Shown here: positions 1-64,000 of the stretch, one piece after another
Numbering within the stretch: the stretch's first letter is position 1
Layout of the letters: each line of letters starts with the position of its first letter
NCBI GenBank assembly: GCA_003164035.1
Contig: PLRS01000081.1
Coordinates: 1 to 64,000, forward strand
DNA: 64,000 nucleotides
Direction: 5' to 3'
Source: Bryobacterales bacterium
GTDB taxonomy: Bacteria; Acidobacteriota; Terriglobia; Bryobacterales; Bryobacteraceae
Notes under the pieces: model-generated
Told to the model about the DNA's origin: nothing
Databases searched by the model: none
The model's input: only the letters and a program-made list of their open reading frames with translations
Program-made: the position numbers and the translations under genes

Positions 1-305
1 GGCGCCATCTTGTTGGTCAGAGTGCCGGCGACGATCATCACGTCGCTCTGCCGCGGCGAGGCGCGCGGGATAATCCCCAGGCGGTCGAGGTCATACCGCG
101 GCATGTACGCGTGTATCATCTCGATGGCGCAGCAGGCCAGGCCGAAGCTCATCGGCCAGATGGAATTCTTCCGGCCCCAGTTGAGAGCTTTGTCGAGAGT
201 GGTGAGGACGATACCCTCGGAATTGGCGGCGGCGGCATTATTGACGGAGTAGTCGTCCAGCCGTGCGAAAAGCTCCGGCGGTCCGCTGGCTAGAGGGTTT
301 TCCAT
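1..305 (-). CDS. nuoB: NADH-quinone oxidoreductase subunit B, 5' part only
   Basis: Reading the reverse strand from the ATG at 303-305 gives about 101 residues that run off the window edge. They contain the NuoB signatures: the CC pair in GLACCAIEM (two ligands of the N2 4Fe-4S cluster), then [20 protein letters not shown] and a TLTNKMAP motif. NuoB is the peripheral-arm subunit of respiratory complex I that carries N2, the last cluster before quinone. The remaining two cluster cysteines would lie outside the window. Other nuo genes would be expected to the left, and malQ is divergent on the right. The family is recognised with high certainty; completeness cannot be judged. Confidence 0.95.
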
Positions 306-331
306 ACATGTTATTCTCGCATGGACCGGAA

Positions 332-366
332 GGGTCCTGTTAAACTCCCTCCGGGTCCTGTAAAAT
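332..366. promoter_or_regulatory. Direct repeat GGGTCCTGT in the nuoB-malQ divergent region
   Basis: GGGTCCTGT occurs at 332-340 and again at 353-361, each followed by an A-rich stretch (TTAAA, AAAA). The copies are 21 bp apart, about two helical turns. The second copy contains TAAAAT (361-366), which could act as a -10 box for malQ about 20 bp before its ATG. Whether this is an operator or a chance repeat cannot be told from one copy pair. Confidence 0.3.
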
Positions 367-387
367 CGGTATTTCAACTCTTTCCAA

Positions 388-2610
388 ATGCCAGCCGCCA
401 ACTTCGACGAGCTTCTGGACCGTGCCGCCGCGCAACACGGTATCGATTCGGGATTCTGGGATATCTGGGGCCGGTACCACCAGACGCCGGCCGCGGTCAA
501 GCAAGCCCTACTGGGCGCCATGGGCGTTGCCGCCGGAAACGCGGAGGAACTGGAGCTCGCCCTGGCGGACCAGACCCGCCGGGAATGGGAGCGCCTGGCG
601 CCGCCCACCGTGGTCATCGGTGTGTCCGATCATACCGAGCTTCCGCTGAATGTTCCGGCGGAAATGCTGGGCGAGACGGCGGCCATTACGGTGCGGCACG
701 AGGACGGCGCGGAGAGCGAGTTTCAAGTCGGGCTGCTCGGTCTGGAACAGACCGGTTCGATCGAGATGAACGGAGCCACGTGGGTGCGAAAACTGGCGCG
801 CCTGGAAGTGGCACTGCCGCTCGGCTACCACGACATCGCGGTGAAGGTGGCCGGCGCCAGCGCCACCACCCGCTACATCGTGACGCCGGAACGGGCCTGG
901 ACGGAACCGCACCTGGGCCGGGGCGGCAAAATGGCGGGGCTGACCATCAGCCTTTTCGGCGTGCGCTCCGGCCGCAACTGGGGCTGCGGCGATTTCGAAG
1001 ACCTGGAACAGATCGTGGATTGGACGGCGGGCGAGTTGCAGGCCAGCTTCGTGGGGCTCAACCCGCTGCATGCCATCCATAACCGCCGCCCGTTCAATAC
1101 CAGCCCTTACCTGCCGAATTCCATTTTTTACCGAAACTTTCTTTACCTGGACGTGGAGGCGGTGGAAGATTGGGCCGGCTGCCGGCGGGCGCGCCAATTG
1201 CGGTCGAGCCCCGCGGTGGCCGCCGAGATCGACGCGTTGCGCGGCACTCCGTTCGTGGAATACGAGCGCGTGGCCGCCCTGAAGCTGCGGTTTCTGAAGC
1301 TGCTGTTCGTAACATTTCTGCGCGAACGGCGGCGCGGCTCGCCGAGGGCCCGCGATTTCGACGCCTACCGGCGGCGGGAGGGCGATTCGCTGGAGCGTTT
1401 CTCCACCTTCTGCGCGCTGGATGAGCGTCTGCACCAGCGCCAGCCGGACCTTTGGCTCTGGACCGAATGGCCGGCCGGCTACCAGGACCCCGATTCGGCG
1501 GAAACGGCGGCTTTCCGCGGCAAACATTGGCGCCTGGTCTTGTTTTACCAATATCTGCAATGGCAGATCGACGTGCAACTTGCCCGCGTCGAGCGGCGCG
1601 CCCGCGACCGGGGGCTCGCGCTGGGGCTGTACCACGACCTGGCCCTGGCCACCGACCGCTTCGGCTCCGACCTCTGGGCCCACCGCAAGTTCTTCGTGGC
1701 CGGATGCCGGGTGGGCTCGCCGCCGGACGATTTCGCGCCCGAGGGGCAGGACTGGAGTTTTCCGCCGCCTAACTCCCGCTGGCATTGGGAAAACGGCTAT
1801 CGGCTGTTTGCCGAATCCATCCGCAAGAATGCGCGCCACGGCGGCGCCCTGCGGATGGATCACGTCATGCGCCTGTTCCGTCTCTACTGGATTCCGGACG
1901 GGGCCCACGCCACCGAAGGCGCCTACGTGCGCGAAACCAGCGAAGACTTCGTGCGCATTCTGGCCCTGGAAAGCGTGCGCAACCGGGTGGTGCTGGTGGG
2001 CGAGGACCTGGGCACGGTGGAACCGGCGACGCGCGAAGCCCTGGCCCGCTATGGGGTTTTGAGCTACCGGCTATTTTATTTCGAGCGCACTCCGTCAGGC
2101 GAGATGCGCCGTCCCGACGAATACCCTCGCCAGGCCCTGGTCTCTTCCACCACTCACGATCTCCCCACTCTGGCCGGCTTCTGGCTGGGCACGGACATCG
2201 AGGCGCGCCGCGCCGCCGGGGTGCTGGACGATGCCGGTATGGCCGCCGCCAAGTCGGCCCGCCAGGTGGATAAGCAGCGCATACTCGAGGTGCTGCTGAG
2301 CCAGGGCCTGATGCCCGTAGGCTCGCCCCGGCAGGCTTCCGCCTACGGCGAAATGACCGGCGAGATCCACAATGCCGTGGTCGGCTTCCTGGCCCTCACT
2401 CCTTCCCAACTGCTGGCCATCAACCAGGAAGACCTGACCAAGGAAACCGCGCAACAGAATCTTCCCGGCACCACCTGGCAGTATCCCAACTGGAGCCGGA
2501 AGATGCGCTTCACCGTGGAGCAATTGCTGCACGACCCCGAGGCCCGTGGCTTCACCGCCATGTTCCGCCACTGGATCGCACGCTCCGGCCGGACCAACCA
2601 AGCGGGGTAG
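388..2610 (+). CDS. malQ: 4-alpha-glucanotransferase (amylomaltase, GH77)
   Basis: 740-residue cytosolic enzyme that moves alpha-1,4-glucan segments between maltodextrins, releasing glucose. About 190 N-terminal residues form a beta-rich extension as in long MalQ proteins; the GH77 barrel follows from ISLFGVRS (about residue 190). The catalytic set is visible: nucleophile D491 in RMDHVM, acid/base E539 in VGEDLGTV, and D591 in the THDLPT motif. The substrate-site motif [12 protein letters not shown] is also present. The ATG at 388 has no clear Shine-Dalgarno, but the protein length fits the family. It is monocistronic here and divergent from nuoB. No other glycogen or maltose genes are adjacent, so a role in storage-glycan or maltodextrin turnover is inferred from the family. 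Confidence 0.95.
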
Positions 2611-2711
2611 GGGCGAGGAGCGGGTAGAGTCGTCGCGCAGTCAAGGAAAACGAGCTGAGCCCTTCCATCGCATTACGACCGCTGGCGGAACCTGTGAGGC
2701 AGCCCAGGGTG

Positions 2712-2858
2712 CTTGACCGATCCGGGGGTTTTTGTAGTTTAGGCCTGGCAACCGCTCCCTCGCGGTCGCGGCTCGGTAACGGGCGCCGCGTGTTTCCAGT
2801 CACTTACCGAGCCGCGACCGCGAGGGAGCGGTTGCCAGGAACTAACTCCCCCCAAATC
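2712..2858. repeat. Long inverted repeat, family P copy 1
   Basis: Arms at 2745-2779 and 2804-2838 are 35-bp perfect reverse complements around a 24-nt spacer. The arms read CTGGCAACCGCTCCC..., then a CGCGGTCGCGGCTCGG core. Flanks (TGACCGATC... before, GGAACTAACTCCCC... after) are shared with the copy at 6026-6176, so the repeat unit is about 150 bp. It sits between malQ and the convergent HTH/SEC-C gene, so it could form a strong cruciform or act as a bidirectional terminator. Confidence 0.85.
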
Positions 2859-2872
2859 GCGTTCGGGTTTCA

Positions 2873-3403
2873 TCAGGCGGCGACGGTCTGGGGTTTGTTG
2901 AGGCAACATTGTTTGAATTTCTTGCCACTGCCGCAGGGGCAGCGGTCGTTGCGGCCGGTTTTGGGATCGGGGCGGCGATAGGCCTGTTGGGGAGTTTGTG
3001 CATTTTTGTGCATGATTTCGGGATTTTGGGCGGCGGCTTCCTGAGCGGATTCTGGGAGGGTGGGGGTGGCACGACGCGCCTTCGCGGAAGAGGGCAAGGC
3101 GTGGCTGAGGATGAAGATGGCGGCGCGGAGGCGGGCGGAGGTGGAGGATTTCGGGTCTTGGAGAATCTGTTCGAGGGCTTGGAAGGCCAGCTCAGCGCGG
3201 GCGACGGCGCCTTCGCGCAGCATGTCGGCGCGGTCGTTCTGGGCGTCACGGAGGGCCGCCTCAAAGGCCGGCGAGGTGTGGCGCCAATAGGCGATGGTGT
3301 TGCGGTGAACGCCGGCCTGATCGGCGGCGGCATTGAGGTTGGCGCCGTTCAAGAGGGCGTCGACAACCTTGAGCTGAGGAGCGGCGAGGGCGGAATCGGG
3401 CAT
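2873..3403 (-). CDS. HTH-like protein with C-terminal SEC-C zinc motif
   Basis: 176 residues. Residues about 20-41 ([19 protein letters not shown]) look like a helix-turn-helix of the kind found in transposase or terminase-small-subunit N-termini. Residues 42-102 are predicted helical. After a flexible Ala/Pro/Gln segment the protein ends in a classic SEC-C motif, C155-P-C157-GSGKKFKQ-C166-C167, which binds zinc in SecA and many unrelated proteins. The ATG at 3403 is preceded by AAAGGAAG at good spacing. DNA binding is inferred; no partner gene is adjacent. The combination of HTH and SEC-C recurs in Acidobacteria and is probably regulatory, but the substrate is unknown. Confidence 0.75.
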
Positions 3404-3776
3404 GGGAGCTTCCTTTCGGCCACTACGATAGCTTGCGAGCGCGGGAAAGGCGGGTGTCCGGAGGGGGCGGATTGGGCGGAAGTGGCTTGGAATGAAGGGG
3501 AGGGGAATATTTAGAAAATCGGTGATCGGCTTTTGGGTGGCGGTGGGTTTTCAGGGAACTCTTTGCAAACTTAAGAGGCGCAAGGGGCTTGCGGCGAGAT
3601 GGCGAAGCGTCGCGTGGCGCCTGAAAGATGCGGCGGCGCGGTTTCTTCTCCGGCGGCTTGCACGCTCGATCAGGGAAGCACGCGGGCCGCAGCCCACGTT
3701 TCCACGGTTTCAACGCTGCACTTTACCGATATGCCCACTTTCCGGTTGCTTTTGGTGTCAAACTATTGAGCGACAC
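3404..3776. other. Intergenic region with no recognisable gene
   Basis: This stretch lies between two divergent genes and should carry both promoters. I see no RNA gene, strong hairpin or clear -35/-10 pair. The reading frame of the downstream gene stays open back to 3492, but the upstream part codes for an Arg-rich, unlikely sequence, so I treat it as noncoding. Confidence 0.5.
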
Positions 3777-4976
3777 ATGTCAGGCTGGATTCAGGGCCAA
3801 ATTCTGCGCGGACTGGAGTTGCTGCTTTCGATGACTCTGGTCGCTGGTGCTGCCTTCGGTCAGGCCGACGAACACCCCGATCCCAGGCAGTGTGCTCCGG
3901 GGTTGGAGCGCCTCCACGCCTCATCCTTGCAGGAGAAAGCTTGGGGGGCGCACTTGATTGCCCAGTGTCACGCAAACGACGGCGCGGCAGAAATTGCCGC
4001 CGAGTTGGATCGATTGCAGCCCGACATGTCCGGTATGATGTACGTGGACCTGTCCGGCTATAGGCACCTGGATTATGCGTGGTGGGCAGCCAAAGCCTTG
4101 TTAGACGCGCTGATCCAGTTACACCGGCCGCTTGAAGTTCCCAAGCTGTACGCCATCTTTCAGAGGTTTCCGACCGAGGGAACAATCCTGATGCTTCAAG
4201 ACGAACCTCGATATTCGTCCCTGCTGGCGAGGGTTCGGGAGGCAAGAGTACCGATCTCCCTCTGGGTCGCTGCCAGCAACGCCCTCACCCGACTCCGTCC
4301 ACATGGATTCGCGACGGCTCTGCTAGAGGAACTGCGATTATCAAACCGGGTTTGGGTGTCAGACACGGACAAGTTTCTTTCGCCCGGTTCGCCAGGATCG
4401 GGAATGCTAGGCAACTCGAGCCTGCAGGTGCCACCGGGATTCCCGCCCATTGACCAGTACTGGCTGACCGCTGAACATTTCTGCGCTGAACAGACGTTCG
4501 GACTTGGGCCATGCAACGATGAATTGGTCAGCGAGGGCCCCGCCCAGTCCATTCGCGCTTTGTCCGTTTACAGCAGGCGCGTTCATTTTGAACCCGGCGT
4601 GAATCGAACGGTCTTTTTTCCCTCCGATGGGTATTGCCGTGAATGCGAAGCCGGCTGCCCCCAGTGCGAAAGCGATCGGATCTGTTACCTAGCCGAACTC
4701 GCGCACATGCCGAGTCGGGATATTTCGACTGCTGCCAACTCGCAAGAGCAAGTGGCGTGGGCGAATCCCGCCCGGATCAGTGCGACAGCCGCAAAGGGAT
4801 TGACTGAACAGGTGGCCGCGATGAGGCGACTAGCAAGGCACCTTGTGTCTTCCGGTGCTATGGATGTTTCCGAATTAGACCTGACCCTCTACATAGAGGT
4901 GCGGCTATGGGATTTCCGGGGTGACCGTACCACGCCTCTGCCGCAGCTTCAGCCCGTCCGGTTCAATCTCCAATGA
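3777..4976 (+). CDS. Exported protein of unknown function
   Basis: 399 residues from the ATG at 3777. I prefer this start to the in-frame one at 3492 because it opens directly onto a signal peptide: charged N-region, hydrophobic core LELLLSMTLVAGAAFG, and a likely cleavage after FGQA. The mature part is mixed helical with several cysteines, including a cluster C-x2-C-x3-C-x2-C in the segment YCRECEAGCPQCESDRICY (about residues 284-302), which suggests disulfides or a metal site. I do not recognise a family. It stands alone, with no neighbour on the same strand for 1.5 kb. Codon use is slightly less GC-rich than neighbours. Confidence 0.6.
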   Translation: MSGWIQGQILRGLELLLSMTLVAGAAFGQADEHPDPRQCAPGLERLHASSLQEKAWGAHLIAQCHANDGAAEIAAELDRLQPDMSGMMYVDLSGYRHLDYAWWAAKALLDALIQLHRPLEVPKLYAIFQRFPTEGTILMLQDEPRYSSLLARVREARVPISLWVAASNALTRLRPHGFATALLEELRLSNRVWVSDTDKFLSPGSPGSGMLGNSSLQVPPGFPPIDQYWLTAEHFCAEQTFGLGPCNDELVSEGPAQSIRALSVYSRRVHFEPGVNRTVFFPSDGYCRECEAGCPQCESDRICYLAELAHMPSRDISTAANSQEQVAWANPARISATAAKGLTEQVAAMRRLARHLVSSGAMDVSELDLTLYIEVRLWDFRGDRTTPLPQLQPVRFNLQ

Positions 4977-5434
4977 TCACGGCGGGCGTAGTTCCGGTCG
5001 CAGAACGGGCATATCGGAAAGTAACGGTGCCTCGCGCCAGATGGTCTCGCGATCTGTGAGTGCCCCTCCCAGTGGTTCCCATTGGTTCCCATTAATGCCC
5101 TCGTGCCCGACGACAGCCCGGCCGAATGCTCGACGCGATCTGATGCAGTATGCTTGGGGGCCAAGCCAGGACGTGAAGGAACGATTCGCTGAAGGCAAAG
5201 AGCTTACAGCTATGCCCCTTGGAAAACGATGGTCCGCCCAGGGCTGTCCCGCGGGCCGCCCCACTGCCCCGCGAGCTCGGTTTCGGCGGAGAGAGGGTGG
5301 GACAGATCATCGTCCTTTGTGGTCTGTCGGGCCCTCGCCAGGCGGTAACAGCCTGACAGACGACGAAAAACGATCGTCTGTCCCACCGTCTGGGTCAGGT
5401 CATTCTCTCTTGGCCGCCCAAACGCCGAGGCCAC
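4977..5434. other. Intergenic region with a long inverted repeat
   Basis: No credible gene. It holds a short direct duplication of GGTTCCCATT near 5074-5094 and the inverted repeat annotated separately at 5296-5397. It lies between convergent genes, so terminators are expected here. Confidence 0.5.
5296..5397. repeat. Imperfect inverted repeat ending in GGTGGGACAG/CTGTCCCACC
   Basis: Outer arms GGTGGGACAGA (5296) and TCTGTCCCACC (ending 5397) are complementary. Inner arms continue with ATCATCGTC/GACGACGA-like and GGTCTGTCGG/CCTGACAGAC pairs. The central segment CTCGCCAGGCGGTAACAGCC resembles CTTCGCCAGCCCCTAACAGCC at 54676-54696 beyond sdhB, so this is probably a copy of a dispersed family. 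It lies between convergent genes. Confidence 0.65.
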
Positions 5435-5911
5435 TTAGCGCGGAGCGAACGTCCACCATGCGGCGGCGATAGCGAAGAAGGCCGCGCTACAGCCGGCCAG
5501 AACCCACAGCCCGGAGCTGCCGCGAAAGAACAAATAGCTCGCTTCCGGGTGCTTCGGATCGTAGTGCACCTGCGTTTGAATTCCCGGTGCATACCGGTCG
5601 CGCAGGGCCGCCAGCCATGGCGCCGGCCGTTCCGGAAAGTTGCGCAGGTTCTGCGTGGGAGGGCGGTTTGATAGCCGGTTCCCCGTGTAGGTCCAGCCCC
5701 GAACCTCATACGCGTACCGCACCGTCAACTCATATTGCGGCTGGCCGCCCGTTCTCCGGACGGTGCCCAGACGGATGCCGGATTCCAGAATTGTCCCGGC
5801 AGCCGCGGGCCACCGGCGCAAGCGTGCGTCCGTGACCAGGGACAGCAGCAGAGCCACGGCGAAAAACAGTCCCAGCCCCACCGATACCGCCAGGCCCAAG
5901 TCCAGGCTCAT
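5435..5911 (-). CDS. DUF3592 membrane protein
   Basis: 158 residues with the DUF3592 layout: an N-terminal membrane helix (residues about 7-26), an extracytoplasmic beta domain containing a short W-P-A-A-A-G-T-I motif and V-x-Y-x-P-x-x-P-E-A-S (VHYDPKHPEASYLF), and a second membrane helix (about 134-152) at the C-terminus. The function of the family is unknown. A shorter relative lies at 15150-15539. It is flanked by convergent and repeat DNA, so it is probably transcribed alone. Confidence 0.8.
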   Translation of the reverse strand: MSLDLGLAVSVGLGLFFAVALLLSLVTDARLRRWPAAAGTILESGIRLGTVRRTGGQPQYELTVRYAYEVRGWTYTGNRLSNRPPTQNLRNFPERPAPWLAALRDRYAPGIQTQVHYDPKHPEASYLFFRGSSGLWVLAGCSAAFFAIAAAWWTFAPR

Positions 5912-6025
5912 TGCCGACTCTCACATCGCAAGTTCATCTTACAATTAGCCGGGGGATGCCGGCGTGGGTCAGCGCAATCGACCGGGTGGCAGGCGTCCCG
6001 GCCACGCCATTACGGCGTAGGTGAG

Positions 6026-6176
6026 TGACCGATCTGGGGATTTCGCAGTTGAGGCCTGGCAACCGCCCCCTTACGGTCGCGGCTCGGTTACGGAAACCGC
6101 GTGTCTGCAGTCGCTTACCGAGCCGCGACCGTCAGGGAGCGGTTGCCGGGAACTAACTCCCCCAAATCGGTTAAGC
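6026..6176. repeat. Long inverted repeat, family P copy 2
   Basis: Arms starting TGGCAACCGCCCCCTTACGG (6057) and ending CAGGGAGCGGTTGCCGG (6149) pair with a few mismatches. Flanking sequence TGACCGATC...GAGGCCTGGC and GGAACTAACTCCCCCAAATCG matches copy 1 at 2712-2858. Another degenerate half-copy (CGCGGTCGCTTACCGGGTTGCGACCG) follows at 6184-6210, just ahead of the tRNA-Leu promoter region. Confidence 0.8.
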
Positions 6177-6218
6177 ACCCTGTTCGCGGTCGCTTACCGG
6201 GTTGCGACCGTAATCGGT

Positions 6219-6224
6219 TACAAT
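6219..6224 (+). promoter_or_regulatory. Likely -10 box of the tRNA-Leu gene
   Basis: TACAAT lies 16 nt upstream of the tRNA 5' end, the expected place for a -10 element. No good -35 hexamer is visible at 16-18 nt spacing. The upstream DNA is the tail of the P-family repeat. Confidence 0.4.
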
Positions 6225-6239
6225 AGGGGAAGTTTCCGA

Positions 6240-6328
6240 GCCGAAGTGGCGGAACTGGCAGACGCAACGGACTCAAAATCCGTCGGGATTCACTTCTCAT
6301 GTGGGTTCGACCCCCACCTTCGGCACCA
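6240..6328 (+). tRNA. tRNA-Leu (anticodon CAA)
   Basis: Acceptor stem GCCGAAG/CTTCGGC, discriminator A and an encoded CCA end. The anticodon arm is ACGGA-CTCAAAA-TCCGT, giving anticodon CAA (reads UUG). The long variable arm (CGGGATTCACTTCTCATG region) is typical of class II leucine tRNAs, and the T-arm is GTGGG-TTCGACC-CCCAC. Total 89 nt. Confidence 0.96.
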
Positions 6329-6487
6329 ACCCTCCAATCCTTCCCCGCAGCCAGATCGACAAGATCGGGGTTGTAACCTTTTCCCGCCGCGACGGTATTA
6401 GCCAAGAGATGAAACGAGACTTTTTTCATACATTGGCGCCGGGCGAAACTGGGATGACGCCGGCTTCGTAGAAACGAGGACGGTGGA

Positions 6488-9046
6488 ATGCAGAATCCGC
6501 TTGCAACTTTCCGCTACACCGTGCGGCAGTTCCGGCTGTCGCCGGTATTTACAGCCTCGGCTGTACTGACACTGGGATTGGGCATTGGCGGGACCACCGC
6601 GATCGGGACGCTGATCCATGCGGTCATGCTGCAGTCCATGCCGGTTTCCGATCCCGCGCTTCTTTATCGCGTCGGCGACGGCGACGAATGCTGCGTGGAG
6701 GGCGGGCCGCAAGACCGGTGGGGGATGTTTTCGTATCCTCTTTACGAGCGTCTGAAGGCCAACCTGCCGGAGTTCGAAGAAGTAGCCGCCTTTCAGGCGG
6801 GTGGGCCTCGCTTGAGTGTACGGCGGGAGGGTACGACCAACGCCGCGCGGCCGCTGCGCTCCGAGTACGTGACCGGCAATTATTTCGGCACGCTTGGCGT
6901 GAGGGCGCTTGGCGGGCGCGTGTTTATGCCCGCCGACGACCAGGCCTCCGCTCCGCCGGTGGTTGTGATCAGCCATCACATCTGGCAGGCGGATTACGGA
7001 GCCGATCCTTCGGTGATCGGTTCCACTTTCGCGATCGACGGACATCCCTTCACCGTGATCGGCGTGACGCCGCCGGGGTTCTTTGGAGAGACGTTGCGCG
7101 GCGACCCGCCGGATATCTGGCTGCCGGTTCAACAGGAGCCCATGATCGCCGGCGATGGAGCACTGTTGCATCAGTCGGTCGCCGCATGGCTGCGCGTCAT
7201 CGGCCGCTTGCATCCGGGCGCCTCCACCGCGGGCATGGGGCCGCGGCTGACTGGAATCCTGCGGCGGTGGATGCAATACGATTCCGGTTATCCATCCAAC
7301 TGGATGCCGGACGTAATCCGCATGCTTCCCAAACAGTCGATCAATGTGGTCCCGGCGGGAGCCGGCGTGGCGGTGATGAAGGAGGAGTACGGCCGCAGTC
7401 TCCAGATTCTGATGTCGGTTTGCGCGATGGTGCTGTTGATAGCGTGCAGTAATGTCGCCAACCTGCTTCTGGTTCGCGCGGTGGCGCGCCGCAGGCAAAC
7501 GGCCCTGCGCATCGCCGTCGGGGCCAGCCGGCGGCAAATTGTCTTCCAGGCACTCCTCGAAAGCACGCTGTTGGCAATCGCGGGTGGGATTGCCGGACTG
7601 ATCATTGCGGCGGCGGCGGCGCGTCTGTTGCTGGCGCTGGCATTCAGCAGCGCGCACTTTCTCCCGATCAGCGTCCTGCCTTCGCCCCTTGTGCTGGCGT
7701 TTGCCTTTGCCGTGTCTCTCCTGACCGGGATTCTTTTTGGCGCCGCTCCGGCCTGGTTTGCCACCCGAACCGATCCAGTGGAAGCTTTGCGTGGTTCCGG
7801 CCGCGGCACCACTGACCACGCCGGGTTCACCCGCAAGGCGCTGCTCGTGGTGCAGGCAGCCTTGTCGGTGGTGCTGGTGGCCGGTGCAACCATGCTGGCG
7901 CGCAGCCTCGACAAGCTCGAGCACCAGGATTTCGGTTATCGGACCGACGACCGCGTAGTGGTTTCGCTCAACCGACCGCCGGCTACCTACACGCTGCCGA
8001 AGCTGGAAGCGCTCTATCGGAAAATCGAGGAAGCTTTGAACCGGCTGCCCGGGGTAAAAGGATCGGGTCTTGCCCTGTACAACCCGCTAACTGACAACTG
8101 GGGTGAGCTCATTCTGGTATCCGGCCATCCCGCGCCGAAAATGAGTGAACAAGCAGGCGCCTCCTGGGACCGGGTGAGTGCCGATTATCTTCAAAATTTC
8201 GGCATCACGGCACTGCGCGGACGGAACTTTACCAAGGCCGACAACGAAACCACGGCGCCGGTCGCGATTGTCAATGAAGCGTTCGTGAAGCGCTTTTTCA
8301 AGGCTGGCGAAGATCCGCTGGGGCAGCACTTCGGCCTCGACCTTCCGCAGAACGCCGATACCTTCCGGATTGTGGGGATCGTGCGCGACGCGAAGTTCGC
8401 GGGCTGGGGCCTGCGCAGGCCGGCGATGCCCATGTTCTACGTGCCCCTGGCTCAGAACGTCAATTACAAAGACGAACTCATGAAGAGAGTGGAAGTGCAA
8501 TCGCATTTCATCGAGGGAATCATGCTTGTGACCGGTGTTCCGCCCGGCGCGCTTGAACCGGAGCTGACCCGGACGCTGGCGGGGCTCGATCCGAGCTTGA
8601 CAATCGTCAGCGTGAGGACCATGGAAGAGCGGGTCGCTCTCACCTTCGATCAGGAACGCGCCGTCGCCACGCTGGCGGAACTGTTTGGAACGGTGGCTTT
8701 GCTGCTGGCCGCGGTCGGACTCTACGGTGTGACAGCCTACACAGTGGCGCAGCGGACCAATGAGATCGGGATTCGCATGGCGCTTGGGGCCGACCGCGCG
8801 GAAGTAGTTCGACACGTACTGCGCGGGGCGTTTACGCGGGTGGCAATCGGGCTGGGACTAGGCCTGCCGCTGTCCGTAGCCGCCGGGCGGCTGATCTCGA
8901 GCCAGTTATACGACGTTTCCTTTTGGGACCCGCTGGCGCTGGCAGTAGCGGCTAGCGCACTCGGCCTCTGTGCCCTGATCGCGGCGCTGGTGCCGGCTAA
9001 CGCCGCCGCATCCATTTCTCCCATGACGGCGCTCAGAGCGGAGTAA
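6488..9046 (+). CDS. Duplicated MacB/FtsX-type ABC permease (ADOP-like)
   Basis: 852 residues with two tandem copies of the MacB-periplasmic-core plus FtsX unit. An N-terminal membrane helix (about 20-45) leads into a large periplasmic domain (about 50-290). A three-helix FtsX domain follows from about 307 (SVCAMVLLIACSNVANLLL). A second periplasmic segment follows, and the last FtsX domain begins about 730, including the conserved RTNEIGIRMALGA motif. Such double permeases are very numerous in Acidobacteria, often without an adjacent ATPase, as here. Family members act in tripartite efflux or mechanotransmission; the substrate is unknown. The gene is preceded by GACGGTGGA-like sequence and appears monocistronic. 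Confidence 0.92.
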   Translation: MQNPLATFRYTVRQFRLSPVFTASAVLTLGLGIGGTTAIGTLIHAVMLQSMPVSDPALLYRVGDGDECCVEGGPQDRWGMFSYPLYERLKANLPEFEEVAAFQAGGPRLSVRREGTTNAARPLRSEYVTGNYFGTLGVRALGGRVFMPADDQASAPPVVVISHHIWQADYGADPSVIGSTFAIDGHPFTVIGVTPPGFFGETLRGDPPDIWLPVQQEPMIAGDGALLHQSVAAWLRVIGRLHPGASTAGMGPRLTGILRRWMQYDSGYPSNWMPDVIRMLPKQSINVVPAGAGVAVMKEEYGRSLQILMSVCAMVLLIACSNVANLLLVRAVARRRQTALRIAVGASRRQIVFQALLESTLLAIAGGIAGLIIAAAAARLLLALAFSSAHFLPISVLPSPLVLAFAFAVSLLTGILFGAAPAWFATRTDPVEALRGSGRGTTDHAGFTRKALLVVQAALSVVLVAGATMLARSLDKLEHQDFGYRTDDRVVVSLNRPPATYTLPKLEALYRKIEEALNRLPGVKGSGLALYNPLTDNWGELILVSGHPAPKMSEQAGASWDRVSADYLQNFGITALRGRNFTKADNETTAPVAIVNEAFVKRFFKAGEDPLGQHFGLDLPQNADTFRIVGIVRDAKFAGWGLRRPAMPMFYVPLAQNVNYKDELMKRVEVQSHFIEGIMLVTGVPPGALEPELTRTLAGLDPSLTIVSVRTMEERVALTFDQERAVATLAELFGTVALLLAAVGLYGVTAYTVAQRTNEIGIRMALGADRAEVVRHVLRGAFTRVAIGLGLGLPLSVAAGRLISSQLYDVSFWDPLALAVAASALGLCALIAALVPANAAASISPMTALRAE

Positions 9047-9231
9047 CGCCCCTTCGCCTGGAACCAATGCGCGCGTTCCAGAAAGGGTGGAATCTGGAAT
9101 ACGCCGGCGACGATGGGCGGGGACTATTGCGCGATGCCGCAAGAGGTGAAGCGACAGAAAATGCGCCAACATACTAGTTGACTCACCCAGTGGTACACTT
9201 TCTGCATGCCAAGCGGGCGTGGGAGTACGTC
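9047..9231. other. Upstream region of the 9.2-10 kb gene
   Basis: Noncoding sequence with no strong structure. It ends in a 10-codon frame starting at ATG 9206 (including the stop), whose TGA overlaps the GTG at 9232 as GTGA. A -10-like TACACT is at 9194-9199, without a well-spaced -35. Confidence 0.35.
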
Positions 9232-9400
9232 GTGAGCGTGGCCAAGTTTTACAAAGGCCACATCTCCGGCTGGATGTTGGCGATCTTGGCTATCGGGCTT
9301 CAGAATAGCGTCCGCGAAATATGCTGACGATCCGGCCAAGACTGTACTGGTAGTCCGCTATTCGGCATGGCTGAGCACGGCGGGAGCAGTTTGGGCGCTC

Positions 9401-9967
9401 TTGGTCGCCCAGTATGACGCGTGGCGGGGCGAACGCACGCGTGCGGAGAAAGCCGAGAAGCGGTTGATGCCCGGACTCAAGATCGGAATTGCGCAGCAGC
9501 ACTCCTGGCCCCTAGAAGAGGGACGGCGGTCTACTGGAACTGGCTATTATTTTCAGGTCACCAATCTCAGCGAAAGCGAGACCCTTGAATCGGTAAGGGC
9601 CCAGATAATGTCAATTGAGCCGAATGAGGTTAAGACGCTAACTTTTCCTCTCCCGATGCACATAAGGGACTTGGATTATAAGACCGCCGAGACCTCCTTA
9701 AATCCAAAGGCGATCATAGGATTCGACATAGCTACTGGACCAGATCGCGGTGTCAGTTCGCAAAAGCAGTTACTAATCCCATGTGTCGCCGGAGGCGATA
9801 GAGGATGGACCCCAGCTGTGCCGATCCCTACCGCTGGCCACTATCGCATGAAGGTAATAGTCAGCGCGAATAACTGTCCAGCGGAGGACACAGAATTGGA
9901 CATTTGGATAGAAAATGACTTACTCAGGTGCGTCTCCCGTCGGATTTCCGGAGTGGAGGTGCTTTGA
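9401..9967 (+). CDS. Hypothetical protein; 5' end probably frameshifted
   Basis: 188 residues from a TTG at 9401. The start is unconvincing: the same frame is open back to 9236 without an ATG, GTG or TTG before 9401, and encodes a hydrophobic stretch (SAWLSTAGAVWALLVAQYDAW) that looks like a membrane helix. In the preceding frame a GTG at 9232 encodes another hydrophobic helix (GWMLAILAIGLQ) before stopping at 9325. Joining the two frames near 9295-9310 would give a protein with two N-terminal helices and a soluble domain. Either there is a single-base indel or sequencing error, or this is a decayed gene. The soluble part is beta-rich and of no recognised family. Confidence 0.5.
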   Translation: MVAQYDAWRGERTRAEKAEKRLMPGLKIGIAQQHSWPLEEGRRSTGTGYYFQVTNLSESETLESVRAQIMSIEPNEVKTLTFPLPMHIRDLDYKTAETSLNPKAIIGFDIATGPDRGVSSQKQLLIPCVAGGDRGWTPAVPIPTAGHYRMKVIVSANNCPAEDTELDIWIENDLLRCVSRRISGVEVL

Positions 9968-10056
9968 TTACCTTCTTGACGTCTATCCCCTTGTGACTGC
10001 GCTCAGAACCGGGTGAAGCCAGGGCCGTTCAGGGAGCGGTTGTCCGGAGACACGTT

Positions 10057-10168
10057 GGCGAGCCGCAACCAGGGGTGCGGCCTGTCCCCGGGTTGCATGG
10101 CAGCATATTCGAGACGGGCGCCGGGATTAGTCCCGGCGTGGCGGACTGAGAGTTCGCTCCACGAATGG
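10057..10168. repeat. Dispersed repeat, family R copy 1
   Basis: The segment GGCGAGCCGCAACC...CCCGGGTTGCATGGCAGC, followed by GCGCCGGGATTAGTCCCGGCGTGG and GGACTGAGAGTTCGCTCCACGAA, recurs with changes at 45631-45770 and 49630-49752. The end contains two hairpins: GCCGGGA/TCCCGGC and an outer CGTGG/CCACG enclosing a short inner stem. It lies upstream of the peptidase gene. Confidence 0.75.
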
Positions 10169-10237
10169 CATGATTATTTTCCGACAAGCCCTCAGTGCTA
10201 GAATCTCGTTTACCGCGAGGATTCGGGAGGGCCGCAG

Positions 10238-11650
10238 GTGTTGGGGATTAACCGTCGAAGCACATTGACCGCGCTTGCGATGCTGATTGGCGCCGGATCG
10301 GGATATGCCCAATCCGACCGGACGCTGGAGCGGTTTCGCGCGACCTACAAGGAACTGGTCGAGACCAATACTACCCTTTCGGCCGGCGATTGCACCTTGG
10401 CGGCGCAGCGCATGGGCGCGCGGCTGCTCGCCGCCGGTTATCCGGACCGGGACGTGCGCACATTCGTCCCCGAGGGACATCCAAAGGAGGGCGGCCTGCT
10501 GGCCGTGCTGCACGGGTCCGAGCCTGGGGCGAAGGCTATCCTGATGCTGGCCCACGTCGACGTGGTCGAGGCCAAGCGGGAGGACTGGACGCGCGACCCC
10601 TTCACCCTGATCGAGGAAGGCGGATACTTCTACGGCCGGGGAACCAACGACATGAAGGCCCAGGCCGCCATCTGGGTCGACAACCTGGTCCGTTTTCGGG
10701 AAGAGGGTTTTCGGCCAAAGCGGTCGATCAAGTTGGCGCTGACCTGCGGGGAAGAAACCAACGGCGCGCTGAACGGCGCGGGCTGGCTGACCACGCACGA
10801 ACGCGACGCGATCGATGCCGAGTTCGCCCTGAACGAAGGCGTCGGCGGTATTCTGTATCCCGAGGGGCGCCGGGTGGCGCTCGAAATTCTGGCTGCCGAA
10901 AAGACCTCCCAGAACTACGTGCTGGAGGCGACCAATCCCGGAGGCCATAGTTCGCGGCCGGTTCCCGATAACGCTATCTATCACCTGGTGCGCGCCGTCG
11001 ATCGCGTGAGCCGCTACGAGTTTCCAGTTCAGTTGAACGACGCGAATCGGGCCTACTTCACTGGCATGTCGAAGATCGTCGGCGGCCAGGCTGGCGCCGC
11101 CATGGCAGCCGTGGTCGGGAATCCGGACGACCGGGCCTCGGTGGCGGTTCTGGACCGGGACGCGAATTGGCACGCCATGCTGCGCACGACCTGCGTGGCG
11201 ACCATGCTCTCGGCCGGCCACGCCACCAACGCCTTGCCGCAGAGGGCTCGCGCGAACATCAACTGCCGCATCTTTCCCGGCGTGTCGCGCGATGCCGTGC
11301 TGGCTCAACTGGTCAAGATTGTCGAAGATCCCGCCGTCGCGGTCACCATTCCGGAAGTTCGCGGACCTGTGGCGGAACCAGCCCCATTGACGCCGCGCAT
11401 CCTGAAGCCGATCGAGAAACTGGCGGACGAGATGTGGCCCGGAGTCCCGGTTGTCCCGACGCTGGAGCCCGGTGCGACGGACGCCCAGTTTCTCGACCCC
11501 GCGGGCATCCCGACCTATGGGATTTCAGGCCTCTTCCAGGATTCCGACCTCGGGCACATCCATGGCCTGAACGAGCGCATCCGGGTGCAGTCGGTCTACG
11601 ACGGCCGAACGTTTCTTTATCGGCTGGTGAAGCTCTACGCGGACCAGTGA
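10238..11650 (+). CDS. Exported M20-family metallopeptidase
   Basis: 470 residues from a GTG at 10238, which has GGAGG 7 nt upstream and leads straight into a signal peptide (RRSTLTALAMLIGAGSGYAQ). The M20/M28 metal-site motifs are visible: H106-x-D108 in LAHVDVV, bridging D138 in GRGTNDMKA, the catalytic E172-E173 pair in TCGEETNG, an Asn-Glu-Gly further on, and a late His (LGHIHGLNE). A dimerisation or lid domain sits between about 235 and 360. It likely hydrolyses peptides or acyl-amino acids outside the cytoplasm. A phosphoesterase gene follows 58 bp downstream on the same strand. Confidence 0.88.
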   Translation: MLGINRRSTLTALAMLIGAGSGYAQSDRTLERFRATYKELVETNTTLSAGDCTLAAQRMGARLLAAGYPDRDVRTFVPEGHPKEGGLLAVLHGSEPGAKAILMLAHVDVVEAKREDWTRDPFTLIEEGGYFYGRGTNDMKAQAAIWVDNLVRFREEGFRPKRSIKLALTCGEETNGALNGAGWLTTHERDAIDAEFALNEGVGGILYPEGRRVALEILAAEKTSQNYVLEATNPGGHSSRPVPDNAIYHLVRAVDRVSRYEFPVQLNDANRAYFTGMSKIVGGQAGAAMAAVVGNPDDRASVAVLDRDANWHAMLRTTCVATMLSAGHATNALPQRARANINCRIFPGVSRDAVLAQLVKIVEDPAVAVTIPEVRGPVAEPAPLTPRILKPIEKLADEMWPGVPVVPTLEPGATDAQFLDPAGIPTYGISGLFQDSDLGHIHGLNERIRVQSVYDGRTFLYRLVKLYADQ

Positions 11651-11708
11651 CCCAGCCGGCGAACCACAATTCCGCAACTCGCAGTGCTCCATCCGGGTTT
11701 GTCGGGGT

Positions 11709-13163
11709 ATGAACCGATTGCACGGGCTCTTGCATTTTGCGGCAACGAGGTTGCTCCCGGTCTGGTTCGGAAGCTTCGTGGCCATGGCGCAGATTCCTAA
11801 CTTCCAGCACATCGTGGTGATCTTTCAGGAGAATCGGACTCCGGACAATCTGTTCCAGGGTCTATGCTCGGCGCCATTCGGCTCGGCCGCATCCTGCAGC
11901 ACCACACCCACCGCCTCGCAATACAATATTCAAACGTCGGGCTGGCTGGACCGCAACTCCGCGACCGGTGTGACGCAGCCCGGCACCGTAGCATTGGCGA
12001 ACAAGTACGATCTTAGCCATGCGCATTCAGCCTTTGTCGCGCAGTGCGACGCGAACCCGGTAACGGGCGCCTGCAAAATGGACGGTTCCGGCGGGGTTAC
12101 CTGCTCGGGCAAGTGCCCATCGAAGCCGCAGTTCCGGTATGTCGATAACTCAACCAATGTGGTGACTCCCTATCTGCAGTTGGCCACGCAATATGGATGG
12201 GCTAACTACATGTTCCAAACCAATCAGGGGCCCAGTTTCCCCGCTCATCAGTTCATCTTCGGGGGAACGTCGGCGCCGAGCGCGGCCGACGATGCCGCCG
12301 GGATCTTCGCCTCGGAGAACATGTCGGGAACCAAGTCTGTGGCCGGATGCACGGCATCGGCCGGGACCACGGTGGAGTTGATCACCCCCGCCGGCGAAAA
12401 CCAGAAGGTCTATCCGTGTTTCGAGCATTCCACCATGGCGGACATCCTTCCCGGGAACGTAACCTGGCGATACTATGCGCCCAGCGCGGGATCGATCTGG
12501 ACCGCGCCCAATGCGATTCAGCATATCTGCCAATCCACCGGTCCCGGGGGAGAGTGCGTGGGATCGGACTGGTCGGCCAACGTCGATCTGAAGCCGGCCG
12601 ATGTGCTGAGCGATATCGCGGCGTGTAACTTGCGGTCCATAAGTTGGGTAATTCCGACGGGTGCGAATTCCGATCATGCGAAGGTCAACGACGGAGGCGG
12701 GCCTTCGTGGGTATCGGCGATCGTCAATGCCATCGGAAACAGCAGCGCGTGCGACAACAACACCGGCTATTGGCAAAATACGGCGATCGTGATTGCGTGG
12801 GACGATTGGGGAGGCTGGTACGACCACGAATCTCCCACCATCCTGGCGCAACCGGAGGGCGATTACCAATATGGCTTCCGCGTTCCGCTGGTGTTCGTTT
12901 CCGCGTACACGCCGGCCGGTTACATCAACAACGCGCACCACGATTTCGGGAGCGTTTTGAGGTTTGTGGAGCACAACTTCGGTATCCGCGAAGGGGCGCT
13001 CGATTTCGCCGACAGCCGGGCCACCAACGATCTGACGGGGTTCTACGATCTCAGCCGCGCGCCGCGCTGCTACCAGGCCGTCGATGCGCCGAAGAGCGCG
13101 GCATTTTTCCTGCACGACAGACGCAAGGCAACCGATCCGGACGACGACGGCGACGGCCGGTGA
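11709..13163 (+). CDS. Exported phosphoesterase (phospholipase C/acid phosphatase family)
   Basis: 484 residues, with an N-terminal hydrophobic segment ending FVAMAQ that should direct export. The PF04185-type core starts QHIVVIFQENRTPDNLF, where the QENR segment holds the metal/nucleophile region. It continues with SFPAHQFIFGGTS, a central WDDWGGWYDHES, and FRVPLVFVSAYTPAGYI followed by HHDFGSVLRFVEHNFG. These match the AcpA/phospholipase C family that hydrolyses phosphate esters. Several Cys pairs suggest disulfides. The C-terminal tail ends in an Asp-rich DPDDDGDG stretch. A second, non-exported-looking relative is at 46980-48488. Substrate cannot be assigned. Confidence 0.85.
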   Translation: MNRLHGLLHFAATRLLPVWFGSFVAMAQIPNFQHIVVIFQENRTPDNLFQGLCSAPFGSAASCSTTPTASQYNIQTSGWLDRNSATGVTQPGTVALANKYDLSHAHSAFVAQCDANPVTGACKMDGSGGVTCSGKCPSKPQFRYVDNSTNVVTPYLQLATQYGWANYMFQTNQGPSFPAHQFIFGGTSAPSAADDAAGIFASENMSGTKSVAGCTASAGTTVELITPAGENQKVYPCFEHSTMADILPGNVTWRYYAPSAGSIWTAPNAIQHICQSTGPGGECVGSDWSANVDLKPADVLSDIAACNLRSISWVIPTGANSDHAKVNDGGGPSWVSAIVNAIGNSSACDNNTGYWQNTAIVIAWDDWGGWYDHESPTILAQPEGDYQYGFRVPLVFVSAYTPAGYINNAHHDFGSVLRFVEHNFGIREGALDFADSRATNDLTGFYDLSRAPRCYQAVDAPKSAAFFLHDRRKATDPDDDGDGR

Positions 13164-13179
13164 GCGCGCGTGGGCCGCG

Positions 13180-13929
13180 CTATTCCCAGCGGAAGACCTT
13201 CGCTGAGAGCGCCGTGCAGACGGCAAATACGGCAACCAGCGCCGCCACGTCGCCCAGGTGCGCCGACCACGCTTCGCCCTTCCAGATTCCATCGAGGAGC
13301 GATACCGCGTAGGTCAGCGGCACGACGCGCGCCACCGCCTGGAGCGCGGGCGGCAACGATTGCACCGGCACGAACAATCCGCACAGTCCGATCATCGGAT
13401 ACAGGATGGCGGCGCCGATGGGTTGGGCGAAGCGCGCCGTAGGCACAATGCTCGCGATCAGAAACCCGATCGACAGAATACTCCACGTGGCGATCAGCAG
13501 CGCCACCGTGAACCCGAATATGGGAACGTGGGTGTGGGCCGGAAAGTAGCGTTTGCCCGCCAGCACCATCAGGGCCATGGTGAGCGCCGTGAGAGCCAGT
13601 TTGACCAGCACGTGAGCGGCAAGAATCGTCTGCGGCCGCAACGGCGTGGCCCGGAGCCGCTTGAGAATGCCGCCTTCCCGGTAAATCGAGATGACGGTGA
13701 CCAGCGACAATACCGCGCTGAGCGCGATCAGCACCGACACGAAAACCGGTAGCCCGACACGCAGGAATCCGGCGGCGGCGAGTGAGCCTGGGCCGCGCAG
13801 GCCACCCACGAATCGGCCTGCCACCACAAAAACCAGCACGGGAAACAAGATGGAACCGAACGCCCCGAGCGGCTCTCGCAGGAAAATCTTGATCTCCAGC
13901 CAGGTCAGTTTCCGAAGTCCACGCAGCAT
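13180..13929 (-). CDS. ABC-2 type transporter permease
   Basis: 249 residues with six predicted membrane helices and the ABC-2 membrane-domain pattern, including an N-terminal amphipathic segment (LEIKIFLREPLGAF) and a late helix pair with VPLTYAVSLLDGIW. It begins 13 bp after the stop of the ATPase gene on the same strand, so the two form an exporter operon. Products of such pairs export drugs, lipids or polysaccharide precursors; substrate unknown. It converges on the phosphoesterase gene with only 16 bp between stops. Confidence 0.9.
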   Translation of the reverse strand: MLRGLRKLTWLEIKIFLREPLGAFGSILFPVLVFVVAGRFVGGLRGPGSLAAAGFLRVGLPVFVSVLIALSAVLSLVTVISIYREGGILKRLRATPLRPQTILAAHVLVKLALTALTMALMVLAGKRYFPAHTHVPIFGFTVALLIATWSILSIGFLIASIVPTARFAQPIGAAILYPMIGLCGLFVPVQSLPPALQAVARVVPLTYAVSLLDGIWKGEAWSAHLGDVAALVAVFAVCTALSAKVFRWE

Positions 13930-13942
13930 CGCCGAGTCTCTT

Positions 13943-14866
13943 TCAATCGCGAATCGAATGGCCGGTCAGTTTCAAAAAGACGTCCTCCAGGTTGGGCAGC
14001 ACGGTGCGGAAGTCGGCGACCCGGATGCGATTTTCGGAGAGACACTGGATCACCTCGGTCACGAAGTCCTCGCCCCGCCCCTGAATGGTGAACTGGGAGC
14101 CTTGGCGGATCACGTTCTCCACCCGCGGAATCGCGCCCAGGCGTTCTTCGGCCAGCGCGTTTTCGGTGGCCAGGATCACCGTTCGCGTGGGGCAGTGCCG
14201 CCGCACCAATTCCTCCGGACTGCCAATGTCTACGATCTCTCCGTGCTCGATGATCGCCACGCGGTCGCACAACCGCTCGGCCTCCTCCATCAGATGAGTA
14301 GTCAGAAAGACCGTTTTGCCGCGGTCCCGGATGCCGCGGACCAGGTCCCAGATGGCCCGGCGCGACTGCGGGTCCAGCCCGGTGGTCAACTCATCCAGGA
14401 ATACCACTTCCGGATCGTTGATCAGCGCCAGAGCAATGAACAGCCGCTGCTTCTGGCCGCCCGAAAGGGTCATAAACCAGGCGTTGCGTTTGTCGGCAAG
14501 GCCGAGTTGTTCGAGCAACCGGTTGCCGTCCAGCGGCTTTGGGTAGAGAGAGGCCCAGAGATCCACCGCTTCCCAGACTTTGATTCTCTTCTGGAGCTGC
14601 GCCTGCTGGAGTTGTACCCCAATCCGGTTCTGGACCTGAACCACGTCGCGGAACGGATCGAGGCCCAGGATCGAAATCCGGCCCGCGTCCGGCCGGCGGA
14701 CTCCCTCCACGCACTCCATCGTAGTCGTCTTCCCGGCACCATTCGGCCCGATCAATCCAAAAACCTCGCCTTCGCCGACGTCAAAAGAGACCTCGGAGAC
14801 GGCCACCGTGGCTCCGTAGCTCTTGCGGATGCGGGAAACGTGAATGACCGGACGGAAAGTCCCCAT
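13943..14866 (-). CDS. ABC transporter ATP-binding protein (exporter)
   Basis: 307 residues from the ATG at 14866; an upstream in-frame start at 15040 would add an implausible Pro/Arg-rich segment. It has Walker A GPNGAGKT (about 42), signature LSGGQKQR, Walker B VVFLDELTTGLDP and the H-loop LTTHLMEEAE. A C-terminal segment of about 80 residues, ending NLEDVFLKLTG, is typical of the DrrA/CcmA-like exporters paired with ABC-2 permeases. It is co-transcribed with the permease just downstream. Confidence 0.93.
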   Translation of the reverse strand: MGTFRPVIHVSRIRKSYGATVAVSEVSFDVGEGEVFGLIGPNGAGKTTTMECVEGVRRPDAGRISILGLDPFRDVVQVQNRIGVQLQQAQLQKRIKVWEAVDLWASLYPKPLDGNRLLEQLGLADKRNAWFMTLSGGQKQRLFIALALINDPEVVFLDELTTGLDPQSRRAIWDLVRGIRDRGKTVFLTTHLMEEAERLCDRVAIIEHGEIVDIGSPEELVRRHCPTRTVILATENALAEERLGAIPRVENVIRQGSQFTIQGRGEDFVTEVIQCLSENRIRVADFRTVLPNLEDVFLKLTGHSIRD

Positions 14867-15045
14867 ACAATGTCCGGCGGCTGGCGCCGCGTAGCCGGAC
14901 TCCTTTCTATTTGCGGTACCAAGAGAATACCAGAGCGTGGAGCGGCACGGCGGCGGAAACCGGGCACGGCGGAGAGGAGGATTTGGAGCCCGAGGTTGGA
15001 TTCGCGCGGTGATAAACTGGGAAGCGACTGGAGGGCTCACTGGAC

Positions 15046-15138
15046 ATGCTGTTCAATCACCCGCGCACCGATAAGGGACTGGCGCAGTTCCAAGAGGACT
15101 GGGCCACGGCGTTCCAGGAAGAGCCGGTCGGGAGATAG
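15046..15138 (+). CDS. Possible 30-residue small protein
   Basis: ATG at 15046 has GGAGGG about 11 nt upstream and encodes 30 residues, MLFNHPRTDKGLAQFQEDW..., before a TAG at 15138. The DUF3592-like gene starts 11 bp later, so the two could be co-translated. The peptide is polar, with no signal or membrane segment. A -10-like GATAAA lies at 15011-15016. It could be a real small gene or a leader; nothing else supports it. Confidence 0.35.
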   Translation: MLFNHPRTDKGLAQFQEDWATAFQEEPVGR

Positions 15139-15149
15139 TCCGCTTATCC

Positions 15150-15539
15150 ATGCCGGGCGCTCAGGCTTGGTTCGATTCGGCCGCCGGGACCGTAACGCTG
15201 CTGCTGGCCGGAGTGCTGGCGGGACTGGTTGGGATTCTGGGGTACCGGGCCTGGAAGCGCTCGCGGGTTACTCCGGAAGAGCGAGAGCGCCGTCGCCGCG
15301 CCTGGCTGGTAGCCACGGGCAAAATGTGCGACGCCGCGCTGGTGGACCTGCGGGAGGAACTGGTGTTCTACTCCTATTCGGTGCGCGGCGTGGAATACAC
15401 CGCCTCCCAGGACGTGTCGCAACTGAGCGCGTACCTGCCGCCGGAAAAGCAGATGATCACCGTGATTGCCGTTCGTTTCGACCCGGCCAATCCGGCCAAT
15501 TCGATCGTGATTTCGGAGGAATGGAGCGGGTTGCGGTAG
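15150..15539 (+). CDS. Short DUF3592-like membrane protein
   Basis: 129 residues. One membrane helix near the N-terminus (about 11-31, VTLLLAGVLAGLVGILGY), a basic cytoplasmic linker (RKRSRVTPEERERRRR-like), then an oxidoreductase-free beta domain ending VRFDPANPANSIV. This resembles the DUF3592 core VxYDPxxP of the protein at 5435-5911 but lacks the second helix. It follows a small ORF and converges with the VapC-type gene 3 bp beyond its stop. Function unknown. Confidence 0.65.
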   Translation: MPGAQAWFDSAAGTVTLLLAGVLAGLVGILGYRAWKRSRVTPEERERRRRAWLVATGKMCDAALVDLREELVFYSYSVRGVEYTASQDVSQLSAYLPPEKQMITVIAVRFDPANPANSIVISEEWSGLR

Positions 15540-15542
15540 GCG

Positions 15543-15932
15543 TTAGCAGAGCACCCGAATTCGCGCGGAAGCGTAGCGCGGAATTTCGGCGTCGAGAGTA
15601 ACGATTTCAAGAGCTTCAACCGATGCCTGCGCAATCAGTATCCGGTCGAAGGGGTCCTTGTGAATGTCGGGCAGAGTGTAAACACCGGCGATGTGGTCCG
15701 GCCGCAGCACGAGCGGATTCGCCGCCAGTTGATCGAGGGCGTCCAGCCACCAGGCACGGGGATCGCCGACTTTCAGGTTCCCCTTCATGGATTTGAGCAG
15801 AACCTCCCAATACGACACCACGCTCAGGACGTTCGGACCCGCGAGAATCGCCGAGCGCACGGCGGACGAGAGGCGGTCGGGTTCAACCAACGCGATGATG
15901 GCGATGTGGGTGTCGAGCAGGTAGCCGCTCAC
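15543..15932 (-). CDS. vapC: PIN-domain toxin (VapC-like)
   Basis: 129 residues forming a full PIN domain. The acidic catalytic residues are in place: D7 (LLDTHI), E43 (SYWEV), D93/D96 (KDPFDRILIAQA) and D114 (TLDAEI). VapC toxins are Mg-dependent ribonucleases, usually cutting tRNA or rRNA, held inactive by the antitoxin encoded just upstream. Its start overlaps the antitoxin stop by 4 bp, indicating coupled translation. The DTHI/YWEVxLK pattern is that of the subgroup paired with Phd-type antitoxins. Confidence 0.9.
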   Translation of the reverse strand: MSGYLLDTHIAIIALVEPDRLSSAVRSAILAGPNVLSVVSYWEVLLKSMKGNLKVGDPRAWWLDALDQLAANPLVLRPDHIAGVYTLPDIHKDPFDRILIAQASVEALEIVTLDAEIPRYASARIRVLC

Positions 15933-16159
15933 ACATCGCCAGACAGGAAGCGGTCGAGGTCAACGGGAGCGTCCCATCCGGGGAGCAGTTCGATACGCCC
16001 CTTCATACCGCCTAAACGGGCGTGCCGTCGCTCGGGAGGCGCTGGAGCGAGCTCGGCCACGGGCTTGCCATGCCGGGTGATGACCACCTTTTCCCCGCCT
16101 TCGACGGCGCGGATGAGTTCTGGCAAACGGTTCTTGGCTTCGGCGATGCCAACGTCCAT
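15929..16159 (-). CDS. Phd/YefM-type antitoxin
   Basis: 76 residues from the ATG at 16159. It has the Phd/YefM fold motif: VGIAEAKNRLPELIRAVEGGEKVVITRHGKPVAEL in order, then a flexible C-terminal toxin-binding tail ending DLDRFLSGDV. An upstream in-frame start exists, but its extra 48 residues are low-complexity and overlap the kinase gene region. It is expected to bind its own promoter and neutralise the PIN toxin downstream. The A/T-richer upstream segment (16166-16195, ATTATAGCCACAATTTG) is the likely promoter/operator. Confidence 0.88.
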   Translation of the reverse strand: MDVGIAEAKNRLPELIRAVEGGEKVVITRHGKPVAELAPAPPERRHARLGGMKGRIELLPGWDAPVDLDRFLSGDV

Positions 16160-16211
16160 GGCTGTCCCATTATAGCCACAATTTGTAGCTATTTTCAATT
16201 CCCATGGGACC

Positions 16212-17039
16212 TCACCCCACCGGTGCCCGAGGCCGCGGGCCGCCGGCGCGTTTGACGACCAGCATGGCGGCGTAGGCTTCGGCGGCGTCGCCGTAACGGG
16301 CATTGCGATCCAGTGCGGTGAGGCGGGCGACGATGGGGGCCAGTTCGGGATGGACTTCCGCCGATGGCGCGCCGGATTGAGGCAGCCTGCCGGTCATGGC
16401 TTCGTGCAGTACCACGCCAAGAGAGTAGAGATCCGCGCGGGCATCGAGCATCTCGCCGCGCGCTTGCTCGGGAGCCATATAGGCGTAGGTGCCAAGGATC
16501 ACGCCCGTCAGCGTCCGGGTAAACACGGCGGTTGCGCCATCGTCGCCCAGTCCCGCCGAGGCGGCACGGCCGGCCTGGTCTTTCGCCAAACCGAAATCGA
16601 GCAGCTTCACCTCTGCCTGGCGGGTGATGAAGACGTTGGCGGGCTTGATGTCGCGGTGAAGAATTCCAGCCGTGTGCGCCGCACCCAGCCCGGAAAGAAC
16701 TTGCAGGCCGATTTCGAGCGCCTCATGAGGATAGAGCCAACGGATGGCCATTCGCTCCGCCAGAGTCCAGCCCTCGAGCAACTCCATGGCCAGGAAGGGA
16801 CGCTGCTGCCAGTAACCTACCTCGTACACGGCGCAAAGATTGGGATGGTGAACGGCGCTAAGGAGCTGCCCTTCCTGCTCAAAGCGGGCCACGATGTCGC
16901 GGCTGGCGAGGTGCTCGTCCCCAAGGAACTTAAGCGCCACGGAGCGATGGTTTGCAATATCCTCGGCCTGGAAGACGATTCCCATGGAACCGTGCCCCAG
17001 TTCACGGACAACCCGGTAGCGAGTGGCCGGATCGGTCAC
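16212..17039 (-). CDS. Soluble serine/threonine protein kinase
   Basis: 275 residues, all kinase domain. Gly-rich loop GHGSMGIV (15-22), Lys37 in VALKFL, a C-helix Glu near 56, HRDIKPAN with catalytic D130, DFG at 148-150, and APEQARGE. The protein ends soon after the C-lobe, without the transmembrane helix, PASTA, WD40 or TPR regions common in Acidobacterial kinases, so it is cytosolic. The S41-like gene is just upstream on the same strand, 11 bp from stop to start, suggesting an operon in which the kinase follows the pseudo-protease. Targets unknown. Confidence 0.92.
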   Translation of the reverse strand: MTDPATRYRVVRELGHGSMGIVFQAEDIANHRSVALKFLGDEHLASRDIVARFEQEGQLLSAVHHPNLCAVYEVGYWQQRPFLAMELLEGWTLAERMAIRWLYPHEALEIGLQVLSGLGAAHTAGILHRDIKPANVFITRQAEVKLLDFGLAKDQAGRAASAGLGDDGATAVFTRTLTGVILGTYAYMAPEQARGEMLDARADLYSLGVVLHEAMTGRLPQSGAPSAEVHPELAPIVARLTALDRNARYGDAAEAYAAMLVVKRAGGPRPRAPVG

Positions 17040-17050
17040 AGCTACCTAAT

Positions 17051-18277
17051 CTACACCTTATTGGACACGAGCACTTCGACCGCCTTTTTCACCACCGGAT
17101 CGTCTTCCAGCTTTTTTTGCTGCGGCTGCGGTTGCGGTGGGGCGGGAACCGGCTCGCCATTTTCGTCGAAGTCGATCTGCGGCTCCGGCTCGGCGACCGG
17201 GGTGCTGGGCGTCACGCCGGTATCCTGAATCGCCTTGCCGTCGGGCGAGTAGTACTTGGCCACGGATAGGAGAATGGCACCGCCATCGTCCATGTCGAGC
17301 GCCTTGCGCTGGGCGGCATCTCCGTAGGTGCGCTCGCCCACCACTTGAGCCCGCTGGTTACCCAGAAGAGCGGCAGCGGCGATTTCGGCGGCGTCGGCGG
17401 TGCCATGATTGGTCAGCACCGCGAGCGGCAGGGTGGTGATCGCCTTGGACGGATCGGCATCGAAATTCTGCTGCGGCACGCGCTGCCCCTTCAGATACGT
17501 GATGCGCCCTTTATTGAGGAACAGGTTCGCCAGGGCGATGCCGGCGTCGGGAGAGCCGGTGGCGCAGTTGCGCAAGTCCAGAATCAGCCGTTGCTCGCCG
17601 TCTTTCTGAAGCTTCTGAACCGCCGCGGCCACTTCCTTGACCCGTTCGGCGGAGAGCGTGCCGACGCCGATGTATCCCGTCTGGTTATCGAGCGGGCGGG
17701 TGACCAACGGCAGCGTGGCGACGTCGGATCGCGTCAAGGTAAGGGTCTGCGGCTCCGGATGACGTACTTGGACCACGGTCAGATCGATGGTGGTGCCCGG
17801 ATTGCCCGCGAGCAGCATGCTGGCATAGGCCAACGGCATGTCCCGGGTGGAGATGCCCTTGATCGATTCGATCATGTCGCGGGTGCCGAATCCCGCCTTG
17901 GCCGCGGGAGAATCCGGTACCGCCGCCACCACTTCCATGTAGCCGGGCTTCTTCGACAGCACCAGGCCGACGTCGCCCGGCTTGGTTTGCCGGGTATCGA
18001 GGTAGGTCTTGTATTCCTTGTACTGATCCGCGTTGAGATAGCTGGCAAAAGGATCGATCGCTTCGAGCATGCCGTTGAGCGCGCCGAGGGTGACCGATTT
18101 CATGTCGGGCTCTTCCACATACTGGCTCTTGATATAGCCAACCACGTCGCTGAAAACGCCGATTTGCTTCAGCGGATCGTTCTGGTCGGCGCCCTTGCCT
18201 ACCACGCTCCCGATCAGAAGCATGAGGGAAAGACACGTGGACGCGCTGACCACGGAATACTTGAAGCGGCTGCTCAT
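17051..18277 (-). CDS. S41/PDZ carboxy-terminal-protease homologue lacking the catalytic dyad
   Basis: 408 residues from the ATG at 18277, preceded by AGGAGA. Domain order is N-terminal membrane anchor (about 8-28), CTP N-terminal helical region, PDZ domain (about 95-175), and S41 core (about 200-345), with a Pro/Gln-rich tail. In active enzymes the core reads GSASASEI, then 25 residues later FGKG, supplying Ser and Lys. Here the same places read GTADAAEI (D295) and YGDAA (D320), so both catalytic residues are Asp while the rest of the fold (EIAAAAL, VVGERTYG, YYSPDGKAIQ) is kept. It is therefore probably a pseudo-protease acting through its PDZ domain. It likely forms an operon with the downstream kinase. 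Confidence 0.88.
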   Translation of the reverse strand: MSSRFKYSVVSASTCLSLMLLIGSVVGKGADQNDPLKQIGVFSDVVGYIKSQYVEEPDMKSVTLGALNGMLEAIDPFASYLNADQYKEYKTYLDTRQTKPGDVGLVLSKKPGYMEVVAAVPDSPAAKAGFGTRDMIESIKGISTRDMPLAYASMLLAGNPGTTIDLTVVQVRHPEPQTLTLTRSDVATLPLVTRPLDNQTGYIGVGTLSAERVKEVAAAVQKLQKDGEQRLILDLRNCATGSPDAGIALANLFLNKGRITYLKGQRVPQQNFDADPSKAITTLPLAVLTNHGTADAAEIAAAALLGNQRAQVVGERTYGDAAQRKALDMDDGGAILLSVAKYYSPDGKAIQDTGVTPSTPVAEPEPQIDFDENGEPVPAPPQPQPQQKKLEDDPVVKKAVEVLVSNKV

Positions 18278-18308
18278 AGGTAAGGAAATCTCCTGCGGGC
18301 CTAGGGCC

Positions 18309-18314
18309 ATTATA
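18309..18314 (-). promoter_or_regulatory. -10 box of the S41-like/kinase operon
   Basis: On the reverse strand TATAAT reads here, preceded by ACTG, about 31 nt upstream of the chosen ATG. This position also argues against the alternative start at 18310, which would overlap the box. No good -35 match is visible. Confidence 0.45.
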
Positions 18315-18360
18315 CAGTGTCTAAACGATTGGACGCACCGACGGGTGGTTTGGTGACAAA

Positions 18361-18473
18361 ACAGCGGTCAGCATTCAGCGGTCAGCTATCAGCTTGTGCG
18401 TTCACTGGCGGGCGCACGTTTCCGTGCAGCGGCGGTAAGAAGCTGATGGCTGACTGCTGATCGCTGAAAGCTC
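18361..18473. repeat. Inverted repeat of CAGCGGTCAGC-type units
   Basis: The left arm (18362-18395) holds tandem CAGC/TCAGC units: CAGCGGTCAGC, ATTCAGCGGTCAGC, TATCAGCTT. The right arm (18439-18471) reads AAGCTGATGGCTGACTGCTG and pairs with it imperfectly. This CTGA/TCAGC repeat type is common between genes in several high-GC genomes. It separates the S41-like gene from the DinB-like gene. Confidence 0.7.
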
Positions 18474-18474
18474 C

Positions 18475-19020
18475 TCATTTCCACCCCATGCGCTTCCGCA
18501 GGCCGGTGATGTGCGCGGTATGATGCATTCCGTGCCAGGCGTACAGCGCCAGGTTAGCGTCCAGGGTCATGGGTGCGGGGTATTCCGGATGGCGGAAGGT
18601 GCGGGCGTAGTCCTCCGGATTCAAGCTCGAAAGCAGCGCTACCCAGCGGGCGTGCAGATTCTCCAGCAGCGCCAGCGATGGTTCGATAAACAGCGTGCGG
18701 GCGTCGGGCAGCTCCGCCCATTTGGCCTGCTCGTATGGCCGGATCAACGGATTGTCTTCGGTAAGGGCCAGGCGGGTGCGGATGTAGCTGTTCACGTGGC
18801 TGTCGGCGACGTGGTGGACCACCTGGCGGACAGTCCAGCCGCCGGGGCGATAGGGCGTGTCGAGCTGTTCGTCGGAAAGCCCGACCACGGCGCCGCGCAG
18901 CAGGGACGGCGTCGCGGCAAGTACCTCCAGAAGTTCCGCCCGTTCTTCCGCCGAAACCGATTCCGGACGGGTGAACTTACCGATCGGGTACCGCAGGTCC
19001 TGGCTCGAGATTGGGTTCAT
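18475..19020 (-). CDS. DinB/YfiT-like metal-dependent protein
   Basis: 181 residues of the YfiT/BstA subgroup of the DinB four-helix fold: PIGKF near the N-terminus, RPGGWTVRQVVHHVADSH, then the late AWHGMHHTAHI. The histidines at about 69/70, 163 and 167 form the expected metal triad. Family members are putative thiol transferases or hydrolases; in Firmicutes BstA uses bacillithiol. The cofactor here is unknown. It is monocistronic, with repeat DNA on both sides. Confidence 0.88.
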   Translation of the reverse strand: MNPISSQDLRYPIGKFTRPESVSAEERAELLEVLAATPSLLRGAVVGLSDEQLDTPYRPGGWTVRQVVHHVADSHVNSYIRTRLALTEDNPLIRPYEQAKWAELPDARTLFIEPSLALLENLHARWVALLSSLNPEDYARTFRHPEYPAPMTLDANLALYAWHGMHHTAHITGLRKRMGWK

Positions 19021-19057
19021 GTTCAGATGGTAGCAGGGGGAAGGAAGAGAAGAGAGA

Positions 19058-19130
19058 AGGCAGAAGGGCAGAAGGGCAGAAGGGCTGCGGCGGCGTTCTT
19101 CTCGACTTCTCGACTTCTCGACTTCTGAAC
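19058..19130. repeat. Two short tandem-repeat tracts
   Basis: CAGAAGGG occurs three times in tandem at 19061-19084. TTCTCGAC occurs three times in tandem at 19099-19122, followed by TTCTGAAC. AGAAG and CTTCT are complementary, so the tracts could pair weakly. They lie between divergent genes, upstream of the two-component operon, and could be phase-variable in copy number. Confidence 0.75.
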
Positions 19131-19201
19131 TTCCTCAACTTCCGAATCCCGCAAGGGATTTGCGGGGCGAAGCCCCGCTGTTTGCGATAAGCTGTAAGTC
19201 G

Positions 19202-19912
19202 ATGAGAATTCTGGTCGTCGAGGACGAAAAGCGAATCGCCGACTTTCTCTGCCGCGGGTTGCAGGGAGCCGGCTACGCGGTGGATGCCGCCGGCACCGGC
19301 GCCGCCGCTCTCGAAAACATTCACTCCGCCGACTATGACCTGGTGGTGCTCGACCTGATGCTGCCCGACATGGACGGCCTCGAAGTGCTCGAAAACATCC
19401 GCAGCAAGCGGGTGGGCCCTCCGGTGCTGATTCTGAGCGCCCGGGGCGGCCTCGACGACCGGGTGAATGGGCTCGAGCAGGGCGCCGACGATTACCTCAC
19501 CAAGCCATTCGCCTTTGTGGAGCTGCTGGCACGGGTGCGTGCGCTGCTGCGCCGCGGACAACCCGCGCCCGAGCGCCTGCAAGTGGGCGACCTGGTGCTC
19601 GATTGCATCCGCCGCAAGGTTTCGCGCGGCGCCGAGACGATCGAACTGGCGCCCAAGGAATTCGGCATTCTGGAATACATGATGCGCAACCACGGCCGGC
19701 CGCTCAGCCGCACCATGATCGTGGAGCACGTCTGGGACATGGACTACGACGGTCTGACCAACATCGTCGACGTCTACATCCGCCATCTGCGCAGCAAGAT
19801 CGACGACCGCTTCGCGCTGAAGCTGATCCAGACGGTGCGCGGCATCGGTTACATGATTGAAGCTCCCGATAAGCCGGCCGAACGCCCGGCGGACGCGGCC
19901 ACGCAGGCGTGA
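19202..19912 (+). CDS. OmpR-family response regulator
   Basis: 236 residues from the ATG at 19202; the frame is open further upstream but the receiver domain starts right here (MRILVVEDEK). The receiver has acidic pair E7-D8, phospho-acceptor D51 in VLDLMLPD and K101 in TKPF. A winged-helix DNA-binding domain follows (about 125-225, with IELAPKEFGILEYMM and IVDVYIRHLRSKID). It belongs to the CusR/CopR-like OmpR subgroup. The sensor kinase gene starts 1 bp after its stop, so the pair is co-transcribed. Signal unknown. Confidence 0.95.
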   Translation: MRILVVEDEKRIADFLCRGLQGAGYAVDAAGTGAAALENIHSADYDLVVLDLMLPDMDGLEVLENIRSKRVGPPVLILSARGGLDDRVNGLEQGADDYLTKPFAFVELLARVRALLRRGQPAPERLQVGDLVLDCIRRKVSRGAETIELAPKEFGILEYMMRNHGRPLSRTMIVEHVWDMDYDGLTNIVDVYIRHLRSKIDDRFALKLIQTVRGIGYMIEAPDKPAERPADAATQA

Positions 19913-19913
19913 T

Positions 19914-21479
19914 ATGGCGGGGAAGAAACGCGATCTGCGCCGTCTGGTTCGCGGGCTTCGTTTCCGGCTGACCGCCGTCTACTCGCTGTTTTTCGCGCTG
20001 CTGCTGATCGCCGTGGCGGGTTACTTTCGCGCTCGCCTGTCCACCACCCTTTCCGACGGCGTGAAGGACGGTCTCAATGACGAATGGGCCGCCGTGAAGG
20101 GCGGGTTCCTGCGCATCTGGGTGGACCCCATCAAGGGCACCTACGCCGATTGGTATTACGACAAGGACGACCCGGACGAAACCACGGTCGTGCTCGACAT
20201 CAAGAAGATCTATCTCATCGCCGACCAGTACGGCCACGTGATTCCCGACATCATGGCCCAGGGGCCTTCCGTCTCGACCGGCTACCAGGATATCGGCATC
20301 GATAAGCCCGCGGAGATTCACGAGCGAATGGAAAGGATGCTGGAGTTCGCCAGAGCCCATCCGAACGCGCCCATCACGCCCAGTTGGGATGTGCGCCGCA
20401 ATTCGGACGGCAAACCCTTCCTGATCCGCGCGGCAATGGTATGGGACCAGCAGCACAAGGAGCCTTTCTACGTGGCGCTGGGCGATTCCTTTCAGGAAAG
20501 CGACCGGACGCTGCGCGAAACCACCTGGAGGCTGGCGGCGGCCATTCCGGTGGCCATCATCTTAGGCTCGCTGCTGGGCTGGGTGATGGCCGGGCGGGCG
20601 CTGTCGCCGGTACACGATGTGGCCCGGGCGGCACAGCGCATCTCCAGCTCCAACCTGAGCCTGCGAATTCCGTCGCGCAATTCCGGCGATGAGCTCGACT
20701 ACCTCATCCTGACCTTCAACCGCATGATCGAGCGCCTGGAAGCCTCCTTCCGCCAGATGAAGCAGTTCTCCACCGACGTTTCCCACGAACTGCGCACGCC
20801 CATCACGGCGATCCGGGGCCAGATCGAAGTGGCGCTGTTCACGGCCAAGACCACCGACCAGTACCGCGAAGCCATGTTCAACGCCATGCAGGATATCGAC
20901 CGGCTTTCGCAGATCGTGCGCGCCCTGCTGCTGCTCTCGCAGGCCGAATCCGGACAGTTGGCGCTGCAACGGGCGCCGCTGGATCTTTCCGGCGTGGTGG
21001 AGGAGGTGACCGAACAATTCCAGATTCCGGCCGAGGCCGCGGGAATCGCGCTGACCGCCGAGCTGGCGGAGCGCTGCACGCTGGAGGGCGACCGCGTGCA
21101 GATCGAGCGCATGATCACCAACCTGCTCTCGAACGCCATCAAGTTCACCCCCGCGGGCGGCCGGGTGCGGGTGGCCGTGCAGCCGGTGGAAGGGGCGGTG
21201 GAACTGATTGTGGAGGATACCGGCCGCGGCATTGCGCCGGAATTCCTGCCGCATATTTTCGACCGCTTCTACCGCGTGCCGGGAACGGGCACGGCGCCGG
21301 CACCGGAACAGGGGCTGGGGCTGGGGTTGAGCTTCGTCGCCTGGATCGCCAAGGCGCACCACGGCGTGGTGAACGTCGACAGCGCGCCGGGCAAGGGTAC
21401 CCGCTTCCGCATCCGGTTTCCGGACGGTGGCGCGACCGCCCATCCGCCTGACCAAACGCCCGCTCGCGCCGTTTCGTAG
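19914..21479 (+). CDS. Membrane sensor histidine kinase
   Basis: 521 residues. TM1 at about 15-37, a periplasmic sensor loop of about 160 residues, TM2 at about 208-228, HAMP, then HisKA with the phosphorylated H291 in DVSHELRTPITAI. The HATPase_c domain has the N box (NLLSNAIKFT), G1 (DTGRGI) and G2 (GLGLGLSFV) motifs. It is encoded directly after its response regulator. The architecture matches CusS/BaeS-like kinases that sense envelope or metal stress, but the periplasmic loop is not diagnostic. Confidence 0.94.
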   Translation: MAGKKRDLRRLVRGLRFRLTAVYSLFFALLLIAVAGYFRARLSTTLSDGVKDGLNDEWAAVKGGFLRIWVDPIKGTYADWYYDKDDPDETTVVLDIKKIYLIADQYGHVIPDIMAQGPSVSTGYQDIGIDKPAEIHERMERMLEFARAHPNAPITPSWDVRRNSDGKPFLIRAAMVWDQQHKEPFYVALGDSFQESDRTLRETTWRLAAAIPVAIILGSLLGWVMAGRALSPVHDVARAAQRISSSNLSLRIPSRNSGDELDYLILTFNRMIERLEASFRQMKQFSTDVSHELRTPITAIRGQIEVALFTAKTTDQYREAMFNAMQDIDRLSQIVRALLLLSQAESGQLALQRAPLDLSGVVEEVTEQFQIPAEAAGIALTAELAERCTLEGDRVQIERMITNLLSNAIKFTPAGGRVRVAVQPVEGAVELIVEDTGRGIAPEFLPHIFDRFYRVPGTGTAPAPEQGLGLGLSFVAWIAKAHHGVVNVDSAPGKGTRFRIRFPDGGATAHPPDQTPARAVS

Positions 21480-21681
21480 CGAGGCTTCGAAGCTGTTAGC
21501 CACGCCGGAGCGATGCATTGTGTGGTCTGGTAGGCGAGCGGTGGCTGACGTCCGATGGCCGATCGGTGAAAGCTCGCCGGGACAGCCCTCTTTCTGTCGG
21601 GTGTCGAGGCAGTCGCGTGTCGGAGGCATGGTAAGCACAGCACGGTTGTGATAGTATTTCTAAGACATACGGCCGAGCGCG
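21480..21681. other. Intergenic region, no gene seen
   Basis: No credible ORF or strong hairpin. A possible -10 (TAGTAT, 21650-21655) lies about 30 bp before the 46-codon ORF at 21682 and would serve the following two-gene unit. Confidence 0.35.
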
Positions 21682-21822
21682 ATGCTGGCAGATCTGCCGC
21701 CAATGAACCCCAACCCTTGGATTTTGCCGGCTGAACCCGTACCTGGCGCGATCTTCGTGGTTTCGAACATCGTTGGCGCCGACATCCGCTCCCGCTTCGG
21801 CGAGGAACTGGAGAACGCATGA
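21682..21822 (+). CDS. Possible 46-residue protein coupled to the PqqD-like gene
   Basis: ATG 21682 to TGA 21822 encodes 46 residues, MLADLPPMNPNPWILPAEPV..., with a short hydrophobic GAIFVVSNIVG segment and a charged end (RSRFGEELENA). Its stop overlaps the ATG of the next gene as ATGA, the usual mark of translational coupling. There is no strong Shine-Dalgarno. It may be a real small partner, a truncated remnant, or a leader. I do not recognise it. Confidence 0.45.
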   Translation: MLADLPPMNPNPWILPAEPVPGAIFVVSNIVGADIRSRFGEELENA

Positions 21823-22652
21823 ATCGCGACGAATTCCGAGTGCGGCGAACCGCCTCGGAAAACCTGGTGGTTGAGAAGTTGCCGGATGGATCGACCGCGG
21901 TGTTCGATACGAGCACCCGAACCGTCCATTCCCTGAATGCGAGCGCGGCGGCCGCGTTTGAGGCATGCCGCGAGAGTTGCACGGTGGCCGTGGTCGCGCA
22001 GGCGATGAGCGAACAGCTTCGAGACCGAGTGCCCGAGGATGTCGCGCTGGCGGCGATCTCGGAGCTGGAGGCCGCGGGCTTAGTAGTGTGTTCGGGTAGC
22101 GTAGAACCGGCCGCGCAAGCCGCCTCGCGCAGGTCCTTGCTACAGGCGGTTTCCGGGGTGGCTCTGCCGGTGGTTCTATCGCTCGGCGCGGCCGAACAGA
22201 AGGCTTTTGCGATCGGAGCCGGTTCCGGAACGACGACCAGCACCACGACAACAACAACGGCAGCCCCCACGACTACCACGACCACCACCACCACGACGAC
22301 AACCACAACAACCACCACGACGACAACCACCGCGTTGCCGTCGGCCGTCGCAAGCCCGGGCGGCGTCTGTCCAAATAGCACTCCCACTACGTTCACGATT
22401 ACCGGAACGGGCACGCACTTCACACAGGGCGCCACCACGGTAGCCACGTATGAACCCACCGATGTGACGTCCGCGGTGACGTACACGGACGTAACGGTTA
22501 CCAGCGCAACCAGCATGACCGTCGTTGCTCCGGACATCGATTTGGACAGCGGTGATTTCTACATTACCCTGCAGATTACCACCGTGCTGGAGGGTGGCTC
22601 CGAGATCGTGCTCTGCCCGCCCATTCATGTTTTCTACGGTTTCTGCGGCTGA
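21819..22652 (+). CDS. PqqD-domain protein with internal Tat-like segment, poly-Thr linker and exported domain
   Basis: 277 residues in four parts. Residues 1-95 resemble a PqqD-type peptide-chaperone domain (VVEKLPDGSTAVFD, TVHSLNASAAAAFEAC, AISELEAAGLV). Residues 103-131 read SRRSLLQAVSGVALPVVLSL, a twin-arginine-like signal or membrane helix, oddly placed inside the protein. Residues 138-171 are almost all Thr, with 21 in a row, encoded by mixed ACN codons. Residues about 180-277 look like a beta-sandwich of IPT/TIG type (TFTITGTGTHFTQGATTV) ending in CPPIHVF. The order implies a cytoplasmic PqqD domain joined to an exported stalk and head. No radical SAM or kinase gene that PqqD proteins usually serve is nearby. 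Confidence 0.7.
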   Translation: MNRDEFRVRRTASENLVVEKLPDGSTAVFDTSTRTVHSLNASAAAAFEACRESCTVAVVAQAMSEQLRDRVPEDVALAAISELEAAGLVVCSGSVEPAAQAASRRSLLQAVSGVALPVVLSLGAAEQKAFAIGAGSGTTTSTTTTTTAAPTTTTTTTTTTTTTTTTTTTTTALPSAVASPGGVCPNSTPTTFTITGTGTHFTQGATTVATYEPTDVTSAVTYTDVTVTSATSMTVVAPDIDLDSGDFYITLQITTVLEGGSEIVLCPPIHVFYGFCG

Positions 22653-22690
22653 GATGGAACGTCCGCTGCTGTAATGTACTGCTGAGGAAT

Positions 22691-22714
22691 CAGGGGCCGG
22701 CTCCCAGGCCCCTG
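22691..22714 (+). terminator. Hairpin after the PqqD-like gene
   Basis: CAGGGGCC and GGCCCCTG form a perfect 8-bp stem with an 8-nt loop, 38 nt past the stop codon. There is no run of T after it, so it may be a Rho-assisted or attenuating hairpin rather than a classical terminator. Confidence 0.45.
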
Positions 22715-22765
22715 GTTAGCTACAAACCCCCTCTAGTACCATGACCGGGAGATATGGTGCCAATC

Positions 22766-22824
22766 AGCAACCGCTTGCTGACGCGCGCGGCTCGGTTACG
22801 AGCCACGACCGTAAGGGAGTGGTC
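22766..22824. repeat. Degenerate family P repeat, copy 4
   Basis: AGCAACCGCTTGCTG, GCGGCTCGGTTACG, then CCACGACCGTAAGGGAGTGGT reproduce the P-family arms with many changes and a shortened centre. It lies between convergent genes. Confidence 0.55.
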
Positions 22825-22925
22825 TCACGCTAGCGCACAAAACATGCGGTCAGAGACCTAGGTGCCTGTCGGGAATTAGCCACACCAGTCGCCGGAACCG
22901 CTCGCTTGACGGTCTCGGCTCCGGC

Positions 22926-23762
22926 CTAATCGAAGGCGTCCAGTTGTTCGGTAATGCCAGTCTTGAAGCGCTCCGGGTCCGGGTCGAAGCGGAACTGGGC
23001 GGCCCGGGGGAGCATGGCGCGGATTTCCAACAAAGTGAAGACGCGAGCCGGTGGGATCACGTCGAATCCAAGGCTGTCGGCCAGCAGGATTGCCACCCGC
23101 ACCACGTCGGCCCGTTGAAAGTCGCCGGTGGAAAGTGGGTCGTGGTGGGTGGCGATCACATGGCGGATCTCTTCGCCGAGTTGCCAGTGGTCGGCGAGCC
23201 AAACGCCGGCCTGGCAATGGTCCATGCCGAAGGCGTGCCGTTCGCGCTCCAGCAGGTCCGTGCCATCGGCTGCCTCGAACTCGATCAACGTGGCGTATTC
23301 GGTCGGATGGGTGGCGAACAGGCCCAGGCGGCCGATATCGTGCAGCAGTGCCGTGGTATAAATGCAATCGTCCTGGGCCATCGCGGTGGAGCAAGCGTTC
23401 GAAAGGTCGTTGGCAATCAGACCGCACGCCAGGCTGTGCCTCCACAGGTGCCGCAGCAGGTCGATGCGGACGCACTGCAGGAACCCTTTGAGCGACACCG
23501 CCATGGCAAACTGCCTGACGCGTTCGAAACCAAGGCGCAGAACCGCCATCTGGATGCTGCTGATGGACGTGGAAGTGCCGAAAGCCGCCGAGTTGACGAT
23601 GCGCAACAGGTCGCTGCTCAGAGCGGCATCGGTACGAATCAAATTCTGGATATCGCGCAGATCGGCGTCTTCGCGGGAAAGCACGCGCAACAGCTTGGTT
23701 GCGATGGCGGGAAACGGAGGCAGTTCCCTCAGGCCCCGATACGGATCGCTGGAAGACACCAT
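22926..23762 (-). CDS. HDOD-domain signalling protein
   Basis: 278 residues from the ATG at 23762 (MVSSSDPYRGLRELPPFPAIA). The HDOD domain covers most of the protein: LPPFPAIATKLLRVLSREDADLRDI, the segment SDLLRIVNSAAFG, and LLHDIGRLGLF with an HD-like pair, then HCQAGVWLADHW. HDOD proteins are non-catalytic relatives of HD-GYP phosphodiesterases that relay signals in motility, c-di-GMP or DNA-damage responses. A diguanylate cyclase gene lies 2.2 kb away. The in-frame upstream start at 23888 overlaps the neighbouring gene and is unlikely. Confidence 0.88.
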   Translation of the reverse strand: MVSSSDPYRGLRELPPFPAIATKLLRVLSREDADLRDIQNLIRTDAALSSDLLRIVNSAAFGTSTSISSIQMAVLRLGFERVRQFAMAVSLKGFLQCVRIDLLRHLWRHSLACGLIANDLSNACSTAMAQDDCIYTTALLHDIGRLGLFATHPTEYATLIEFEAADGTDLLERERHAFGMDHCQAGVWLADHWQLGEEIRHVIATHHDPLSTGDFQRADVVRVAILLADSLGFDVIPPARVFTLLEIRAMLPRAAQFRFDPDPERFKTGITEQLDAFD

Positions 23763-23848
23763 ATAACTAATCCTGGTGTAACACACTGGCCGCATGGGCG
23801 GCGTCCCTGTCATTGGTGAACCAACGCGGCGCCTGGTTCCCCTTATTG

Positions 23849-25141
23849 CTACCCGGCCAAAGGGTACGTCACGCTCTCGAGGAGCCATTCGCGGTTGGCT
23901 TTCACGTCCGCGGTCAGCGCGGCGCAGAGGTTTTCCCGCTGCTCGAATAGGCGATAGCCCTGGCTGGGGCGAAGGTAGCCGCGCGCCTTGGGTTCCCTCG
24001 CGAACGCCGCCGCTTCGCCCTCCTCCTCCACCATCTGGCGGTAGCGGGCACGGTTGTCGAGCAAAGCCCTGACCAGAAACGGCATCACCGTGGAATAATC
24101 CGCCTGCATGCTCTCGGTGGTCTGGAGGTAGGTATCTTTGTCGACCTTGCCCCAGGTAACGGCCTCGGCCGGCGGGCAGGAAGAAAGCGAGCCATCGGTC
24201 ACCGGGGCGGTCACGATCTGCACGTCGAATTGGTAGCCGCGCACGTCGGCGAGGCCCAGCACCTGGCCCAGAGCCGGCTCGGGCTGGAGGTTATAGTTCT
24301 TAGGCACGCCGCCGCCCAAAATCAAGGTGGCGAGGGCGTGCACCGGGTGATCGAACAGACCCCAGCGGTGGTAAGCGCAGGCTTCGAATACTTCCGCGTG
24401 CAGGTCCAGCTCAAAGCCGTATTCGGGAATCAGCCCGGACTGGCGCATGGCCCACAGCTTCATGGAGTTGAGAAACACGCTGCCGTCGGCGGGAGCGCCC
24501 ACCAGCACCGGAATGGCGCGGCGCCAGCAGGTGGAAAGCAGGCCGGCGGCGACCCCGTTGCGCTCCTCTTCGGCGGCGTAGTAGCGGCCCAACAGGTAGC
24601 GCAGTTCCGTGCCGGTCATTTTGCGCTGGAATTCGGGGCGCGCCAGCATGGCGCTCAGGAATCGGTCCTGGTCGAGCAGCACGCCTTCGTCGAAGGCCAT
24701 ATCGGTCACGCGGATGGTGCCTTCCTCGCGCAGGGCGGCATCGTCGCTCGCAATGGGGACTTCGTGAATCGGACCCGAACGGTAGGCGTTGAGGCTGCGA
24801 TGGCCGTCGTGGTAACAGACCGCGTCGGTGGTGGAAAGGTAAGCCACCCAGCCGGTTTCAAGAAGGGGCAGCAGCCAGGCCTGGTGCTGGCCGGATACCG
24901 TCACCGGTCCGGAGACCGCCAGCGTGAACGGGCAGCCCATGCCGATGGCGCGGTCCAGGATGTCGTAGATGCGGCGCAACGAGGCGCCTCCGAAGGCCGG
25001 CAGGCAATGCAGAAAAACATCGCCCAGAGTGGCGCACTCGTCGACCCGGCGGACCTTTACGTAGCGCCGTTCCCGAGGCATTACATGACGCTGCTCCGGC
25101 GGCTCGGAATCAGGGGGAACGCTCGGCATCTTTTTGACCAT
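23849..25141 (-). CDS. Deoxyhypusine-synthase-like protein
   Basis: 430 residues from the ATG at 25141; other starts at 25129 and 25081 are possible. The Rossmann-like DHS core shows VSGPVTVSGQHQAW-type NAD site residues, LGGGVPKNY, and near the end EAVTWGKV. There K332 matches the imine-forming lysine of eukaryotic DHS (SWGK). Bacteria lack eIF5A, so such homologues instead transfer the aminobutyl group of spermidine to other amines, for example making homospermidine. The actual product here is inference. It is divergent from the YmdB-type gene, sharing a 27-bp promoter region. It is transcribed toward the HDOD gene. Confidence 0.82.
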   Translation of the reverse strand: MVKKMPSVPPDSEPPEQRHVMPRERRYVKVRRVDECATLGDVFLHCLPAFGGASLRRIYDILDRAIGMGCPFTLAVSGPVTVSGQHQAWLLPLLETGWVAYLSTTDAVCYHDGHRSLNAYRSGPIHEVPIASDDAALREEGTIRVTDMAFDEGVLLDQDRFLSAMLARPEFQRKMTGTELRYLLGRYYAAEEERNGVAAGLLSTCWRRAIPVLVGAPADGSVFLNSMKLWAMRQSGLIPEYGFELDLHAEVFEACAYHRWGLFDHPVHALATLILGGGVPKNYNLQPEPALGQVLGLADVRGYQFDVQIVTAPVTDGSLSSCPPAEAVTWGKVDKDTYLQTTESMQADYSTVMPFLVRALLDNRARYRQMVEEEGEAAAFAREPKARGYLRPSQGYRLFEQRENLCAALTADVKANREWLLESVTYPLAG

Positions 25142-25168
25142 AGCATGCGTGTTAAGTTGAATGGCAAA

Positions 25169-25948
25169 ATGAATATACTTTTTGTCGGGGACATTTTCGC
25201 TTCTCCCGGCAGGAGAATCGTAGCCGATCACCTTGCCGATATCATGCAAACCAATGCCATCGACCTGGCCATTGGCAACGCGGAGAACGCCGCCGGCGGA
25301 TTCGGCGTCACGCCGGCCATCGCCGAGGGTTTGTTCGCTTTGGGATTCGATGTGTTAACGACCGGCAATCACGTGTGGGACAAGCGGGAGATTTACGAGT
25401 ACCTGGAGCGCCAGCCGCGCCTGTTGCGTCCCGCCAACTATCCGCAGGCCCCGGGCGCGGGACTGGCGGTGGTGCCGGCGCGCAATGGCGTGGAATGCGC
25501 CGTGTTGAACCTGCAAGGGCGCACGTACATGCCGGCAACCGATTGCCCGTTCCGCAAGGCCGATAGCATTCTGGCCGGGTTGGATCCGGGGGTGCGGGTG
25601 CGTTTCGTGGATTTTCACGCCGAGGTCACCAGCGAGAAGATCGCCATGGGGTGGTACCTGGATGGGCGCGTTTCCGCCCTCGTCGGCACCCATACCCACA
25701 TTGCCACGGCGGATACGCGTATTCTGCCGGGCGGCACGGCCTACCAGACCGATTGCGGCATGACCGGGCCCTACGATTCGGTGATCGGTGTGGAAACCGG
25801 CGTAATCCTGCAGCGGTTCCTGACCAGCCTGCCGGTGCGCATGGAAGCGGCCACCAAGGGAGCCGAGTTGCATGCGGTGATCGTGGAAGTGGACGAATCC
25901 ACCGGCAAAGCCCGCACGGTAAGGCGCCACGCCATCGGAGGCGACTAG
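25169..25948 (+). CDS. ymdB: YmdB-type metallophosphoesterase (TIGR00282 family)
   Basis: 259 residues, the normal family length, from the ATG at 25169. An ATG at 25145 would add eight residues. Di-metal ligands are all present: D8 (FVGD), E39-N40 (NAENAAGG), N67-H68 (TTGNHVWDK), H150 (FHAEVTSEK), H175 and H177 (GTHTHI). B. subtilis YmdB is a 2',3'- and 3',5'-cyclic-nucleotide phosphodiesterase affecting biofilm and sporulation choices; the closest relatives are cytosolic, as here. A diguanylate cyclase gene follows after 4 bp, so the two are co-transcribed. Confidence 0.93.
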   Translation: MNILFVGDIFASPGRRIVADHLADIMQTNAIDLAIGNAENAAGGFGVTPAIAEGLFALGFDVLTTGNHVWDKREIYEYLERQPRLLRPANYPQAPGAGLAVVPARNGVECAVLNLQGRTYMPATDCPFRKADSILAGLDPGVRVRFVDFHAEVTSEKIAMGWYLDGRVSALVGTHTHIATADTRILPGGTAYQTDCGMTGPYDSVIGVETGVILQRFLTSLPVRMEAATKGAELHAVIVEVDESTGKARTVRRHAIGGD

Positions 25949-25952
25949 GATC

Positions 25953-27122
25953 ATGGACTCCACCGGACCGGTCGCCGATCTTACCGCCTTCCTGATACAG
26001 GAAATCGGCGCTTTGTTGTTCGGGATGGTATTTCTGTTCCTTTTCCGGCAGTCCAAGGCCGTGTATTTCGGCTTGTGGGCCGCGGCCTGGCTGCTGCGCC
26101 TGATTGCGGCGGTGTTCGGATTCGCGCTGACCGCCAGCGGGCACACGCCCTGGCTGGCGCCTTATGCCACTTTCGAATTCGCTTTCGCCATTGTGCTGGT
26201 ATCGGCGGCGCGGGCCGGCTTTGGGTCCGCCGTCAAGGATTGGCGGACAGTCCTGCGGCTGATCGCCATCCTGCCGATTTTCGTGGCGCTGGTTTATGCG
26301 GTTGGGCTGTATTCCGGCCTGGCGGCATACCAGGCCACGCACGCCCTGGTGCTGGGCTTCGTCTATTTGTACAACTTCCTGCTGTTGCGCCGGCAGGAAG
26401 GGGTGGGCGCGCGCGTGTTTCGCTTCTCGCTGGTGGTCCTGGCGGCCGCGTTTTTCGAGCACGCGGGCATTCTGCTGTGGCTCTTCAGCCACGGCGACGC
26501 ATCGGAGTGGGCGCAGTATCTGCACCATGAAAGCTATATCGATTTCACTTTGCACTGCGTGATGGCTTTCGCCGCCATGGCCATGTGGAACGAAAGCGAG
26601 CTTGGCCGCATCGCCGCCCTGAAAGCCGAACTGGACCATTTGCGGCGGGAAAACCGGCAGCGGCTGGATCTGGACCATCTGACCGGCCTTCTCAACCAGG
26701 CGGCCCTGGCCGGCCGTCTGGAGACCGATCGTCCCTTCGATGGTGTGGTCATGGTCTGCGACCTGGACAATTTCAAGGAGATCAACGACCGCTACGGACA
26801 CCTGGTCGGCGACGAAATCCTGCAGAGTATAGGCAAACTGCTGACCAGTTCGGTTCGCGCCGAAGACGAGGCCTACCGCTGGGGCGGGGACGAGTTCGTG
26901 ATTCTGTTCCACAACCAGCAGGCGGAACTGGCCTTGCGCCGGATCGGCGAGATCGCCCTGCGGCTGAGCGATTTTCGGGTGCGCGGCTATGGCCTGCTGC
27001 CGGTAACTTTCAGTTGGGGCGTAGCCGACGCCCGCGCCCGCACCTTGCGCGAAGCGCTGGACGAGGCCGACCGCGCCATGTACGCGCTGAAGCGCACGCG
27101 CGCCGCCGGGCGGACGGTGTAG
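25953..27122 (+). CDS. Membrane diguanylate cyclase
   Basis: 389 residues. About six to seven membrane helices fill residues 15-215, followed by a coiled segment (about 216-240) and a GGDEF domain. The active-site loop GGDEF is at 311-315. R302-A-E-D305 lies exactly five residues before it, the RxxD inhibitory site for c-di-GMP. The enzyme should make c-di-GMP and be feedback-inhibited. It is encoded 4 bp after the YmdB-type gene, so a cyclic-nucleotide phosphodiesterase and a cyclase share one message. It converges with the next membrane-protein gene. Confidence 0.93.
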   Translation: MDSTGPVADLTAFLIQEIGALLFGMVFLFLFRQSKAVYFGLWAAAWLLRLIAAVFGFALTASGHTPWLAPYATFEFAFAIVLVSAARAGFGSAVKDWRTVLRLIAILPIFVALVYAVGLYSGLAAYQATHALVLGFVYLYNFLLLRRQEGVGARVFRFSLVVLAAAFFEHAGILLWLFSHGDASEWAQYLHHESYIDFTLHCVMAFAAMAMWNESELGRIAALKAELDHLRRENRQRLDLDHLTGLLNQAALAGRLETDRPFDGVVMVCDLDNFKEINDRYGHLVGDEILQSIGKLLTSSVRAEDEAYRWGGDEFVILFHNQQAELALRRIGEIALRLSDFRVRGYGLLPVTFSWGVADARARTLREALDEADRAMYALKRTRAAGRTV

Positions 27123-27145
27123 GCCGGCAGCGAAAGCCCGCGACG

Positions 27146-27598
27146 TTATTGGCCGGTCTCTTCCCTACCACCTGGTTGGCTCACCGGCGATTCCCCTGGA
27201 GCGACATAGGTCTCACCAAAGGACTCATCCGGCGACGTCGCCGGCCAGCCGATCATGACGAGAAATACATCGAGCACAAACAGAGCGATAGCGATGTCAT
27301 TAAAGAGGGTCGCCTGGCGTAGGTCCGGCCAGAGTTGATTGGCTGCCCAGAACAGGAACGCAACCGCCAGCATGGTCGCTTTCATCAATTCCCGGAACGG
27401 AGGCCGGTGTGCAGTCTGATAGACCAGGTAGGCAAACGCGATCATCGCCAGCGGAAGCGCGCCGAGATAGTCATGAGCCCTCGCGGGAAAGTACCCTGGA
27501 AAGGCATCCCATGTGAGCAGCACCGCGACGGACACAAGTGTGGAAACTCCGAGGATCACAGGCGCGGCCCGGTGTACGCGATCGAGGCGAATGTACAT
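27146..27598 (-). CDS. Small membrane protein of unknown function
   Basis: 150 residues with four predicted helices: about 13-31, 46-62, 71-87 and 98-118, followed by a polar, Pro/Gly/Glu-rich tail. No motif is recognised. It is on the same strand as the DUF4097 lipoprotein upstream, with 65 bp between. The reading frame has normal codon bias for the window. Confidence 0.65.
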   Translation of the reverse strand: MYIRLDRVHRAAPVILGVSTLVSVAVLLTWDAFPGYFPARAHDYLGALPLAMIAFAYLVYQTAHRPPFRELMKATMLAVAFLFWAANQLWPDLRQATLFNDIAIALFVLDVFLVMIGWPATSPDESFGETYVAPGESPVSQPGGREETGQ

Positions 27599-27663
27599 AA
27601 GAGCAAGCCTAACGCAACTCCAAAGCCAGCCGACTACTGTTTTGTTCCCGGTTCTCCATCGCT

Positions 27664-28467
27664 CTATTGTAAATGGCCGTCCGCCGGGGTTGTGGGAGCG
27701 ATTGGTGGGGCGGTCCCGGGGGTTGACCGGAAAGGACCCGACGGCGGGCTATCCTTGATCGTGATGTTCCCGCGACCCATGCGTAGATAGACCCGCCGCG
27801 ATGGAGCCGGGCCTGCGTGAACGAAGTGAGTACCCACCAGGAATTGTTTATTTCCTTTGCCCGCGAGATCGGCTGAAATGCTGCCTATTCTGGTCCTCGC
27901 ATCGATCGCGTAGGGCCCTGGATCGGGCAGCATTACGATCATGTCGCCGGTATGGCCGTCCACTTCGATGTCTCCGGTCACATCGCTCACCCATATGTAG
28001 CCGTAATCATGGTGAACCAGCAGACGCGAGTCGCGCGGGACGTGGACGGTGTACTCGAGAGTTACGCCGCGGTGGCTGTGCTTGGGCATGGTCACAATGA
28101 TTCGGCGCGAAGGAAGGATAGAGCTGATGAGATTAGTGCGGACGGGGAGAATTGTCGAAATCGCCAACTCCTTGCCCGAGCGCGGTTCGGTGGAGACACG
28201 GATTTCGTCAAAACGTTGCCCTGCTTGCTCCCTCCGCTCGGGCTCATAAAAGCGATCGGTGGACTTGGCGACCGTCACCTCAACCTCCGGCTCGTCCCAA
28301 CCTTCCACCGTGAGGTAACCGTATGAGTTGTTCACTTCAACCGTGCCGCCCGCGAGGAAGCTCACCCGCTCCGTCTCAGTGACTTCAAATGACTGTTTCG
28401 GCGCTTTCTCCTGCGCGCATCCCAACACGCTAAACCCGAATACGACGGCTGCCAGCCTGTGTGTCAT
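27664..28467 (-). CDS. DUF4097-type lipoprotein
   Basis: 267 residues. The N-terminus ends in the lipobox FSVLGC with C17 as the predicted lipid-modified cysteine. Repeating beta strands follow in the DUF4097/polymer-forming-adhesin style (VEVNNSYGYLTVEGWDEPEVEV and VHHDYGYIWVSDVTGDIEVDGHTGDM), predicted to form a right-handed beta solenoid. The C-terminus is Pro/Thr-rich. Its start overlaps the aldolase stop by 4 bp, so it is translationally coupled to an enzyme of unrelated function. Role unknown; surface-anchored. Confidence 0.78.
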   Translation of the reverse strand: MTHRLAAVVFGFSVLGCAQEKAPKQSFEVTETERVSFLAGGTVEVNNSYGYLTVEGWDEPEVEVTVAKSTDRFYEPERREQAGQRFDEIRVSTEPRSGKELAISTILPVRTNLISSILPSRRIIVTMPKHSHRGVTLEYTVHVPRDSRLLVHHDYGYIWVSDVTGDIEVDGHTGDMIVMLPDPGPYAIDARTRIGSISADLAGKGNKQFLVGTHFVHAGPAPSRRVYLRMGRGNITIKDSPPSGPFRSTPGTAPPIAPTTPADGHLQ

Positions 28468-29129
28468 ACCTCGGACCCCCTCTGTATGCTGCGCGCCTCA
28501 GCCACCATCTTCGTGTACCGCCGCGACAGTTCGACGATCCAGCCTCGCTCGCGGCGCCTGATGGCATCCTGGTGAATCAAGTCCCGCCCGATGCCCAACG
28601 CCGCCGCGCCCGCGCGGATAAAATCCACGGCGTTGGTTTGATTCACGCCGCCGGAAGCAATCATCGGAACTTCCGAAAAAGGCCCCTTGAGGGCCCGGAT
28701 GTAACTGGGGCCGCCGTTCGCCGCGCAGGGAAAGACTTTGACGAAATCGCAACCGGCCTTCCAGGCGGCCATGACCTCGGTGGGCGTCAAGGCTCCCGGC
28801 AAGACGACCACGCCGCGCCCCAACCCAAAGTTGACGATCTCAAGATCGAGTCCCGGCATGGTCAGGAAGGCCGCTCCCGCGTCCAGGCAGCGGCGTGCCT
28901 TTTCCACATGAAACAGCGTGCCGGCGCCGACCAGAACTCCGGGATGCCGACGGGTCAATTGGCTAATGACGTCGACGGCGCCGGGGACGGTCATGGTCAC
29001 TTCGACAATGGGGATGGCGCCTTCGCAGACCGCTTCGGCGGCAAACATGGCGTCCTCGGCGGAATACAGCCGCACCGCCGGGATGATGCCGATTTCGGCA
29101 ATTCGCGCGCGAACTTCTTCTCTGGTCAT
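28464..29129 (-). CDS. eda: KDPG/KHG aldolase-family protein
   Basis: 221 residues of the class I KDPG aldolase fold. The catalytic pair is visible: E43 in IVEVTMT and the Schiff-base K131 in DFVKVFPC, matching E45 and K133 of E. coli Eda. Phosphate-binding GGPSYI and GGVN also match. It would split 2-keto-3-deoxy-6-phosphogluconate or 4-hydroxy-2-oxoglutarate. No dehydratase or kinase of the Entner-Doudoroff route is beside it. It follows the efflux operon by 31 bp on the same strand and overlaps the lipoprotein gene by 4 bp. Confidence 0.9.
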   Translation of the reverse strand: MTREEVRARIAEIGIIPAVRLYSAEDAMFAAEAVCEGAIPIVEVTMTVPGAVDVISQLTRRHPGVLVGAGTLFHVEKARRCLDAGAAFLTMPGLDLEIVNFGLGRGVVVLPGALTPTEVMAAWKAGCDFVKVFPCAANGGPSYIRALKGPFSEVPMIASGGVNQTNAVDFIRAGAAALGIGRDLIHQDAIRRRERGWIVELSRRYTKMVAEARSIQRGSEV

Positions 29130-29160
29130 AAAATCACTTTGGCATAGCGAAGCGTCGCGC

Positions 29161-30441
29161 TCAGGGCAGTTCCCTGGTTCCCACGGCCTGGCGAAGCTGC
29201 TCGATCGAAGTCAAGTAAGCCGCCACCGCCTGGCGGTAAGCGAGCTGGGTGGCGCGATAGGTCCGTTCGGCGTCCAGAAAATCGAGTAACGCCAATGCGC
29301 CGCGCCGGTACGCATATTCGCTGATGTCACGGCTTTTTTGGGCCACATCAAGATAGCTCGATCGAAAGAGCTGAACGACTTTCGCGCTCTCCTGCAGCCC
29401 CTCGTACGCGTCTTTCACGTCCGTCAGCACCTGCCCGCCGGCCGCTTTCCGCTGCTCCTCGGCCTGCCGGATGGCAATCCGCGTCTGTGCGATATTGCCC
29501 TGGTTGCGGTCGAAAATCGCGAGTGGAATACTGAACGACCAGGTGACGGCACTCAAGCCGTTGGTGTGCGTGTAGTTGGCCGATAAGGTAGGATCCTGTT
29601 TCCCATTCGCCTTGGCGAGCGCATATTGACTATTGGCGGCGCTAACTCCCAGCACCGCCGCACGCAGATCGGGCCGATTCTGAAGAGCCTTCGCCTGCAG
29701 TTCCGGAAGAGTGACCAGCAGCGGACGATATTCGAATTCGCCCATGACGTCGTAGCCGGCGGGAACCGACTCGTAACCCAATTGTTGACGGAGGTCGGAC
29801 AGCGACTGGGCCTTGCTGACCAGCGCCTGTTGGACGTCGGTTTCAAACTGAAGCAACTGGATCTTAATTTTCAGGTAGTCGTTTTCGCTCAGGCCGCCAT
29901 CTTTGAATTGGATTTCACCGATATCGACTGTCTGCTGAAAACTCTTGAGGTCGGTCTGCGCGAGTTCCAGAGTCGATTCCGCGAGTTGGGCGTTGACGAA
30001 CAGAGCGCCAACCTGAAACGCCACACCGCGTTCGTTATCGGTCACCGTTGCCCGGCTTACAGCGGTTGTGCCCTTAGCCGCTTCCAAACGGCGAGCCCGC
30101 TTGTTGCCGCGTTCAATCAGGTAGCTCAACCCGGCGTCACCCTCGGTCGAGGCTTGCAGGTATTCCGACACACTCTCGCCCTGTGGGTGTTGGAAGATCG
30201 GCAGATATTCCCAGTCGGTGAAGAACGTCGGATTAGGCCGCAGATTCGCGGTAATTTCCGCCGCCTGATTCTGCTGGATGGTGGTCCGGGCGGCCTGCAA
30301 AACGTGGTTGTGCTTGAGCGCCATTTGGACGGCCTGCTCGAGCGTGATTCTGACAGGTGCCTGCTGGCCAAACGCCGAATCCGCCAAAACGATGCAACTG
30401 AACACGCCAGCGGCGGCCACGATAGTCCGGATGTTTTGCAT
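29161..30441 (-). CDS. czcC: TolC-family outer membrane efflux protein (CzcC-like)
   Basis: 426 residues from the ATG at 30441, with a signal peptide (TIVAAAGVFSCIVLADSAFGQ). Two OEP repeats of long helices follow: ITLEQAVQMALKHNHVLQAARTT and, in the second half, ALAKANGKQDPTLSANYTHTNG-type sequence plus RRGALALLDFLDAERTYRATQLAY. It is the outer-membrane channel of the tripartite exporter encoded just upstream; only 4 bp separate the CzcA stop and this ATG. With CzcB and CzcA it spans the envelope. Confidence 0.92.
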   Translation of the reverse strand: MQNIRTIVAAAGVFSCIVLADSAFGQQAPVRITLEQAVQMALKHNHVLQAARTTIQQNQAAEITANLRPNPTFFTDWEYLPIFQHPQGESVSEYLQASTEGDAGLSYLIERGNKRARRLEAAKGTTAVSRATVTDNERGVAFQVGALFVNAQLAESTLELAQTDLKSFQQTVDIGEIQFKDGGLSENDYLKIKIQLLQFETDVQQALVSKAQSLSDLRQQLGYESVPAGYDVMGEFEYRPLLVTLPELQAKALQNRPDLRAAVLGVSAANSQYALAKANGKQDPTLSANYTHTNGLSAVTWSFSIPLAIFDRNQGNIAQTRIAIRQAEEQRKAAGGQVLTDVKDAYEGLQESAKVVQLFRSSYLDVAQKSRDISEYAYRRGALALLDFLDAERTYRATQLAYRQAVAAYLTSIEQLRQAVGTRELP

Positions 30442-30445
30442 AACA

Positions 30446-33400
30446 TCAACCCTCGAAAGAACCTTCCGGTTTGGGAAGTTGGTCGCCGTCCCGCGCGATC
30501 CACACATAAAAGGTGGGCAATAAAACGATGCTCAGCAGCAAATCGGAAATCAGGCCGCCCACAATCACAATCGCGAAGGGCCGCTGCGAATCGCTTCCGA
30601 TGTCGTGCGAGAGCGCTGCCGGAAGAAGTCCAAGGGTAGCCACGAGCATGGTCATCATGATGGGACGAAGTCTCAAAACCGCGCCCTCCACGGCGGAATC
30701 TTCGATCGAGTGGCCTCTCGCCCTGAGTTGGTTAATGTACTCGACCATGATGACGCCGGTTTGCACCGAGACTCCGAACAGCGCCAACATGCCGACGCCG
30801 GACGACACGCTGAGGTAGGTTCCGGTAACCAGGAGAGCAAGCAGGCCGCCAATGCGTGCCAGACCGACGTTCAACAGAATGAGCAGCGCCCATTTGTAAG
30901 AGCGAAACATGCTGTAGAGAATGATGAAGATGACCAGGATTGTCAGCGGAACGATGAGAGCCAGCCGCGCCTCCGCCCGCTTTTCGCTTTCGTATTCACC
31001 AGACCAACCGATGCTGTAGCCCGGCGGCAGCTTTACCTTCTCGCCGATCCTCTTGATTACGTCTTCTACCGTAGTTCCCAGATCCCTGCCTCGCACGTTG
31101 AAGGTTACGGCAACATAGCGGCTGTTGCCTTCCCGGAAGATGTCGTAGGCACCGTCCTTGACCTCTACATTAGTCAACTGCGCCAGCGAAACCCGCTCTC
31201 CGGAAGGGGACACCAGGCGGACTTTGGCGATGGCCCGCTGAGTATTTCGATAGGGCTCCTGGTAGCGCACCACTACGTCGTACCGCTGCTCGCCGATCAG
31301 TACCTGACTCACGGCGTTGCCGCCTACGGCCGTCTGGACGGCATCCTGGATGTCGGCCACGTTGACTCCGAACCGGGCCGCCTGGCGCCGGTCGATGGTC
31401 AAGTCGAGATTTGGCTGGCCGAAATCGCGCAAGAGCTTCACGTCGTGCATGCCCGCGATGCCCGACATGACGGCAGTGACTTCTTCACCCTTCTGTTCGA
31501 GGAGTTTCAAGTCATCCCCGAAGATCTTGAGCGCCAGCGAGCCCTTCGTGCCAGTGAGGGTCTCTCCGACGTTGTCTTCGATGGGCTGGGAGAAGTTCCA
31601 AATCGCCCCAGGGTATTTTTCCAGGGCGCGATTCATGGCGGCGATCAACTCGTCTTTGTTCTTGTGAAATATAGGGCGCCATTGCTCGTGAGGTTTCAAA
31701 TCGACGAAATACTCGGTATTGCCGAATCCCCCGGTGTCGGTCCCGTCGTCGGGCCGGCCGACCTGCGACACTACGGTTTTCACCTCCGGGAACGAGGCGA
31801 ACACATAGCGGCAGTTGGTGGTGAATTTCTCGCCCTCGCTGAGACTGGTACTGTTCGCCAGAGTGCCGCGGGCCCAAATGGCCCCTTCATCCAGGTGGGG
31901 CAGGAACTCCGCGCCAATCACACCGCCAAAACCCAGATAAACCGTCCCCGCCAGAGAAACGATCGCCACGCAGGCGACCACCCAGCGATGTTGGACGGCC
32001 CAGCGCAACCGCCTGCGATACTGGGTTACCAAATAGTTCAGGACCAGGTTTCGGCGCTCCCGGATGCCTTTACGAAAGAACGTGGCTGCCAGCACCGGTG
32101 CGATGAGAATCGAAAACGTCATGGCGCCGAGAAGAGCCAGGGCTACCGTCCAGGCCATCGGCCTGAACAACCGGCCCTCCACGCGTTGCAGCGTGAAGAT
32201 CGGCATATAGGCCGTAATGATGATGGCGATGGCGTAAAAGACCGGCCGTTGCACTTCATGGCAAGCCTCGCGGATGATCTCCGCGGTGGTCTTCGCCGAT
32301 CCATTGGCGCCGCGGCGATCTTTGCTCAGATGCCGGATGATGTTCTCCACCATGACCACCGCGCCATCCACGACCATTCCGAAATCGAGAGCGCCCAGGG
32401 AGAGAAGGTTCGCCGGGATGTGACTCAAGTCCAGCCAGATCGATGCAAAGAGCAGAGAGAACGGGATCGTGAGTGCGACGATAAGAGCGGCGCGGGCATT
32501 CAGCAGAAACAGGAACAGGATGACGCTGACCAGGATCATCCCTTCGATCAGGTTGTGCATCACCGTGTGCAAGGTGAAATGCAGCAGGTCGCTCCGGTCG
32601 AGCATGGGCACCACCTTCACCCCGGGAGGCAGAATGCCGTTGTTGAGGTCCTCGACTTTGCGGTGAATGGCCTCGAGCGTGGGCTCCTCCTCGGCGCCTT
32701 TCCGCATCAGCACGCCCCCCTCGATGACGTCCGGCTCGTCGATGATGCGCCCGTCCTCCATGTGGTTGGCTCTGGCCATATGGCCCAATCGAATCTTGGG
32801 ACCCTGGACCACGTCGGCGATGTCTTTGACCCGAATGGCGGTGCCGGTCTGGGTTTTCAGCAGGGTCTGCTCAATGTCGTGCACGGTGTTGAAAAGCCCC
32901 AGGGCGCGCACGTTCATCTGCTGCATGCCTTCCTCGACGAAGCTGCCGCCGGCATTGATGTTGTTATTGGAAAGCTGCTGCTCCACCTGGCCGATGCTTA
33001 ACCCGTAGGACACCAGCTTGTTCGGGTCCACCCGCACCTGGTACTCCCGGACCGTCCCGCCGAAGTCGGAAACGTCAACCACGTTGGGAACGGATTTGAA
33101 CTGCTTGAGGAGAACCCAGTCTTCGATAGACCTTAGGTCCATCAGGTCGTAACGGGGATTGGTGCTTCTTATGGTGTACCAATAGATCTGACCCGTGGTG
33201 CTCCAGTCCGTGCCGATTTGAGGCTGCAGGTTTTGTCCATTCGGGAGATTGACCTGGGTAAGTCTTTCCAAAGTCTTTTGGCGATTCCAATCGTTGACGG
33301 AGCTGTCGTCGAAGATCATAATCACGAACGACAGGCCGAAAATCGACTCGGAGCGCAAAAAGGTCATGTGCGGCATTCCGGCCATCTGAATTTCGATCGG

Positions 33401-33601
33401 AATCGTTACCTGCTGTTCCACTTCTTCAGCCGAACGTCCCGGCCATTGGGTAATTACGGTGACGTAGTTGTCGGCGATGTCCGGATACGCCTCCACGGGA
33501 AGCTCGTGGAATGAGATCGCTCCCCAGCCGGCCAATAGCACGGCAACCGCCAACACCACGAATTTGTTGTTAAGCGCGAAGTCTACCAGAGCCCGAATCA
33601 T
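30446..33601 (-). CDS. czcA: Heavy-metal RND efflux pump (CzcA family)
   Basis: 1051 residues from the ATG at 33601, which has AGGAA just before it; the frame extends ten codons further without need. Twelve membrane helices and two large periplasmic loops. The proton-relay signature in TM4 reads LDFGMVVDGAVVMVEN, giving D406, D412 and E419 in the spacing of CzcA D402, D408 and E415. The DFGxxxDGA form belongs to divalent-cation pumps (Co, Zn, Cd, Ni) rather than CusA-type Cu/Ag pumps. It is the middle gene of a czcB-czcA-czcC order, with 70 bp to the adaptor gene and 4 bp to the channel gene. Confidence 0.95.
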   Translation of the reverse strand: MIRALVDFALNNKFVVLAVAVLLAGWGAISFHELPVEAYPDIADNYVTVITQWPGRSAEEVEQQVTIPIEIQMAGMPHMTFLRSESIFGLSFVIMIFDDSSVNDWNRQKTLERLTQVNLPNGQNLQPQIGTDWSTTGQIYWYTIRSTNPRYDLMDLRSIEDWVLLKQFKSVPNVVDVSDFGGTVREYQVRVDPNKLVSYGLSIGQVEQQLSNNNINAGGSFVEEGMQQMNVRALGLFNTVHDIEQTLLKTQTGTAIRVKDIADVVQGPKIRLGHMARANHMEDGRIIDEPDVIEGGVLMRKGAEEEPTLEAIHRKVEDLNNGILPPGVKVVPMLDRSDLLHFTLHTVMHNLIEGMILVSVILFLFLLNARAALIVALTIPFSLLFASIWLDLSHIPANLLSLGALDFGMVVDGAVVMVENIIRHLSKDRRGANGSAKTTAEIIREACHEVQRPVFYAIAIIITAYMPIFTLQRVEGRLFRPMAWTVALALLGAMTFSILIAPVLAATFFRKGIRERRNLVLNYLVTQYRRRLRWAVQHRWVVACVAIVSLAGTVYLGFGGVIGAEFLPHLDEGAIWARGTLANSTSLSEGEKFTTNCRYVFASFPEVKTVVSQVGRPDDGTDTGGFGNTEYFVDLKPHEQWRPIFHKNKDELIAAMNRALEKYPGAIWNFSQPIEDNVGETLTGTKGSLALKIFGDDLKLLEQKGEEVTAVMSGIAGMHDVKLLRDFGQPNLDLTIDRRQAARFGVNVADIQDAVQTAVGGNAVSQVLIGEQRYDVVVRYQEPYRNTQRAIAKVRLVSPSGERVSLAQLTNVEVKDGAYDIFREGNSRYVAVTFNVRGRDLGTTVEDVIKRIGEKVKLPPGYSIGWSGEYESEKRAEARLALIVPLTILVIFIILYSMFRSYKWALLILLNVGLARIGGLLALLVTGTYLSVSSGVGMLALFGVSVQTGVIMVEYINQLRARGHSIEDSAVEGAVLRLRPIMMTMLVATLGLLPAALSHDIGSDSQRPFAIVIVGGLISDLLLSIVLLPTFYVWIARDGDQLPKPEGSFEG

Positions 33602-33671
33602 TTCCTGTTTTCCTGTTTGGCCGGCCGGCAAGCCGGCCCCACCCCTGGATACCGATCCTGCAAACCCGCGG

Positions 33672-34817
33672 TCACTGACCGAGCACGTGGTCTAACACCA
33701 ACGCGTTGGTGACCAGTTGTTGCCCAGGCTGCAGTCCGGACTTGATCTCCTGAAGACTGGTGTTGTCGGAGAGAAGGTCTCCACCGATAACTTCCACCCG
33801 GCGAAAGTTCTTGCCGGACGCGGGAACATACACAAAATCGCGATCGTGCATGTGCAGGACGGCGCTGGCCGGGACAATCGTGTGCATTTCCCTGGTTTGG
33901 CCGTGAAAAGTCGCCCGCACGAACATTCCCAGCCGCATGATGCCCGGGTTCTGTACCTCGATACGAACCTTGGCCGTGCGGATGTTGGGGTCGAGAACGG
34001 AGCCAATGTTGCTGACCCTTCCCCTGAACATTCGATCCGGATAGGCATTCAGTCTGATCTCCGCGGCGTCGCCGAGCCGGACGTTGGCCAGGTCGTTTTC
34101 ATACACGTCGCAGACAACCCAGACCGACGAGAGATCGGAAATGGTAAACGGGCTGGGCGTACTGAACGCTTGAATCGCGGCGGCGTTGGTGACTTCCTGA
34201 TCGGTGATCACTCCCGAGACCGGCGCGAAGATATCGACCATGGAAGCCGGCTTGTCGGGGTCGTTGCCAAGCAAACGGAGATGCTCGGCCAACGTATCCA
34301 CGGCGATCTTGGCCTTGTCCTCCGTGTCTTGGGCCACCTGCAGGTCGTTGAGGGCAATCGCGCCGTGAGAGTAGAGATCCTTGGAACGCTCCAATTGAGT
34401 CCGGGCGAGAACCTCATCCGCCACCGCCATACGGTAATTCGAATAGCCGCCCGAGACGTCGTCGCTTCGAACGGTCAGCAGCAACTGGCCTTTTTGCACC
34501 GTGTCGCCAAGGCGCACATGAATGGCCATGACGCGGCCGGAGGCGAGTGAGACCACGGGAATGTTGCGAGACACGTCGGGAGTTACCGCTCCGGTGACGA
34601 CCAGCTCCGAGGCTGCGGCGCGTTCGGCCGCCGTAGCCAGCGGAAATTGGTCCGGGCGGTCCACCGAGAAAAGCATAGCGTCCGGAAAGGGAACGACTTT
34701 GGCTTCGGGTGGCGCCCCTTGCGCCGTATCGGCTTTTACTTTCTTACACGCGGCTAGAATGACAAGTGAAGAGATGACGACTAATACCCGAGTAAGTGTG
34801 CGACCCCTGCTCTTCAT
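33672..34817 (-). CDS. czcB: RND efflux periplasmic adaptor (CzcB-like)
   Basis: 381 residues from the ATG at 34817, preceded by GGAGG at 7 nt; this rules out the ATG four codons upstream. A lipoprotein signal ends LAAC with C24. The membrane-fusion fold follows: barrel-sandwich (VVSLASGRVMAIHVRLGDTVQKGQLLLTV), a helical hairpin (about 130-190), then the matching half ASMVDIFAPVSGVI and a beta-barrel domain. It has no His-rich N-terminal metal-binding extension like that of R. metallidurans CzcB. It links CzcA to CzcC. Confidence 0.92.
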   Translation of the reverse strand: MKSRGRTLTRVLVVISSLVILAACKKVKADTAQGAPPEAKVVPFPDAMLFSVDRPDQFPLATAAERAAASELVVTGAVTPDVSRNIPVVSLASGRVMAIHVRLGDTVQKGQLLLTVRSDDVSGGYSNYRMAVADEVLARTQLERSKDLYSHGAIALNDLQVAQDTEDKAKIAVDTLAEHLRLLGNDPDKPASMVDIFAPVSGVITDQEVTNAAAIQAFSTPSPFTISDLSSVWVVCDVYENDLANVRLGDAAEIRLNAYPDRMFRGRVSNIGSVLDPNIRTAKVRIEVQNPGIMRLGMFVRATFHGQTREMHTIVPASAVLHMHDRDFVYVPASGKNFRRVEVIGGDLLSDNTSLQEIKSGLQPGQQLVTNALVLDHVLGQ

Positions 34818-34868
34818 AGAGACCTCCATAGAAACTGCCGAAGTAATGAGTTTCCCCAGGTTTTCATA

Positions 34869-35597
34869 TCACAGTTCCAGTTTGCCCATAAACTCCATTT
34901 GACGCAGATCGAAAGTCTGGGAGACGACAATGCGGCCGATTTGCGCTTCGAATTGAATCTGTCGATCGTTTTTGGTGATTTCCGCGGACAAAGGAAACAA
35001 ATAGACCACCACGACGTCGTTTTCCCGCTGGAAGGCTTCTGCGGCGATCGGCCGTACATCTCTTTTCGACTCGCGCTTCAAAGCTGCTAAGTTCTTCAGG
35101 GGTTTTCCCAATTCTTTTGGGTCGCCCCTGAAATCGGTACCGGGAACGCCGTAGACGGCGATGCGATAACCGTCTCCCTCCGAGGCGGGAGGCTCGACCT
35201 CGCGCGACTTGAACTCGGCGATCCGAACCGGAAGAGCGGTCTCCCAACGCAGCTTCAATGTGATGGGCTGGGGAAGGGAGCGGGGGCTCCGGTCGTCGCC
35301 CCCGGGGCCCGCGAAGATATTCGGCGATACCTTCGGTCCGCTGCCCTTCGGATCCACCCCGTCATAGCCGACACCGCGAGGTTGGCCCAGTTGTCCACCT
35401 TCCCTAAGTTGGTCCTCCGTCACCCTGCGGCTGACGACGGCCCTCGTCTCTTTCGCCCAAGGTGACGAAGCCAGAATCAGCCTGGCGTCGTCTTCGGTCC
35501 ACTGGGCGGCCGGCTTGCTTATCCAAACCGGTCCGTCCGCCATCAGGACGGCGGCGGCTGCGATCCCCCACAGCGAGTGTATCAGCGGCTTACTCAT
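34869..35597 (-). CDS. Exported protein of unknown function in the efflux operon
   Basis: 242 residues. It has a short N-terminal signal-like helix (IHSLWGIAAAAVLMA), then WTEDDARLILASSPWAKE, a motif style (W...DA..IL..SPWA) seen in uncharacterised Acidobacterial exported proteins. The middle is Gly/Pro-rich and the C-terminal half beta-rich, including KLRWETALPVRIAEF. It lies between the outer-membrane barrel gene and the CzcB gene on the same strand, so it may be an accessory of the exporter or a metal-stress protein. No metal-ligand cluster is evident. Confidence 0.6.
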   Translation of the reverse strand: MSKPLIHSLWGIAAAAVLMADGPVWISKPAAQWTEDDARLILASSPWAKETRAVVSRRVTEDQLREGGQLGQPRGVGYDGVDPKGSGPKVSPNIFAGPGGDDRSPRSLPQPITLKLRWETALPVRIAEFKSREVEPPASEGDGYRIAVYGVPGTDFRGDPKELGKPLKNLAALKRESKRDVRPIAAEAFQRENDVVVVYLFPLSAEITKNDRQIQFEAQIGRIVVSQTFDLRQMEFMGKLEL

Positions 35598-35678
35598 CGG
35601 TTACTCCGTGAAGGCGGTGCAGCGGCCTGGTTCCCGTACGCGTAGCTGCACCGCAATTCAACTCTCATAAGTCTGGCG

Positions 35679-37817
35679 CTAGAACTTCACCATCACGCCA
35701 ACCGAAAGCTTCGCTTCGCTGCGGCGAAGGTCGGGGAACCAAACACCGCCGGCGCTGGCACAATTGGTGGTCGCGGTCGGAAGATCGCTCGCTCCCGACG
35801 CTGCTCCGCTCATACAGGCGAACTGCCCGGGAGAACCATTAGTTCCGCCAAGCGCGAAGCCGGGAGGCGTGACGCCGCCCCGTCCGGCGAAATACGGGAC
35901 ATCCGAGTGACGATATCCAAACTCCGCCCACCAGGTGATGTATTGTTTCGGCATGTACTGGAAGGTGACCGTGCTATCCCACATGTGGGCCCTTTGGCCG
36001 GGAAGCTGCGTGAAGTAAGGCGAACCCGTCACCGCGTCGGCCCCATTGATCGGCGGCAGCAGCGTCAGATAGCGGCCCCAGTTGCTCATCTCTCCGCCGC
36101 CGAGCGTGATAGCATACAGATCCTTGTGGAACCACATTCTGTCATAAGCCATCCACCCTACAAACGATTCCTTGTTCTTGCTGGGTGCGCCGGTGCACTG
36201 AATTCCGCCGCCATATTGGCATCCCGCGTCGGCCGTGAGGGAGAATGCCATTTTGCTGATACCCATGTTTTCCGGCTTGCTGTAGTACCTGACCTCGATG
36301 CTATCGTCGGTGTGAATACGTTCCGTGTGGGGGAGACCCAGGTTGTCCTGTCCGAAGCCATACTGGTTCGCGACGAGCTTGAACCACTCTTTCGGCTGCC
36401 ACAGAAGCTGCCCACCCAAACCGGGATGGCCGTTGTACTTGGCGTAGGATTGCCATCCGTTGATGAACCAGGGCTCTATCTTGAGCTTGTTCGTGGGAAA
36501 CCACTGAACGCGCACGCCGTTAAAAAACCAAGGCGTGTTAGAGGACACGTACGAAGGTTGGTAAGTCCAGTTATCGAAGTTGTAGTAGCTGAACAGACCG
36601 ATGTACGAGACGAAAATTCCGGCGTCCACGTTCAGGCCGTGATTCACGTTGAAGTGGTAGCCGCCCCAAGCTTCCGACACGTATTTGTAGGCGTCGCGGA
36701 GGTTCCATTGGCCAACCGCGAAGCTGGCGTCATTCCGCGGAGTGGTGGTTGAAAACAGGCCGAACATGGTCAAGACCCTGCCGCGAACGTTTTGCCAGTG
36801 GAAATCGCCGCCGAAACTGATCTGCTCGATCTGGACTTCGCCGGAGCGGAAAGACTCGGTGGCCCCGACGATGGTGTGATCGATCGGCTGGTTGAAATCC
36901 TCCATATAGTGGGTATCGAACCGCCCTTCAAAAGTAAAAAACTTCGTATCCAGAATGGTGTCTTTATTGCGGGAGGAGCCATTGAGCCAGGTGAAATCTC
37001 CGTATGCAAAGGGAGTGAAGTTGTCCACCGCGGGCGCCGGGTCGGGAGGCTGGAGGGCATCGGGAACGGCTGGAGCCGCGGGAGCCGCTGGGGCCTGCGC
37101 CGGAGGAGCCGCGGGGGCGGCCGTTTGAGAAGGGGCCGGCGCATCGACGGTTCCAGCCGCGGGCGGTAGAATTCCCGCGGTGAGAGGGGCGGCCGGCGCA
37201 GAGGGCCGGGTTGAGAGGGCCCTCAACGGGGGGGTATCTAAAGATGCGTACAGGGGTTGCGGCGCGGTATGGTTAGCCGCCGGCTGCGCCGCAACGGTAG
37301 CGGTTTGAGTGTCCGCGGCTGGAGGCTTCGAAGCGGCGGGCGGAGGGGCTGGTTGAGCCTTCACCTGGCTCAACTCCGCTTCAAGCTGGTCGATTCGTTT
37401 CTGCATGGCTTCGAGGCGCTCGACGCGTTCCTGCATAGCCTGCAGCGCCTTCGCCTGCGCGGCCGCGCCGGCTCCCAGGTCTTTTGAGGAAAGGGCGAGC
37501 GCCACCTGAAGAGGCTCTCGCGCCTTCAACTCGACCAGTGCCGAAGAGGTCAAAAATCCATCTTTACTCGCGATCAAGAGGTACCGGCCCGGTTTCAGGT
37601 TCTCGAAGTTGAAAGTCCCGTCGGGACCGCTCACCACGTTGCGATTGCTGTTGTCGTCCTGGCCGTGAATCGCCACGAGCGCTCCCGGTAAGGGAACGCC
37701 ATTGGGCTCCAGCGTGACTCCATGAACGACGCTGAAAGGCGTCTCCGCGTGAGCGGGGACAGTAGTCCATGCAATTGACAGCGGCAACGCCACGGCCATT
37801 AATAGTTTCGTAGTCAT
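35679..37817 (-). CDS. Outer-membrane barrel with regulatory-like N-domain
   Basis: 712 residues. Signal peptide to about residue 24, then a carboxypeptidase-regulatory-like beta domain (about 30-108; GVPLPGALVAIHG, GTFNFENLKPGRYLL). A coiled-coil of heptads follows (about 115-152; QAMQERVERLEAMQKRIDQLEAE), then a Pro/Ala-rich linker to about 250. The rest is an aromatic-rich beta-barrel with alternating strands and a short acceptable C-terminal strand ending VMVKF. A coiled coil before a barrel recalls OprP/OmpM-type porins that attach to peptidoglycan. It is the first gene after a large gap and precedes the metal-efflux genes. Confidence 0.78.
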   Translation of the reverse strand: MTTKLLMAVALPLSIAWTTVPAHAETPFSVVHGVTLEPNGVPLPGALVAIHGQDDNSNRNVVSGPDGTFNFENLKPGRYLLIASKDGFLTSSALVELKAREPLQVALALSSKDLGAGAAAQAKALQAMQERVERLEAMQKRIDQLEAELSQVKAQPAPPPAASKPPAADTQTATVAAQPAANHTAPQPLYASLDTPPLRALSTRPSAPAAPLTAGILPPAAGTVDAPAPSQTAAPAAPPAQAPAAPAAPAVPDALQPPDPAPAVDNFTPFAYGDFTWLNGSSRNKDTILDTKFFTFEGRFDTHYMEDFNQPIDHTIVGATESFRSGEVQIEQISFGGDFHWQNVRGRVLTMFGLFSTTTPRNDASFAVGQWNLRDAYKYVSEAWGGYHFNVNHGLNVDAGIFVSYIGLFSYYNFDNWTYQPSYVSSNTPWFFNGVRVQWFPTNKLKIEPWFINGWQSYAKYNGHPGLGGQLLWQPKEWFKLVANQYGFGQDNLGLPHTERIHTDDSIEVRYYSKPENMGISKMAFSLTADAGCQYGGGIQCTGAPSKNKESFVGWMAYDRMWFHKDLYAITLGGGEMSNWGRYLTLLPPINGADAVTGSPYFTQLPGQRAHMWDSTVTFQYMPKQYITWWAEFGYRHSDVPYFAGRGGVTPPGFALGGTNGSPGQFACMSGAASGASDLPTATTNCASAGGVWFPDLRRSEAKLSVGVMVKF

Positions 37818-38170
37818 AAGTTGACGGCATCCACCCTTTCTTTGAAGGATCTAACTGTGTCGTGCGAGACTCTGCTTCGTCGCAAACGAGGCGACACCTA
37901 CCGCATTTAACTAAAGCCGCTGAGACTGGCTTAAGGATGCCGGTTTTGGCTAGTATGCCAGAGCAAGCATTCAAAAGCCATAAAGGACACCTAAGGAAGC
38001 GATAAAGACTCCTTATAGGCGTCAGTAACTTATTGGATGACGCTTCGGCGCCTTTGCCGATGATTGGTGTCGACAGGGACACGATAGCCTGGCGGCGGAA
38101 CGCGGCCGCGCGGACCATGGAGCGGCCGTGGCGGCCGCTATTGGTTTCTTGTAAGTAGAAGGCCGCCTCG
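37818..38170. other. Upstream region of the efflux-associated operon
   Basis: No gene is seen. On the reverse strand it carries two direct copies of CTTTATCGC/CTTTATGGC annotated separately. It separates two large barrel genes and probably holds a promoter for the downstream block 37817-29161. Confidence 0.4.
37977..38007 (-). promoter_or_regulatory. Direct repeat CTTTAT(C/G)GC
   Basis: On the reverse strand CTTTATCGC (37999-38007) and CTTTATGGC (37977-37985) are 22 bp apart, two helical turns, about 160-190 bp upstream of the barrel gene. OmpR-type regulators bind tandem direct half-sites, and the KdpE-like regulator is encoded 2 kb upstream, so this is a candidate operator. The spacing is suggestive only. 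Confidence 0.3.
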
Positions 38171-39895
38171 TCAGAAGAAGACGATCACGTCGCTGGCGAG
38201 GGTCAACTGGTTCTTTCTGGTGCCGTTGTCATAGGCTGGTGCGGAGTAGGAGCGCTCGAAGCGGATCTCGGGCCGGAAGAGAATCGTCGTTCCCACCCAG
38301 TGGCCCCACCCGATCAGGTGTTCCGTGTAAAACGTCTTAAACCCGGTGCGCTGGCCCACGAAGTCGTCGAAGAACTCGTTGCGGAACGAAAGATAGTCGT
38401 GCTTCCCGGTTTGATATTCAATATAGTTGACGATCGCGTAGTCCGGGGCGTAGCAGGTCACTTGCTCCAGGGTTTTGCAGATTGCGCCGTTGGCGCCGGT
38501 AATCAGCAGGGCCTGCCCCGCCGGGTTGTTTACGTTCGGAGTATGGCTTTCGTATTGGTACCAGCTCTCCGTAGCTGAATGCCATTTCGAGCTCGCACTG
38601 AACTTGTGGTACCAGGTGAGATAAAAGGCTTGCAGGTTGTTGTAAGCGTACCTTCCGTCGTTGATCGAGTTATCGCAGCCGTAGATATTGTCCATACCGT
38701 TGCGCCACGTGTATCCCAGGCATGTATTTACCGTCGGTTTGGCGCTTTTGGTCCACGGCATTGTGTCGCAGCCGGGCGAAAGCCCCACTTGGAACATCCA
38801 GTGGCTGGTTACCTTGGTCGTGCTGTTGATGCCAAGTTGCGTGTAGCAATCGAAAGTGTACGTCAAAGAGTGGCTGTAAGTATAATTATTCGGCGCTAAC
38901 TGGGCTTCGATGTCCGGCAGCGAAATGTAACGGCCCACCCGGATGTCCGTCCCCTGGGCGATTTGCGGAACATACAAGTCGAAATAAAACATCGGGGCGT
39001 CGAAACCGTTCTCCTGATTCTTGCCAAGAAGTTGATTGCTGAAGAATCCTTGGGAAGTGGTGAACCGATAGTCCAGCCCATATAGCCCCGAGACTCGAAA
39101 GCCCCAGTCGACATGGTCCGTCTGCACGGTATCGGGCTGGCGCTCGATGTACAGCACTTCCTGGTCCAATTGAATGCCTTCGCGCTCGGCGTAAGCCTCG
39201 GGAAAATTCGAGTAGCCGCCGCCCCTGGAGGTGCTGACATTGGTGCCGGCGTTCAGCCATCCGTAAATTTGGATACCGCTCTTCTTCCAGGCGTCGCCGT
39301 TCGATCCGCCCCAAATTGCGGTCATCAGCGGGCCAGCCTGTGTCCATGGTTGGCCGATCGTCACGCTGCCGCCGTAGGGCCACACGGTAAAGGGAAAGGG
39401 CGGCCCGTCAACCGGCGCGGGATCACCGCGGAACTTAGGCGGGGGCGATACGTCCGGGCCCGTGGCGGGCCTCCAGTCGTCTGCATAGGACCGCAGAAAC
39501 CGACGGATGAAACCCTCTTTCTTCGGCGTCGAAACGGCGGAAATGGAATCGCCGCCAAGCGGCACGTCGATGTTCGTGGAACTCCCGACGGCGAGGTCGA
39601 TGGCGACCGGCTCTTGACTCGCCAAGCCGTCTTTGGCCGCCGTCACCTCGTAGTGTCCCGGCGCCAGGCTGGCCAGTTCAAATTCGCCGTTGCCGGTTGT
39701 GAGCACGGTACGCGGATCGCCTCCGGCGGAGAGTTTCGCCGTGACCGTCGCACCCGCCAGGGGCGTTCCAGCTCTGTCCTGAACCACTCCGTGCAGCCGA
39801 GCCACGGCAGATTCATTCTCCGCCGCGGAAGCGGCGTGGACCTGAAGACACGCTCCAATCAAGGCCGCGCAACCCAGGACGTAAGCAAACGGCAT
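38171..39895 (-). CDS. Outer-membrane barrel (porin-2-like) with regulatory-like N-domain
   Basis: 574 residues from the ATG at 39895, which starts a clear signal peptide (MPFAYVLGCAALIGACLQVHAASA); the frame is open upstream but overlaps the regulator gene. Residues about 32-115 form a carboxypeptidase-regulatory-like domain (GTPLAGATVTAKL, GEFELASLAPGHYEVTA). The rest is an outer-membrane barrel of the OmpL/BBP2 type, with WMFQVGLSPGCD and many aromatic, Asn and Gly residues, ending LASDVIVFF. It differs from the neighbouring barrel protein in having no coiled coil. Confidence 0.78.
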   Translation of the reverse strand: MPFAYVLGCAALIGACLQVHAASAAENESAVARLHGVVQDRAGTPLAGATVTAKLSAGGDPRTVLTTGNGEFELASLAPGHYEVTAAKDGLASQEPVAIDLAVGSSTNIDVPLGGDSISAVSTPKKEGFIRRFLRSYADDWRPATGPDVSPPPKFRGDPAPVDGPPFPFTVWPYGGSVTIGQPWTQAGPLMTAIWGGSNGDAWKKSGIQIYGWLNAGTNVSTSRGGGYSNFPEAYAEREGIQLDQEVLYIERQPDTVQTDHVDWGFRVSGLYGLDYRFTTSQGFFSNQLLGKNQENGFDAPMFYFDLYVPQIAQGTDIRVGRYISLPDIEAQLAPNNYTYSHSLTYTFDCYTQLGINSTTKVTSHWMFQVGLSPGCDTMPWTKSAKPTVNTCLGYTWRNGMDNIYGCDNSINDGRYAYNNLQAFYLTWYHKFSASSKWHSATESWYQYESHTPNVNNPAGQALLITGANGAICKTLEQVTCYAPDYAIVNYIEYQTGKHDYLSFRNEFFDDFVGQRTGFKTFYTEHLIGWGHWVGTTILFRPEIRFERSYSAPAYDNGTRKNQLTLASDVIVFF

Positions 39896-40004
39896 TCTCA
39901 CTGTTTTTGCTTCCTTCCAACGGTCGAATTCCAAGAGCCCGGTTCGCCCATGCGCGAGGGTCGAGCGCGCGCCATAAGCACGAAATCGTTTGCGTTTCTC
40001 GTCG

Positions 40005-40742
40005 TCATGCGCGCGCTCCAGACCCAAAATCGGCTTCCGCTTTGAAACGGTAACCGATCCGCGATTCGGTAACCACGTATCTGGGCGCGAGGGCGTCGTC
40101 GCCAAGTTTTTTTCGTAGTTGTCGAACAAAGGTTCGGAGATATTCCAGCTCTCCGCCGTATTCCGGTCCCCATACAGCGGCAAGAATGCGGGCATGGGTG
40201 AGCGGACGTCCGGCGTGGGACATCAGGAAATGAAGCAAGTCGAATTCCTTCGGTGTCAAGTGGATTGCCTCCCCCGACCTCTTCACGGCACGCCGCTCCG
40301 GATCGAGCTCGATCTCTCCGATTTCAATCGAGGCTCCTTCGTCCGGCTGCGCCGCGCGAGCACGGCGCACGGCGGCGCGGAGCCTTGCCGCCAGTTCCCT
40401 GGCATGGAAAGGCTTGGTGACGTAGTCGTCGGCGCCGGCGTCAAGCGCCTGAATCATGTCTTCCTCCGTATCCCTGACGGTTAACATCACAATGCCGAGC
40501 AGCGGCATCAACTCACGAATCTGTCTACAGGCCTCGATGCCGTCCATTCCGGGCATGCCAATATCCAGCAGTACCGTGTCGAAACGGACCGTGCGAACCA
40601 GCGCGATCGCCTGCTGGCCGGTTTCGGCCTCCACGATTTCAAGACTCGGGTTCTGAAGGGTTTTCTTCAGCGCCCAGCGAATCGCCGGTTCGTCGTCCAC
40701 GATCAGCAGCTTTCCTTTCACCGGCTCGAGTGTTGCGCTCAT
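40005..40742 (-). CDS. KdpE-like OmpR-family response regulator without adjacent kinase
   Basis: 245 residues. The receiver has D16-D17, phospho-acceptor D60 (VLLDIGMPGMDG) and K110 (VTKPF). The winged-helix domain includes IHLTPKEFDLLHFLM and LEYLRTFVRQLRKKLGDD, the latter being a KdpE-type recognition helix, and ends RYVVTESRIGYRF. KdpE normally works with KdpD in potassium homeostasis, but no histidine kinase or kdp genes are present here. Its location upstream of barrel and metal-efflux genes on the same strand suggests it controls them; this is inference. Stop to the next gene start is 109 bp. Confidence 0.9.
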   Translation of the reverse strand: MSATLEPVKGKLLIVDDEPAIRWALKKTLQNPSLEIVEAETGQQAIALVRTVRFDTVLLDIGMPGMDGIEACRQIRELMPLLGIVMLTVRDTEEDMIQALDAGADDYVTKPFHARELAARLRAAVRRARAAQPDEGASIEIGEIELDPERRAVKRSGEAIHLTPKEFDLLHFLMSHAGRPLTHARILAAVWGPEYGGELEYLRTFVRQLRKKLGDDALAPRYVVTESRIGYRFKAEADFGSGARA

Positions 40743-41075
40743 TTCCCGTGTCCCTCAATTGGCGGCGCAGGACCGCGTGTCATCGCACTTCGATTCGTAA
40801 TTAGAGCGATTGTGAAGGAAGCCTCATGAGGAACGCATGAGGATTGGACACCTGGCGTTTTATAAGCTGGACGGCGTGCCGTAACTAATTGAACGACTGG
40901 AAGTTGGCTTTGGCATGCAAAGATTTGATGGGCTCGGTCAGGTTTTTTTATCCCTGGCATGGTGAAAGCAAACAATAGCTAAGTTGCTGAAGTTTTATTG
41001 CGGTGGACGGGGGCCGAGAGACAAAACTTAGCTGACACTTATGCAATCCTCATGTGCGCCGGTCTAGACTGCACC
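40743..41075. other. Divergent promoter region with TCCTCATG copies
   Basis: No gene is seen. It separates the KdpE-like regulator (left) from the HTH-like gene (right). TCCTCATG copies are annotated separately. The right part also includes A+T-rich tracts, for example near 40975-41000. Confidence 0.45.
40825..40843 (-). promoter_or_regulatory. Tandem TCCTCATG boxes upstream of the regulator
   Basis: TCCTCATG lies on the reverse strand at 40825-40832 and 40836-40843, 11 bp apart, one helical turn, about 85-100 bp upstream of the regulator ATG. A third copy, on the forward strand, is at 41047-41054, 22 bp before the ATG of the divergent gene. Spaced direct repeats of about 11 bp are the usual OmpR-family operator form, so autoregulation is plausible. 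Confidence 0.4.
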
Positions 41076-41837
41076 ATGGACTTTATGGGTGAGAAGGCAC
41101 GGGCCTTGGAAATCCATAGTGCGCGGCTGAAGACGCCGGTCCATCCAGGCATCGGGATCCTGCGGCGGGCCATCCGTGGGAACATGGTGTCCTTTCCATC
41201 ACAGATTCCAAGACTTCTAAAGGAACCCGCGGCGGACGTTCAGTGGCGGATGGTCGTGCTGTTCTTCGTTTGCGGTTGGCGGTCGGCGAAGATTGCCGCC
41301 CGGTTCCATGTACCGGCAGACCGGATGCGCAAGGATCTTTACGCGTGGTCCGTTCGAGCGATGGCACTCGGCTACGTTCAAGTCATCGAGCCGGACGCTT
41401 TCGCGAGGTGTTGCCACGAAGACGTCGAATACGAATCCGACGACGACCCCGGAGAAGCGCGGCCGGGTGACAGCAGACCGGCGCCGGGGAGCCCTCCCAA
41501 GGCAGTTACCCGCGCAATTCCGACGCTGGGTGAGCGTGTTTTGTCGGACCGGCAGGGGTCTGAGAACAGGTCTTTTGTGTCGACTGAAGAAGGTGTCCGC
41601 CCGATGCTTACTCTGGATCGGGCGATCGAACGCTGCGAGGCGTTGTGCGAGGAGGTCCGGATGCTTGCGGCCACGCTCTTGCGCGAGCTGAGGACGGTGG
41701 AAGGGATGGCGCTCGAACTCAGGCGCTCGCGGGAACAGATGAATGTTTTCGCCGCCGGGTTCCGAAGCGGAGAGAGCGATAGGGAGCCGAGTCTAAGCCT
41801 CGGCCAAGAGGAGCGAGTGTCTCATGCGGTCGCATAG
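41076..41837 (+). CDS. Hypothetical protein with a possible HTH
   Basis: 253 residues from the ATG at 41076; the frame stays open upstream to 40998, but that segment has no better start. Residues about 55-100 (VQWRMVVLFFVCGWRSAKIAARFHVPADRMRKDL) resemble a sigma-like or MarR-like helix-turn-helix. After a Pro/Ser-rich linker, residues about 175-225 form a helical coiled region (RAIERCEALCEEVRMLAATLLRELRTVEGMALELRRS). The gene ends with a 14-bp overlap into the VWFA gene, so the two are coupled. The function is unknown. Confidence 0.6.
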   Translation: MDFMGEKARALEIHSARLKTPVHPGIGILRRAIRGNMVSFPSQIPRLLKEPAADVQWRMVVLFFVCGWRSAKIAARFHVPADRMRKDLYAWSVRAMALGYVQVIEPDAFARCCHEDVEYESDDDPGEARPGDSRPAPGSPPKAVTRAIPTLGERVLSDRQGSENRSFVSTEEGVRPMLTLDRAIERCEALCEEVRMLAATLLRELRTVEGMALELRRSREQMNVFAAGFRSGESDREPSLSLGQEERVSHAVA

Positions 41838-42768
41838 AATAAGGTCCGGTCCGGCTGGCGCCGTTTGCGCCGTGACGATCGTGTTGGTTGCGGCGGTCTG
41901 GTCCGCCGCTGCGCAGAAGCTCTCTTTGGCTGAAGCGCCGGCCTTCCGTGCCGACTCCACTCTGGTCTTGGTTCCGGTCGCGGTAGTCGACCGCCGCGGG
42001 GCCGTTGTCAATGGGTTGGCAAGGGATGCGTTCACGCTGGCCGAGGATGGAGTGCGTCAACAGATACGTACGTTCAGCGAGGAGGATGCGCCTGTCTCGA
42101 TAGGAATCGTGCTGGACCTGAGCGGCAGCATGAGAGGGGCGCTCGGCGTGGCTAAGGAGTCTCTGCGGACACTCATGAAGGACGTCAATCCCGCCGACGA
42201 AGCGTTCCTCAACACGGTGTCGACGCACCCGCGGGCGTACTCGGAATTCACCCACGATTTCGACGCCGTCCTGAGCCGGGTCGCATTCGAGAGCGCGGGC
42301 GGAGACACCGCGCTGATCGATACGATTTACGGAAGTTTGAAAGAGTTGCGCTCCGGTATTCACGCCCGGAAGGCGTTACTGGTTATTTCCGACGGGATGG
42401 ATAATCACAGCCGTTACTCCCGGGGGGAACTGTTGGAGCGGGCGGTGGAATCCGACGCACAGATTTACACCATCGCCGTCGGCAACGCGGCGCCGTATGC
42501 CAAGCCGATGCAGATGATGGAAGAAAAGCGGGGACTGCTGTTTCTGGACGAACTGGCCGCCAAGACGGGCGGGATCAGCTTCGCCGTTCGCAGCGGGAAG
42601 GAAATCGCAGACGCGGCGGCCAGGATCGGCCAGGCACTACGGAATCAATACGTCATCGGATATGCGCCGCGGGGCGACGACCGCGGTGGGCGATGGCACC
42701 GGATCACGGTGAAAGTCGCCGGTTCCGGGACCAGGGCGTACGCTCGAGAGGGGTATCGTATCGACTGA
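41824..42768 (+). CDS. Exported VWFA-domain protein of acidobacterial type
   Basis: 314 residues. An N-terminal membrane anchor or signal (AGAVCAVTIVLVAAVWSAAA) precedes a beta segment (VLVPVAVVDRRGAVVNGLARDAFTLAEDG) and a von Willebrand A domain. The MIDAS motif DLSGS is at residues 98-102, and the late DGMD and TIAVGN motifs match. This N-segment/VWFA layout is that of a family greatly expanded in Acidobacteria (TIGR03436). Such proteins bind protein partners through Mg at the MIDAS; partner unknown. It overlaps the preceding gene by 14 bp. Confidence 0.88.
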   Translation: MRSHRIRSGPAGAVCAVTIVLVAAVWSAAAQKLSLAEAPAFRADSTLVLVPVAVVDRRGAVVNGLARDAFTLAEDGVRQQIRTFSEEDAPVSIGIVLDLSGSMRGALGVAKESLRTLMKDVNPADEAFLNTVSTHPRAYSEFTHDFDAVLSRVAFESAGGDTALIDTIYGSLKELRSGIHARKALLVISDGMDNHSRYSRGELLERAVESDAQIYTIAVGNAAPYAKPMQMMEEKRGLLFLDELAAKTGGISFAVRSGKEIADAAARIGQALRNQYVIGYAPRGDDRGGRWHRITVKVAGSGTRAYAREGYRID

Positions 42769-42887
42769 CGGTAACCGCCTGCGCCACCGCGGCGCTACCT
42801 GCCATTGCGTAACCTGGTGCACACAGCCCCGGCACGGGACCAGGGATGGACCGCGGGGCCATCCTTCGATGCTCTTACAATGAGTTG

Positions 42888-43955
42888 ATGGTCCGATTGT
42901 TGCCTGTATGCCTGGTGGGCGGTGCGCTGTTTGGGGCCGCCGCACTCGATTTTCGTCAGGCGTTGCCGGGGTATCGCTACCGGTTTCCGCGCGATCATTT
43001 CAATCACCCGGACTTCCGCACCGAATGGTGGTATTACACCGGCAACCTGCAGGCGCAAAACGGCCAGCGCTACGGCTTTGAGCTGGTTTTCTTCCGCCAG
43101 GGCGAGCAGCGGCCGGCGGCGTCCGACGGCGATTTCAATCCGTCCGCGTGGCGTGTCGACGATCTGTACCTGGCGCATTTGGCCGTGACCGATATTGACG
43201 GGCGCGCGTTTCACAGCGCTCGCCGTCTGAACCGCGCCGGCCCGGGCCTGGCTGGGGCGAGCTTCGACGAAGGCCGCATCTGGAACGGTAACTGGCAAGC
43301 GGCATGGGACAAGGCGACGGACCGCCAGACGCTGCGTGCGGTGGCTGAAGGAATTCGCTTCACGCTGGATCTGGCGCCGGTCAAACCCGCGGTGATTCAC
43401 GGCGAAAACGGAGTCAGCCAGAAAGCCGAAGGCCCCGGCCGGGCCTCATACTATGTTTCGTTCCCACGGTTGGAAGTTCATGGCGAGCTAAACGGCCGTA
43501 CGGTCCATGGCGTCGCGTGGATGGACCACGAATGGTTCACCGGCCAACTCGCCGACGACCAGCGCGGCTGGGATTGGTTCAGCGTTCAGCTCGACAATCG
43601 GACCGAGCTCATGTTGTTCGAAATTCGCCGCGACGATGGCTCGATCGACCGTTTCTCGGCGGGCACCTACATCGCCGCCGACGGCCACACGACTCACCTT
43701 GCGTCCGCCGATTTCCGTCTGGCGCCCCTCGCCTTCTGGACCAGCCCCGCCACTCACGCCCGCTATCCTATTCAATGGCGCATCCACATTCCCAAGCTCA
43801 AGCTGAATCTGAAATGCACCGCCGCCATCCCGCAACAGGAACTGTCCGCCGAAGACGCCGTCAGTTACTGGGAAGGCGCCGTGGCGTACTCGGGGAGCAC
43901 GACGGGGGTCGGGTATCTGGAGATGACGGGGTACGCAGGCAAGGTGAAACTCTGA
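42888..43955 (+). CDS. Lipocalin-like protein (CrtC/AttH family)
   Basis: 355 residues from the ATG at 42888, starting a signal peptide (VRLLPVCLVGGALFGAAA); a TACAAT box lies 6 nt before it. The family motifs are FPRDHFNHPDFRTEWWYYTGNL near the N-terminus and WMDHEWF in the second lipocalin-like barrel. AttH-like proteins are predicted lipocalins, and CrtC is a carotenoid 1,2-hydratase; no carotenoid genes are adjacent, so the substrate is open. The next gene, a membrane glycosyltransferase-like protein, starts 16 bp after its stop, suggesting a shared message. Confidence 0.88.
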   Translation: MVRLLPVCLVGGALFGAAALDFRQALPGYRYRFPRDHFNHPDFRTEWWYYTGNLQAQNGQRYGFELVFFRQGEQRPAASDGDFNPSAWRVDDLYLAHLAVTDIDGRAFHSARRLNRAGPGLAGASFDEGRIWNGNWQAAWDKATDRQTLRAVAEGIRFTLDLAPVKPAVIHGENGVSQKAEGPGRASYYVSFPRLEVHGELNGRTVHGVAWMDHEWFTGQLADDQRGWDWFSVQLDNRTELMLFEIRRDDGSIDRFSAGTYIAADGHTTHLASADFRLAPLAFWTSPATHARYPIQWRIHIPKLKLNLKCTAAIPQQELSAEDAVSYWEGAVAYSGSTTGVGYLEMTGYAGKVKL

Positions 43956-43971
43956 TGTTCGGAGCAGAGCT

Positions 43972-45606
43972 TTGAATGCCGCCGACCAGATCGAGCTGCT
44001 GTTGGCGGCTTTGTTGCTGGTCCCGATTTTGCTGTGGAAACCCTGGGTACGGGGCTGGGGCCAGCGACTGGCCGCGTCGCCGCGTCTGGCTTGCGCGTTG
44101 CTGGCCGTGCTGCCGGTGGCGCTGCGTCTGCTGCTTCTGGCTCATCATCCGGCGCCGCACCCCATCGTTTACGACGAGTTCAGCCACTTGCTCGAAGCCG
44201 ACACGCTGCGTCACCTGCGGCTGGCCAATCCGGCGCACGCGCTACCCGAATTCTTCGAGACGTTCTTTGTGCTGCAGGAACCCACCTATGCCTCCATTTA
44301 TCCGCCGGGGCAGGGTCTGGTGTTGGCAATCGGCTGGACGATTTTCGGCCATCCCTGGGCCGGAGTCCTGTTGGCCGCGGCGGCGTTTTCGGCCGGTTGC
44401 TATTGGATGCTGCGCGGCTGGACTACACCCGGTTGGGCGATGGTGGGCGGCCTATTGACAGTGGTTGAATTCGGCCCGCTGAACCAATGGATGAACGATT
44501 ACTGGGGCGGGATGTCCACAGCGGCGGCCGGCGCGGCGGTTTTCGGCGCTTTGCCGCGCCTGCGCGCCGGGGCTCGGCAGCGGGACGTGGTGGTAATGGG
44601 GCTGGGGCTGGGGCTCAGTCTCATCACCCGGCCGTATGAATCCATTTTTCTATTTCTGAGCGCGGCGGTGTACCTGGCTCCGGCGGTGCGGCGGGGCGCC
44701 TTATGGAAGTCCATGCCGGAGCTGGCGATGATTCTACTGGCCGCGGCGGCGGTGCTGCTATTCCAGAACAAAGCCGTGACGGGAAGCTGGGCCAGCATGC
44801 CCGAGATGCTCAGCCAGTATCAATACGGCGTGCCAGCCGCGTTCACCTGGCAGCCCCATGTTACGCCGCAGCGAGCGCTCACGGCAGAACAGGCGCTCGA
44901 TTACCGCATGCAGCGGGGCTTCCGCGGCGAGCGCCCGGAAACGCCCGTAAGCTTTCTGGAGCGGCTGGAATTCCGCGTCCGCTATTACCGCTTTTTCTTC
45001 CTGCCGCCTCTCTATGCGGCGTTGGCCGCGTTTCTGTCGCGTCTGAAAGAACGCCGCTATCTGTGGGTCGCGGGCACGCTGGCGCTGTTCGCCCTGGGCG
45101 TTAATTTCTTCCCCGAGTTCCAGTTGCACTATCTCGCTCCGGTGGCGTGTCTGTTCGTACTGGCGAGCGTGGTTGGCCTCGAAACCATAGCCCGGCGCTG
45201 GTCTTATCTGGCGCGCTGGATCGTGTTTCTTTCCATCGGCCAGTTTCTCTTCTGGTACGCCGTACACGCCTTTTTCGACGGCTCGCCCTTGCGCCAGTAC
45301 GAAACCTGGGACTCGATTCCGCACGACGATCCGGACCGCCGCACGTTTGTCGGCCGCCAACTCGACCAGATCGCGGGCAAGCTGCTGGTATTCGTTCACT
45401 ACTCGCCGCATCATATCTTTCAAGACGAGTGGGTCTACAACGAGGCCGATATCGACCACGCGCGCATCGTCTTCGCCCGCGACCTGGGAAGGGAAGACAA
45501 CGCCCAACTAGTGACCTACTATCCGGACCGCCAGGTCTGGCTGCTAAGTCCCGACGATCGCCCGCCGTCGCTGGTTCCCTACTCTAACTCCGAAGCAGTG
45601 CCATAG
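43972..45606 (+). CDS. Membrane glycosyltransferase-like protein (GT39/ArnT-like)
   Basis: 544 residues from a TTG at 43972, preceded by GGAGCAGAG. About ten membrane helices. The first large loop holds the acidic motif VYDEFSHLLEADTL, and a second has ASIYPPGQGL, both typical of lipid-linked sugar transferases of the PMT/ArnT type. The last 110 residues form a soluble periplasmic domain. It likely transfers a sugar from polyprenyl phosphate to protein or glycolipid. It follows the lipocalin-like gene by 16 bp. Substrate unassigned. Confidence 0.75.
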   Translation: MNAADQIELLLAALLLVPILLWKPWVRGWGQRLAASPRLACALLAVLPVALRLLLLAHHPAPHPIVYDEFSHLLEADTLRHLRLANPAHALPEFFETFFVLQEPTYASIYPPGQGLVLAIGWTIFGHPWAGVLLAAAAFSAGCYWMLRGWTTPGWAMVGGLLTVVEFGPLNQWMNDYWGGMSTAAAGAAVFGALPRLRAGARQRDVVVMGLGLGLSLITRPYESIFLFLSAAVYLAPAVRRGALWKSMPELAMILLAAAAVLLFQNKAVTGSWASMPEMLSQYQYGVPAAFTWQPHVTPQRALTAEQALDYRMQRGFRGERPETPVSFLERLEFRVRYYRFFFLPPLYAALAAFLSRLKERRYLWVAGTLALFALGVNFFPEFQLHYLAPVACLFVLASVVGLETIARRWSYLARWIVFLSIGQFLFWYAVHAFFDGSPLRQYETWDSIPHDDPDRRTFVGRQLDQIAGKLLVFVHYSPHHIFQDEWVYNEADIDHARIVFARDLGREDNAQLVTYYPDRQVWLLSPDDRPPSLVPYSNSEAVP

Positions 45607-45630
45607 TAGCCAGTTACATCGCTGCAGCAA

Positions 45631-45770
45631 GTTCGGGGGGCCAGCGAGCCGCAGCCAGGAGGCACGGGCCGTTCCCGCTGCATAACAGCCTATGCGGGAC
45701 GAGCGCCGGGATGAGACCCGGCGTGGCAGACTGAGAGTCCGCTCCACGAATGAAGGCTCGGCTCGTTTTC
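45631..45770. repeat. Dispersed repeat, family R copy 2
   Basis: GTTCGGGGGGCCAGCGAGCC..., GGGCCGTTCCCG, then GCGCCGGGATGAGACCCGGCG and GGCAGACTGAGAGTCCGCTCC followed by GGCTCGGCTCGTTTTCC. It matches 10057-10168 and 49630-49752, and its end resembles the segment near 46791-46808. Confidence 0.78.
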
Positions 45771-45898
45771 CGTTATGACGCGAAATGCCGAGGCGGCATC
45801 AGGAGTTCGGAAACCTGGCTCGACGCAAATGTCGCTACATCAGCAGGTCGGAGTCGAAAATTGTCTTACAGACCGAAACGAGGGGCAGTTTTTTCGGG

Positions 45899-46561
45899 TC
45901 AGGCAGCCTTACGGAGGGGCCTTTGGGCCGTCTGGAGGAGCTTTTTGGCCTCGGCGAGGCGGGTGAGGTGGGCGGCGAGGCGGGCGATTTCGGGAATTGA
46001 AAAATCAAATTGCGGGGGGAGGGACTGGCGCGGGTAGTCGCGCGCGATATCGTAGGTTTCTCCTTTGCTCTCAGCGAGTTGGGTGAGGAGGGCGACCTCT
46101 TCGGCGACTTGCTGGAGGGTGGCGCGGCGCTGCTGTTGGAGGTCGTCGAGCATCTTTTTGTTCTTGGTGACGCGGTTCTGGATGCGGTGCTGGTAGAGGC
46201 TGAGGAGCTGGAGGTTCTTGCCGTCGGCGAGCCAGACGCGGGCTTGGGCTAGGGCGACGTCGACCTGGGGTTCGCCGGAGGAGGTGCGGGTGGGCTGGCC
46301 GACTCCGATGGCGAAGATGGAGCCTTCGATGGCGACGCCGCGGTCGAGGCTCCAGCGGTCGGCGGCGATGGCCTGGACGAGATTGGTTTCCATGGCGCCG
46401 ACGGGGGCGAAGGACTCGTGGATGCCGGCGCAGTGTTTGCGGTAGGCGATCTCATCGTCGGGGGTGAGGATGTGAACCTGGCCGGTGAGGCCGTGGCGAT
46501 AGGCGTTGAGGGCGCGAGGGTCGCGGGGTTTGGAAGAGGCAGAGGACGGTTCGTAGGTCAT
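45899..46561 (-). CDS. Conserved Acidobacterial hypothetical protein
   Basis: 220 residues from the ATG at 46561; a longer frame to 46774 runs through repeat DNA and is rejected. The N-terminus NAYRHGLTGQVHIL is a recurring motif in uncharacterised Acidobacterial proteins. The rest is strongly helical, with Glu/Gln/Lys-rich segments (NRVTKNKKMLDDLQQQRRATLQQVAEEVALL). It has no signal peptide or membrane helix. The function is unknown; such genes are often isolated and sit among repeats, as here. Confidence 0.65.
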   Translation of the reverse strand: MTYEPSSASSKPRDPRALNAYRHGLTGQVHILTPDDEIAYRKHCAGIHESFAPVGAMETNLVQAIAADRWSLDRGVAIEGSIFAIGVGQPTRTSSGEPQVDVALAQARVWLADGKNLQLLSLYQHRIQNRVTKNKKMLDDLQQQRRATLQQVAEEVALLTQLAESKGETYDIARDYPRQSLPPQFDFSIPEIARLAAHLTRLAEAKKLLQTAQRPLRKAA

Positions 46562-46589
46562 AGTTATAACTCCTGGGGTGGTGCAATTA

Positions 46590-46646
46590 TGCGAGACGAG
46601 CGCCGGGAGGAGTCCCGGCGTGGCAGACTGGGAGTCTGCTCCACGG
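46590..46646. repeat. Short R-type hairpin unit
   Basis: GCGAGACGAGCGCCGGGAGGAGTCCCGGCGTGGCAGACTGGGAGTCTGCTCCACG in outline: a CGCCGGGA/TCCCGGCG hairpin followed by a CAGACT/AGTCTG hairpin enclosed by CGTGG/CCACG. It repeats the ends of the R family. It lies immediately upstream of the helical hypothetical gene. Confidence 0.75.
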
Positions 46647-46751
46647 GACTCCCCGACTATACTGTACGACGCGGGTGGAGGGTGGAGGAGGTGGCGAGGG
46701 CTGTAAGTGGTTGAAGGGATGGGCGGAGATTTATTTGCTGGGGCTGTGACT

Positions 46752-46876
46752 AGGCCGACGCCGCGGACTGACAATCCGCGCCACGAAAGAGGGTTCGGCT
46801 TGTTTTCCTGGGCGAGATCCTGATCTCGGAAATCAGACCTTTTGTACGATAGAGCAGGTTGCTAACCTGCCCCACA
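46752..46876. repeat. String of short perfect hairpins
   Basis: Successive stems: GCGGA/TCCGC, GATCC-like CTGATCTCGGAAATCAG, then GCAGGTT/AACCTGC followed by CCCCAC. The middle segment GAAAGAGGGTTCGGCTTGTTTTCC also matches the end of R copy 2. It lies 105-230 bp before the phosphoesterase start. Confidence 0.7.
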
Positions 46877-46979
46877 AATTCCAAAACATGGCTCAACCCA
46901 AATTCCGCAATGACCGTGCCGGCGGGCGGTTCCCGCCTCTGACTTATAAATAGTAGACTGGACGCGGAGGGTACGGGCC

Positions 46980-48488
46980 ATGAGCAGCCAGGCGCCGGGA
47001 ATCGAGCACGTATTCGTGCTGATGTTGGAAAACCGGTCTTTCGACCACTTGCTGGGTTTCTCCGGCATCCGCGGCACCGACGCCGTCACGGGGCAGGACA
47101 CCGGGATCAATGGGCTGAGCGGGACGGAGTCGAACCAGTTTGGCGGCGCGACTTACACGGTGTCGGAGGGGGCCGACCGGGTGATGCCGACCGATCCGGG
47201 CCACGAGTTTCCGGACGTACTCGCGCAGCTCTGCGGGGCCGGGGCGCAGTATCCAAGGGGCGGCGCCTATCCGCCGATCGAAGCCAGCGGATTTGTGGCG
47301 GCTTACGTGGCGAGCGGCGGCAAGAACCCCGCCGAAGTGATGAAGTGTTACACGCCGGCGCAGTTGCCGGTACTGAACGCGCTGGCTGCCGAATTCGTGC
47401 TTTGCGATAACTGGCACGCGTCGATGCCGGGCCCCACGTGGCCGAACCGCATGTTCGTGCACGCGGCTTCGTCGGGCGGGTTGGACCACAGCCCCGGCAC
47501 GGCGGAGATTGTGGAATGGGAAACGCTCGACGGGTTCCAACTCCCCAACGGCACCCTCTTCGCCGCCCTGGAGCGGAAGGGTATTCCGTGGCGCATCTAT
47601 GGGGGTGACGATTTTCCGATGGCTGCCGCGCTGAAGGGCATCAGCCTCGGCGACGTCCGGCACTACAGTCTTTTCAGCGGCGACCTGAATGCCGCCAGTT
47701 TCGCGCCGCGGTATGTATTCATCGAACCGAGCTATGACGCGTTGCACGATTACAAAGCGGGCGACTCGCAGCATCCTCTGGGCGACGTGACTCAGGGCGA
47801 GCGGCTGATTCAGGAGACTTACGAAGCTATCCGTAACTCGCCGTTGTGGACGAGCAGCCTGCTGATTGTTACCTGGGACGAGCACGGCGGATTCTTCGAT
47901 CACGCGATTCCACCCGCGGCGGCCGATCCGGGCGATACCGCGCCGAACGCCAAATACAATCAATACGGCTTCACTTTCGAGCAATATGGCCCACGCGTGC
48001 CGGCGGTGATCGTTTCGCCGCTGATTCCGAAGAACCAGATCGACCACCGGCTTTACGACCACACGTCTATTCTGGCCACGGCAGAGGCAATCTTCGGTTT
48101 GGAGGCGTTGACGGCGCGCGATAAGTCCGCGAACCGCCTGGACAAGCTGGTCACATTAAGCGCGGCGCGGGACGACGCTCCGGCAACGATGCCGGCACCG
48201 GCAAGTTCGGGAGCGGGGAGCGCGGCGGCCATGGCGGCCGTGGCGATGGCGGTAGCGGCGACGCCAGTCACACGTCCGGACGATCCCGCGGATGAGGGCA
48301 ACGTGCCGGCAATTCTGGATTCGGCCATGCACCGGGATCTGAACGCTTCGCCTGGCGAGCGCCAGGCTATTCTGGCGCGGGTGGCCGCGATCAAGACGCG
48401 CGCCGACGCGACCGCCTACCTGACGGAGGTGCAACAAAAGGTCCGCCGGATCGCCGGATCGCCGGCCCTACGGGCTAATGCCACATAG
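46980..48488 (+). CDS. Phosphoesterase (phospholipase C/AcpA family) without signal peptide
   Basis: 502 residues from the ATG at 46980, which has GGAGGG 8 nt upstream. Motifs of the PF04185 family: IEHVFVLMLENRSFDHLLGF at the N-terminus, PTWPNRMFVHAASSGG, TWDEHGGFFDH and RVPAVIVSPLIP. It differs from the relative at 11709-13163 in having no signal peptide or Tat motif, so it is probably cytosolic or uses another route. An Ala/Met-rich low-complexity segment (about 405-425) separates the core from a helical C-tail. Substrate is unknown. It is alone on its strand. Confidence 0.85.
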   Translation: MSSQAPGIEHVFVLMLENRSFDHLLGFSGIRGTDAVTGQDTGINGLSGTESNQFGGATYTVSEGADRVMPTDPGHEFPDVLAQLCGAGAQYPRGGAYPPIEASGFVAAYVASGGKNPAEVMKCYTPAQLPVLNALAAEFVLCDNWHASMPGPTWPNRMFVHAASSGGLDHSPGTAEIVEWETLDGFQLPNGTLFAALERKGIPWRIYGGDDFPMAAALKGISLGDVRHYSLFSGDLNAASFAPRYVFIEPSYDALHDYKAGDSQHPLGDVTQGERLIQETYEAIRNSPLWTSSLLIVTWDEHGGFFDHAIPPAAADPGDTAPNAKYNQYGFTFEQYGPRVPAVIVSPLIPKNQIDHRLYDHTSILATAEAIFGLEALTARDKSANRLDKLVTLSAARDDAPATMPAPASSGAGSAAAMAAVAMAVAATPVTRPDDPADEGNVPAILDSAMHRDLNASPGERQAILARVAAIKTRADATAYLTEVQQKVRRIAGSPALRANAT

Positions 48489-48516
48489 TTTCCCCCGCCG
48501 GCACGAACCTGCATAA

Positions 48517-48637
48517 GTGGGGTGGGCAATTTTGCCCGCAGCCGCCTTTTTAGGCGGCTCTTTCGAGGCGTGGCGAGTCTTCCATCCAGGGCGAGAGCCG
48601 GCTAAAAGCCGGCTGCAGCCAGAATTGGCTGCCCCAC
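48517..48637. repeat. Hairpin string bounded by GTGGGG and CCCCAC
   Basis: Four perfect hairpins lie in a row: GGGCAA/TTGCCC, AGCCGCCT/AGGCGGCT, AGCCGGCT/AGCCGGCT and CAGCCA/TGGCTG. The whole is bounded by GTGGGG (48517) and CCCCAC (48632-48637), which are themselves complementary. Different stem sequences with kept pairing argue for selection or for a copying mechanism that preserves palindromes. It sits between convergent genes. Confidence 0.8.
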
Positions 48638-48731
48638 GATTTGTGCCGAACGTCGCCAAAGTGAAAACTATGCGACATTGGGCTCCACGGTCTGCGGGCA
48701 GCGCGGCGCCGTGACGGGACGCAGGTGCGAC

Positions 48732-49478
48732 TTACCGCAGCAGGGCTTCCGCCCCGCGTTGAACCACCGCCGCGCCGGCGACTCCGGCCAGAGTGGCGGT
48801 GAGGGCGGGCACGGCGCCGCGGCGTCTCCATTCTTCCTCGACGGCGTGGTAGCCCAGGTAAAACAGCCAGCCGGCGGTAATGCCGAGCGGGTAACTGGTC
48901 CACGCGAAGCCGAGCCGCGGGGCCAGCGCAATCCCCAGGGCCGCGCCAGCCAGCGTCGCCCCTTCCGCCAGGCCGCAGCATAGCAGCGCTTTGCCGCGGG
49001 ACGCCACGGCGGCGCGCAGAACACCACCGAGCGCGATGCCCTCCGGCAGTTTATGCAAGGTGATGGCCAGCGGGACGGCGATGCGCAATCCCAGTGGAGC
49101 GGCCCGTTGCACGCTGACGATGCTCCAGCCATCGAGGAAGCTGTGGATGGCCGCGGCGGATACCAACGGCACTCCGAAACCGTGCAATTCGCTGGCGCAA
49201 TCCCGGTGCTCGTGATCGTGCGCGCAGGTGGGGCAGACGGGATAGACAAACCGGTTGACGGCCAGCAGCAGCCCGTAGCCGGCGGCGAAGAGCAAGAGGC
49301 TGGCCGGCCATCCATTGGCTCCGGCCAATTCCGGTAGCAGCCCAAACGCAGTCACGCCCAGCAAGACTCCCGCGCTGAACGCCAGCGCCGGACCCACGCG
49401 ATGCCGCAGCCCCGTCAGCCACAGCCCCATCGCGGCCCCGCACCATGCTACCGCGGTGGCCAGCAGAGGAACCGACAT
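48732..49478 (-). CDS. ZIP-family metal transporter
   Basis: 248 residues from the ATG at 49478; a TTG at 49502 is also open but has poor ribosome-site spacing. Eight predicted helices. The metal-pathway motifs are HSFLDGWS in TM4 and HKLPEGIALGG in TM5 (the HKxPEG form). The loop before TM4 carries a His/Cys-rich stretch (CPTCAHDHEHRDCASELHG) that could bind zinc. ZIPs import Zn, Fe or Mn into the cytosol. The zinc exporter cluster at 29-34 kb would act oppositely, though no shared regulation is visible. Confidence 0.88.
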   Translation of the reverse strand: MSVPLLATAVAWCGAAMGLWLTGLRHRVGPALAFSAGVLLGVTAFGLLPELAGANGWPASLLLFAAGYGLLLAVNRFVYPVCPTCAHDHEHRDCASELHGFGVPLVSAAAIHSFLDGWSIVSVQRAAPLGLRIAVPLAITLHKLPEGIALGGVLRAAVASRGKALLCCGLAEGATLAGAALGIALAPRLGFAWTSYPLGITAGWLFYLGYHAVEEEWRRRGAVPALTATLAGVAGAAVVQRGAEALLR

Positions 49479-49629
49479 GGGGGAAAGGGGGGTGGAGAGC
49501 AACCTTCACTGTAGCGCGAAAGAATAATGGGCCGCGGTACCGCGGTCTACGCCCAGTGCCGCACACTAAACAGGAGGGGCCGAAATGACTTTCCGAGGTC
49601 CTGAGGCCGTGGAGTTTAGGTTGAGCCGG

Positions 49630-49752
49630 GTTCGGGCTGCCAGCGAGCCGCAACCAGACGCGCGGGCCGTTCCCGTTGCGTGAGAGCCTATGCGAGACAA
49701 GCGCCGGGATGAGTCCCGGCGTGGCAGACTGAGAGTCAGCTCCACGAAAGAG
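49630..49752. repeat. Dispersed repeat, family R copy 3
   Basis: GTTCGGGCTGCCAGCGAGCC, GGGCCGTTCCCGTTGCG, GCGCCGGGATGAGTCCCGGCG and GGCAGACTGAGAGTCAGC follow in the same order as in copies 1 and 2. It lies just upstream of the pectinesterase gene. Confidence 0.8.
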
Positions 49753-49760
49753 GGGTCACT

Positions 49761-49766
49761 TACAAT
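49761..49766 (+). promoter_or_regulatory. -10 box of the pectinesterase gene
   Basis: TACAAT ends 12 nt before the start codon, placing transcription start close to the ATG. Similar TACAAT boxes precede the genes at 42888 (6 nt gap) and 51203 (13 nt gap). No clear -35 hexamer is visible. Confidence 0.4.
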
Positions 49767-49778
49767 GAGAGTGATCTC

Positions 49779-50732
49779 ATGCGCGCGCTTCGAACTCTCT
49801 CTCTGGCACTGGGTGCGGCCGCCGTGGCGCTGGCCGCCGCCCAGGACGTACACGTAGTGGTGGCCCAGGATGGCACCGGCGATTTTCCCACCGTACAAAA
49901 CGCCGTGGACCATGCGCTGGACAAGGCTCCCATCGGACCGAACGGCCGGCTTTACATCGAAATTCGCCCCGGCACCTATAACGAGCGAGTGGTGGTGCCG
50001 CAGGACATGCCGCGGGTGACTCTGGCCGGCAGCGACGCGGCCACGACCATCATCACGCACGGGCAGACTGCCAAGGAGACCGGCGGCACGTTTTTCAGCG
50101 CCACGGTGGATGTCAACGGCGCGGCGTTTGAGGCCGAAAACATCACCTTCGAAAACCCGGCCCAGGGCGCGCAGGCGGTGGCGGTTTCGGTGCATTCCGA
50201 CCGCGCCCGGTTCCGCAACTGCCGCTTCATCGGGTGGCAGGATACGCTCTACGCCGCCAGCGGGAGGCAGTATTACCTTCACTGCTACATTTCCGGACAC
50301 GTGGATTTCATTTTCGGTCATGCCGCGGCGGTTTTCGAAGATTGCGAAATCCACAGCCGGGGTAACGGCTACCTGACGGCCGTGAATCGCACCCGGGCGG
50401 ACGAGCCCACCGGCTACGCGATCCTTCGCTCGCGGCTGACGGCCGAGGATGGAGTGAATAGCGTGGCGCTGGGACGTCCCTGGCGGCTCTACGCGCGGGT
50501 GGTCTACATCGATTGCTGGATGGGGCCACAGATTATTCCCGGCGGCTGGAACAACTGGAATAAGCCGGAAGCCGAGAAAACCGCGTTCTACGGCGAGTAC
50601 GGTTCCTCCGGCCCCGGCGCCCGGCCGGATGCGCGCGTGGCATGGGCGCACCGGCTCAGCGCCACCCAAGCCGGGCAATTCCGCCCCGAGGTTTTCCTGC
50701 GCGGCAGCGACGGATGGGACCCCAGGAAATAA
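49779..50732 (+). CDS. Pectinesterase (CE8), exported
   Basis: 317 residues with a signal peptide (LRTLSLALGAAAVALAAAQ). A right-handed parallel beta-helix enzyme that removes methyl groups from pectin. Catalytic residues fit CE8: D155 (GWQDTLY), D176 (HVDFIFG) and R233 (LGRPWR), with the usual 21-residue gap between the two Asp. Such enzymes indicate use of plant cell-wall material. A TACAAT box is 12 nt before the ATG, so the leader is very short. No pectate lyase is adjacent. Confidence 0.93.
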   Translation: MRALRTLSLALGAAAVALAAAQDVHVVVAQDGTGDFPTVQNAVDHALDKAPIGPNGRLYIEIRPGTYNERVVVPQDMPRVTLAGSDAATTIITHGQTAKETGGTFFSATVDVNGAAFEAENITFENPAQGAQAVAVSVHSDRARFRNCRFIGWQDTLYAASGRQYYLHCYISGHVDFIFGHAAAVFEDCEIHSRGNGYLTAVNRTRADEPTGYAILRSRLTAEDGVNSVALGRPWRLYARVVYIDCWMGPQIIPGGWNNWNKPEAEKTAFYGEYGSSGPGARPDARVAWAHRLSATQAGQFRPEVFLRGSDGWDPRK

Positions 50733-50775
50733 GGACCAATTTTGCGCCGGGTTCGCTGATTTGGCGGACGCTCGA

Positions 50776-50784
50776 TGTTATACT
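50776..50784 (+). promoter_or_regulatory. Extended -10 promoter of tRNA-Lys
   Basis: TGTTATACT is an extended -10 element (TG, one base, TATACT). It ends 47 nt upstream of the tRNA, which would give a 5' leader of about 40 nt for RNase P to remove. Confidence 0.5.
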
Positions 50785-50831
50785 GGCATGAGTGCCGCGG
50801 TCGGTGCCCGGCATGCCCCGCATCTCCTTCA

Positions 50832-50907
<76 letters not shown>

Positions 50908-50967
50908 CACAAATTCAAGAAATTAAATTACTTAGTGCCCAATTTCGGAATTACGGCGACAAGTTAA

Positions 50968-51144
50968 GCAACCGCTCCCTTGCGGTCGCGGCTCGGTATC
51001 GCGCGTTTCCGAGGTGTGACGCCGTCTGTCATTGATCGTCACCTATAACCTGCGGGCGCGGCTCGGTTACGCGCGTTTCCGAGGTGCGACCGCGCGAGGG
51101 AGCGGTTGCCCGGAACGGATTTCCCCAAGATCGGTTAAGCACCC
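50968..51144. repeat. Compound family P repeat, copy 3
   Basis: GCAACCGCTCCCTTGCGGTC with GCGGCTCGGT occurs twice around a central segment (GCGCGTTTCCGAGGTG, also twice). It ends GAGGGAGCGGTTGCC at 51096-51110, complementary to the left arm, and then GGTTAAGCACCC (also at 6169-6180). It lies between tRNA-Lys and sdhC. Confidence 0.75.
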
Positions 51145-51202
51145 GCCAGTTAACTCCTGACTGCGGGGTCCTTCGCTTTTCGCTACAATCAGTGTTCTTC
51201 GC

Positions 51203-51913
51203 ATGAGTACTGTCGTCGTTCACCCAATTCATCGTGCGGTGCGCTTTTACGAAGCCCCCATCGGCAAGAAGGCCGTGATGGCGGCCACCGGAGTGATTCT
51301 GGTCGGCTACGTATTCGCCCACCTGCTCGGAAACCTGCAAATCTATTCGTCCGATGCGCAGCAGATCAACCGCTACGCGGCGTTTCTGCACAACCCGGCC
51401 AACGCGGTGGCGTTGTGGGCGGCGCGGTCGGCGCTGCTGGCGGCCGTGGTGCTGCACATTGTGGCGGCAACGCAGCTCTGGCTGCAAAACCGGGCGGCGC
51501 GGCCGCAGGGCTACGTGAAAAAGAAAGACGTTCCGGCGTCGTACGCGGCGCGCACGATGGTGTGGAGCGGGCCGATCGTGGCGGCGTTTATCGTGTTCCA
51601 CATTATGCACCTGACGATGGGTTCGGTGTTGCCGGTGCGGGATATCGGATTGAACCCGAACACGCCGGACGTGCGCTGGAACGTGATCGCGGGGTTTCAG
51701 AATCCCGCCGTGGCGGGTTTCTACATCTTCGCCATGATCCTGTTGTGCATGCACTTGTATCACGGGATCTGGAGCCTGTTCCAGTCGTTGGGCGTCAACC
51801 ACCCGCGCTACACGCCGTGGATTCAGAAAGCTTCGGCGGCGCTGGCGATTCTGGTGGCGGTGGGCAACTGCTCGATTCCGATCGCGGTACTGAGCGGTTT
51901 GTTGACGTATTAA
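51203..51913 (+). CDS. sdhC: Succinate dehydrogenase cytochrome b subunit
   Basis: 236 residues with five helices, the fused type B cytochrome b (TIGR02046-like) that anchors the SdhAB module and binds one or two haems. Conserved His residues sit within helices, for example [16 protein letters not shown] and HIMHLTMG. It starts MSTVVVHP, with a TACAAT box 13 nt upstream and no clear Shine-Dalgarno. sdhA begins 10 bp after the stop, so the order is sdhC-sdhA-sdhB in one message. There is no separate sdhD, as expected for this type. Confidence 0.93.
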
Positions 51914-51923
51914 AAGGGAACAC

Positions 51924-53836
<1,913 letters not shown>

Positions 53837-53837
<1 letters not shown>

Positions 53838-54598
53838 TGCGAATCACTCTCCATATCTGGCGCCAGGAGAACGCGGCCGCGAAAGGCCGAATGGTGCGTT
53901 ACGAAGTCCCCAACGTGAACGAGCACATGTCGTTCCTCGAGATGCTGGACGTGCTGAACGAGGAACTGATCGCCAAGGGCGAGGAGCCGGTGGCGTTCGA
54001 TCACGATTGCCGCGAGGGCATTTGCGGCATGTGCGGGGCGATGGTGAACGGCGTGGCGCACGGGCCGCTGGCGGCGACCACCCTGTGCCAGTTGCACATG
54101 CGGCATTTCAAGGACGGCGACACGCTGTACATCGAGCCCTGGCGGGCGCGGGCCTTTCCGGTGGTGAAAGACCTGGTGGTGGACCGCAGCGCGTTCGACC
54201 GGCTGATCGCGGCCGGCGGGTTCATCGGCGTTTCCACGGGAAGCGCTCCGGACGGCAATGCCGTGCTGGTTCCGAAGGAAAAGGCCGACCTGGCGATGGA
54301 CGCGGCCGCGTGCATCGGCTGCGGCGCATGCGTGGCGATGTGTCCGAACGCTTCGGCGTCGCTGTTCATGGGCGCCAAGATTGCGCATCTGGGGCTGTTG
54401 CCGCAAGGAGATGCGGAGCGCGACCAGCGGGTGGTGGCCATGGTGGCGCAGGCCAATGCGGAGCTATTTGGAAGCTGCACCAACATGGCCGAGTGCGAAG
54501 CGGTCTGCCCGAAGGGGATCAAGATCGAAGTCATCGCGCGGATGAACCGGGACTTTCTCGGCGCCAAATGGAGCGGCCGCGGGACGGCGAAAGAATAG
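53837..54598 (+). CDS. sdhB: Succinate dehydrogenase iron-sulfur subunit
   Basis: 253 residues from the ATG at 53837, overlapping the sdhA stop by 1 bp (TAATG). The 2Fe-2S domain has [10 protein letters not shown] with a later LCQLH. The 4Fe-4S and 3Fe-4S cysteines are [12 protein letters not shown] and [12 protein letters not shown]. It carries electrons from FAD to the quinone site. The frame is open upstream of 53837, but the coupled start is clearly right. Confidence 0.95.
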
Positions 54599-54644
54599 GG
54601 GCGGGGGTGTTTTCGAGTTCCTGAGGTCTCTGGTGGTGAGGTAA

Positions 54645-54672
54645 GACAGCCCATCGTTTTTGGTGGGCTGTC
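54645..54672. terminator. Hairpin after the sdh operon
   Basis: GACAGCCCA (54645-54653) and TGGGCTGTC (54664-54672) form a 9-bp perfect stem around a T-rich 10-nt loop. It is 46 nt past the sdhB stop, in front of convergent DNA. No T-run follows. Confidence 0.5.
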
Positions 54673-54695
54673 GAGCCTTCGCCAGCCCCTAACAG

Positions 54696-54756
54696 CCGGG
54701 CTGCGCCCGGCGGGACCGATTGACAATCGGTCCGCAGGTTGGACAACCTGCCCCAC
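54696..54756. repeat. String of hairpins ending in CCCCAC
   Basis: CCGGG/CCCGG, GACCGATTG/CAATCGGTC, and GCAGGTTG/CAACCTGC lie one after another, with CCCCAC at 54751-54756. The last stem matches the GCAGGTT/AACCTGC-CCCCAC unit at 46855-46875. Confidence 0.78.
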
Positions 54757-54765
54757 AACAAACCG

Positions 54766-57700
54766 TCAGTAAATCAGCTTGAGCGAGAACTGGATCTGCC
54801 GCGAGGTGCCGGCGGTGCGGTTGATCATACCAAAGCCCGTCCCGGTTACGGTATTGGCGGGCAGGCCGAAGTTCACGATGTTGAACAGGTTGAAGAATTC
54901 GGCGCGAAATTGCAGGGTGCCGAGTTCCGCCGACCCTCGCTTGCCGACCGGTGTGTCCTTGATCAGGGCGATATCCGCATTGTGGAACCCCGGGCCGCGA
55001 AACGTGTTTCGGCCCAGCGTGCCGAAGCGGCCGCGATTCGGTCCGGTACCGCCGGGCACATCGATCGGAACGCGGAAAAGGGACGCGTTACCGGATCCAA
55101 GCCCGAAATAGTCTTCGCGTACGGTGCGGCTGGTGGAGAGGCCGGGGATTCCGATCTGGTCGGGCCGGTCGGTACCGCCCGCGCCGACTCCGGTTTGCTG
55201 CAGGCCCGAGTAGACGGTGAAGGGCAGGCCGGTCATCATCGTCCCCATGCCCAGCAATTGCCAGCCGCGGGTGAGTGTCTTACCGAGGGGCCGCAGAAGG
55301 CGCACGGAATCGGCGTGGAGATCCTGGAAGAGGCTGAAGGTGAACGCCTGCCTGATGTCGAAGCCGGACGGCCCTTTGTCGATGGCCGGATCGAACGGGT
55401 TCATGGGCGTGGTCTGGGCGACGGCGCCCGAGGATCCGGTGATGAAACCGCCCAACACGGCGCTGGAGTCGTCGATCGATTTCGAGTACGTATAGCTGGT
55501 CTGAAACCCGAGGCCGGAGGCGGTCAGGTTATTGCGCACGGACAGTTGCAGGGCATGATAGGTGGAGTGCGAGCGATTGGTGATCTCGCTGACCGGCCCG
55601 TAACCGCCGATCGCGCCGCCGGATGAATCGAACTGCGTGTAGGGCGCAAAGGCCGCATCCGCTCCGCTGTAACCGTTGGGAAAATCCATGGCGGGCAGCT
55701 TGATTCCAGCGGTTCCGACGTAAGCACCATCGAGGATAACGCCCCGGACTTTGTGTTCGATGCCCGCGGTCCACGTGCCGACGTAGCCGCCGCTGAAGTT
55801 GGGTGCGATACCGGACACGGCGAGCGGCGTAATCTGATGATCGGGTGAAAGCGCCGCCAGGTCCTGCTCGAAGCGGAGCACATCCATGGGAGTGTTCGGG
55901 GCCACCTGTTTCGAGTCGCCCGAAGGGAACACCAGTTTCCCGTCCGGGGTGTACACGGCGGGCAATTGCTGGGGCGTGATGGTCATGCCGTAGCGAATCG
56001 ACTGGCCGGGCGCGGCGGTGAGGCGGGGATACATGACAAACGGTGTGCTGCCGGTGAGCGAGTTATCCTGCCAGAGATTGACCAGCAGGGTGGTGATGGC
56101 GCCGCCCACATGCACCGTGGTGTCCGGGGCGACGCGTCCGTCTACCGACAGCCGGGGCCCCCAGCCGTTCTTGTCGAGCCTGTATCCCGGCTGCGGATTG
56201 ACGATCAACTCCGAGCCGGGCGTGCCTGTTCCGCCCGACAGCACCGGTGCGGAGGTGCGTTTATCCTCCTCGCGAATGGGCGAAGTGATTTCGTAGCGCA
56301 GACCGTAGTTCAGGGTCACACGGCCGTTGACCTTCCAACTGTCCTCGACATACGCGTTGTAGGAATCGCGGTGGATGGCCGAATTGCCGATCGAGTTGCC
56401 TTGGGCGAACATCGGCGGCGCAACCGCGATGGAATAAGTGAACGCGCTCGCGGTGAGCAAGCCGGTCAGCGTGTCGGGCAGAGGGTCTCCCACCTGAATA
56501 TTGTGTCCGCCGCTAAGGGAGGGAATTGCAACGGGCGAATACGCTACCCCTCCGCCGAACTGGTACTGGCCGTTGGGACTGATTCCGAATAGCGTGGTAT
56601 CGCGATTGGAGCGAACCTCGGCGCCGGCCTTGACGGTATGCTTGCCGCGATTCCAGGTAAAGTTCGCGCGCGCCTGGAAAAGATTACCGTAGGCGGCCAT
56701 GACGGAACCGCCGGCGGCGTTGAAGGCCTCATAGAGTCCGTCGCCGAATACCAGCGCCGGGTCGGTGCGATCGGGCGTCGGGAACGAAGGCGTGGTGCGC
56801 GTGAAGCCGATGGAGAACTCCTGGGTAGAGGCGGGGGTTGGGGTGCGGGTCAAGGTGACGACGGCGTTGCGCTGGCGATCGAGGAATCCGACGGCGAATT
56901 CGGGTGAGATGGCGGTCTGGCTGGGGTTGGTGGTCGGGCCGGTGCTGTTATCCATGGTGAACCGCCCGAACAACTTCGTCGTGTCGGACAGGTTGTGATC
57001 GATGCGGCCGGAGAACTGGTCGGCAACCGTAGTCACCTTCGAGGAGCCCGCCCAGGTGCGCGCGCCGTAGGGTCCCTCGGCATCGTTGGGCAGAGGGTAG
57101 CGTGCCAGCACTTTAGCGATGCGCGGATCCACCGGCACAATCAGCGTGTCGCCGGGGTAGGCCGTGGTATCGAGGCCCTGGCGTTCGGCGGCGGAGGGGA
57201 CAGGGAGCACCTCGGTGACGCTCAGCACCTGGCGGAACCCCTGGTACTCGGCAAAGTAAAAGGTCCGGTTGCGGCCGTTATAGAGGTGGGGGATGACCAC
57301 GGGGCCGCCGCTGGTGAGGCCAAATTCGTTGCGGATGAAGGGCGGAATGCGTTGGGGGCTGGCGATGGTGCGGTAGTCGAAGAAGTTGCGCGCATCGAGG
57401 GCGGCATTGCGCAGAAACTCGAACACCGAGCCGTGCACGGAATTGGTTCCCGACTTGGTGATGATGTCGGTGAAGCCGGCCGCTCCACGTCCGATTTCGG
57501 CGGGCATCCAGCCCGAGTTGGAGCGAATCTCCTGTACCGCATCGACGTTGAAGTTGGTGAAGGTGGCGCCGCCCATTTCGGGATCGGAACTGTCGGCGCC
57601 GTCCATGGCGAACACGGCGGCGGTGCCGCGCTGCCCGTTGACGGCGAACTGCTGGGTGAAATTGGACGCGCCGTTGGTGTCGGTCATGGTGCCGGCCGCG

Positions 57701-58152
57701 AGCAGAAGCAATTGACTGAAGTCGCGCTTGTTGAGCGGCATCGCCGAGACGGCTTTGGCGGACAACTGCTCGCCTCCGGTGCCCTGGCGGGATTCGGTGC
57801 CAGACAGGAGCGAGACAGAGCCCTCCGCCGATAATTCGAGGACAGCCGGGGAGGCGGTGTCCGGCAGCCGGACCGTGCGGGAGCAGATTGCCGTGGAGCC
57901 TTTGTAGTCCACCGCAACCGAGTACTCGCCGGCGGGCAGCCCGGCAAACGTAAACTGGCCGTCACCGCCGGTGGTGGCGGCCGCCTTGGTACCGGCCGAC
58001 TCTACGCGCACGACGGCGCCGGCGAGCGCGGAGCCGCTGGCGTCGCGCAGGGTCCCTTTCCACGAAACCCCGGAGGGCTGGTCATCCCCGGCTAACACGG
58101 GAACGGCAATTGCGGCGCACGCGATCAGGGCGTAGAGCTTGGTGGACAACAC
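54766..58152 (-). CDS. TonB-dependent-receptor-like outer membrane protein with regulatory-like domain
   Basis: 1128 residues from a GTG at 58152, chosen because it opens a signal peptide (LYALIACAAIAVPVLAG). An earlier in-frame ATG at 58287 adds unlikely sequence. Residues about 25-100 form a carboxypeptidase-regulatory-like domain (GSALAGAVVRVES, GQFTFAGLPAGEYSVAV). A plug-like region (NKRDFSQLLLLAAGT, FAVNGQRGTAAVFAMDGAD) and a 22-strand-type barrel with an aromatic C-terminal strand (FSLKLIY) follow. This architecture is very common in Acidobacteria, often for uptake of sugars or peptides. No substrate can be assigned. It converges with sdhB. Confidence 0.85.
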   Translation of the reverse strand: MLSTKLYALIACAAIAVPVLAGDDQPSGVSWKGTLRDASGSALAGAVVRVESAGTKAAATTGGDGQFTFAGLPAGEYSVAVDYKGSTAICSRTVRLPDTASPAVLELSAEGSVSLLSGTESRQGTGGEQLSAKAVSAMPLNKRDFSQLLLLAAGTMTDTNGASNFTQQFAVNGQRGTAAVFAMDGADSSDPEMGGATFTNFNVDAVQEIRSNSGWMPAEIGRGAAGFTDIITKSGTNSVHGSVFEFLRNAALDARNFFDYRTIASPQRIPPFIRNEFGLTSGGPVVIPHLYNGRNRTFYFAEYQGFRQVLSVTEVLPVPSAAERQGLDTTAYPGDTLIVPVDPRIAKVLARYPLPNDAEGPYGARTWAGSSKVTTVADQFSGRIDHNLSDTTKLFGRFTMDNSTGPTTNPSQTAISPEFAVGFLDRQRNAVVTLTRTPTPASTQEFSIGFTRTTPSFPTPDRTDPALVFGDGLYEAFNAAGGSVMAAYGNLFQARANFTWNRGKHTVKAGAEVRSNRDTTLFGISPNGQYQFGGGVAYSPVAIPSLSGGHNIQVGDPLPDTLTGLLTASAFTYSIAVAPPMFAQGNSIGNSAIHRDSYNAYVEDSWKVNGRVTLNYGLRYEITSPIREEDKRTSAPVLSGGTGTPGSELIVNPQPGYRLDKNGWGPRLSVDGRVAPDTTVHVGGAITTLLVNLWQDNSLTGSTPFVMYPRLTAAPGQSIRYGMTITPQQLPAVYTPDGKLVFPSGDSKQVAPNTPMDVLRFEQDLAALSPDHQITPLAVSGIAPNFSGGYVGTWTAGIEHKVRGVILDGAYVGTAGIKLPAMDFPNGYSGADAAFAPYTQFDSSGGAIGGYGPVSEITNRSHSTYHALQLSVRNNLTASGLGFQTSYTYSKSIDDSSAVLGGFITGSSGAVAQTTPMNPFDPAIDKGPSGFDIRQAFTFSLFQDLHADSVRLLRPLGKTLTRGWQLLGMGTMMTGLPFTVYSGLQQTGVGAGGTDRPDQIGIPGLSTSRTVREDYFGLGSGNASLFRVPIDVPGGTGPNRGRFGTLGRNTFRGPGFHNADIALIKDTPVGKRGSAELGTLQFRAEFFNLFNIVNFGLPANTVTGTGFGMINRTAGTSRQIQFSLKLIY

Positions 58153-58346
58153 ATCAGCATAGCTCACACCATTGGCGGGCACTCGCCCGTGGGTTGGCAG
58201 CGCTCCGGCCGCCAGGATTACGGTTTGATTAATCCACGCAACCTTTTCGCCGCCGGTTGGGTTTTGCCCTATAGTTGTGAATGGCACGACAGTTGCTCGG
58301 TTCCACTGTTCCCGCGCGGAGAGCCGCGCAGTGAGGAAAAAATTCC

Positions 58347-59315
58347 ATGACGACCAACAAATACTTGCGTCACGCGCTACTGCTGTCGGCTCTGCTCTTG
58401 CTGCCGGCGCAGATGTTTGCCGGAGTGTTTATCTCCGTTTCGATTGCGCCGCCGGTGCTGCCGGTTTATGTGCAGCCGGTTTGTCCGGCGCCGGGATACA
58501 TCTGGACGCCGGGATATTGGGCTTATGGTGAGCCGGACGGGTATTATTGGGTGCCGGGCACGTGGGTGATGGCGCCGCAGCCGGGTTACCTGTGGACGCC
58601 GGGATACTGGGGCTGGAGCGGCGGCGTGTACCTATGGAACGCGGGGTATTGGGGACCGCACGTGGGCTTCTACGGCGGCGTGAACTACGGTTTCGGATAT
58701 GGCGGTATGGGCTACGCCGGCGGCATGTGGGCGGGCGGAGTGTTCCGCTACAACACGGCCTTCAGCAACGTGAATATCGGCATCGTTCACAACACCTATG
58801 TGGACCGGACGGTGATCGGCGGCGGCGTGGGCAGCCGTGCCAGCTTCAATGGGCCGAACGGCATCATGTCGCGTCCTTCGGCGCAGGAGATGGCCTACGG
58901 GCGGGAGCAGCATATGGCCGCCACGGGGGAACAGGCGGCGCACGAGCATGCGGCGTCGATGGATCGCAATAGTTTCGCGTCGGTCAATCACGGGCGGCCG
59001 GCAATGGCGGCGGTGGCGCGGCCCATGTCGCATCCCATGTCGCCAGGCATGTCGCACCCCGGCTTCAATGACCGGCCGATGAGCGCGCAACACGGCGGTG
59101 GGGCGGCGACGAACCATCCCGCCATGAACCAGGGCGCATCGGCAGGCCACTCCGCTCCGCAGCACTACTCCGAAGCGCCGCATAACGCCACGGCGCCGCA
59201 CACCGAGGCGCAGCACAACGCAGCTCCAGAACATAACGCGGCGCCGCAGCACAACGCTCCGCAACGCCAGCAGCAGCACTCCGCTCCCAAACAGGAAGGG
59301 CACGAAGGCCGCTAG
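58347..59315 (+). CDS. Exported YXWGXW-repeat protein
   Basis: 322 residues, signal peptide to about residue 25 (LLLSALLLLPAQMFAG). Residues about 45-110 hold repeated PGYxWTPGYW units (GYIWTPGYW, YYWVPGTW, GYLWTPGYW, YLWNAGYWG), a motif common to small exported proteins in Acidobacteria and proteobacteria. A Gly/Tyr-rich segment follows, then a long C-terminal half rich in His, Ala, Asn, Gln and Pro, including repeated HNAAPxHNA units. It may bind metal or surface polymer; function unknown. GAGGAA precedes the ATG at 58347. Confidence 0.8.
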   Translation: MTTNKYLRHALLLSALLLLPAQMFAGVFISVSIAPPVLPVYVQPVCPAPGYIWTPGYWAYGEPDGYYWVPGTWVMAPQPGYLWTPGYWGWSGGVYLWNAGYWGPHVGFYGGVNYGFGYGGMGYAGGMWAGGVFRYNTAFSNVNIGIVHNTYVDRTVIGGGVGSRASFNGPNGIMSRPSAQEMAYGREQHMAATGEQAAHEHAASMDRNSFASVNHGRPAMAAVARPMSHPMSPGMSHPGFNDRPMSAQHGGGAATNHPAMNQGASAGHSAPQHYSEAPHNATAPHTEAQHNAAPEHNAAPQHNAPQRQQQHSAPKQEGHEGR

Positions 59316-59726
59316 AATAGTGTCCAATAGATGACTGGACAGGTCTTGAAGCCTTTTGTGGGGCGGACCCCCTTGGTCCGCGGCCGACGCCTTCGTCGGC
59401 CTTTTTCCGAGATGGCGCGCGATAGGCTCACATGAGCATGAAAAGCCGGCCAGGTGGCCGGCCGCGGACCGGGGGCGGACCGGGGGGTCCGCCCCACCAA
59501 GCCGCCTGATACCTGTCCAGCTAATTCCTGGACGGTACACTTGGGGGCGAGCTTTCTTCGCTTTCGTCCTAGCATTTGCGGTGATTTGCGGCTTTCTTTT
59601 CTCCCCTCCAGCCGTTTTTCCTCCAAACTTCGGCGGCCGTGGCCGATGAGATGCTTGTCAGTGGATTTATTGGGGCATAGCCGGGCCGATTGGTGAATTC
59701 CGGAGTCGTCGGGCTTTTGTTTTTAC
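59316..59726. other. Intergenic region with a nested inverted repeat
   Basis: No gene is seen. It holds the large nested inverted repeat annotated below. The region before the AAA+ gene is A/T-richer. Confidence 0.45.
59335..59520. repeat. Nested inverted repeat
   Basis: Outer arms CTGGACAGGT (59335-59344) and ACCTGTCCAG (59511-59520) are perfect. Inside, GTGGGGCGGACCCCC (59358-59372) pairs perfectly with GGGGGTCCGCCCCAC (59483-59497). GGTCCGCGGCC also pairs with GGCCGCGGACC, GCCGACG with CGTCGGC, and GCCGGCC with GGCCGGC. The GTGGGG/CCCCAC boundary matches the hairpin strings at 48.5 and 54.7 kb. Confidence 0.82.
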
Positions 59727-59747
59727 GTAGGCATTGTAAATGCTTAC
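59727..59747. promoter_or_regulatory. Palindrome upstream of the AAA+ gene
   Basis: GTAGGCATT and AATGCTTAC form a 9-bp inverted repeat with one mismatch and a 3-nt spacer. It lies 62 bp before the ATG and could be an operator. No other copy was seen in the window. Confidence 0.35.
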
Positions 59748-59808
59748 ACAAACCTTGAGTCCCGGGTGCATGCCGCGCGTCCAAAGCGTTGAAAGGAGGG
59801 CGTTGGAA

Positions 59809-60909
59809 ATGGCTGCTTTAAGGGTGATGTTGGATCCCACCAGGTTGGGACAGGAAGCGGAAACGCTGGAGGCAAACCTCCGCAAGCGGGTAGTCGGCCA
59901 AGCCGACGCCATTCGCCAGACCGTCGATTTGTATCAGACGTTCCTGGCGGGGATGGCCAGCACCGGGCGCCCCATTGGGAACTTGCTGTTTCTAGGCCCG
60001 ACCGGAACGGGGAAGACGCGCACCGTGGAAGCGGTAGCGGAGAGCCTGGTCGGCGACCCGCGGGCGGTGGTGAAGATCGATTGCGCGGAATTTCAGCACA
60101 GTCACGAGATTGCCAAACTGGTGGGTTCGCCTCCGGGATACCTGGGGCACCGGGAAACCCATCCGCTGCTCAGCCAGGAAGCGCTGAATCTGCACCAGAC
60201 CGAGACGGTGAAGCTGAGCTTCGTGCTGTTCGACGAGATCGAAAAAGCCAGCGACGCGCTGTGGAACCTGCTGCTGGGAATCCTGGACAAGGCAACCTTG
60301 ACGCTGGGCGATAACCGGCGGGTGGATTTTTCCCGCGCGATCATCTTCATGACCAGCAACCTGGGATCGGCGGAAATGGAATCGATGCTGCAACCGGGTA
60401 TGGGCTTTCAGGCGGTGAGCCAGGCGGCGGCGATGGCAGCGGCCGCGGGCGCTTCGGTGGCGAAGAAGATGGAGCGCGCCGGCATGGAATCGGCGCGGCG
60501 CCGTTTCACCCCGGAATTCATGAACCGCATCGACAAGGTGGTGGTGTTTCGATCGCTGGGCGAAAGCGAGTTGCGCAGCATCCTCGACCTGGAAATCGAT
60601 GCCGTGCGGGACCGCCTGCGGCAGGCTACTGGAACGGGCTCTCTCACGCTGAAGCTCAGCGAAACGGCGCGCGATCTGCTTCTGCGGGAAGGCAGCGACC
60701 CACGCTACGGCGCGCGCCATTTGAAGCGCGCCATCGAGCGCCTGCTGGTCCATCCCATGTCGAACCTGATTGCCACCGGGCAAGTGAAAGAGGGCGACCA
60801 GGTGCTGGTCCATGTCGACGGAGACGGCGCGCGCCTGGTCTTCCTGAAGGAATTCAAAGGCGTGGCGCCACAGCGCGAAGACAAGACGGGGTCGTCGGCG
60901 GCGGCGTAG
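59809..60909 (+). CDS. Single-domain AAA+ ATPase (ClpA/ClpB D2-like)
   Basis: 366 residues from the ATG at 59809, with AGGAGG 9 nt upstream; the earlier in-frame start at 59740 has no ribosome site. Walker A GPTGTGKT (63-70), Walker B VLFDEIEKA (139-147), a sensor MTSNLG, and the C-terminal D2-type domain (RRRFTPEFMNRIDKVVVF, DPRYGARHLKRAIERLL) are present. ClpA and ClpB carry this module as their second ring after an N-domain and D1, both absent here. A standalone unfoldase or remodeller is inferred; I see no IGF/L loop for ClpP binding. It is not next to clpP or another chaperone gene. Confidence 0.85.
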   Translation: MAALRVMLDPTRLGQEAETLEANLRKRVVGQADAIRQTVDLYQTFLAGMASTGRPIGNLLFLGPTGTGKTRTVEAVAESLVGDPRAVVKIDCAEFQHSHEIAKLVGSPPGYLGHRETHPLLSQEALNLHQTETVKLSFVLFDEIEKASDALWNLLLGILDKATLTLGDNRRVDFSRAIIFMTSNLGSAEMESMLQPGMGFQAVSQAAAMAAAAGASVAKKMERAGMESARRRFTPEFMNRIDKVVVFRSLGESELRSILDLEIDAVRDRLRQATGTGSLTLKLSETARDLLLREGSDPRYGARHLKRAIERLLVHPMSNLIATGQVKEGDQVLVHVDGDGARLVFLKEFKGVAPQREDKTGSSAAA

Positions 60910-60922
60910 GGAGCTGCCAGCC

Positions 60923-61192
60923 TCAGCGATCGAACAGCAGCGGGCCTGAGTGCTCGGGATTCACCGCCGAACAGCCGGCCAACGATGCGACGCGGCAGAG
61001 TCTTTGGTCGGCCGCGACAAGAACGCCAATCTACCCCTTGATGGCGAGCACAGACTCCAGCTCTACGATCGAAAGGTTGGAAATCAGGGATCGGGAACCC
61101 GACCGATCGAGAATGCGGTCCATGTATTCGGATCCGTTCTCCTTGTGGTAGCGCTTCGCGAGTGCGCTCGTGTCGAGAAAGTAGTTTGGCAA
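60923..61192 (-). pseudogene. Broken PIN-domain toxin
   Basis: On the reverse strand a TTG at 61192 overlaps the end of the DUF104 gene and encodes LPNYFLDTSALAKRYHKE..., a clear PIN N-terminus, up to a TAG at 61031. Reading on in the same frame gives GVLVAADQRLCRVASLAGCSAVNPEH..., a typical PIN C-terminus, to a TGA at 60923. The joined piece has about 90 codons, so roughly 40-50 central residues are missing, and one stop lies at the junction. The toxin is therefore inactive while its antitoxin remains. Confidence 0.8.
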
Positions 61193-61193
61193 G

Positions 61194-61454
61194 TCAGCGC
61201 TCTTGGCGGAGAGCGATCACGGTCTCGGAGAGGGAGCCTGGGATTGTGGAGAGCGCGCGCCTGACTTCATCCAGGCTGATATCGTCGTCGGCAGCTTCTG
61301 CCCATTCTTCGGGCGTAAAGTATCCGGCGAGGTCCTGGCTGCCGTGGGCTGAATCGCTAATGGTCACGGTCACTTGTTGCCTCTCTTCAAGCGGTACACT
61401 CTCCAGAGGCCGTAGAACGCCATCCTTGTACACGGCTTGAAAACTCTTCTCCAT
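61194..61454 (-). CDS. DUF104-type antitoxin
   Basis: 86 residues with the DUF104/AF2212 motif at the start (FQAVYKDGVLRPLESVPLEERQQVTVTI), normally a beta-fold that pairs with a PIN toxin encoded just downstream. A helical C-terminal half follows (WAEAADDDISLDEVRRALSTIPG). The downstream toxin gene is broken, so this may be an orphan antitoxin. The stop overlaps the toxin start region. Confidence 0.8.
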   Translation of the reverse strand: MEKSFQAVYKDGVLRPLESVPLEERQQVTVTISDSAHGSQDLAGYFTPEEWAEAADDDISLDEVRRALSTIPGSLSETVIALRQER

Positions 61455-61581
61455 AGCGCTTTCAGTCTAGCCGATCCCAGCTTCTATATCCATGCCTGGC
61501 AGGAGGCGCGACGGCACAGGGGAGCCGCGGGGACCGGCCGCCGACCGCTGAAGGCTTGGTTCGGCGGATTCGGGGGCGGCG

Positions 61582-63156
61582 TTACACGGCGTCAATCTTT
61601 GCGCCGCAGGATCCGCAAGACCGCCGATTTTGGGGCACCGCCTTTCCACACTCACTGCAAATGGTTGCGCGGAGACCCTGACCGCACTTTCCACAAAACT
61701 CCATCTCATTGGGTACCTCCACCCCACAGTGGGGGCAGCGAGCCGAAGCCCCGGGGGCTGGCGAGCGGGCACCCAGGAGGCGCGAGAGACCAAGACCGCC
61801 AACGACTCCCACGATCGCGCCAGCCAACGTGTAATTGAACGCCGACTGCGCCGCTGGCCGGAGGAGCGCGTTCAGTCCCTCCAAGAACATTCCTCTCGTC
61901 AAGACGTCACCGAACGATAAAATTGGCGACGTGCCAACCAGGTATCCGACCAGCGCGCCAGCCAAACCGCCGATGATTTCGAATCCGATGTGGCCGCCGG
62001 CGACACGAGGCGGATGAATCCTATTCGCGGCCAAGGTACGCAATAGCGGTCGCATCACCACATTCACCAGCACCATAGCGACCGAGAAAATCGGGAGCAG
62101 AAGCAGGGCGGTATGCAATCCGGAGGCATGCGCCACGTTGCCGATAATGGGGGAACTGACGGCCAGGCCGATCCAACCGGAGGTAATGACCACGCCCATA
62201 GCGGTCGCGCTCATACGCGGGAAAGCATCGCCCACCATCGCCAGCGTGGTGGGGAATATGGGCGCCATGGCGAGGCCGGCGCAGAAAACCGCGATCCAGG
62301 CCCCGGTGGCGGTGGCCGATTGCAGCATTCCGTAAGTGGTGGCGGCCATGGCGCAGGAGGCGATCAAGGTCACCGTAAGCGCCGACACGTTGACCAGAAT
62401 ACGCGCCACCACCACGCGGCCCACCAGCAGACCCAAAGCGAAGCCGAGCGACAGAATATTGAGGGCGGAAGCCTTATCCAACCCGCGCTCGTCGCTGAGA
62501 TACTTCGCCAGCCAGTTCCACACGCCCACTTCGCAGGAGACGTACAGGAACAGGAACAAGGAAAGCAGGTAGAGCGCCGGGCGTCCGAAAAGCGCGCCGA
62601 GTTCGGAGGCTTTGAAACCGCGTTCTCCGGTGGGCCGGGGCATGGGTGTGACGGCGTTGACGACCAGCGCCGCGGCGGCCAGACCGGCGGCCAGGTAGCA
62701 CATGCGAATGGCATTACCGCTTAGCAGGTTGGCGGTGACGAACGGAGTCAGCAGGCCGCCCAGGCCGAAAAATATGTTGAGCAGGTTGAGAGCGGTGCCG
62801 CGGCGCGATTCGGTGACGTCGGAGACGAGCGTGTTGGCGCCGGTGACGACAATGCCGCCGCCCAGCCCGAGCACGGCCAGGCAAATCATGATGACGGTGT
62901 AATCGCGGCCTGCATTGGGCAGCCAAAACAGCGAGCCGGCGACGAGCGCCAACCCGGCCACCAGAGCCACCTTTTTCCCTTTCAGATCGATCAACGGGCC
63001 GACCGAAATGGAAGCTACGACGAGCCCCAGCGCTTGCGCCAGCGCGATCGAGCCGTTCTGCGCGTCATTGAACCCTAAGGTGGGATTCAGCGTTCCCCAG
63101 GTGGCGGCGACGATGCCGTACACCAGGATGCCTAGAATAGCAGCCAGTATCAACAT
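61582..63156 (-). CDS. MFS transporter fused to a double zinc ribbon
   Basis: 524 residues. Residues 1-375 are a 12-helix major facilitator (TM1 AAILGILVYGIVAATWG; LKGKKVALVAGLALVAG between TM2 and TM3). About 60 residues of further hydrophobic sequence (GFEIIGGLAGALVGYLVG, TLAGAIVGVVGGLGLSRLL) add two to four helices. Residues 474-517 form two zinc ribbons: C474-x2-C477...C488-x2-C491 and C500-x2-C503...C514-x2-C517. MFS domains seldom carry such a tail. The zinc ribbons face the cytosol and might bind a partner or sense metal. Substrate unknown. Confidence 0.85.
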   Translation of the reverse strand: MLILAAILGILVYGIVAATWGTLNPTLGFNDAQNGSIALAQALGLVVASISVGPLIDLKGKKVALVAGLALVAGSLFWLPNAGRDYTVIMICLAVLGLGGGIVVTGANTLVSDVTESRRGTALNLLNIFFGLGGLLTPFVTANLLSGNAIRMCYLAAGLAAAALVVNAVTPMPRPTGERGFKASELGALFGRPALYLLSLFLFLYVSCEVGVWNWLAKYLSDERGLDKASALNILSLGFALGLLVGRVVVARILVNVSALTVTLIASCAMAATTYGMLQSATATGAWIAVFCAGLAMAPIFPTTLAMVGDAFPRMSATAMGVVITSGWIGLAVSSPIIGNVAHASGLHTALLLLPIFSVAMVLVNVVMRPLLRTLAANRIHPPRVAGGHIGFEIIGGLAGALVGYLVGTSPILSFGDVLTRGMFLEGLNALLRPAAQSAFNYTLAGAIVGVVGGLGLSRLLGARSPAPGASARCPHCGVEVPNEMEFCGKCGQGLRATICSECGKAVPQNRRSCGSCGAKIDAV

Positions 63157-63209
63157 GGACAGTCGATCTTATCAGATTCAAGCCATGCCCGGCGAAAATC
63201 AGGTCCGCT

Positions 63210-63815
63210 TCAGAACGTCACCCCAACCAGGAACTCCGCCTGGTTCTGGTTGCTGGCCACCACGTTGGCAAGGTCGAAGTGCTGCGACGTCCAACGCGTG
63301 AAACGGATCTCCGGCGCAATGTGCAACACCAGCACGTGAATGTCGATCCCGCCGCCCATCACGAATCCGGTGGTAACCGAGTGCTGTTCCGCCGGAGGCG
63401 TCGTCGCTATACTCTCGACAGTCGATTTCAGCCCGCTCAGCGCATCCCAGGAAACTCCCGCCTCGACGTATGGGCGGACCAGTTTGCCGTGGAACCTGTA
63501 TTTCGCCACCAGCGGGAATTCCCAGTCCCCGCTCGATGTCACAGTCGACAGCGCCGAAACTGCCGAACCGACCGGGTTGGTGTAATTGAAATGCCGGTAA
63601 AGCACATCGAATTCCACGCTCAGACCCAGCGGCAGGTGCAATTCCGCCATGGGACCCACAATATAATCGCTCCTGGTGGTCGCCGCGCCGCTCTCCACCG
63701 TATTCACAAAGTCGGTTAAGGGAAGGCCGCCCTTAATCCCACCTGAGAATGGCTGCGCCAGACAAACGGCGGCGCCTAATGCAACCACCGTCAACAACCG
63801 CGAAAAAGCACTCAT
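63210..63815 (-). CDS. Small outer-membrane beta-barrel protein
   Basis: 201 residues from the ATG at 63815, which opens a signal peptide (SRLLTVVALGAAVCLAQ); a start at 63842 adds nine residues. The mature part is an eight-strand-type barrel (GGIKGGLPLTDFV..., YIVGPMAELHLPLGLSVEFDVLYRHF, VRPYVEAGVSWDAL, GFVMGGGIDIHVLVLHIAPEIRF) ending in FLVGVTF. It resembles OmpA/OmpW-like porin-fold proteins of Acidobacteria. It follows the MFS gene by 53 bp on the same strand (upstream). Function unknown. Confidence 0.82.
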   Translation of the reverse strand: MSAFSRLLTVVALGAAVCLAQPFSGGIKGGLPLTDFVNTVESGAATTRSDYIVGPMAELHLPLGLSVEFDVLYRHFNYTNPVGSAVSALSTVTSSGDWEFPLVAKYRFHGKLVRPYVEAGVSWDALSGLKSTVESIATTPPAEQHSVTTGFVMGGGIDIHVLVLHIAPEIRFTRWTSQHFDLANVVASNQNQAEFLVGVTF

Positions 63816-63899
63816 ATTAAAGATTACGAAGAACTTCGGCATTTCGTTTCGGTCCGACGCCAGGTTTCGGGGCGTGTAGCCACCAAAAAGGAGTTACAT

Positions 63900-63995
63900 T
63901 TGGGCTTTGAAGAACGAATGGGATGGGGCGAAGAAGGAACCGAACGCGCCCCATTTCGAAGGGGATGGGAACCGCCGTGGCCAAAAGACCTATGA
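63900..63995 (+). CDS. Possible small ORF before a gene cut by the window end
   Basis: A TTG at 63900 has AAAAAGGAG 5-8 nt upstream and encodes 31 residues rich in Gly, Glu, Arg and Trp (GFEERMGWGEEGTERAP...). Its TGA at 63993-63995 overlaps an ATG at 63992, so it may be coupled to a gene starting MKS... that leaves the window after 9 bases. The good ribosome site is the main support; composition is atypical for a protein. Confidence 0.35.
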   Translation: MGFEERMGWGEEGTERAPFRRGWEPPWPKDL

Positions 63996-64000
63996 AGAGC

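Follow-up and report, generated by a model that had tools for sequence, protein, structure and literature searches.

In the 64-kb window, by which we mean the whole stretch of 64,000 nucleotides of Bryobacterales contig PLRS01000081.1 that was analysed, one gene encodes a RiPP-type recognition domain (RRE, PqqD-like), a twin-arginine (RR) signal-like segment, a run of threonines and a beta-rich tail (Table 1). We give a probability of about one half to the hypothesis that the product is a precursor with its own recognition domain in cis, the tail of which would be modified by a kinase and a nucleotidyltransferase and exported by the RR signal. The fusion of a PqqD-type domain, an RR segment and poly-Thr in one open reading frame, reported in the initial annotation, is real. 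The accompanying idea of an RRE-type domain in cis with a putative exported part was essentially right, and the sequences point to an apparently undescribed peptide-related system with a kinase as partner.

Table 1. Features of the fusion gene and its surroundings (positions in the window).
Feature	Position	Strand	Basis or remark
RRE (PqqD-like)–signal–Thr stalk–tail gene	21819..22652	+	277 aa; one of two genomic copies, without linkage to kinase and nucleotidyltransferase
RRE/PqqD-like domain, residues ~11–88	21849..22082	+	Profile matches, AF2 model, structure comparison
Twin-arginine signal-like segment, residues 103–131 (SRRSLLQ...ALPVVLSL...AFA)	22125..22211	+	Sequence, alignments
Ser136 in G-S-G motif	22224..22226	+	Invariant in subtype alignment (5 rows)
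21 consecutive Thr codons, residues 151–171	22269..22331	+	Codon count
Beta-rich tail, residues ~172–277, 3 Cys	22332..22649	+	Low-confidence model, alignment, order-wide tail matches
46-codon ORF overlapping the gene start	21682..21822	+	Not conserved in the paralogue

Absence of the fusion from relatives, named in the initial annotation as grounds for doubt, was not observed: related genomes, mostly of Acidobacteriota, do encode the fusion. Within the phylum, a profile of residues 1–131 (A1) had matches (E 0.001) in 104 of 297 genomes, many over the PqqD part alone. By our own count, 40 places in 25 of these genomes had matches with E ≤8.2e-26 that covered the profile from position ≤8 to ≥127 and so included the RR segment. 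A search of named genome contigs with a Cys-tail profile (A2) yielded 75 loci, chiefly from Acidobacteriota (Pyrinomonadaceae, Blastocatellia). Eight records bore other titles (Gemmatimonadetes 3, Myxococcales 3, Anaerolineae 1, Betaproteobacteria 1); these taxon labels may err, since the records are MAGs. A scan of genome contigs with the window N terminus alone found no relative. We gathered 111 distinct family proteins, 109 of them complete, after merging identical proteins and dropping a PqqD protein without signal (L076) and a broken frame (L164). Counts over this family are not independent because its members are related. Several tails per genome occurred, for example as three tandem copies. 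At locus L094 (1713–3739), three tandem family genes encoded differing Cys-rich tails, and neither kinase nor nucleotidyltransferase was found in the 12-kb piece. In the member at L068 (7759–8655), the RRE was interrupted by a long low-complexity insertion with GSRQ-type repeats. Pfam and NCBIfam searches with the members of alignment A4 returned PqqD families and scattered weak matches; none of the libraries used names the fusion. No description of it was found in the open-licence PMC literature by searches aimed partly at the partner enzymes.

The family genes were commonly accompanied by genes for an HprK-related kinase and a PF14907 nucleotidyltransferase. Distinct family genes flanked on each side by 3.5 kb or more numbered 75. 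Of these, 58 had the kinase within 3 kb, 62 the nucleotidyltransferase, 53 both and 67 either; eight genes, the window copy included, had neither. Partners mostly lay on the same strand (kinase 81/86 matches, nucleotidyltransferase 82/85), with median gaps over all 111 genes of 72.5 and 103 nt, respectively. These loci had been picked by the family profile, and some of them trained the partner profiles. Ten further loci from the order search, available as 2.2–3.5-kb pieces, contained the nucleotidyltransferase in all ten cases and the kinase in eight; in the remaining two (G539 and G540) the kinase was found in larger pieces. Partners were located by six-frame profile searches, as longest-ORF calling misses genes beneath antisense ORFs. 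Three of the kinases matched TIGR04352 (HprK-related kinase A) at 44.6–60.3 bits, under its cut-off of 200, and a PDB sequence search with one kinase gave no match at E 0.01. The nucleotidyltransferase matched PF14907 above the curated cut-off. The expectation of modifying enzymes around homologues was borne out for a kinase. For radical SAM or ligase enzymes it found no support, the recurrent neighbours being the kinase and the nucleotidyltransferase; radical SAM did not appear in the 25 families listed out of 65 for the neighbours (149 sampled ORFs). This sample, drawn from 324 ORFs at 40 related loci, was dominated by glycosyltransferases and polysaccharide-synthesis enzymes (Glycos_transf_1 16, Polysacc_synt_2 13, Epimerase_2 12, Glycos_transf_4 11); the housekeeping families TsaD, ACCA and SSB were tallied too.

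The SRRSLLQ hydrophobic segment noted earlier was confirmed. In the window protein it consists of the RR pair and a hydrophobic stretch with A-F-A at its end, and in a 49-row alignment R104 and R105 were invariant. An RR pair preceded the hydrophobic stretch in 106 of the 108 complete proteins that reach 125 aa, to which the RR and Cys counts were confined, and had the form S/T-RR in 83. A motif P-x3-[S/T]-x3-P was present within the segment in 93/106 members, against an average of 1.6 for shuffled segments; the window protein has kept P117 and S121 and lost the final proline. In our judgement, this conservation exceeds what a plain signal peptide usually shows. An AxA-type site ([AVS]xA in the expected range) followed the segment in 95/106 members. 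The family thus has the sequence layout of Tat substrates, with RR before a hydrophobic segment and an AxA-type site after it. Tat profile matches were scattered: of three relatives scanned, L079 exceeded the TIGR01409 cut-off, and at E 0.01 TIGR01409 and PF10518 each matched 1 of 43 members; the window protein had no match to the Tat profiles of Pfam and NCBIfam. Export of the tail is suggested by the RR signal together with the parity of the tail cysteines, and the route is probably Tat.

The number of cysteines after the signal, counted from 22 residues past the start of the motif, was even in 104 of 106 members, two proteins without a recognised RR (L068, L165) having been excluded. Tails with six cysteines were the most numerous (61), followed by those with 8 (22), 0 (9), 10 (6), 2 (4), 4 (1) and 12 (1). 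The two odd cases, with three cysteines each, were the window protein and one L113 protein. Among 46 non-redundant tails, 35 had a non-zero even number, two an odd number and nine none. The even pattern fits disulfide-bonded exported peptides, and single members weakly matched knottin-like Pfam families. The tails were mostly short and variable; the usual one is a Cys-rich peptide, and the Thr-rich stalk and beta tail of the window protein represent a minority subtype. Its run of 21 threonines was verified and is encoded by mixed codons (ACC 10, ACG 6, ACA 4, ACT 1). The beta domain described as TIG-like had no TIG profile match; what stood of that description were strands modelled over residues 231–270 at low confidence (block pLDDT 52–61). 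The VIA list for the window model contained no TIG/IPT structure for the tail, which excludes nothing. Matches to the tail alone were found in open frames of 602–3977 residues from the same order.

Candidate acceptor residues lie just after the signal. Among the 95 members with a recognisable AxA-type site (the other 11 of 106 were omitted), core position +3 was Ser in 48, against a background of 10% Ser, and Ser or Thr occurred within core positions 1–4 in 87. This set consists mainly of related Pyrinomonadaceae, Thr and Ser are frequent in the tails anyway, and the automatic cleavage cut was misplaced in some rows (e.g. L077, L080). In the Thr/beta subtype, G135-S136-G137 was invariant in all five rows (window, C136, G001, G058 and L065), making Ser136 a candidate kinase acceptor.

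We also considered that the protein might be a membrane-anchored scaffold. Its RRE would remain cytosolic, the RR segment would be an uncleaved anchor and the tail would sense or bind something outside. The kinase and nucleotidyltransferase would then have a polysaccharide precursor or something else as their target, and the protein would regulate surface polysaccharide synthesis or serve it as an adaptor. The abundance of polysaccharide genes in the neighbour sample and the occurrence of the beta tail domain in large open frames agree with such a role. We nevertheless consider it unlikely: the AxA-type site is widespread, and short variable tails in multiple copies per genome are product-like rather than sensor-like. 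Polysaccharide loci are moreover also the setting of the clusters for linear polyphosphorylated peptides (LPPs), in which the peptide is the substrate (PMC13381572).

The precursor hypothesis has to accommodate the isolation of the window copy, the odd cysteine number, missing final proline, low-confidence tail model and weak structural match of its product, and the scarcity of Tat profile matches in the family. None of the partner genes, for the kinase, the nucleotidyltransferase or a family 2 glycosyltransferase (GT2), was present in the 64-kb window. The genome has one close paralogue, on contig C136, with 83% identity over residues 1–131; the N-terminal part and the Thr stalk are common to both copies and the tails differ. 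The paralogue lies in the order HprK-related kinase, PF14907 nucleotidyltransferase, poly-Thr/tail fragment without RRE, family gene, GT2. PF14907 occurred only there in the own genome (8.0 Mb, E 0.01). The fragment (L008 ~9800–9960, G000 contig C136) may be what remains of an exchanged tail or of a tandem copy since lost. The window copy could instead be a non-functional or drifting duplicate, left over from the C136 locus, in which the Thr repeat has expanded and another tail has taken the place of the original. This would explain its lack of linkage to the enzymes, the presence of a fragment without RRE at C136 and the difference between the 5' regions of the two copies. Decay is doubtful, however, given an intact reading frame, the mixed Thr codons and a pairwise dN/dS of 0.23 between the copies over residues 1–135; this value suggests constraint on the RRE half of the window copy, although the C136 copy alone could account for it.

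The 46-codon ORF upstream exists as the initial annotation described, its TGA overlapping the ATG of the gene; the claim that it encodes a coupled partner did not stand, as the ORF is missing in the paralogue. Both copies of the gene share the 14 nt preceding the ATG. Farther upstream an indel in the paralogue shifts the frame, and the frame ending ...GELENA has no ATG, GTG or TTG. The product (P0002) had no profile match in any library searched, and a PHROGs search gave no match. With no ORF at the corresponding place in the paralogue and no profile match, a small-ORF partner was rejected; judged by sequence, the ORF is probably an untranslated leader or a chance ORF. A TGTGATAG element (window 21647–21654) was present upstream of both copies, 164 nt from the start in the window and 60 nt at C136, and is possibly part of a promoter.

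Within the order, relatives of the GT2 gene after the C136 copy were detected at E 1e-40 in 6 of 257 genomes, the own genome counted. At four of the seven GT2 loci (C136, C74, G539 and G540), either the PqqD system or a PqqD protein was encoded. At G539 and G540, the order was family gene, GT2, kinase, with a divergent nucleotidyltransferase; their short tails contain Thr and Pro and were not flagged by the Thr-rich scan, and the G540 family gene has a frame break at an ambiguous stretch. At the C74 locus (L076 4610–9033, G000), two GT2-type genes stand in tandem, together with a separate PqqD-like gene and a gene for a Thr/Pro-rich protein with an RRSFVRR signal, which could be the window fusion in split form. 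The recurrence of this GT2 beside PqqD genes makes O-glycosylation of the Thr stalk plausible. The three other loci lacked the system, one of them lying at a contig end. In two of the seven (G014 and G507) the GT2 neighbours look DUF4157/eCIS-related. The occurrence of GT2 without the system in these two contexts weakened its candidacy as a strict partner. The same GT2 type adjoined large proteins with this DUF4157/eCIS-like appearance in two genomes (L177 9626–17823, L205 303–6785).

The PqqD-like identity of the N terminus, proposed at the outset, is supported by sub-cut-off profile matches and by an RRE fold in the predicted model; a complete lack of PqqD matches, which the initial annotation had named as a counter-argument, was thus not observed. 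PF05402 matched residues 28–88 of the window protein (E 9.2e-4, 19.9 bits; curated cut-off 23.4) and TIGR04353 residues 23–89 (E 1.1e-4, 23.1 bits; cut-off 35). Three relatives (L073, L083 and L079) passed the PF05402 cut-off with 33.1, 28.6 and 32.1 bits, and all 43 members of alignment A4 matched this family at E 0.01. The AF2 model of the window protein, built with 49 sequences, had strands at 16–20, 26–30 and 35–39 and helices at 41–52, 56–67 and 73–85, with block pLDDT of 93–95 over residues 21–90. The order of three strands and then three helices in solved RREs is present in the predicted models of both the window protein and a Cys-tail relative. The best solved-structure matches of the window model were the lasso-peptide RREs TbiB1 and lasso B1, at VIA Z of 7.6 and 7.2, a level that according to the tool's warning may reflect a common arrangement; Foldseek gave a best E of 0.051 with probability 1.00. 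By themselves, these matches are no more than suggestive. The Cys-tail relative L103 reached a Foldseek E of 2.9e-3 and VIA Z of 9.4–9.9, with TbiB1 at 9.9; at E 0.001, Foldseek gave no match for either model. A PDB sequence search with profile A4 returned nothing except the PqqD structure 5sxy, at E 0.092. The sub-cut-off PF05402 match of the window protein and the alignment of winged-helix proteins to parts of its model, at Z slightly below the RREs, could indicate a vestigial winged helix that binds neither peptide nor enzyme, in an ordinary surface protein merely co-transcribed with the kinase pair, but this is very unlikely given the matches of all A4 members to PF05402, the Z of 9.9 to TbiB1 of one of them and the joint conservation of fusion and operon.

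The AF2 model of a Cys-tail member (mean pLDDT 86.9) contained a five-residue strand, 124–128, inside the signal segment. Its only partners of equal length were RRE strands, so we infer that it may dock on the RRE like a leader; the window model had no strand in this segment.

For the precursor hypothesis, we propose the following sequence of events. The N-terminal RRE, whose fold is predicted, would fold in the cytosol and dock the HprK-related kinase and the PF14907 nucleotidyltransferase, and it may hold the RR-hydrophobic segment as an in-cis leader strand. The kinase would phosphorylate a Ser or Thr just past the signal, often the core +3 Ser and here perhaps Ser136. The nucleotidyltransferase, possibly with the GT2 in the Thr subtype, would add sugar at that residue or on the Thr stalk. 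The RR segment would then export the tail, with Tat as the likely route. Most tails would emerge as disulfide-bonded peptides, and the window protein would present a mucin-like Thr stalk and a beta domain at the cell surface. The window copy would be an additional substrate, served in trans by the C136 enzymes. The data themselves support the predicted RRE-type fold, the RR-signal layout, the cysteine parity, the operon and the constraint on the RRE half. That the tail is modified, at which residue and in what order, that Tat is the route and that the window copy is served in trans is inferred from the precedents paeninodin, pseudomycoidin and LPPs.

A more far-reaching proposal, which we put forward only tentatively, is a one-chain class of exported modified peptides that unites recognition domain, leader, export signal and product. 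The RRE would clamp the RR segment until the two enzymes have completed a phospho-glycan on the tail, and then release it for export, in a manner comparable to Tat proofreading chaperones. Tails would be freely exchangeable among disulfide knots, Thr/Pro mucin-like stalks and beta domains. Such a protein would carry a self-contained tag for modification in the cytosol followed by export, and would connect exported acidobacterial proteins with HprK-like kinases and PF14907 enzymes. If the recognition domain is borne by the substrate, pathway mining would change, since the precursor would be the RRE protein itself. RREs have been described either as proteins of their own or within larger biosynthetic proteins (PMC7470986). 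In an RRE survey, 21% of PF05402 proteins are larger than a discrete RRE without a second Pfam domain (PMC12710340), and fusions of the present kind could account for some of them.

The family shares its fold and PF05402 with PqqD of PQQ biosynthesis, but here an export signal and a tail are fused to the domain and the partners are a kinase and a nucleotidyltransferase. The two models of the HPr-rel-A system (TIGR04352 kinase, TIGR04353 PqqD_rel_X) both matched weakly, all under their cut-offs, and the 74 positions of TIGR04353 span the PqqD part only. Tailoring of Ser by an HprK-like kinase and a nucleotidyltransferase is shared with the lasso peptides paeninodin and pseudomycoidin. According to reviews, an HPr-kinase homologue phosphorylates the C-terminal Ser of paeninodin, and hexoses on the phosphate of pseudomycoidin need the nucleotidyltransferase (PMC8498205, PMC9266682), with a contribution of host glycosyltransferases not excluded (PMC9266682). 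Unlike these peptides, the present proteins carry the RRE in cis and show no lasso-type core. Neither lasso cyclase nor B2 protease appeared among the 25 listed of the 65 neighbour families.

The closest comparison is with LPPs (Nat Commun 2026, PMC13381572). There an RRE, an HprK-like kinase and an NTP transferase are clustered, as in this family and at the C136 copy. Variable precursor C termini, polysaccharide-gene surroundings, signal-peptidase-like cleavage and a kinase target at core Ser3 are further likenesses. The LPP kinase LppK puts several phosphates on that residue, and the transferase LppN left detectable products unchanged in the published host (PMC13381572). LPP clusters also encode an SpI peptidase and an MsbA-like transporter, and their leaders have a YxxPxVL... 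motif (PMC13381572). Neither the peptidase nor the exporter appeared among the 25 listed of the 65 neighbour families here, and of the motif YxxPxVLxHQxIxFETxxS, YxxPxVL and FE[TA]xxS were each found in 0/108 family proteins. The LPP RRE is discrete, the precursor separate and the distribution mainly in Bacillota (PMC13381572), whereas the window protein, the C136 copy and the collected members, the last of which were selected by profile, combine RRE and RR-signal precursor in one chain with a Cys-rich or Thr-rich tail. LPPs are defined by their discrete RRE and leader motif; as both are absent here, we place the fusion apart from LPPs, among the RRE-guided peptides tailored by a kinase and a nucleotidyltransferase.
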